IMG/VR virus record: IMGVR_UViG_3300042468_000280
Coordinates: 1-23,215 of that record
Source: a virus
Length of the DNA stretch: 23,215 nt
Direction: 5' to 3' (one strand)
Shown: one piece after another, positions 1-23,215 of the stretch
Numbering within the stretch: the stretch's first letter is position 1
Layout: every line of letters begins with the position of its first letter
Made by a program: the position numbers and the translations under genes
Notes under the pieces: generated by a model
What the model saw: the letters and a program-made list of their open reading frames with translations, nothing else
What the model was told of the DNA's origin: nothing
The model's database searches: none

Positions 1-75
1 AGGTTCTGGAGTAACCGCCGTGGTTTCCAGTTCCGGCGCGGGGGCTAATTCCGCTACTTGCTCTACATCTGACAT
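1..75 (-). CDS. N-terminus of an unknown acidic protein, cut by the left edge
   Basis: An open frame starts with ATG at 75 (minus strand) and runs off the window after 25 codons. The visible residues begin MSDVEQVAELAPAPELE and are rich in Glu, Pro and Ala with no Lys or Arg. An AGGA-type ribosome binding site precedes the start by about six bases, which supports it as a real gene start. Acidic, Pro/Ala-rich N-termini are common in phage scaffolding proteins, and the scaffold and coat genes are otherwise missing, so a scaffold is one possibility. That is inference only, because too little of the protein is visible to assign a family. Confidence 0.6.
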   Translation of the reverse strand, partial: MSDVEQVAELAPAPELETTAVTPEP

Positions 76-118
76 TTTTGAATCCTAAGATTCCCTGGTC
101 ATTGGGCCAGTACAAATA

Positions 119-463
119 TTATAGTCCTTGTCCAGGTGTGACGTAAAGAACACAAGAAGACGCCGCTGTTGCGGTGAAGAATGAGGTTGGCGGGAAGTTG
201 AACACTTCCACGGCCCCAGCCACAATAGGGATGCCGTTGCCGGTGGTGGTAACCGCTGCGGCATTAGTAACCGCAATAGCCGCCGTTGCACCAACACCTA
301 AGAAGGCGGTTACCGACCCCACGTTGACCACCCGGTACTGGTTGGTTGGCGGTGTGACTGCCGTAAAAGTCGGCAGAATCTGCGCGGCTGTTGGGGCGCT
401 TGAATTAGCGGTAATCACAACGGTTGGGCCGTTTGGAAAAAATGCGGATTGTTCGTTAGCCAT
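119..463 (-). CDS. Hypothetical 114-aa phage protein, probably virion-associated
   Basis: The protein is dominated by Ala, Thr, Val, Gly and Pro (repeated VTNAAAV-, TATAA-like stretches) and has almost no charged residues: one Glu near the N-terminus, one in the middle, and one Arg. It shows no catalytic motif, signal peptide or clear membrane helix. Alternating hydrophobic/Thr patterns suggest a beta-sandwich, as in small phage decoration or tail-accessory proteins, but I do not recognise the family. It lies ten bases downstream of the zinc-protease-like gene in the minus-strand virion operon. The ribosome binding site is weak (GAAAG about seven bases before ATG), so it may depend on translation of its neighbour. 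Confidence 0.7.
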   Translation of the reverse strand: MANEQSAFFPNGPTVVITANSSAPTAAQILPTFTAVTPPTNQYRVVNVGSVTAFLGVGATAAIAVTNAAAVTTTGNGIPIVAGAVEVFNFPPTSFFTATAASSCVLYVTPGQGL

Positions 464-472
464 GTTTGTCTT

Positions 473-736
473 TCAAGGTTGTTCAGCGGCTCGTGCCTCA
501 ACTTCATACGGATTCATTTTATAACCATAGCGCAGCATCCACCATGTGTACTTGATGGTGTACAGCACTTTGCCATCCCGCCGCATTTGTTCCAAGTGCG
601 TCATTTCATGCCGTATCAAGGCGTTGTTCAACTCATAGCCCGGAGCCATGTAAATGACGTTCCAAAAGCTAGTCCACCCCTGGAAACCGCAGGCTTTCAT
701 GTACCAAAGGATTGGGCCAGAGGCAGTGCGGATCAT
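473..736 (-). CDS. Small zinc-metalloprotease-like (mini-zincin) phage protein
   Basis: This 87-residue protein carries HEMTH at residues 43-47, the HExxH zinc and catalytic signature of gluzincin-type peptidases. The tail NPYEVEARAAE contains Glu78, Glu80 and Glu85, any of which could be the third zinc ligand. The N-terminus (GPILWYM) and the stretch YTIKYTWWMLRYGY are strongly hydrophobic and aromatic, so membrane or virion association is possible. The start overlaps the stop of the S74 fibre gene by ATGA, which implies translational coupling to a late virion gene. It is far shorter than ordinary peptidases. The function is unknown, with structural-protein processing, a penetration role and a lysis role all possible. 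The zinc-site assignment is confident and the activity is inference. Confidence 0.75.
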   Translation of the reverse strand: MIRTASGPILWYMKACGFQGWTSFWNVIYMAPGYELNNALIRHEMTHLEQMRRDGKVLYTIKYTWWMLRYGYKMNPYEVEARAAEQP

Positions 737-1467
737 GGTTTATTTTCAAGCTGTGCTACACGGACAGTAAGGGTTTCAATAGTTGCAAGTGCTTTTTGCA
801 AAGACATGACAACTACTGCCAAAACAGATCGGTCATAGTAGCCCCACGGCTTACCTTCTTCAGGTTCTGGCGCAGCTTCTGGGCCAATAGCAGCATTGAC
901 GTTTTGTGCATAAAACCCTAGATGCCTGTCAACACCAAATGTTTCTTTCTTTTCATTGTTGTAGTACCAATATCCCGGCTCCAGCTTTTTAAGCATGGCA
1001 TTTGGGTTGATTGGCACTCCGTCTTTAATTTTCCAAGTTTCATCTGAGACAGAAGATATAACACCAGAAGAAGAAAATGTTGCTGTGCCAGCGCCGTAAG
1101 CAGCCATAGTGACAATGCCGGTAGAGGCAAGGCGCATTTTTTCAGAGTCATCTGCGTAAAATACAATAGATCTTCCAGAAGGCGCTAATAAATATAGGCT
1201 AGTATTAAACGCATATATGCCGTCTCCCAACAAACGTGTATATGATGCTCCTCCCGTAACCGTTGAACGAAATTCAGGGCTAGCCCCTGTATTATTTACG
1301 ACAGTCCCATCAAACGTCAACACAGACCCAGAGGCAAGTGTTGTGGAGCCTGATGCGTAAACAACTCCATTGGTGGTGTAGCTAGTAAGCCCTGTACCTC
1401 CAGATGCTACGGGAAGTGTGCCTGTAATTTGGCTGGCGTTAATGATTGAGGTCGTAGTTTTTAACAT
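733..1467 (-). CDS. Short tail fibre with C-terminal S74 intramolecular chaperone domain
   Basis: The protein has 244 residues. The first part (about 1-135) is Gly/Ser/Thr-rich, with the ASQITGTLPVASGGTGLT stretch typical of trimeric fibre stalks. From residue 139 it matches the peptidase S74 layout: SSVSDETWK, in which Ser141 and Lys146 correspond to the Ser/Lys pair used for self-cleavage just before the serine. GFYAQNV (184-190) and a C-terminal helix with coiled-coil character (about 215-240) follow. In this family the chaperone folds the trimer and is then released. At 244 residues it is short for a complete host-binding fibre, so it may attach to or replace part of the tailspike. The start has a good AAGGA site, and the gene lies 10 bases after the tailspike. 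Confidence 0.88.
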   Translation of the reverse strand: MLKTTTSIINASQITGTLPVASGGTGLTSYTTNGVVYASGSTTLASGSVLTFDGTVVNNTGASPEFRSTVTGGASYTRLLGDGIYAFNTSLYLLAPSGRSIVFYADDSEKMRLASTGIVTMAAYGAGTATFSSSGVISSVSDETWKIKDGVPINPNAMLKKLEPGYWYYNNEKKETFGVDRHLGFYAQNVNAAIGPEAAPEPEEGKPWGYYDRSVLAVVVMSLQKALATIETLTVRVAQLENKP

Positions 1468-1477
1468 AGTTCATTCC

Positions 1478-3511
1478 TTATGTTTGGTTTGTGCGAATGT
1501 CACAACCAAAAATTCCAACTCGTTGTAGCGCAGCATCAGCATTATTGGCAACCGATAAAGTTAAATTTACAGCAACTTGGCCGGTTACAACTAAAGTCGC
1601 AGAACCAACCAATGTCCCATCGTAATACCATTCCCAGTTTGAACCAGAATAGCTTATTACTCGCAATAAATGTACAGTAGTATTTGCAATGGTTGTTAAA
1701 AGATTAACAACAGTTGGTGTTCCACTTGAATTGCAAACAATTCCTTTTATGGCATTGCCATCAATTCTAAATCCAGCAGCATTGTTAGTTGGGTTGCCAT
1801 TTGCAGCAACCGTAGACAACATTACCCATGAATTACCATTTGTAGTGCCAGAGTTAATATTGCTAACGTAAAAATCAGCAACAAACGATTTTGTCCAATC
1901 CATAGAACCTTGACCTTCGCCAACGCCCAAGGCCATGTTAGTTGTGCTTGCAAGTGCCGTACTACTTGCAGTGCCTCCAGTTGACAACAGTGTTCCGATG
2001 CCATCGCCTGTAACTGCACCAGTACCAACTACGGCTGTTGTAAATACATTAAGCGATACAGGGACAGTAACTGCTCGAACAGAGGTTGGCTGAACATTTA
2101 CAATTTGATTAAAAATGTTAGTGTTGTTTCCATACATATAGAAGTTTGCTGGCAAATTTGCAAACGTATTTGTTGAACTATATGAAGATAAACCAAAACC
2201 AATTGAGCCTAAATAAACTTCGGAAACATTTGCGCCTGCCTCAAATTTAACAAGCTGACCTATCGGTGAACCAACTAAACGGTTTGCGTCAATAGTTAAA
2301 GCAATCGCATACTTTACTCGGATTGGCACATAGTCAGCAGTTTCACCAGAAATTTTGCCATTGAAATAGTTACCTCTAATGTCAACGCCTCTAATGTATG
2401 AAGACGATCCAAGGTCAATATCAAAATATGTTCCAAGGCCGCTATTAGTGACGTTTTCCTCAAAGTAATTTCCGTGGAAAATTAACCCGCCACCGCCAAT
2501 GTTGACACGAACGCCGCCAGCAAAACAAGACTCAATAGTGTTGCCAACAAAAGACAAACCATTAAGGTAGTTACCTTCAATGGCGGGTGCAAAAAGAGAT
2601 TCAAACACGCAACCAAAACAACCGCCGCCGTTCCAGGCTGTGACCAGTGTTTCTTCGTTGTAAATGCCGTAATTGGCAGCGTTGAACGCGCAATTAGTAA
2701 AAACAATAATAATTGACGATCTGATGCGAACGCAACCTTTTGTTTTGCTGGTATAACCCCAATCCTCAAAAAGTACATTGATATAGTTGGCGCGGCTCAT
2801 GCCATTGATGTCAAGACCCCAGCCATCACCCGTGTTTCCAACAATCGCCATATCCCTGATCTGACACCAATTAACAGATGTTGCAGGTGGGTTTTGACCA
2901 GATACAAAACCACTTTGACCAGCAGTAGCTTGCCGAACGGTACTTGCGCGAGACCCATCACCAAAAAAACTAAATGAAATTGATGTGGGTAGTGTGATTT
3001 CGCTAGTAATTTTGTATGTTCCCGCAGGAAAATACAATCCTTGTCCATAAGATAAACTATCAACTGCTGTTTGAATTGCTGATGTGTCATCTGCGCTGTT
3101 ATCACCTACAGCGCCAAAGTCTTTGACACTTACAGACTCGCGCAGCTTGGCTTGCACCGTAGTTGCTACAGCGCCTGCTCCTGCTGGTAGGTATCCAATC
3201 AAGTCAGACCCACCAGATGCGGCCAATTGCGCCAGGGTAGCAAACCCGCCAATGTTGTCTACTGTCCAGATCAGTACATTGGTACTGTCATACAGCGCCA
3301 TTTTGTAAAGAGGCGTATCAAGCCATACAGAAGCCTCGCCACGGCTGTCTAAGATGACAGGGTTGGTGTTGGCACTGACGCCAGTAAAATCAGTGTAAGT
3401 AGTTTGTGGAGTAGTCGTACCAGCAGCGTAGGTGTACAGTTTTCCACCGGCCAATGGTGCGCCGTTGGCATCAAAAAATTGCAGCTTGGGCGGGGTTGAG
3501 TTAGTGGTCAT
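1478..3511 (-). CDS. Tailspike with pectate-lyase-like beta-helix
   Basis: This 677-residue protein opens with a tail-attachment-type domain (about 1-95, including FFDANGAPLAGGKLYTYAAG and ILDSRGEASVWL), a common start of phage tailspikes and fibres. Residues 127-170 carry the pectate-lyase-3 signature, VSVKDFGAVGDNSADDTSAIQ followed by YFPAGTYKI, which starts a right-handed parallel beta-helix. Asn/Gly-rich rungs (for example FVGNTIESC, FHGNYFEENV, IRGNYFNG) continue to about 430. The C-terminal third (about 500-677) is beta-rich and probably serves in trimerisation or carbohydrate binding. Such proteins bind and often hydrolyse surface polysaccharide at the short tail. The start is two bases after the portal stop, with AAGG about eight bases upstream. 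The substrate cannot be told from sequence. Confidence 0.9.
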   Translation of the reverse strand: MTTNSTPPKLQFFDANGAPLAGGKLYTYAAGTTTPQTTYTDFTGVSANTNPVILDSRGEASVWLDTPLYKMALYDSTNVLIWTVDNIGGFATLAQLAASGGSDLIGYLPAGAGAVATTVQAKLRESVSVKDFGAVGDNSADDTSAIQTAVDSLSYGQGLYFPAGTYKITSEITLPTSISFSFFGDGSRASTVRQATAGQSGFVSGQNPPATSVNWCQIRDMAIVGNTGDGWGLDINGMSRANYINVLFEDWGYTSKTKGCVRIRSSIIIVFTNCAFNAANYGIYNEETLVTAWNGGGCFGCVFESLFAPAIEGNYLNGLSFVGNTIESCFAGGVRVNIGGGGLIFHGNYFEENVTNSGLGTYFDIDLGSSSYIRGVDIRGNYFNGKISGETADYVPIRVKYAIALTIDANRLVGSPIGQLVKFEAGANVSEVYLGSIGFGLSSYSSTNTFANLPANFYMYGNNTNIFNQIVNVQPTSVRAVTVPVSLNVFTTAVVGTGAVTGDGIGTLLSTGGTASSTALASTTNMALGVGEGQGSMDWTKSFVADFYVSNINSGTTNGNSWVMLSTVAANGNPTNNAAGFRIDGNAIKGIVCNSSGTPTVVNLLTTIANTTVHLLRVISYSGSNWEWYYDGTLVGSATLVVTGQVAVNLTLSVANNADAALQRVGIFGCDIRTNQT

Positions 3512-3512
3512 G

Positions 3513-5681
3513 CTAAGAACCTTGGTTTAGTGGCGGCATTATTTGGCCCATCTGGTCTTGCGGCTCCATTGGCATTGAACTCATCAGATCACCGCTGGTT
3601 ATCATGCCCTGCACAGTACCCAGCACAATCTCTTGTATCTGGTCAGGCGTCATGGCAGCAGCCATTGCGGTCATGCGTTTGGTTTCTACATCGTAGGCTT
3701 TGACCTCAGAGTCAAACCGCTTGATCTCCAAAGTCTGCGCTTCCATTGACTCTTGGACGTTTTGCAGCATTTCCTGCATCTGCTGCATCTCCTGCCCCAT
3801 TGCCTGCATTTGCATATTGGCAGCTTGCAAGGCCGGGTCTTCATCGTCGCTCAACAGTTTGGGGTCAATGGTCTTAGCCAAGCGTTTAGCCAACTCATCT
3901 GCCCCAGGCCAATCCATTGCCTTGACAAACAAGTCGCCTGCAATCTGCATGAGCGCCGGGTTGCCTTGCAGCAGTTGGGCCATTTCTTCCCGTGTCTCTT
4001 GGCGTCTGGTGCTGTAGCTGGGGCCGGTGGTCACCACCACATCGTACTTGCCGACATTGGGGTTGTAGATTTTGTCAATCTCAATGCCCTCTTGATTGAC
4101 GATCCGCTTGACCGGCATCTCTTGGGATGGGTCAATCTTTGCCATCTCAGTATCGCCATCCTCGCCAATGATTCGGGCAATACGCTGGGTGTCGTAGATT
4201 TTGGGAATCATGTCCAGCAGTTGCCGGGTCACATAGCGGATGGCACGGGCCAGGTTGTCAACATAGTGATAGGTTCCAACGTCACCCTCGCGCTGACGGG
4301 CTAGGATGGCCTTGCCGCTGCGCTCGTTACCGCCCATACCCAGGCTAGCGTTGTACTGCCCCGTGGCCGCTTTGATGTCCTCAGATGCCCCTGATTTGGC
4401 TTGTAAAAGGCCAGTTGAGGCCATCGGCGGCTGGGCGCGTTGGGGCAGTGGCAGCGTAGCGCCAGCACCATCAGTCACATCTGGGTTGACCTCAAGGTAG
4501 GGCCAGTTGGTGGTGTTGGCAGTCTTCCACTGAGTCTCGTACCCCTCAAACTGCCCACCGTAGCCAATGAACGGGGCTTTGGGCGCCAGGGCCAGCATCT
4601 CAGCTTCTTGGCTCACCCAATAGTTGTACATCCGCTGGGCGTCCTTGGCGTTTCGCACCAGACCCGAGACATAAATCTGCCCGTTGACCTCAAACTCATT
4701 GCCCACCACCCGCACAATGGGGATGTACTTACCAGCCCAATCGCGCTTTTCCAGCACCTCGTAGCCGTTGGTCTTGACCCAGCAAACCTTTTCCCGCTGC
4801 GAAATCCGAGTCTTCAGCGGTTTGCCGTAAAGCATCTTGAGTTGCTTGTCATCAGGCGTGTTGTTAAACGCCGTGATGTTGTTGGGGTACAGGTTGAGTG
4901 TCTCGGCTTTGTATTCCCGGTAGAAGTACTCCGCAATCCGCACTGTCTCATCCCGCAGCCACTGTTGGAGGTCTTGGTCGCCCAAGCCCAGCGACAGCAG
5001 GCTACTAATAGGCGCAGCGTCTGGGTACAGGCGCTCGTACTCGTCTTTTGGCACATCGTCTGTGACAAAACACCACCGGGCATCCGCACCGCATGGGTCT
5101 TGGATAGCAGGATCCATGTAGACCGAGAATGAGTTGCGAATCCGCCCAATCTTCAGTTCCTGGTCAAAACTGTTCTCGTCGCAGTACTCAGTTAGTACGC
5201 GAATGTAGCCTTCGCCATAGGTAACCTGGTTCTCGCAGGCAGTCGCGTAGGCAATGTCAGCGTCACTGATGTACTCAATGTGCCGCACGATACCGTTGAA
5301 TATCTCCGCCATCTCGGGGTCAGCAACGTCATCCGCAGGTATAACTTTGCCGCTAGGCTTGTTGTACCGCTGGTCGTTGGTGACTTGCCGAACGTGCTGC
5401 GGCAACTTGTTAATAGTCAGGCAGGGACGGGCGTTGATCGTCTGCCCTTGGACGGCCCCGCGAGTCGCCAGTACATCAGCAGGCCATTGCCACTGGTTGT
5501 CTGGACTACCCGCCATGAACCGCAAGTCATCAAGTTCATTGCCCCGGCTTTCACTGTAAGCATCCACCGCCATTGTCATGCGCGAACGCATGGTGGAGAG
5601 CATATCGCTGTACTCTACATCGTCGCCCCCACCAACATCGGCAACCTTGCCAACCTTGTTAATGCCGGTGTAGTCAGCCAT
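3513..5681 (-). CDS. Portal protein, P22-like
   Basis: At 722 residues it is close to P22 gp1 (725). The N-terminal third has the family pattern of DLRFMAG, QWQWP and PCLTINKLPQHVRQVTNDQR (about residues 52-105), then the YGEGYIRV and FSVYMDP segments of the portal core. The C-terminus (about 610-722) is a long Met/Gln-rich coiled coil (MQMQAMGQEMQQMQEML), which corresponds to the barrel helices above the P22 dodecamer. It should form the ring through which TerL pumps DNA and to which the short tail binds. The start overlaps the stop of the upstream 44-aa gene (TAATG), so the pair is coupled. The tailspike follows directly, and no scaffold or coat gene lies between them as in P22. Confidence 0.95.
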   Translation of the reverse strand: MADYTGINKVGKVADVGGGDDVEYSDMLSTMRSRMTMAVDAYSESRGNELDDLRFMAGSPDNQWQWPADVLATRGAVQGQTINARPCLTINKLPQHVRQVTNDQRYNKPSGKVIPADDVADPEMAEIFNGIVRHIEYISDADIAYATACENQVTYGEGYIRVLTEYCDENSFDQELKIGRIRNSFSVYMDPAIQDPCGADARWCFVTDDVPKDEYERLYPDAAPISSLLSLGLGDQDLQQWLRDETVRIAEYFYREYKAETLNLYPNNITAFNNTPDDKQLKMLYGKPLKTRISQREKVCWVKTNGYEVLEKRDWAGKYIPIVRVVGNEFEVNGQIYVSGLVRNAKDAQRMYNYWVSQEAEMLALAPKAPFIGYGGQFEGYETQWKTANTTNWPYLEVNPDVTDGAGATLPLPQRAQPPMASTGLLQAKSGASEDIKAATGQYNASLGMGGNERSGKAILARQREGDVGTYHYVDNLARAIRYVTRQLLDMIPKIYDTQRIARIIGEDGDTEMAKIDPSQEMPVKRIVNQEGIEIDKIYNPNVGKYDVVVTTGPSYSTRRQETREEMAQLLQGNPALMQIAGDLFVKAMDWPGADELAKRLAKTIDPKLLSDDEDPALQAANMQMQAMGQEMQQMQEMLQNVQESMEAQTLEIKRFDSEVKAYDVETKRMTAMAAAMTPDQIQEIVLGTVQGMITSGDLMSSMPMEPQDQMGQIMPPLNQGS

Positions 5682-5815
5682 TATTTTGCTTTCTTGGCTG
5701 CGTTCTTAACAGCATAAGCTATTGCCACGGCCTGTTTGACAGGTTTGCCTGCCTTGACCTCGGCCTTGATATTGGCCTTGAAAGCCGCAGGCGTAGGTGA
5801 CTTTTTGAGTGGCAT
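5681..5815 (-). CDS. Small basic phage protein (44 aa) upstream of portal
   Basis: The protein has 44 residues, begins MPLKKSPTPAAFKANIKAE, and ends with a Lys/Ala helix containing KQAVAIAYAVKNAAKK. Lys-rich miniproteins with the phrase AGKPxKQAVAIAY recur beside phage terminase and portal genes. They have no established role, and DNA binding during packaging is a guess based on charge. The gene shares TAATG junctions at both ends: its ATG overlaps the stop of the 51-aa gene, and its TAA overlaps the portal start. The exact fit between neighbours is the strongest sign that it is expressed. Confidence 0.8.
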   Translation of the reverse strand: MPLKKSPTPAAFKANIKAEVKAGKPVKQAVAIAYAVKNAAKKAK

Positions 5816-5970
5816 TATTTCTTCTTCGCCGTCTTGGCAGAATTTACAAAGTCTTGCTTGCTAGGCGCTGCCTTGCTGCCGACTTTGTTCATCTTCTCGC
5901 CAGAGCCAGCCTTGATACGGGCTTGTTTGGCGTTGATGTTGGCATAGAGTCCGGGTTTAGCTGATTTCAT
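5815..5970 (-). CDS. Small basic phage protein (51 aa)
   Basis: The protein reads MKSAKPGLYANINAKQARIK, then GSGEKM, and ends in a Lys-rich tail (SAKTAKKK). The GLYANI-AK-RI-GSGEKM pattern is a recurring but unnamed family of phage miniproteins found near terminase genes. I chose the ATG at 5970 rather than the longer frame from 6015 for three reasons. It lies one base after the upstream stop, has GGAAG seven bases ahead, and starts exactly where the conserved family sequence starts. It is strongly positively charged. A structural or packaging accessory role is inferred from position only. Confidence 0.8.
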   Translation of the reverse strand: MKSAKPGLYANINAKQARIKAGSGEKMNKVGSKAAPSKQDFVNSAKTAKKK

Positions 5971-5971
5971 A

Positions 5972-6226
5972 TTAGCACTTCCATCGTTTAAGGGCTGCTT
6001 TGGCGCGTTCGCCATCCTTGGCGTTGGCCGCTACTGCGCCCATTCTTGCACAAAATGAATCCTTGCGGCCCTGATCGGCCTTGGTCTTGGGGTTAGGCGC
6101 AGGAGCCTTCAAGTTAGAGCCAGTGGCTGCATTGTAGACAGCACGGCCCTTGGCAGTCAAACCAGCGCCTTTGGACGTTGGCAGCTTCTCGCCGCGCCCA
6201 ACTGATAGAGATACGCTTTTCTTCAT
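5972..6226 (-). CDS. DUF6321-like small phage protein
   Basis: The protein has 84 residues from the ATG at 6226. It carries GRGEKLPTSKGAGLTAKGRA, a second block TGSNLKAPAPNPKTKADQGR, SFCARMGAV, and a C-terminal ALKRWKC. These are the hallmarks of a conserved phage family of unknown function (DUF6321) that often sits between terminase and portal. The start overlaps the TerL stop as ATGA, which favours 6226 over a second ATG four codons upstream (6238). The two Cys residues are in conserved positions (SFCARM and the last residue). Function is not known. Confidence 0.82.
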   Translation of the reverse strand: MKKSVSLSVGRGEKLPTSKGAGLTAKGRAVYNAATGSNLKAPAPNPKTKADQGRKDSFCARMGAVAANAKDGERAKAALKRWKC

Positions 6227-7746
6227 GATCCCATCCATCCAGTTGACACCGCCGAGTGATCCGAGTACCTGCGCGGCGCGGCTTCACGGTACTCCCGATG
6301 CGCCACAGGGAAAGCAAACGTCACGCATATCGCATCCGCAGCGTCTGGACTAGCTAAACCCCGTGCTTTCATCTCTTTCTTGCTCTCCAAGAAGATCGTA
6401 CCCCGTGAGTCAGGCTTCATCAGGGGACTAATTAGGTCTGTTTTAAGAAACCTATCCTGCGGAATACTAGCAGATTTCAACCACGCTTTCATATCCCCCC
6501 ACATCTGCGCTCTCATATTTCCATACATTATCGGGTTTTTTGACTTGTTTCCAAAGTTCACCCCCTTGATCTTGTACCGCTGCTCCTTGAGCCTATCCAC
6601 AATCCCCGCCCCCAACCCACCCTCATCAATCACCACCATCGCAGGCTTGTACTCCTCCATCGCCTCAATGATATGCCCCACTACCGTCATGGTGTCATCG
6701 CCTCTATACTTCTTTATAGACACAATATCCCGCCCCTGCCGCACCGCAATGACCGTTGCATCCGCGCCAAACCGCGCAGGATCCACACCAATGATGATTG
6801 GGGCTGAGTTGTCCTTGTACTTAGGCCGCTTCATCGCCTCATCCACCACATCTGACGGTATAAACTGGTCATCCCCCGCCCGTGGGAACTCACCATACAC
6901 CTCAACGTGCGCCTGGGCGCTGTCCGGCCCGTACTCATCAATAATTCGCCCATAAACCGCTTTGTCCGTCCCTTCAACCGTCCGAGCATCCACCACCTTA
7001 GTTACCCAAAAGTCCCTCTTTGAGTGAAAAGTCTCGTAAAAGTACCCCGTGTTGCGCCGTGGGTTGCTAAACGCCAGCCAGAAACGATTTGGCGTGTTTT
7101 CCGTGAAGAATCCACCAGTCACAGACCAGATCGAATCGTCAATACCAGACGCCTCATCAAAAATTACCAGCACACCGTCGAAATTATGCACACCAGCATA
7201 GGCATCCGGGTTCTCCGCCGACCATAGCCTGCCTTCCACACCCCAATACCTCGTACCCTTCTTTAAATCCTGCTCCACCAGGTCAGTCAACCATTTAGCC
7301 GGGGCTACTCGGGTGGCACTAACTTCAAACCAGTGGCTGTTCAACCCCATAGCCAGCCACTTGGTTATCTCTGCCCAGGTGATTGAACGCAGTTGGTTCT
7401 CCGAGTTGGCCGAAATGATGGTTGTGCTGCCAATCCTTGTTGACGCCATCCATATAGTCAGCCATGACACTAATGCTGACTTGCCAATACCCCGACCAGA
7501 AGATATTGCTTCTTGCAATACAGAGTAGTCTACTTTGCCATTATTCTTTGCAATATGCTCAGTAATATCTTGCAATACTTCCCTCTGCCATTTTCTTGGG
7601 CCAGAGAAATACTCCAATGGAGTACCCTTAACTCCCCAAGGAAACAAATACTTAACAAAAGCCAGAGGATTATCTTTGAGCGCAGGACTCCAAAGTACCG
7701 CCATTAACTCTTGTTCATCTTCTGGTTTATATATTGTGGTTTGCAT
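6223..7746 (-). CDS. terL: Terminase large subunit (packaging ATPase and nuclease)
   Basis: The protein has 507 residues. The ATPase half shows a Walker A-like GRGIGKS at 84-90 and a Walker B LVIFDE at 193-198, with the coupling motif LAFSNPRRN at 224-232. The nuclease half has an RNase H-like fold signature: IGVDPARFGAD (Asp322 and Asp328 region), VVIDEGG (Asp374), and a late acidic motif SPDAADA near the end. It should cut concatemers and drive DNA into the prohead through the portal, together with TerS upstream. An in-frame stop lies a few codons before the ATG, so the start is fixed even though no strong ribosome binding site precedes it. The gene is 149 bases from TerS and overlaps the next gene by ATGA. 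Confidence 0.96.
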   Translation of the reverse strand: MQTTIYKPEDEQELMAVLWSPALKDNPLAFVKYLFPWGVKGTPLEYFSGPRKWQREVLQDITEHIAKNNGKVDYSVLQEAISSGRGIGKSALVSWLTIWMASTRIGSTTIISANSENQLRSITWAEITKWLAMGLNSHWFEVSATRVAPAKWLTDLVEQDLKKGTRYWGVEGRLWSAENPDAYAGVHNFDGVLVIFDEASGIDDSIWSVTGGFFTENTPNRFWLAFSNPRRNTGYFYETFHSKRDFWVTKVVDARTVEGTDKAVYGRIIDEYGPDSAQAHVEVYGEFPRAGDDQFIPSDVVDEAMKRPKYKDNSAPIIIGVDPARFGADATVIAVRQGRDIVSIKKYRGDDTMTVVGHIIEAMEEYKPAMVVIDEGGLGAGIVDRLKEQRYKIKGVNFGNKSKNPIMYGNMRAQMWGDMKAWLKSASIPQDRFLKTDLISPLMKPDSRGTIFLESKKEMKARGLASPDAADAICVTFAFPVAHREYREAAPRRYSDHSAVSTGWMGS

Positions 7747-7861
7747 GGTGTGAGTATGTTAATAAAAAATGGCAACGGAGAGAATATATATTAAAAAAAT
7801 AAAAAATGTTCACGAGCCATCCGTAGCCGTGACCGTTGGCGCTCGGCCCTGCCACCCCCCC

Positions 7862-7907
7862 AGTAAGCACTAACTAACATCCTGGTTAGTAAGCACTAAC
7901 TAACATC
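7862..7907. repeat. Two 20-bp direct repeats at the 3' end of terS
   Basis: The 20-mer AGTAAGCACTAACTAACATC occurs at 7862-7881 and again at 7888-7907, a 26-base period. Within it, GTTAGT-AAGC-ACTAAC forms a short dyad. The second copy overlaps the last codons and stop of terS and the first lies in the terS-terL gap. The rest of that 149-base gap holds an A/T-rich tract (7785-7808) and a GC-rich stretch ending in seven C's. The position suggests a terminase recognition (pac/cos) site or a small duplication. There is no direct proof of either. Confidence 0.7.
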
Positions 7908-8387
7908 ATCCTCACCTTGCACAGCTTGCACAGGCGATGCACTGATGCGCGGTGTAACGTCCACAACGTCAACCAGACGCGCCTGGGCGGCCTGCAGGGC
8001 ACCGCTGATGCTGATGCGGGTATCACTCACTTGAACGTCTAGGCGATCGCCATAGATTTTTGGTGCCAGCTTACTGAGAAACCATTTGCGGGTATCAACC
8101 TGTAGCTGGCGCTGCCGAACTAGGGCATTGTCCGTGGCTCCGTTATCCAGTACAGGCACGGGCGCATCCGCCAGTTCTAAGATTTCATCCGCCATTTTGT
8201 CTAGAAGGGCTTGTCTAGCGCGAGCGTACTGTTTCGCTAGTTCGGGGTCGGCGTCAACCGCCCGAAGGAACCTAGCGGGGTCTAGGCCCGTTCTAAGGCA
8301 TGCCTTGCGAAGTGACAACCCTTCAGACACCATTAGGTCAACCGCCAAGTTAGACAGTTCTGCCCTTTGATCTGTTACACCATACAT
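7896..8387 (-). CDS. terS: Terminase small subunit
   Basis: The protein has 163 residues. The N-terminal helix-turn-helix-like segment GLSLRKACLRTGLDPARFLR (about 23-42) would bind packaging-site DNA. The segment EILELAD followed by RQRQLQVDTRKWFLSKLAPKIYGDRLDVQ (central to C-terminal) matches the Sf6 gp1-type small terminase core. In this family an oligomeric ring selects phage DNA and hands it to TerL, which is encoded next. The start is well supported by AGGAG eight bases before ATG. It is the first gene of the leftward virion operon and faces the ArdC gene across a 287-base control region. Confidence 0.9.
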   Translation of the reverse strand: MYGVTDQRAELSNLAVDLMVSEGLSLRKACLRTGLDPARFLRAVDADPELAKQYARARQALLDKMADEILELADAPVPVLDNGATDNALVRQRQLQVDTRKWFLSKLAPKIYGDRLDVQVSDTRISISGALQAAQARLVDVVDVTPRISASPVQAVQGEDDVS

Positions 8388-8432
8388 GTTAGTAACTCCT
8401 AACTTAATTTACTGACCCCATAGTCAGCAATG

Positions 8433-8453
8433 GGTGCATTTTAACCATGCACC
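8433..8453. promoter_or_regulatory. Inverted repeat, operator-like
   Basis: GGTGCAT and ATGCACC form a perfect 7-bp dyad around a 7-base centre (TTTAACC). It lies about 45 bases before the terS start codon, in a position where a protein bound there could affect the leftward promoter or where a hairpin could form in the leader. Confidence 0.45.
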
Positions 8454-8456
8454 GCT

Positions 8457-8501
8457 TTACACAATGCACATATCCTAAGGATATATGTGCAAAATGTGTA
8501 A
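8457..8501. promoter_or_regulatory. Nested dyad with TTACACA/TGTGTAA half-sites
   Basis: The outer half-sites are TTACACA (8457-8463) and TGTGTAA (8495-8501). Inside them, GCACATAT (8466-8473) pairs with ATATGTGC (8483-8490), and the core ATATCCT-A-AGGATAT (8470-8484) is perfectly symmetric. The outer half-sites are shared with the next dyad (8525-8557), which suggests two binding sites for one regulator. Confidence 0.5.
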
Positions 8502-8524
8502 GAAACGCGCTGTTTTGCCCCATT

Positions 8525-8557
8525 CTTACACAATGCACAATGTATAAATTGTGTAAG
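8525..8557. promoter_or_regulatory. 10-bp inverted repeat CTTACACAAT / ATTGTGTAAG
   Basis: The arms 8525-8534 and 8548-8557 are perfect 10-bp complements separated by 13 bases. The left arm extends a direct copy of the sequence at 8457-8470 (TTACACAATGCACA). The length and spacing fit a dimeric repressor operator about 120-150 bases from both divergent genes. Confidence 0.55.
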
Positions 8558-8600
8558 AAATGTAAGGGTAAACACCTAGTAAATAGTGTAATAAAGTCTA

Positions 8601-8627
8601 TTGCATAGTGCTCTGTTGCACTAGAAT
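8601..8627 (+). promoter_or_regulatory. Possible rightward promoter overlapping a dyad
   Basis: TTGCAT (8601-8606) and TAGAAT (8622-8627) resemble -35 and -10 boxes, but the spacer is only 15 bases. The dyad TAGTGC-N6-GCACTA (8606-8623) fills the spacer. It would drive the ArdC and clamp-like genes. The short spacer makes this a weak call. Confidence 0.3.
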
Positions 8628-8674
8628 CTGTTACATGGTGAAGCAATAGTGCAGCACCTGAACTAAGGATAGAC

Positions 8675-9439
8675 ATGGAGAACAAAACGGTAGCATGGTC
8701 CACAATGCTAAGTGATGCAGTCACTCAACCCGGCATCATCAGCAGTGCATACAGTGCATTCCACAATTACAGCATGGGAAACCAGCTACTGGCATGGTCC
8801 CAACTTACAGCCCGTAACATGGGGCTTTCACCCCTGGCAACTTATAAACGATGGTCAGAACTTGGGCGACAAGTTAAAAAAGGCGAAAAAGCCATTGCTC
8901 TGGTTATGCCAGTTACTATCAACAAAAAAGATGGTGCAGGCGAAAAAACGGGTGAATGCTTCCAATGGTTCACCCTTAAAAATAATTGGTTTTCCCTTGA
9001 TCAGACCGAAGGGGCGGAATTTGCCAATGAAACCATTACACCAGCATGGAATGCTGATAAAGCACTTCAAACCCTTGATATCACATTGATTCGGTTTGAT
9101 TCTGCATCTGGTAACTGCCAGGGTTATGCCACTGGCAAAAATATCGCTATTAACCCGGTAGCAGCACTGCCCCATAAAACCCGGTTCCATGAGTTAGCCC
9201 ATGTTGTTCTAGGTCATACCCTTGAAAGCACAATGTCTGATGATGATAGAACCCCTAAAGACATACGCGAAGTAGAAGCTGAGTCGGTAGCTTATATATT
9301 GTGCTCTGTGCTTGATTTGCCAGGATTGATTGAATCAAGGGGCTATATTCAAAATTGGTTAGATGGTGCTGAGATCAGCGATAAGTCAGCACAGCGCATA
9401 TTCGGTGCAGCCGATAAGATTCTTAAGGCCGGAGCGTAA
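8675..9439 (+). CDS. ArdC-like antirestriction protein (ssDNA-binding domain plus zincin)
   Basis: The protein has 254 residues. The N-terminal domain (about 1-115) matches ArdC N-terminal ssDNA-binding domains: YSMGNQLLAWSQ, LATYKRWSELGRQVKKGEKA, then a W/F-rich strand. The C-terminal metallopeptidase part has FHELAHVVLGH at 171-181 (HExxH at 172-176), followed by EVEAESVAY (Glu201 and Glu203), the third-ligand motif. ArdC proteins of plasmids and phages protect incoming DNA from restriction enzymes. AAGGAT lies four bases before ATG. It is the first gene of the rightward operon next to the control region, consistent with early expression on infection. It could instead be a related IrrE/ImmA-type peptidase, but the N-terminal domain argues for ArdC. 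Confidence 0.88.
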   Translation: MENKTVAWSTMLSDAVTQPGIISSAYSAFHNYSMGNQLLAWSQLTARNMGLSPLATYKRWSELGRQVKKGEKAIALVMPVTINKKDGAGEKTGECFQWFTLKNNWFSLDQTEGAEFANETITPAWNADKALQTLDITLIRFDSASGNCQGYATGKNIAINPVAALPHKTRFHELAHVVLGHTLESTMSDDDRTPKDIREVEAESVAYILCSVLDLPGLIESRGYIQNWLDGAEISDKSAQRIFGAADKILKAGA

Positions 9440-9446
9440 TTAACCT

Positions 9447-9468
9447 AATGCCTCACGTGTGGGGCATT
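9447..9468 (+). other. Hairpin between the ArdC and clamp-like genes
   Basis: AATGCCTCA-CGTG-TGGGGCATT folds as a nine-bp stem with one G-U pair. No T-run follows, so it is a weak terminator at best. It may instead stabilise or separate the two messages. Confidence 0.4.
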
Positions 9469-9500
9469 GTGGCAATTATGCCGGTCAACCTAGGAATATC

Positions 9501-10163
9501 ATGGAACACGCAACAATTGAAACCACCACCACCATTGACAATGATCTAATGATCATGCCAGGCCATTTGGCTGCTATTGCCATGTTTGCAGCTAAAAAAG
9601 ATATCCGCCATTATCTAATGGGGGTTTGCATTGACACCGGACCTGCTGGCGCGTTTTTAGTGGCGACTTGCGGCCATGCTATGGCAGTGCACCAGATCGA
9701 CAATGTGGCGCGACCTGCTGGTCAATTTATTATGCCACTGGTGCCACTTGCCAGCATGATCAAGGCAAACAGGCGCGTCGGTATCAAGCTAACTCTGCCT
9801 GCTGGTTTTGCAGGTAAGTATGACAACAATGCTCGCGTCAAACGTCAAGTAACGCTCGAATCACTCAAAGGTGAAATTGCCATAGTGCCCGAAATGGACG
9901 GCATTTTCCCAGACTGGCGTAGAGTTGCACGTTATGACGATGCACCATATCCGCAGCAGGTATTTTTTAACCCTCACTACTTGGTCCGAGTTGCCGATGC
10001 TGCTGATCTGATTAGTGAGCGCAAATTCTCAGTCCAAGTTCGCCCAGGTGGCACTGGTGTAGGTTTTGCCACTTTGGACCATGAGGGGAAGACGGTGGCT
10101 TATGTTATGCCGATCAGGGGCACCATTGACGATCTGCCCAGCAAACCCACAATGACTTATTGA
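9501..10163 (+). CDS. Truncated beta-sliding-clamp-like protein
   Basis: This 220-residue protein aligns by eye with bacterial DnaN. KKDIRHYLMGV (32-42) and ATCGHAMAV (55-63) match the domain 2 motif DVRYYLNG...ATDGHRLAV. DGIFPDWRRV (133-142) matches DGRFPDYRRV at the domain 2/3 border. FFNPHYLVRVADAADL (155-170) and YVMPIRG (201-207) match the end of domain 3. Domain 1 (about 125 residues) and the first half of domain 3 are missing, so the canonical ring cannot form. Residues lining the partner-binding cleft are largely kept (Thr56, Gly58, His59, Pro137, Arg141, Val142, Pro204, Arg206), although DGHR has become CGHA. The start at 9501 has AGGAA upstream. The family match is good, and the function (recruiter, decoy or alternative ring) is unknown. 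Confidence 0.8.
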   Translation: MEHATIETTTTIDNDLMIMPGHLAAIAMFAAKKDIRHYLMGVCIDTGPAGAFLVATCGHAMAVHQIDNVARPAGQFIMPLVPLASMIKANRRVGIKLTLPAGFAGKYDNNARVKRQVTLESLKGEIAIVPEMDGIFPDWRRVARYDDAPYPQQVFFNPHYLVRVADAADLISERKFSVQVRPGGTGVGFATLDHEGKTVAYVMPIRGTIDDLPSKPTMTY

Positions 10164-10177
10164 TCAAATAACCCCCT

Positions 10178-10198
10178 AACCCTTACCCTGTAAGGGTT
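10178..10198 (+). terminator. Hairpin after the clamp-like gene, possible weak terminator
   Basis: AACCCTTAC-CCT-GTAAGGGTT is a perfect nine-bp stem 14 bases after the stop codon. It is followed by TATAGCTATCATTTT rather than a clean T-run, so partial termination or mRNA processing is more likely than full termination. The next gene begins 29 bases later with its own strong ribosome binding site. Confidence 0.45.
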
Positions 10199-10226
10199 TA
10201 TAGCTATCATTTTAGGAGTTAACGAC

Positions 10227-10361
10227 ATGAAATATCAAATAGTCTTTGTTGAAATCTATGGACATATCGAAAAATGCAAGTTACTTGCGAGACATGGAAA
10301 ATATGTAATGGATGTTGAAAGACTGTCCGATGGAAAATGTTTCCGGGTGAATGCAGCATGA
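10227..10361 (+). CDS. Hypothetical 44-aa protein
   Basis: The frame reads MKYQIVFVEIYGHIEKCKLL and continues to VNAA. It has alternating hydrophobic residues at the N-terminus and two Cys, with no recognised motif. TTAGGAG lies about eight bases before the ATG, a strong site, and its stop overlaps the next start as ATGA. It is the first of a seven-gene chain of small overlapping genes. Family unknown. Confidence 0.65.
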   Translation: MKYQIVFVEIYGHIEKCKLLARHGKYVMDVERLSDGKCFRVNAA

Positions 10362-10453
10362 AAAAACTACTCTGGACCCTGATACAAGGACTTATCGGCG
10401 CTGCCGTATGGGGTCTACCCTTTGCTTACTATTTTTGGAGTATGAAACCATGA
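10358..10453 (+). CDS. 31-aa single-pass membrane peptide
   Basis: The sequence starts MKKLLWTLIQGLIGAAVWGL and ends YYFWSMKP. It has two N-terminal lysines, about 24 hydrophobic residues, and a short Lys-Pro tail, so one membrane helix is expected. Both ends are ATGA overlaps with neighbours (10358-10361 and 10450-10453). Its small size makes the call depend on the coupled arrangement. The function is unknown. Confidence 0.55.
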   Translation: MKKLLWTLIQGLIGAAVWGLPFAYYFWSMKP

Positions 10454-10668
10454 GTTGCTATTCTGTATTTGACCAAAAAACCAATAAGCAAATTCGGGTA
10501 TTTCATTACGATATTTTGGTTTCAGATGATTGGAAACGCGCAAAGCGTTTGGCGTTTGACATGGCACAAGGTATGCACAAGGGAGGGTATCCCTGCACTG
10601 TGGAGCAATTCCATATGTCTAGCATTGTGGGCAAACAGATTTTTAACACCAATGAGGCGACAGTATGA
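10450..10668 (+). CDS. Hypothetical 72-aa protein
   Basis: It starts MSCYSVFDQKTNKQIRVFHY, followed by SDDWKRAKRLAFDMAQGMHK. I chose the ATG at 10450, because the ATGA overlap with the membrane peptide makes the longer frame from 10351 unnecessary. It has mixed alpha/beta character, with no motif I recognise. Its stop overlaps the next start by ATGA (10665-10668). Confidence 0.7.
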   Translation: MSCYSVFDQKTNKQIRVFHYDILVSDDWKRAKRLAFDMAQGMHKGGYPCTVEQFHMSSIVGKQIFNTNEATV

Positions 10669-10886
10669 AAACCTTATCCTGGCCGCACCTACGCGCCCTG
10701 GGGCGCACCGACAACGGAAATAGATGGTATCCCCGCGAGGATATCGCGCCCTACTTTGCGCCCCTACGCGCACCCTCTCGCGCATGGCCGAATAGCTATG
10801 CGAAAGCCGCGCAGACCCTTAAATTCGCGAAGTGGCTACGCGATAACCGTCCGGCTCTGGCCGATCAATTGGGAGTTGAAGCATGA
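10665..10886 (+). CDS. Hypothetical 73-aa basic protein
   Basis: The N-terminus MKTLSWPHLRALGRTDNGNR is followed by WYPREDIAPYFAPLRAPSRA and a C-terminal helix AKAAQTLKFAKWLRDNRPAL. It is rich in Trp, Arg and Pro. The underlying DNA (10690-10800) is full of CGCG and GCGC words and is more GC-rich than the genes on either side, which suggests a different origin. The ATGA overlaps at both ends show coupling. The family is unknown, though Arg and Trp content would fit nucleic-acid binding. Confidence 0.68.
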   Translation: MKTLSWPHLRALGRTDNGNRWYPREDIAPYFAPLRAPSRAWPNSYAKAAQTLKFAKWLRDNRPALADQLGVEA

Positions 10887-11053
10887 CCGACTATGACGAT
10901 TGGCGCGACGATGCGCGTGACCAGGCTCGCCTAATGGCCGATGATGGCCCTGATGACTCAGAGCCAGGCATATGCCCTGCCTGCAATGGCTCGGGAGAGG
11001 GCCAACATGAGGGCACCACCTGCTACCACTGTAAAGGGGAAGGGGAATGTTAG
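10883..11053 (+). CDS. 56-aa DnaJ-type zinc-finger protein
   Basis: An acidic N-terminus (MTDYDDWRDDARDQARLM) is followed by CPACNGSGEG (31-40) and CYHCKGEGEC (47-56). These are two CxxC-GxG knuckles like those of the DnaJ central zinc finger, so one zinc should be bound by Cys31, Cys34, Cys47 and Cys50. Phages often carry such short zinc ribbons of unknown use. The start overlaps the preceding stop by ATGA, and the next gene starts inside its last codons. Confidence 0.72.
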   Translation: MTDYDDWRDDARDQARLMADDGPDDSEPGICPACNGSGEGQHEGTTCYHCKGEGEC

Positions 11054-11193
11054 ACCACGACATTACCGACAAAATCCACCACCTGATGCACCTGTACGCA
11101 TGGTGCCACCAAGAGGCAATGGAGTACCTGTATTACGAACCGCATGACCCGGTAGACTGGCTCGGCACCCGGTGGGAGGGAGAATGCTCTTAG
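11047..11193 (+). CDS. Hypothetical 48-aa protein
   Basis: It begins MLDHDITDKIHHLMHLYAWC and ends DWLGTRWEGECS. It is His- and Trp-rich, with two Cys near residues 20 and 47, and has no known motif. The GGGGAA just before ATG serves as ribosome binding site inside the zinc-finger gene, which it overlaps by seven bases. The evidence is position and coupling only. Confidence 0.5.
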   Translation: MLDHDITDKIHHLMHLYAWCHQEAMEYLYYEPHDPVDWLGTRWEGECS

Positions 11194-11237
11194 CCGCCCT
11201 ATTTGCCGCCCTGCTGGCGCTACTGCTGAACCTGTAA
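11184..11237 (+). CDS. 17-aa hydrophobic micropeptide
   Basis: The frame MLLAALFAALLALLLNL is an almost pure membrane helix. A GGGAGGGAGA ribosome binding site lies directly upstream, inside the preceding gene, which it overlaps by ten bases. It ends 20 bases before the terminator, so it is the last frame of the rightward operon. Such short frames occur by chance, but the strong site and composition raise the odds that it is translated. Confidence 0.4.
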   Translation: MLLAALFAALLALLLNL

Positions 11238-11256
11238 CGATACTTGAAACGATACC

Positions 11257-11279
11257 AAGCCCGACTAACCCTCGGGCTT
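11257..11279. terminator. Shared terminator between convergent operons
   Basis: AAGCCCGA-CTAACCC-TCGGGCTT is a perfect eight-bp GC-rich stem. On the plus strand it is followed by TGTCGTTT, so it ends the rightward small-gene operon. The stop codon (TAG) of the minus-strand VRR-NUC gene lies in the loop at 11265-11267. It can act on both strands, but neither side has a long T-run. Confidence 0.65.
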
Positions 11280-11609
11280 TGTCGTTTCTATCTGGCGCTT
11301 CGCGTCCTCAAAGCCATGCCCCACAATAACCTTGTGACCGATACCCTCTAGGTACGCGATCCAGTCCCTTTGTACTGGCGACACTACGCCGCTCTTGATT
11401 CTTTTGAATTCAATCCAGCATAGCCAAGCGGGGATAAAAATATCTGGTACGCCAGGGGCTTGGCCGGTGGCCTTCATTTTTGCAGCTACTGCAATGTGAC
11501 GATGTCCGCCGTTTGGAATAGACATAATCCTAGTTTCTGGATATGTACGCTTGAACCATTGAACAAACAACATTTGCTCATGGTCTTCACTTGGTACTTT
11601 TTCGGTCAT
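11265..11609 (-). CDS. VRR-NUC domain nuclease
   Basis: This 114-residue protein has the compact PD-(D/E)xK layout of VRR-NUC enzymes: an N-terminal Glu (EDHEQMLFVQWF, about 8-19), IPNGGHR (31-37), GVPDIFIP (53-60, Asp56), WIEFKR (65-70, Glu67 and Lys69) and QRDWIAYLE (80-88, Gln80). Stand-alone VRR-NUC proteins of phages cleave branched DNA, including Holliday junctions, or act as endonucleases in recombination. It is the last gene of the leftward recombination block, and its start overlaps the HNH stop by ATGA. The nuclease family is confident, and the substrate is inferred from the family. Confidence 0.9.
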   Translation of the reverse strand: MTEKVPSEDHEQMLFVQWFKRTYPETRIMSIPNGGHRHIAVAAKMKATGQAPGVPDIFIPAWLCWIEFKRIKSGVVSPVQRDWIAYLEGIGHKVIVGHGFEDAKRQIETTKPEG

Positions 11610-12268
11610 AATAAAAACCCTTTTTGTTGCATAAAGTCGATGGGGTGTTTGGCGTGTTTTTTATGATTACACGTTGCGCGAAGCAACTGTATGTTGTCAT
11701 CAGTGTTTGACCCGCCAAGCGCCAACGGAACAATGTGATCCAAATGATAATTTTTACCCAAATGTTTTTTACAGCAAGGACATTTACCGCGCTGAAGTTT
11801 GAATAACTTTGTGGATAAGTTTTTTGACAGAGTGCCGCCGTTAGCGCGTTTACGGGCGCGGCGATTTTGTCCATTGATTCTATGGGCTTCAGGATTGGCT
11901 TTATGCCATGCCGCATCAATAGCTTTTTTACGCTCTGGATTAGCTTTTCTCCAAGCGGCATTAGCTGCGTTACATTGCTTGGGATTCGAAGCGTACCGTA
12001 AAGCACTAATTGCCTTAATTTTCTCAGCGTTGGTTAAGTAATATTCCGCTTTTTTTGCTTTTAATTTTTCTGAATTAACTGACTGATAAACTGCGCGGGT
12101 TGCCCTTGCGCGCTTAAGGTTAGCAGTGTACCAAGCAACATTATTTGCTTTTTCTCTTTCTAGATTTACTTTTCTCCATGCCGCGCAACGTGCATTGTTG
12201 CATGGCTTGCAATCGCCTTTTTTATTGCGCTCGGTTTCAGCTTGGCATTTTGGACAAAATCTTGTCAT
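11606..12268 (-). CDS. HNH endonuclease with 15-residue repeats
   Basis: The protein has 220 residues from the ATG at 12268, which has GAGGG upstream. A longer frame from 12310 lacks that support. The N-terminus MTRFCPKC with Cys20 and Cys23 is a zinc-finger-like knot. Residues 31-135 are seven repeats of 15 residues, with an aromatic near the start and Asn exactly every 15 (35, 50, 65, 80, 95, 110, 125). The HNH core is CPCC (163-166), HLDHIVP (175-181), Asn192 and Cys200. Phage HNH proteins nick or cut DNA, either as homing nucleases or in packaging. Its place between recombination genes, with coupling to VRR-NUC, fits either a mobile insert or a block member. Confidence 0.88.
   Translation of the reverse strand: MTRFCPKCQAETERNKKGDCKPCNNARCAAWRKVNLEREKANNVAWYTANLKRARATRAVYQSVNSEKLKAKKAEYYLTNAEKIKAISALRYASNPKQCNAANAAWRKANPERKKAIDAAWHKANPEAHRINGQNRRARKRANGGTLSKNLSTKLFKLQRGKCPCCKKHLGKNYHLDHIVPLALGGSNTDDNIQLLRATCNHKKHAKHPIDFMQQKGFLL
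11864..12178 (-). repeat. Seven 45-bp coding repeats in the HNH gene
   Basis: Seven units of 15 codons (residues 31-135) share the pattern aromatic-x-x-x-Asn-x-Glu-x-x-Lys-Ala, for example WRKANPERKKA. The DNA copies have diverged, so the period is clear in protein but weaker in bases. Confidence 0.75.
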
Positions 12269-12366
12269 GGTGACACCCTCTAACGGTTGGATGATGGTGT
12301 CAGTAAGCATTGGTTAGAGCAATGCAAGGCTGGCCGGCCCTGTCCTGACGTAATCATTTTACCACG

Positions 12367-12564
12367 CTAAAAAGGAAGTTCCCACTCCCACAAGTCGCAA
12401 CCCCCAGGTTCATTTGCAAACTCTGGTGGCGGTGCCTCGCCAAACTCGGCGCAAACCCCGTCGGGCCTGTAATAGTCGCAAGTATGGCAAACCCTTGGCG
12501 GCTCGGCCTTCAAGGTGGCTCGGTAGTGTGTAACGATTGCGGGTTCTGGGTGACGGGTATTCAT
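12367..12564 (-). CDS. Small Cys-containing hypothetical protein (65 aa)
   Basis: It starts MNTRHPEPAIVTHYRATLKA and holds CHTC (26-29), Cys38 and Cys56, a CxxC-x8-C-x17-C spacing that could bind zinc. It ends with an acidic and aromatic tail (WEWELPF). The start at 12564 overlaps the helicase stop by ATGA, and another ATG lies three codons earlier (12573). It is probably translated together with the helicase. Similar short Cys proteins are common in phages, but no function is known. Confidence 0.68.
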   Translation of the reverse strand: MNTRHPEPAIVTHYRATLKAEPPRVCHTCDYYRPDGVCAEFGEAPPPEFANEPGGCDLWEWELPF

Positions 12565-14150
12565 TGGTTCCATGTCCTCTTTAGTACAGTAAAAAACTTG
12601 CCTTCTCTTTTAAATTCAATTTGTGCCGGTGGCCTGCCCTCGGTCATTTGCCCTGCCATCTGGTGCAAGTCAGCCATGCCATAGTCCAGCGTCACGCCTG
12701 CCTTGTGGGCAATGTCGGCCAGCAGCCGCCTGCTTTTTTCGCCTGCGTAGCCATCGTGAGTCACTGCCAGATATTCAGTCACTGGTGGGTCACTTAGCCC
12801 CCCGTAGTACGTCACGCTCAACATCTCCCGGCCACTGGCTCGGCTTATATGCTTTCGCCATGTCCAGCTATTGACTTCCAAGTCAGTACCGTCGTTGCCC
12901 ATAATGTCGTTATGGTGCAGGCGCAGCGCGGGGCGCTCGGGTTCGGGGAATGCCTCACCACAAGCCGGGCAGACCCTCACGCTCAAGGCGCATATCTCTT
13001 GACAGTGATCGCAAATCTTTACCGGCGCTTCGCCCTGCTTGTCGCCCTTCTTTGGTGGCGCTCTCACGGCTGTTATCGGCCCGTGTTGTTCCACGACCCC
13101 GGCAAAATCCAGCACCAAGCAGTCCGTCTTACCCTCGGCGATCCGCAGGCCACGCCCTGCCATCTGGACGTACAGGCCGGGTGACATAGTTGGGCGCAGC
13201 ATGGCTATTAAATCAATTCCTGGTGCGTCAAAGCCTGTGGTCAGTACATTGGCATTGGTTAACGCTCGGATGCGTCCCTGCTTGAAGTCGGTCAGGATGC
13301 GGTCACGTTCATTGCTTGGCGTCTCGCCGGTCACGCATTCGGTGGTGATGCCCTCGTTATTCAATGCCTCGGCAATATGCTGGGCATGGGCCACCCCGGC
13401 GCAAAACACCAGCCAGGACTTGCGCTCAAACCCCAAACGAACGATCTCAGCGGCCACCTTTCGGTTCTTGTCAGTGGTGTCCACTGCCGCCTGTAGTTCA
13501 GCTTCGATGTACTCGCCCCCACGCTTTTTAACGCCGTCCACTTCCAGTTTGGTGCGGGTCAGTTTACTTCGCAGGGTTGATAGAAACCCCTTGTGAATAA
13601 GTTCCTCAATGGATACCGGCTCAATCAAGGCGTCAAAGATAGCGGGTTTGTCGGTGATGTAACCGTGGCCCAGGCGGTACGGGCTAGCGGTTAATCCTAT
13701 CACCCTCACGTTCGGATTTGTCCGATAGATGTCCGATAGAAGTGTCCGATAGCCGCCCTCATCCTTGTGGCTCACCAGATGAGCCTCGTCTATGATAACC
13801 AGGTCAACGTGGCCGATTTGGCTGGCTTTTGTCCGGACAGACTGGATGCCTGCAAAGGTTATCGGTTCGCCCAATTCCTTTTGACGCAGCCCGGCGCTAT
13901 AGATACCCATCGGCGCATTCGGCCAGTGCTGGCGCATCTTGTCGGCGTTCTGCTCAATCAATTCCCGGACATGGGTGAGCATCAAAATGCGCGTCTCCGG
14001 CCAACTTTGCAGCGCGTCCTTGCATAGTGCCGCAATGATGTGGCTCTTGCCCGAGCCGGTTGGCAGCACCAGGCAGGGGTTGCCCTTGTTACCTGCTTCA
14101 AACCATGCGTAGAGTTGGTCAATGGTGCGGGTTTGGTAGTCACGGAGCAT
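12561..14150 (-). CDS. SF2 DEAD/DEAH-type DNA helicase
   Basis: The protein has 529 residues with the full set of SF2 motifs. MLRDYQ (Q-motif-like) opens it, followed by PTGSGKS (30-36, Walker A), IIDEAH (119-124, Walker B), LTASP (153-157), NVLTTGFDAPGID (301-313, motif V) and QMAGRGLR (329-336, motif VI). A zinc ribbon with CDHC (380-383) and CPAC (394-397) follows, then a beta-rich C-terminal domain (about 420-529). Related phage helicases, near RAD25/SSL2 in style, unwind or remodel branched DNA and often sit with exonuclease and annealing genes, as here. The RNA-helicase alternative is less likely given the neighbours. The start lies 11 bases inside the end of the preceding gene. Confidence 0.92.
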   Translation of the reverse strand: MLRDYQTRTIDQLYAWFEAGNKGNPCLVLPTGSGKSHIIAALCKDALQSWPETRILMLTHVRELIEQNADKMRQHWPNAPMGIYSAGLRQKELGEPITFAGIQSVRTKASQIGHVDLVIIDEAHLVSHKDEGGYRTLLSDIYRTNPNVRVIGLTASPYRLGHGYITDKPAIFDALIEPVSIEELIHKGFLSTLRSKLTRTKLEVDGVKKRGGEYIEAELQAAVDTTDKNRKVAAEIVRLGFERKSWLVFCAGVAHAQHIAEALNNEGITTECVTGETPSNERDRILTDFKQGRIRALTNANVLTTGFDAPGIDLIAMLRPTMSPGLYVQMAGRGLRIAEGKTDCLVLDFAGVVEQHGPITAVRAPPKKGDKQGEAPVKICDHCQEICALSVRVCPACGEAFPEPERPALRLHHNDIMGNDGTDLEVNSWTWRKHISRASGREMLSVTYYGGLSDPPVTEYLAVTHDGYAGEKSRRLLADIAHKAGVTLDYGMADLHQMAGQMTEGRPPAQIEFKREGKFFTVLKRTWNQ

Positions 14151-14397
14151 CTTTATGCCTCTTATAAATTACGTTACGTCCATCTTTTTGTATCCTTCTT
14201 GTACCTTCTAACATTCCAAGGTAATAAATTCGTTTTATCAAAATTCTTAAAACTTCGATATTCCATCTTTTTAAATTTAAATAATCATCCATCAATTTAT
14301 CTGCTGTTGGATCACCGTATTCACCAGCCAATAATTGATTAGTCATTTCTGAAAGTTCTTGCCTAGAAATGATTTTGCTTATATTTTTTAAATTCAC
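14140..14397 (-). CDS. AT-rich hypothetical 85-aa protein with GTG start
   Basis: The frame reads from GTG at 14397 (MNLKNISKIISRQELSEMTN) to RNVIYKRHKDAP. GTGA overlaps the exonuclease stop, and GGGAGGG lies about seven bases before it, so GTG is preferred to an ATG at 14418. It has predicted helices with many Lys, Ile and Leu. Its coding DNA is much more AT-rich than that of the exonuclease and helicase on both sides, which suggests recent acquisition. A small DNA-binding or regulatory protein is possible. Nothing in the sequence assigns a family. Confidence 0.68.
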   Translation of the reverse strand: MNLKNISKIISRQELSEMTNQLLAGEYGDPTADKLMDDYLNLKRWNIEVLRILIKRIYYLGMLEGTRRIQKDGRNVIYKRHKDAP

Positions 14398-15407
14398 CCC
14401 ACTACCCTCCCATCCCATTCCTTCCGCAGCGCCATGACCTGCGGATCAGCAGCCACGCAAGCCGCAGCATTAGCCAAAAGTTCCTTTGACCCATACACCC
14501 CCTCACCCGGCTCACCGTTAGCAATGCCCTGCCCGTCAATCTCATACACGGCCACCCAGTCGCTTGGCCCTTCCAAGCGCTTCCACGGCACCAGATCAGG
14601 ATGGATAACGTGACTCTCGCAGCCTGTAAGCTGGGCGTCAGTCGGGACGATGGCGTCCCACTTGGCGCAGTGCCAGGTGCTGTCAGACAGTGGAGTGATG
14701 TGGGCGCACGTTCGGCAGTTGACTTGTTTGGTGGTCTTGCTGCCGTGGCAGAAGTCATGGCCTGCACACATACGGCATTCAAACCATGTCGGGTCAGTGC
14801 TTATCGGCGGTGGCAGGCGGTCAGTCAGCGCCAACCGTTGGCCTTTGTCGATTGCCTTCACCGCATGGTCGCGGTCATACTCCAGGCGCTCGGTGTAAAT
14901 GCGGTCATCGTCCTTGCAGACGGCAACGTACAAGGCGCGTTTCAGTTCGATGCCGTGCATATACACTTGGCACTGGGTGAAATGCTGGGGCTTAGACTTT
15001 TGCACTCCATTCTTCTCAAGGTCGTTGAAGCTCTTGAGACTGTGAGTTTTAAACTCCAATACGTGTTCCGTTTTTGGCGCACCGGGTACGCCTTTTCCAA
15101 TACCGTCTAGGCTCCCGCTAACGTGACTGCCAAAGTCAACCCGACGTTGGGTTCCGGTCACGCTCATGCCGATAGCGCGTAGGTCGCTGATGATAGTGGC
15201 CTCTTCGTTGAAGCCACGCCTAAACAGTCGCAGGATGCGGCCTTGGAACTTCTCAACCACCGCCCAACGGAATGACAGCCAAAGCCAGCGCTCACAGTGA
15301 TGGCCCAGCGTACTACACCCCATGTGAGCGCGGGGCTTCTCGGCTCTTGATTGATGGGCGGCGTCAATTAGGGAAGTTATGGTAATCTCTGGCTCTGGTA
15401 TTTGCAC
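14394..15407 (-). CDS. Cas4/RecB-like PD-(D/E)xK exonuclease with Fe-S cysteines
   Basis: The protein has 337 residues, starting at GTG (15407) with AGGAG eight bases upstream. The nuclease core has GSLDGI (98-103, Asp101) and LEFKTHS (117-123, Glu118 and Lys120), with QxxxY-like QCQVYMHG (145-152). Cys31 plus CRMCAGHDFC (Cys211, Cys214, Cys220) gives the four-Cys pattern of Cas4/AddB-type Fe-S nucleases. A second Cys set (Cys231, Cys234, Cys247, Cys263) may bind another metal. It is probably a 5'-3' exonuclease making the single strands that the Sak4 and DUF669 proteins use. The tRNA-like element and hairpin lie just upstream. Confidence 0.85.
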   Translation of the reverse strand: MQIPEPEITITSLIDAAHQSRAEKPRAHMGCSTLGHHCERWLWLSFRWAVVEKFQGRILRLFRRGFNEEATIISDLRAIGMSVTGTQRRVDFGSHVSGSLDGIGKGVPGAPKTEHVLEFKTHSLKSFNDLEKNGVQKSKPQHFTQCQVYMHGIELKRALYVAVCKDDDRIYTERLEYDRDHAVKAIDKGQRLALTDRLPPPISTDPTWFECRMCAGHDFCHGSKTTKQVNCRTCAHITPLSDSTWHCAKWDAIVPTDAQLTGCESHVIHPDLVPWKRLEGPSDWVAVYEIDGQGIANGEPGEGVYGSKELLANAAACVAADPQVMALRKEWDGRVVG

Positions 15408-15438
15408 GGTGTTTTCTCCTGAAGTTGTTGCTTATGTT

Positions 15439-15469
15439 GACCCCGCCGTTAAAAGCGGGGTCTTTTTTT
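15439..15469 (+). terminator. Strong rho-independent terminator pointing against its operon
   Basis: GACCCCGC-CGTTAAAA-GCGGGGTC forms an eight-bp GC-rich stem followed directly by seven T's on the plus strand. On the minus strand, the direction of the genes here, the stem is preceded by A's and followed by AACATAAG, so it would not terminate. It sits between the exonuclease start and the tRNA-like element. It is well placed to stop antisense transcripts coming from the left. Confidence 0.75.
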
Positions 15470-15484
15470 GGGTGGGGGTACTCG

Positions 15485-15553
15485 CTGCACTGGTTGGATC
15501 CGAACCAACGACTCGCCCTCGAAAGGCAGCTTTTCCAACTAAGCTACAGCATC
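15485..15553 (-). tRNA. Degenerate tRNA-like element (possible tRNA-Arg TCG pseudogene)
   Basis: On the minus strand this 69-nt segment has a textbook D-arm (TAGCTTAGTTGGAAAAGC) and a T-arm with a five-bp stem and loop, GTTGG-TTCGGAT-CCAAC. Between them, GCC-TTTCGAG-GGC forms a short anticodon-like arm whose central triplet would be TCG. Defects are plain. The anticodon stem is about four bases short, T-loop position 58 is G instead of A, and only three acceptor pairs (CTG/CAG) are sound. No CCA is encoded. It may be a decayed tRNA, a host-tRNA fragment, or a structured leader of the exonuclease message. Function as a tRNA is doubtful. Confidence 0.42.
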
Positions 15554-15570
15554 CGCTTTCCCCCCAAAAC

Positions 15571-16059
15571 TTACTTCTTAGCCCACGGTGGCGCAGACTT
15601 AGCAGCAGGCGCACCAGCAGACGGCCCAATAGGCTTGAACGGCGCAACCGCAGCCGGTGTCACCCCGCCTAAGGCGCGGTAGCCTTTGATCTCATTCCCG
15701 GCGTACTCACCAGTCTTGACCACCAGCTTGATGCCCAAGTTGCCGCCAATCAGTTGGTCGGTGTCGGTCACTTTGGCAAGGCCAATGGCTCGCATGATCT
15801 CGCCCAACTGCTGGCGTCCGATCTCTTCCGCCTTGGTTGAAGCATTTTTTATGTTCAGGTTTCCAAACACCACTCGCCCCTGATGGCTGGGGCCGGTGAT
15901 GGTGTACTTGCAAGCAATGTACTTGCCGTCACCTGCCTTAGTGGCTTTGATCTCAGCGCCGGTAATGGTGGAGTTGTACCAACCTTCGGGCAGTGGCTCA
16001 AAGTTGGAAGTGCCTTGCGGCAGAGTGTCGAGGGTAAATTCTTCGTCGAGAAAGGCCAT
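15571..16059 (-). CDS. DUF669 family protein, probable phage ssDNA-binding partner
   Basis: This 162-residue protein has the DUF669 layout. It opens MAFLDEEFTLDTLPQGTSNFEPLPEGWYN, quoted here as MAFLDEEFTLD then EPLPEGWYNSTITGAEIK, and continues with GKYIACKYTITGPSHQGRVVF, NLNIKNAS and AEEIGRQQLGEIMRAIGL. After residue 130 comes a Pro/Ala-rich tail ending PPWAKK. In many phages this family lies beside an AAA_24/Sak4-like ATPase and an exonuclease and is thought to bind ssDNA. That role is inferred from context and from its OB-like beta pattern, and is not shown by a motif. AAGGAT precedes the start by five bases, and the start is two bases after the upstream stop. Confidence 0.85.
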   Translation of the reverse strand: MAFLDEEFTLDTLPQGTSNFEPLPEGWYNSTITGAEIKATKAGDGKYIACKYTITGPSHQGRVVFGNLNIKNASTKAEEIGRQQLGEIMRAIGLAKVTDTDQLIGGNLGIKLVVKTGEYAGNEIKGYRALGGVTPAAVAPFKPIGPSAGAPAAKSAPPWAKK

Positions 16060-16061
16060 GA

Positions 16062-16436
16062 TTAATCCTTAGTGATAGTAAAAGTGGGACGCCCAGGGGT
16101 GGACGTAATGGCACCAAGCAGCGGCCCGGTCACAGCGTCAGCAGCCGCGCCCCAAGCCTTTGCATTGATTTCTGGTTTCCAGCGAAAGAGGCTGGAAAGA
16201 TGTTCAGACAGACCAGCTTCAGCGGCCAAGATTTGCAGTTTGTCGGCGTCGATCTTTTTGTTGATGCGGCCCTCGGTCTTGATGACGTAACCGTCGACAG
16301 CGTGTTTAACCGTGCCGTCAAGGTCTTTAGGGATGGCAAACGTCTCGACCATCAGGTCTTCCAGTTCCCGGCGCTCGGCCACCGCAATGCCTTCGGCTTT
16401 CTTAGCGTCAAGCCAGCGTTGGTAAAGTGTGTTCAT
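16062..16436 (-). CDS. Conserved phage protein of the recombination block (124 aa)
   Basis: The N-terminal helix (LYQRWLDAKKAEGIAVAERR) is followed by DGTVKHAVDGYVIKTEGRIN, a KIDADKLQ segment, LSEHLSSLFRWKPEINAKAW and a GRPTFTI end. I recognise this as a recurring phage family placed next to Sak4/DUF669 genes (DUF7173-like, from memory and unverified). The function is unknown. The N-terminal coiled-coil-like helix and the conserved FRWKPE block suggest a protein-protein adaptor. It overlaps its upstream neighbour by ATGA (16433-16436) and is two bases from DUF669. Confidence 0.8.
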   Translation of the reverse strand: MNTLYQRWLDAKKAEGIAVAERRELEDLMVETFAIPKDLDGTVKHAVDGYVIKTEGRINKKIDADKLQILAAEAGLSEHLSSLFRWKPEINAKAWGAAADAVTGPLLGAITSTPGRPTFTITKD

Positions 16437-16714
16437 TGGGTGTACTCCAGTGCTTGCAGTTTGCCGATACGTTCGTTGATTTGGTAGATTGACTTTGCAA
16501 AATCATCTTGCGCTTTTTGTTTGAGAGCCTGCAAGGCTGCGATCTTTTGAGCGGTAGGATCGTAGTTTTCAGGCGCGTCAAACTCAACTTCTTGTTGACC
16601 GACATAAGTGCGGTCTTCGGTGTCATCCATCTTGAATGAGGCAATTCTGTATTGCCCTTCTTCTTCCCACTCAAACTTTTGATAATGGACATGGGCCATG
16701 ATTTTGATTTTCAT
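16433..16714 (-). CDS. Hypothetical 93-aa protein with C-terminal coiled coil
   Basis: The N-terminal half is beta-like and acidic-aromatic (VHYQKFEWEEEGQYRIASFK, TYVGQQEVEFDAP). The C-terminal half (about 53-92) is a helix with heptad-like Leu/Ile/Ala spacing (AQKIAALQALKQKAQDDFAK). Both ends overlap neighbours by ATGA, so it is coupled between the Sak4 ATPase and the 124-aa gene. An ATG at codon 6 is a less likely start. No family is assigned. A dimeric accessory factor for the ATPase is a guess from context. Confidence 0.75.
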   Translation of the reverse strand: MKIKIMAHVHYQKFEWEEEGQYRIASFKMDDTEDRTYVGQQEVEFDAPENYDPTAQKIAALQALKQKAQDDFAKSIYQINERIGKLQALEYTQ

Positions 16715-17376
16715 GCTGCACCCCCGATTTTGTTAATGATCTCGCCCAGATCAGGCGCTTCCCAGCCACCCAGCTTGCCTGACCGATCCTTGGCAAGCCA
16801 CAGGCCGTCGCTGTCGCACATCAAAGCCCGTTGAGTGTTGCCCTCGGCATCTTTCTCAACCCGCAGCGCCAGCACTTCATCAAAGAAGTAAGGCAATGCT
16901 TGGCCGGTCTTGATACCCGGCATTGAGGGCGAATACAGCACCCGGCCCATTTCATCCTGCGTCTTCTCCAGCTTGGCGGTCATCAGAACATGGCGTCCGG
17001 GCAGGTCACGGAAGGCGCGGATGATATCGCTCATCTGTTCCTGCATTGCACCGTATGCCGCCCGTGGGTCTTTGTTGACCTTTTTTTCATGGTTCAGGCA
17101 AACCTCTGCAATCTCCGAGATAGAGTCCAGCGCCACTGATTTGTGGTCTGAATCCGTTACCCAAGCGTAAGCCTCACGCAAGTCTTCCATGCTGGTGATC
17201 TCCAGATACGGCAGGTCAGCGTCTTGGATAGACAGCAAACCCCCCTCGGCAGACAGAACCACTGGATGCGGTAAAGTCTTAATCAAGCTGGTCTTGCCAG
17301 CCCCTGCCTGCCCGTAGACAAGCAGCTTGACACCGTTGGCTGCAAGGCCGCCGGTACGTTTCAACGAAATAGCCAT
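16711..17376 (-). CDS. Sak4/AAA_24-like RecA-fold ATPase
   Basis: The protein has 221 residues, with Walker A GQAGAGKTS at 22-30 and Walker B-like SVALDSISEIA at 80-90 (Asp84). AYGAMQEQMSDIIRAFRDLP and the sensor-like HVLMTAKLEK follow, then PGIKTGQALPYFFDEVLALR and a C-terminal Gly-rich end. This is the AAA_24 type that includes Sak4, a RecA-related phage protein with single-strand annealing activity helped by its SSB. It is the first gene of the leftward recombination operon. AGGAG stands six bases before ATG, and the divergent promoter region is directly upstream. A RecA-like or ssDNA-sensing ATPase role is well supported. The exact activity is inferred. Confidence 0.9.
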   Translation of the reverse strand: MAISLKRTGGLAANGVKLLVYGQAGAGKTSLIKTLPHPVVLSAEGGLLSIQDADLPYLEITSMEDLREAYAWVTDSDHKSVALDSISEIAEVCLNHEKKVNKDPRAAYGAMQEQMSDIIRAFRDLPGRHVLMTAKLEKTQDEMGRVLYSPSMPGIKTGQALPYFFDEVLALRVEKDAEGNTQRALMCDSDGLWLAKDRSGKLGGWEAPDLGEIINKIGGAA

Positions 17377-17429
17377 TTGGCTCTCCTAGTTTGCGCTTCC
17401 GTCTGTAACTCAGTTCGAAGCGTGGCTAG

Positions 17430-17460
17430 ATCATAGCATAGTTCTGTGCTACAGTGTCAA
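17430..17460 (-). promoter_or_regulatory. Leftward promoter of the recombination operon
   Basis: On the minus strand, a perfect TTGACA (17455-17460) and TATGAT (17430-17435) preceded by TGC form a -35 plus extended -10 pair. The 19-base spacer is longer than usual. It lies 54 bases upstream of the Sak4 ATG, and its -35 overlaps the opposing -10. Confidence 0.6.
17447..17455 (+). promoter_or_regulatory. Rightward extended -10 element for the primase-helicase
   Basis: TGC-TACAGT fits an extended -10. No good -35 is seen around 17427. It is part of AGTTCTGTGCTA (17440-17451), which is repeated at 19506-19517 just before the next gene. TAGCA-N8-TGCTA (17434-17451) makes the two divergent -10 boxes mirror images. 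Confidence 0.5.
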
Positions 17461-17488
17461 CAACTTTATGACGAAAGATGATAAATAA

Positions 17489-19504
17489 ATGGCAGACCTC
17501 TCAAATATCCTCGGTGGTCCTTGGTCGCCGCCCTCTCAAAAGCACGTTGATGCGCCTGACATACAACTCAAGGACGCTATGTTGGCCGCAGGGTTAAAGC
17601 CACCGGACACCATCCACCTAGACGGCAAGTTGCACCGTTTTAACAGTGGCACCAAGGGCGAAAAAGGTCACGACAAGCCGGGTTGGTATGTGGTCTTCTC
17701 CGATGGCGTACCGGCAGGGCGCTTTGGCTGCTGGCGCTCGGGGTTTGAGTCAAGTTGGAAAGCAGACATTGGCCGCAGTCTGACGCCCGTAGAGGAAATG
17801 GCGCAGTCCCGGCGCTTGGCGGAGGCTAAGACCCAGCGTGATGCCGAGGTGAAAAAGGCGCGGGAGGTAGCCGCTAATACCGTTGATCTGATCTGGTCGC
17901 AGGCCGGGGCAGCAAGCGCAGAGCATCCCTATTTGCAACGCAAAGGCATCAAGACGCATGGCGCACGGATTACAGGCGACGGCAGGCTGATGGTTCCGCT
18001 GTACAACCCAGACGGCGAGTTGTCGTCCATCCAGTACATTGACCATCAAGGTGGCAAGCTGTATCACCCTGGTGGACAGACCGGCTCAATGTACTGGCTA
18101 GTTGGCAGCATGGATGACGCTACAACACTTTACATTGCCGAGGGCTTTGCTACTGCCGCCACCATAGCGGAGGTGACAGGCCAGCCCTGCGCGGTGGCTT
18201 ACAGCGCCAGCAACTTGGTGCCGGTGACGGGAATTTTGAAGGAAGGCCACCCGACGCTAGACATTTGCATCGTGGCTGACCATGACGCTAGTGGAGTTGG
18301 GCAACGCTACGCCGAACAGGCCAGCGCAAAGTATGGGGTACGCATGACAACACCGCCAGTGCCGGGTGACGCAAACGATTACGTCCAAGCGGGGCATGAT
18401 TTGGCTCTGTTGCTCAAGCCGCCTGCACCAGTGATGGACTACCTTATCCATGCCGACGGATTTTCAGCGCAGCCTGCACCAATCTCATGGCTTGTTAAGC
18501 ACTGGATACAGGATAAGGCCTTGGTAATGGTGCATGGCCCCAGCGGTGGCGGCAAGACGTTTGTTACCTTAGATTGGATGCTGCACATTGCATCAGGCAA
18601 AGCCACTTGGTTTGGTCACAAGGTCAGACCCGGCAACATGGTGTATTTGGCTGGTGAAGGCCATCACGGCCTGCGCTCACGGATTGCAGCCTGGAAGCAT
18701 CACAACAGCGTCAGCAACCTCAATATGTGGGTCAGCAAGTCGGGCGTAGACCTTAACACTGCCGAGGGTTATCTGAAGGTGGTGGAGGCCATACGGGCGC
18801 TTAAGATCAAGCCCGATGTGATTACGGTAGACACCCTGCACCGCTTCATGGCCGGTGATGAGAACTCAGCCCAAGACGCCAAGACCATGCTGGACGCCTG
18901 CGCTGCACTCATGCAAGAGTTTGGCTGCACGGTAATTCTGGTTCACCACACAGGCGTTTCAGAGGAAGCCCAGCACCGAGCGCGAGGCTCATCCGCATGG
19001 CGTGGAGCCTTGGACATTGAGATCAGCGTCATACCCGCTAAGGGCGACAAGTCTATTGAGATTGTGCAGCGCAAGAGCAAAGACGCCGAGATGGCCGCGC
19101 CGGTCTATGTTGACTTGGAGTCGGTGGCAATACCCGGTTGGCTGGATGAAGATGGCGAGGCCGTCACCAGTGCGGTGGTGGTTAAGGGTGAAGTGCCTGA
19201 GTCCAAGCAAAAGGATAAGTCACTCGGGTTTGCCGATTTTGAGAAAGCTTGGTGGTCATCAGGCGCGGAGGAGCGAGGCGGCGCACCTTACCTCACCAAG
19301 TCAGTGATGCGCGATTGGGCTGTTGCCAATGGCATATCAAACTTTCCTGGCGCAAAGGCAGATGGTTCACGCCGAAATCTGATTGATGGCAAGAACGCCC
19401 GATACATCATCAATCTGCTAGACGCCAAGCTGATTGAAGTCCATGAGAACGGCTGGATTGTGATTGACCCCGGTATAGCATCTGGAATGATGTTGAAGAA
19501 GTGA
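17489..19504 (+). CDS. Bifunctional primase-helicase (TOPRIM plus RepA-like ATPase)
   Basis: The protein has 671 residues. Residues 1-130 carry an N-terminal region with a Lys-rich helix and no zinc knuckle that I can see. The TOPRIM domain has LYIAEGFATA (214-223, Glu218) and IVADHDASGVG (261-271, Asp264 and Asp266). The helicase domain has HGPSGGGKT (349-357, Walker A), DVITVDTLHR (443-452, Walker B) and VILVHHTG (482-489), then RGSSAWRGALD (499-509), as in RepA/AAA_25 hexameric helicases. It should prime and unwind phage DNA. The C-terminal 120 residues may bind a partner or the origin. It is the first gene of the rightward replication operon, with a weak ribosome binding site (AAAGATGATAA). 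Confidence 0.93.
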   Translation: MADLSNILGGPWSPPSQKHVDAPDIQLKDAMLAAGLKPPDTIHLDGKLHRFNSGTKGEKGHDKPGWYVVFSDGVPAGRFGCWRSGFESSWKADIGRSLTPVEEMAQSRRLAEAKTQRDAEVKKAREVAANTVDLIWSQAGAASAEHPYLQRKGIKTHGARITGDGRLMVPLYNPDGELSSIQYIDHQGGKLYHPGGQTGSMYWLVGSMDDATTLYIAEGFATAATIAEVTGQPCAVAYSASNLVPVTGILKEGHPTLDICIVADHDASGVGQRYAEQASAKYGVRMTTPPVPGDANDYVQAGHDLALLLKPPAPVMDYLIHADGFSAQPAPISWLVKHWIQDKALVMVHGPSGGGKTFVTLDWMLHIASGKATWFGHKVRPGNMVYLAGEGHHGLRSRIAAWKHHNSVSNLNMWVSKSGVDLNTAEGYLKVVEAIRALKIKPDVITVDTLHRFMAGDENSAQDAKTMLDACAALMQEFGCTVILVHHTGVSEEAQHRARGSSAWRGALDIEISVIPAKGDKSIEIVQRKSKDAEMAAPVYVDLESVAIPGWLDEDGEAVTSAVVVKGEVPESKQKDKSLGFADFEKAWWSSGAEERGGAPYLTKSVMRDWAVANGISNFPGAKADGSRRNLIDGKNARYIINLLDAKLIEVHENGWIVIDPGIASGMMLKK

Positions 19505-19521
19505 CAGTTCTGTGCTAAACT
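19493..19521 (+). promoter_or_regulatory. Promoter with extended -10 before the small-gene operon
   Basis: TTGAAG (19493-19498), a 17-base spacer and TGC-TAAACT (-10 at 19516-19521) give a well-spaced promoter. It overlaps the stop of the primase-helicase gene. The -10 lies within AGTTCTGTGCTA, the same 12-mer seen before the primase-helicase. Transcription should begin near 19528. Confidence 0.65.
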
Positions 19522-19528
19522 TCTTGAC

Positions 19529-19690
19529 ATGAACAGACTAACCCAACTCAAAGCCAAGTTGAGGGCTGCACAAGCCGAACTTGCAATCCGCACCCGGACG
19601 CACAACAGTGCGAGTCGGGCTTACAACAAAGTTACGGCACACATTGCCGAATTGGAAGCCAAAATCAATGCTTACGAAAAAAAGGTGTGA
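19529..19690 (+). CDS. 53-aa coiled-coil protein, possibly leaderless
   Basis: The frame reads MNRLTQLKAKLRAAQAELAI and then a second amphipathic helix (HIAELEAKINAYEKKV). Heptad-spaced Leu and Ala residues predict a coiled-coil dimer. No Shine-Dalgarno sequence precedes the ATG. The predicted transcription start from the promoter at 19493-19521 falls on or next to the A of ATG, so the message may be leaderless. The last 23 bases overlap the following HNH gene start. I do not recognise the family. Confidence 0.65.
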   Translation: MNRLTQLKAKLRAAQAELAIRTRTHNSASRAYNKVTAHIAELEAKINAYEKKV

Positions 19691-20144
19691 CGAGTTATTT
19701 GAATACCGACACGGTTTTCTTTATAGAAAACAAAAAACACGCGGCGCTTTAATTGGCGCAATTGCTGGCAATCAACGTAAAAATGGATATTTTCATGTTC
19801 GCGTTGACGGTCAAAGACAGTTGTGGCACAGAATTATTTTTGTTATGCATTTTGGCTGGAAACCTGAAACTGTTGACCACATTGATGGAGACCCAAGCAA
19901 CAACAAAATAGAAAATTTGCGAGCCGCGACTAGATCACAAAATCAACACAATCGTCGTCAAAACAAAAATTGTTCTTCTGGCATCAAAGGCATTTCTTTT
20001 GTTTCTGATGGTTTGTGGTGTGCAAGATTAAATGTGCAAAAACAAACTGTGTTTAAGCAATTTTTTGATGATTTTGAACTGGCTCAATTTGCTGTTGAAG
20101 AAGCAAGAAGAAAGTATCACGGCAATTTTGCCAAACACGCTTAA
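19668..20144 (+). CDS. HNH homing-type endonuclease with AP2-like domain
   Basis: The protein has 158 residues from the ATG at 19668, where GGAAG lies nine bases upstream. Longer in-frame starts would run deep into the upstream gene. LWHRIIFVMHFG (52-63), VDHIDGDPSNN (69-79, Asp70-His71) and IENLRAATRSQN (81-92) form the HNH core. GIKGIS and LWCARLNV (105-123) with the tail FAVEEARRKYHG (141-152) match the AP2-type DNA-binding domain often fused to it. Such proteins are mobile homing endonucleases in phages. The gene is more AT-rich than its neighbours and overlaps the coiled-coil gene, consistent with insertion. Confidence 0.9.
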   Translation: MLTKKRCDELFEYRHGFLYRKQKTRGALIGAIAGNQRKNGYFHVRVDGQRQLWHRIIFVMHFGWKPETVDHIDGDPSNNKIENLRAATRSQNQHNRRQNKNCSSGIKGISFVSDGLWCARLNVQKQTVFKQFFDDFELAQFAVEEARRKYHGNFAKHA

Positions 20145-20155
20145 GGAAAAATGCA

Positions 20156-20347
20156 ATGGCTTTATCTTGGAGAAAGTTTCAAAGCAACCTGCCCAACTAC
20201 AGTGAGGCCGACTTGTTGGCTTTGCTGGACGAGGAACGATTGAAGCACCGCAGAGTGTCCATGCTAGAGCGTATTCACCAACGCTACTGCACCTTACGCG
20301 CCAGCCGAGAACGGATGGAGATACTAAAAGAAGGAAAACGACCATGA
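20156..20347 (+). CDS. Hypothetical 63-aa protein
   Basis: It is helical and basic (MALSWRKFQSNLPNYSEADL, then LDEERLKHRRVSMLERIHQR). AAGGA lies about eight bases before ATG. Its stop overlaps the next start by ATGA (20344-20347), which opens a chain of coupled small genes. Similar Arg-rich small proteins occur in phages, but none with known function comes to mind. Confidence 0.75.
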   Translation: MALSWRKFQSNLPNYSEADLLALLDEERLKHRRVSMLERIHQRYCTLRASRERMEILKEGKRP

Positions 20348-20544
20348 CGATAACGCAACAGTTTAAGAGGATGACCCGCCGACTGACCCCTGTTGAGATG
20401 GCAGCTACTGAACTTGCAGAGGCTGAACTGCACCGCCTGGAAGCCCACAGTGCGGTGGAGTACGCCACCAGTGTTGTGTCGTATGAAGACGCTAGGATTA
20501 AGCGCCTGCGTAAGTTCTTGGCAGATGCAGAGAAGACGGCATGA
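20344..20544 (+). CDS. Hypothetical 66-aa helical phage protein
   Basis: It starts MTITQQFKRMTRRLTPVEMA, with the later segment TELAEAELHRLEAHSAVEYA and a basic end (RIKRLRKFLADAEK). Heptad-like Leu/Ala spacing points to a coiled coil. The pattern LTPVEMAATELAEAEL-LEA-SA-EYA recurs in phages of Betaproteobacteria and has no assigned role. ATGA overlaps at both ends couple it to its neighbours. Confidence 0.78.
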   Translation: MTITQQFKRMTRRLTPVEMAATELAEAELHRLEAHSAVEYATSVVSYEDARIKRLRKFLADAEKTA

Positions 20545-20849
20545 CTGCTATCCCATCAAAGTATTTTGGCATTGGGCCGTACCGGGCTGAACAAATAGGG
20601 CCAGTTTGGTGGGCTGTGATGAATCGGCACGGCATCAACTGTTTGAATTTTCTGGAGAAGCCTGGTGCCGTTGTGACGACTGAGCCACACGCCAAACGGA
20701 TAGCAGATGAGTGGAACGCCAGAACCAAACCATTTCCCGAGCGCATTGAAACCTATGTTGCGCCAGTGACCATTCCGATGACCGACGCCGAGATGGCGGC
20801 CTATGTATTAAGCCGCCGGTATAACTGGGAGACTAAACAATGGTCATGA
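20541..20849 (+). CDS. Hypothetical 102-aa protein
   Basis: Its N-terminal half has aromatic and Gly residues (YFGIGPYRAEQIGPVWWAVM, NRHGINCLNF). AKRIADEWNAR (about 51-61) follows, then an acidic C-terminal part ending YNWETKQWS. The phrase AKRIADEWNAR resembles small phage proteins of unknown function. No catalytic motif is seen. It overlaps the previous stop and the next start by ATGA. Confidence 0.75.
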   Translation: MTAIPSKYFGIGPYRAEQIGPVWWAVMNRHGINCLNFLEKPGAVVTTEPHAKRIADEWNARTKPFPERIETYVAPVTIPMTDAEMAAYVLSRRYNWETKQWS

Positions 20850-20941
20850 ACACCTGGCCCTTCCCCACTGAATTACCACCAGCCGTGCCAATGGGCAAGC
20901 TGCCTTTCAACCCGGCGAACCATGAGGACGCACCATTATGA
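20846..20941 (+). CDS. 31-aa Pro-rich peptide
   Basis: MNTWPFPTELPPAVPMGKLP continues to NHEDAPL. The ATG at 20846 overlaps the preceding stop by ATGA, and its own TGA overlaps the next start (20938-20941), so it fills the gap exactly. It has seven prolines in 31 residues and no known motif. The call rests on coupling. Confidence 0.5.
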   Translation: MNTWPFPTELPPAVPMGKLPFNPANHEDAPL

Positions 20942-21219
20942 GTGGCGGACACTTTAACTACAAGCAACACGTTATGCTGGACATAGCAGATAGCATTGGC
21001 AGTGAGATTCTGACCAACGACAGCACCGAGAAGGATGAGTGGGGCAACAACATCGGAAACCGTTACAGCCCCGAAACCATAGAAGAGTTTGAAAGGGCAA
21101 TGGTCATACTCAAAATGGGCTACGTTTACGCACAACGAATTGATTGGTTGTTGTCTGGTGACGATGGCGAGGATAGCTTTCACAGGCGTTTACAGGCACA
21201 ACTGAAGGAGTTGACATGA
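20938..21219 (+). CDS. Conserved phage protein, MSGGHF family (93 aa)
   Basis: It begins MSGGHFNYKQHVMLDIADSI and carries YSPETIEEFERAMVILKMGY, then AQRIDWLLSGDDGEDSFHRR. These blocks (start GGHF-Y, middle YSPETI, end RIDWLLSGDDGEDSFH) identify a widespread phage protein that I recognise from memory but which has no assigned function. The conserved acidic SGDDGED loop suggests a binding surface. ATGA overlaps join both neighbours. Confidence 0.85.
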   Translation: MSGGHFNYKQHVMLDIADSIGSEILTNDSTEKDEWGNNIGNRYSPETIEEFERAMVILKMGYVYAQRIDWLLSGDDGEDSFHRRLQAQLKELT

Positions 21220-21437
21220 CACAACCAGAAGCCTTGGCGTTGGCCGACATACTTGACCGCAGTGTTTTGCAGGCTCACGCAGATGCCGCCGCTGAACTAC
21301 GCCGACTCCATGAGGCGAATCAGGAACTGCTGACGGCGTTAGAGAAATTAGCACGGTTGGGAAACGGCGACCACTACGGAAACAGTGAGGGCAACATGAT
21401 TGCCCGTGCAGCTATAGCTAAAGGAGAAGCCAAATGA
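21216..21437 (+). CDS. Hypothetical 73-aa protein
   Basis: The N-terminus MTQPEALALADILDRSVLQA leads into a helix with coiled-coil character (ADAAAELRRLHEANQELLTA). The C-terminal part holds GDHYGNSEGN and AIAKGEAK. Very similar arrangements are common among phage accessory proteins. It is coupled by ATGA to genes on both sides. Function unknown. Confidence 0.75.
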   Translation: MTQPEALALADILDRSVLQAHADAAAELRRLHEANQELLTALEKLARLGNGDHYGNSEGNMIARAAIAKGEAK

Positions 21438-21550
21438 AAGACGATGAGATCGAAGACCTATTCGCATGGGGCTGGGGTGACACTGCGGTGGCCGTGGCTG
21501 TCTTGTGCGTCATTGCGGCGATTGGCTTTGTTGTGGGGTATGTGATATGA
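21434..21550 (+). CDS. 38-aa single-pass membrane protein
   Basis: An acidic cytoplasmic start (MKDDEIEDLFAWGWGD) is followed by 22 hydrophobic residues (about 17-38, TAVAVAVLCVIAAIGFVV...). It has good AAGGAGAAG spacing before the ATG and ATGA overlaps at both ends. A small inner-membrane effector, or a lysis or exclusion helper, is possible. Nothing further can be assigned. Confidence 0.62.
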   Translation: MKDDEIEDLFAWGWGDTAVAVAVLCVIAAIGFVVGYVI

Positions 21551-22083
21551 CAGGATTTGAATCAAAGCGCCAAGCAGCGCAGGCCAAGCTGGACGATGAC
21601 GACGACACGCAGGTGTATGCTGACACGCTGTTAATCGTGTACCAGCGAGGGTTTGCCGATGGCAAGGCAGCAGCAAACGCTATGCACGATCTTGCGCGGC
21701 TGGGGCAAGAGATAGAGCAAGAGCAAGCCGAGCCATGCGTAGGAAAAGACCCGCGATGCCCTTGTCAAGATGGTGATGCGTGTCATTACAAAGACTGCGT
21801 GGATACGAAGGCATTGCCAGTGCCAGTAGCACAGCCAGAGCAGGAGCCTGTGGCGTGGTATCACGATGACTTTGACACGTTAGAGTTGAGTCGCGTTCAG
21901 CGTGTTGGATGGAAGCCCCTTTACACCACCCCACCACAGCGCACATGGGTAGGGCTGACGGAGGAGGAAAAAAAGAAAATTGCAACGGTAGCGGGATGCA
22001 CTGATGACGATGACGGACATATTGTCACGGAGATTTTTAGACTTGCTGAAGCTAACCTGAAGGAGCGCAACAATGATCACTGA
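21547..22083 (+). CDS. Hypothetical 178-aa phage protein with Cys cluster
   Basis: I chose the ATG at 21547 because it overlaps the preceding stop by ATGA. A longer frame from 21505 would run through that gene. Residues 15-20 are acidic (LDDDDD), and Cys64, 71, 73, 79 and 84 form a CxC-containing cluster. PEQEPVAWYHDD (97-108) and KPLYTTPPQRTWVGLTEEE (123-141) are phrases shared by many phage early proteins of unknown function. A helical C-terminus follows. The Cys set may bind zinc. Confidence 0.78.
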   Translation: MTGFESKRQAAQAKLDDDDDTQVYADTLLIVYQRGFADGKAAANAMHDLARLGQEIEQEQAEPCVGKDPRCPCQDGDACHYKDCVDTKALPVPVAQPEQEPVAWYHDDFDTLELSRVQRVGWKPLYTTPPQRTWVGLTEEEKKKIATVAGCTDDDDGHIVTEIFRLAEANLKERNNDH

Positions 22084-22252
22084 AGACGATGAGTTTGAGC
22101 GTATCGAGCGCGAGATCAAATGGCGAAAAGAGAAAGCTGACGCCGAATTGATGGTGGTCTACTCACTGAGGCTGACCAAAAGTCAGCGGGTCAGGTTGTT
22201 GCAATTAGGCGGCCCACAATGGATAAGGAATCAAATTGAGCGATCTGCCTAA
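22073..22252 (+). CDS. Hypothetical 59-aa helical protein
   Basis: It starts MITEDDEFERIEREIKWRKE and continues as a charged helix to LRLTKSQRVRLLQLGGPQWI. It overlaps the preceding gene by 11 bases, with AAGGAG seven bases before its ATG. It is basic at the C-terminus, in keeping with possible DNA binding. No family recognised. Confidence 0.65.
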   Translation: MITEDDEFERIEREIKWRKEKADAELMVVYSLRLTKSQRVRLLQLGGPQWIRNQIERSA

Positions 22253-22415
22253 CTTCTCGGCCTGGGAACGAGTGACTCTGGACAGGTTCGCCCTAGACGC
22301 CTACATCCGCCTTCAACAGCAGCAAGAGGCACTTGAGCAACTCAGGGGTGACCTGCGGGATGCTATGAACCTACTCAGGATAAAAACAGTGAGCGTTCGT
22401 CCTGTCGACGTTTAA
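22236..22415 (+). CDS. 59-aa phage protein with TTG start
   Basis: From TTG at 22236 it reads (M)SDLPNFSAWERVTLDRFALD, then AYIRLQQQQEALEQLRGDLR. The opening SDLPNFSAWERVTLDRFA-DAY resembles starts of small phage proteins. AAGGA lies six bases before TTG, a good site, and the frame would otherwise have no start. It overlaps the previous gene by 17 bases. Its end overlaps the 3' end of the oppositely oriented endolysin gene by 41 bases, and it is the last rightward gene. Confidence 0.6.
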   Translation: MSDLPNFSAWERVTLDRFALDAYIRLQQQQEALEQLRGDLRDAMNLLRIKTVSVRPVDV

Positions 22416-22848
22416 CTAATCCTGGCAAAACTTTACCGCCCCCCCTAGTGAACTTCAGGAACTCATCAGCGGCTTCTGCTTCACCCCTAAGAACCTTCTG
22501 ACGGAGGGTGCTACGCTGTACGCCTCCCAGACCAAGGTTAAAGCCAAAACTGACAAGAGCATCATTTTGACCTTGGGTAAGTACCATAGGAAAAAGTTTG
22601 GCAATCCCAGTTTCAAATCGCTGGAGATCAGCACTAAGGATTCCATCTACTTCATCCTTGGAAAACGTCCGGTTATGTTCTGGATGCAATGAGTAAGAGT
22701 CTCTTTGATCCAAAGGTAAACGACCCTGAATGGGATAGAGAACATGGCCTACTCCTATAGTCCAGAGTTGAGCAGGGCAACGGTATGGCTTGTATCTGAC
22801 ACCTTCATGGTGCTTGATCATGTCCTTGCACCGTTGAGAGACTTTCAA
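22375..22848 (-). CDS. Endolysin, GH24 phage lysozyme
   Basis: The protein has 157 residues. The active-site pattern Glu15-x8-Cys24-x5-Thr30 (HHEGVRYKPYRCPAQLWTIG) is the E-D/C-T triad of GH24 muramidases, with Cys in place of the usual Asp, a known variant. GVGH (32-35), the QGQNDALVSFGFNLG core (around 92-106) and a C-terminal KRRQDERSLF match the family. It cleaves the peptidoglycan glycan chain at lysis. No strong N-terminal signal or SAR helix is visible, so release would need the holin encoded just upstream. The start overlaps that gene's stop by ATGA. Convergent overlap with the rightward operon occurs at its 3' end. Confidence 0.94.
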   Translation of the reverse strand: MKVSQRCKDMIKHHEGVRYKPYRCPAQLWTIGVGHVLYPIQGRLPLDQRDSYSLHPEHNRTFSKDEVDGILSADLQRFETGIAKLFPMVLTQGQNDALVSFGFNLGLGGVQRSTLRQKVLRGEAEAADEFLKFTRGGGKVLPGLVKRRQDERSLFLS

Positions 22849-23215
22849 TCTTTTCCACCTTTAAATGCCCTGCCACCAAAATGAAAGCTAATGATCGAAG
22901 CAAAGATCAATTGGGTATCGGTATCCCACAGTTTCTCAATCAGCACATCAAAAGAAATCCCATGATTCCAGGCATAGACAAACCCACCGATCTCAACAAA
23001 AGCAAACAGCAGGAAGAAACCGTATGTCAGCAATGGACGTACACCTGACCGTAGGTTGACCATCCACTGTGATGCACCCTGACCTATGGCAATGTCATGC
23101 GCGTACAAGGCAGTGCGTTCTGATGCCTCTGCTTCTATCATCTGGCCTTCTATTCTGATCTCTTCTACCCTTTGCTGTGCTTCAAAGCCTGCTTTGCGGA
23201 GTTCTAGTTCACGCT
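22845..23215 (-). CDS. Holin-like membrane protein, N-terminus beyond the right edge
   Basis: The frame is open to the window edge. Upstream of a Met at 23141 it reads RELELRKAGFEAQQRVEEIR, a charged helix, so the true start is probably outside the window. Residues counted from that Met show a first hydrophobic segment at about 36-58 (LLTYGFFLLFAFVEIGGFVYAW) and a second at about 77-90 (QLIFASIISFHFGG), with a basic end (AFKGGKD). A charged N-terminal helix plus two or three membrane spans, directly upstream of an endolysin, fits the 3TM (GTA-type) holin group. ATGA coupling to the endolysin supports a lysis cassette. Confidence 0.8.
   Translation of the reverse strand, partial: RELELRKAGFEAQQRVEEIRIEGQMIEAEASERTALYAHDIAIGQGASQWMVNLRSGVRPLLTYGFFLLFAFVEIGGFVYAWNHGISFDVLIEKLWDTDTQLIFASIISFHFGGRAFKGGKD

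Follow-up and report, generated by a model that had tools for sequence, protein, structure and literature searches.

The closest described systems centre on the beta sliding clamp of E. coli, DnaN (366 aa; TIGR00663), whose three domains are represented by PF00712, PF02767 and PF02768. Its dimer interface includes residues I78, F106 and R103 of domain 1 and I272, L273, E298 and E304 of the N-terminal half of domain 3, and its partner pocket comprises subsite I (R152, L155, T172, G174, H175, R176, L177, P242, R246, V247, V360 and M362) and subsite II (N320, Y323, V344, P363, M364 and R365), with H175 and M362 common to both (PMC11139829). The engineered monomeric beta I272A/L273A, a full-length, three-domain laboratory point mutant, keeps this pocket and has lost the ring (PMC11139829, PMC3022782); it binds delta about 50 times tighter than the dimer does and is unable to tether Pol III (PMC11139829). 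Furthermore, attempts to obtain a plasmid encoding monomeric beta with its cleft intact did not succeed, which the authors read as a dominant negative effect (PMC3022782). There are phage precedents for host-replication shut-off at the same machine, namely N4 gp8, which acts on HolA (delta), and Twort gp168, which acts on DnaN (PMC3594737), as does G1 gp240 (PMC3594737, PMC11139829). Some phages also own a clamp. KL1 gp28 (386 aa, phrog_947) has all three clamp domains, and its gene adjoins that of a phage DNA polymerase, while the genome paper of Burkholderia phage AH2 already includes one of the short phage proteins known as 'DNA polymerase III beta subunit' (PMC3483164).

In the window, the whole stretch of 23,215 nucleotides of viral DNA analysed here, an open reading frame (ORF) on the plus strand runs from an ATG at 9501 to a stop codon at 10161-10163, with AGGA about 8 nt 5' of the ATG. 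Its 220-aa product, P0001, is confirmed as a relative of DnaN that consists of domain 2 and the C-terminal half of domain 3, and we refer to it as a half-clamp. A sequence-only reading made before this analysis had given the same coordinates and length, and the five motifs that it listed (DIRHYL, ATCGHAMAV, DGIFPDWRRV, FFNPHYL and YVMPIRG) were all found, in the same order. The features of the locus are as follows.

8675..9439, + strand: ArdC-like antirestriction gene (ArdC-N plus M78 peptidase), co-directional with the half-clamp gene and 61 bp 5' of it.
9501..10163, + strand: half-clamp gene, 220 aa, DnaN domain 2 plus the C-terminal half of domain 3, from profile and fold searches and alignment.
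9540..9926, + strand: DnaN domain 2-like part, residues ~14-142, from the family profile and alignment; its pocket residues R36, L39, T56, G58, H59, P137, R141 and V142 align with E. coli R152, L155, T172, G174, H175, P242, R246 and V247.
9927..9968, + strand: short linker, residues 143-156 (~14 aa), which replaces the whole N-terminal half of E. coli domain 3.
9969..10121, + strand: C-terminal half of DnaN domain 3, residues 157-207, from the family and tail-only profiles and alignment; N157, Y160, M203, P204 and R206 correspond to E. coli N320, Y323, M362, P363 and R365.
10122..10160, + strand: C-terminal tail past the E. coli C-terminus, with KPTMTY in P0001 and P-x-W/F in many relatives.
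10178..10198, + strand: hairpin with a 9 bp stem directly after the half-clamp gene (-10.8 kcal/mol, z = -2.56; no T-run), a possible transcript end.

A scan for promoters and terminators stayed at chance level.

Taken by itself, P0001 gives weak DnaN matches (Pfam PF02767, E = 0.005; NCBIfam TIGR00663, E = 0.0042; PDB phmmer, E = 0.0014). A family profile built from P0001 and 33 relatives matched 55 PDB sequences, all of them DnaN, with a best E of 5e-29, and the match to DnaN falls in two separate pieces, at E. coli residues ~138-290 and ~316-365. The significant profile match to DnaN domains 2/3 on which the sequence-only reading had staked its assignment is thus present. The pseudo-symmetric halves of domain 3 were told apart by a tail-only profile and by alignment without the N-terminal half; against the six half-domains of E. 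coli beta, the tail-only profile matched the C-terminal half of domain 3 best (E = 1.5e-4), with the others at 0.15 or above. Both the family and the tail-only profiles therefore uphold the placing of the protein in domain 2 and the end of domain 3. AlphaFold models of P0001 reached a pLDDT of 80.6 and a pTM of 0.78, or 84.5 and 0.81 with a 91-row alignment, and when two AlphaFold models were compared with the PDB by Foldseek, the best 50 matches listed were solely DnaN (prob 1.00, E ~4e-9). The models overlay loosely on whole beta (TM 0.5-0.63; rmsd 5-9 A in most), so that the way in which the half-domain packs against domain 2, and with it the integrity of the pocket, is a prediction of the models. 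In a viral library, Foldseek matched short proteins named 'DNA polymerase III beta chain', with a best TM of 0.71. P0001 is also related in sequence to the full-length phage clamps of phrog_947 (E = 9e-11), including KL1 gp28, which lies in a similar gene set (Sak4, exonuclease, helicase and primase) but has all three domains.

What the half-clamp has lost is the ring-forming part of the molecule. The dimer interface of beta lies in domain 1 and in the N-terminal half of domain 3, both of which are absent, and all seven interface residues named above sit in these two missing stretches. With both parts gone the known dimer interface is gone, and the half-clamp would not be expected to encircle DNA. 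Of the three domains by which DnaN is recognized (PF00712, PF02767 and PF02768), the half-clamp retains just domain 2 and one half of domain 3. Between DWRRV and FNPHY there are ~14 residues (143-156) in P0001 and ~70 in E. coli beta, which bears out an earlier estimate of about 15 versus about 65. Moreover, the distance from PDWRRV to MPxR was 53-70 residues in every one of the 144 ORFs in which the pattern could be measured, among 173 complete family ORFs, and this spacing throughout the measured ORFs makes the half-domain deletion a fixed feature of the family. As far as sequence can tell, the anatomy first proposed, in which domain 1 is absent and the ring parts are lost but the cleft is kept, is fully supported.

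The residues that had been cited for the cleft (T172-G174-H175, P242-R246-V247 and P363-R365) match the published pocket list (PMC11139829). P0001 keeps the E. coli residue at 13/18 pocket positions, compared with 25/162 of the other aligned positions. Over 52 family clusters, made at 70% identity, pocket positions had a mean identity to E. coli of 0.78 and the other positions one of 0.18, and no set of columns among 100,000 drawn at random reached the conservation of the pocket. In these alignments, conservation across the family is highest in the pocket that receives clamp-binding motifs (CBMs). It is weaker in subsite II, where V344 is not alignable, M364 is variable and N320 is kept at 65%. 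Residues equivalent to Y153 and Y154 and the C-terminal P-x-W tail are conserved as well, and the pocket alone does not account for them. In most members a tail of 10-15 residues extends past the E. coli C-terminus and carries a conserved P-x-W/F (LPAWAL, APTWY, VPTWC) that has no DnaN counterpart; this tail might either serve as a cap for the missing half-domain or lie folded across the pocket.

The family is large and has been filed under conflicting names. Scans of IMG/VR gave 369 relatives and then at least 549. Named phages with a half-clamp include Bcep781, Bcep43, BcepC6B, EP23, SO-1, TheodorHerzl, yong1, Acinetobacter 4316 and P. aeruginosa USP_18/25, and the viral fold library adds Burkholderia AH2, BcepNazgul, Rhodococcus REQ2, Gordonia Horus, Pantoea phages and Seurat. 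For the coliphage TheodorHerzl, E. coli K-12 is given as the host. The short 'beta subunit' proteins Bcep781 gp15, EP23 gp08, AH2 gp20 (209 aa), BcepNazgul gp21 and that of TheodorHerzl (PHROG 3007/12598) belong to the same family and have the same architecture, although they are only 22-36% identical to P0001 and their names disagree (beta subunit, fragment, RusA). In databases, family members are called 'DNA polymerase III beta subunit', once with 'fragment' (Bcep781), while PHROG 3007 and 12598 and NC_004333.2, NC_016566.1, NC_005887.1 and others are labelled as RusA-like Holliday junction resolvases, a name that the sequence contradicts. Ten loci lie in bacterial genomes, at least two of which (350 aa, Thiomargarita) are genuine full-length clamps; no relatives were found on plasmids, and no near-identical cultured phage was found. 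Longer variants also occur, including a 482-aa ORF with an internal half-clamp-like stretch and forms of ~258 and 319 aa with C-terminal extensions (a Pseudomonas luteola contig, L098, and loci L084/L046). Between the window gene and 11 relatives, dN/dS was 0.05-0.13, and the half-clamp gene is under purifying selection. In the open-access literature we found no functional study of the short clamp family and no paper noting that its ring parts are lost and its pocket kept; the proteins are already in databases, and their ring-less, pocket-keeping anatomy and their role appear to be undescribed.

The phage in the window encodes a primase-helicase, Sak4, a DUF669 SSB-like protein, a Cas4-type exonuclease, an SF2 helicase and a VRR-NUC-like protein. 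Two related records that carry the half-clamp are complete or nearly so, as judged from their ends: the first, closely related, is 37.8 kb long and has overlapping ends (~1.1 kb; 87% identity), and the second, which is more distant, is 37.2 kb long and has a 114-bp terminal repeat. Neither was found to encode PolA, DnaE or the phrog_1252 polymerase; in a search with PF03175, no control gave a match. No DNA polymerase is annotated in the cultured Salicola phage CGphi29 and Alteromonas phage PB15, which have the same replication module; they also lack the half-clamp, in a search where the half-clamp profile found its positive control, E. coli DnaN, at 1e-29. Thus, this module appears to depend on the polymerase of the host, with the half-clamp as an accessory to the module. 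Other relatives own a phage polymerase that sometimes adjoins the half-clamp, and the PolA-type gene beside it in Acinetobacter 4316 and BcepC6B is as compatible with an accessory role in replication as with a decoy. A phrog_1252 polymerase homologue in another record (G015, 15127-17007, minus strand) contains two in-frame TGA codons, which would reflect either decay or TGA recoding.

An early-takeover role had been hinted at from the ArdC-like gene upstream. That neighbour is recurrent, lying directly upstream in 24/36 close relatives and in several with a clamp only ~26% identical, but it is not universal. The commonest neighbour is a DUF7249 protein with an NGWANYETW motif, present in 14/45 clusters and co-directional in all those listed (L070:5003-5284, L073, L075, L131, L137 and nine more), and a gene of the TreK family, a terminal-repeat-encoded phage family, is another (L069:8701-9009); DUF7249, TreK and the half-clamp possibly form a common early host-takeover block. 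In Hafnia phage yong1 the half-clamp lies between cII and a replication gene. The surroundings with ArdC, DUF7249 and TreK, and those in yong1, look like early-gene type. However, in EP23 and Bcep781 the half-clamp lies amid structural genes, on the opposite strand and not in an early block, which counts against an early role.

From this anatomy, and by analogy with monomeric beta, we propose that the half-clamp is a non-ring clamp mimic that would bind host CBMs and compete with the host beta ring, a proposition that we regard as evenly balanced. It would stay a monomer or a small non-encircling oligomer, and its pocket would bind the CBMs of clamp-loader delta (HolA) and Pol III alpha, and possibly those of Hda, ligase, MutL and TLS polymerases. 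Host partners so bound would be kept off the host beta ring, with the outcome that host replication or clamp-dependent repair is slowed or stopped early in infection, or that the partners are handed to phage DNA. Early production, and inhibition rather than recruitment, are what we infer. No strict CBM was found in the proteins of the 23-kb window, where a loose motif occurred below chance level, and this weakly favours host rather than phage partners. A candidate CBM, QIDLF in one phage polymerase, was rejected; it lies near the N-terminal exonuclease region and is missing from two relatives. A decoy or adaptor, as the sequence-only reading had suggested, is the best reading of the anatomy, with the binding itself predicted, and it is strengthened by the pocket being the most conserved part, by the like behaviour of monomeric beta and by the lack of a strict CBM in the window proteins.

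Whether such a protein would withhold partners or recruit them is the main alternative to be weighed. As a recruitment adaptor, the half-clamp would bind host polymerase, ligase or other CBM proteins together with a phage replication protein, forming an open tether that does not encircle DNA. The adjoining polymerases in 4316 and BcepC6B and the replication gene in yong1 speak for this, as do the conserved Y153/Y154 equivalents and P-x-W tail; so does the apparent lack of a polymerase in the window group, which must then use that of the host. Nevertheless, we consider recruitment unlikely, though still a serious contender, since most of the residues with which beta contacts the duplex (R24, R73 and R80, in domain 1) are gone, phages sharing the replication module manage without the gene, and its neighbours are not consistently replication genes. 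A decoy is favoured over recruitment because no part of the anatomy could keep the protein on DNA and because the gene is missing from the nearest cultured phages that have this replication module. It is improbable that the half-clamp forms a different oligomer, such as a ring made by half-domain pairing between protomers, and so acts as a true processivity factor. The half-domains of clamps are pseudo-symmetric, the number of subunits in a clamp can change, as in T4 gp45 and PCNA, without the N-terminal half of domain 3 a core face should lie exposed and might pair, and the lengths of the half-domain and linker are strictly kept. However, two-fold pairing of like half-domains would set protomers in opposite orientations, unlike any known clamp, recognition by a clamp loader would be required, and no sequence evidence was obtained for a new interface. 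A ring of new architecture from protomers of 1.5 domains, with 12 half-domains in four chains instead of six domains in two or three, is in our view highly improbable.

The remaining explanations are met by the sequence data more directly. If domain 1 and half of domain 3 were supplied by another phage gene, two chains could make a normal ring, but across 22 related records there was no PF00712 or PF02768 match and never more than one PF02767 match per record, with control genomes positive. A split clamp, for which no supporting point was found and which would need a highly diverged partner, is thus largely refuted and barely credible. The RusA-like resolvase named in PHROG 3007/12598 and in several RefSeq phage records draws on a real match, as the PHROG 3007 profile matches P0001 at E = 4.6e-23 (residues 22-207 on 9-186 of 190) and 34/34 members match, and on annotations transferred from it. 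Yet none of the 34 members has a RusA Pfam match at E <= 0.01, while 31/34 match DNA_pol3_beta_2; the PDB profile search finds DnaN only, and no RusA fold is among the best 50 matches listed per library. The resolvase explanation is therefore refuted by sequence and given next to no weight, and the name in PHROG looks like a labelling error. Equally negligible is a functionless, decaying fragment of a captured dnaN; although the clamp is truncated and the older Bcep781 annotation reads 'fragment', the dN/dS values and the number of relatives refute decay, and the same architecture and near-invariant pocket residues occur in all relatives examined.

The half-clamp is thus clamp-derived, lacks the ring features that define DnaN and probably works as a mimic of the clamp pocket. 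If the decoy reading is true, hundreds of phages with many hosts own a natural clamp copy reduced to its pocket, which is directed at the proteins that bind the clamp and not at the clamp itself. Clamp-binding motifs are an antibacterial target, and the family would offer a natural scaffold to study or block them. If recruitment is true instead, the clamp pocket would be in use without a ring. As a decoy, the half-clamp would also represent a distinct route of host-replication shut-off beside Twort gp168 and N4 gp8, which share the host machine that is its presumed target (PMC3594737, PMC11139829); whereas Twort gp168 occupies the channel through which DNA passes in the clamp, the half-clamp would imitate the clamp and target its partners.

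Several further observations concern the family and its genomes. A C-terminus ending in -AA (ESVAA, ESIAA, LEKEAA) occurs in 18/44 half-clamp clusters, compared with 10/285 of the remaining ORFs of those contigs (Fisher p = 3e-11); loci with this ending include L063, L065, L069, L070, L075, L082 and L087, and P0001 ends in -TMTY. The ending resembles a C-degron of the ssrA/ClpXP type, so that those half-clamps would be short-lived. An insertion containing a 232-aa ORF, with no Pfam match and no Rfam intron match, splits the gene for the Cas4-type exonuclease in the 37.8-kb relative (L110:16964-18699; homologue of window 14394-15407); this insertion is possibly a homing element or an unrecognized intron. 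The window itself carries two HNH genes, at 11606-12310 (minus strand) and 19581-20144 (plus strand), with HNH_5 and HNH_3 domains respectively, which are probably mobile homing endonucleases.
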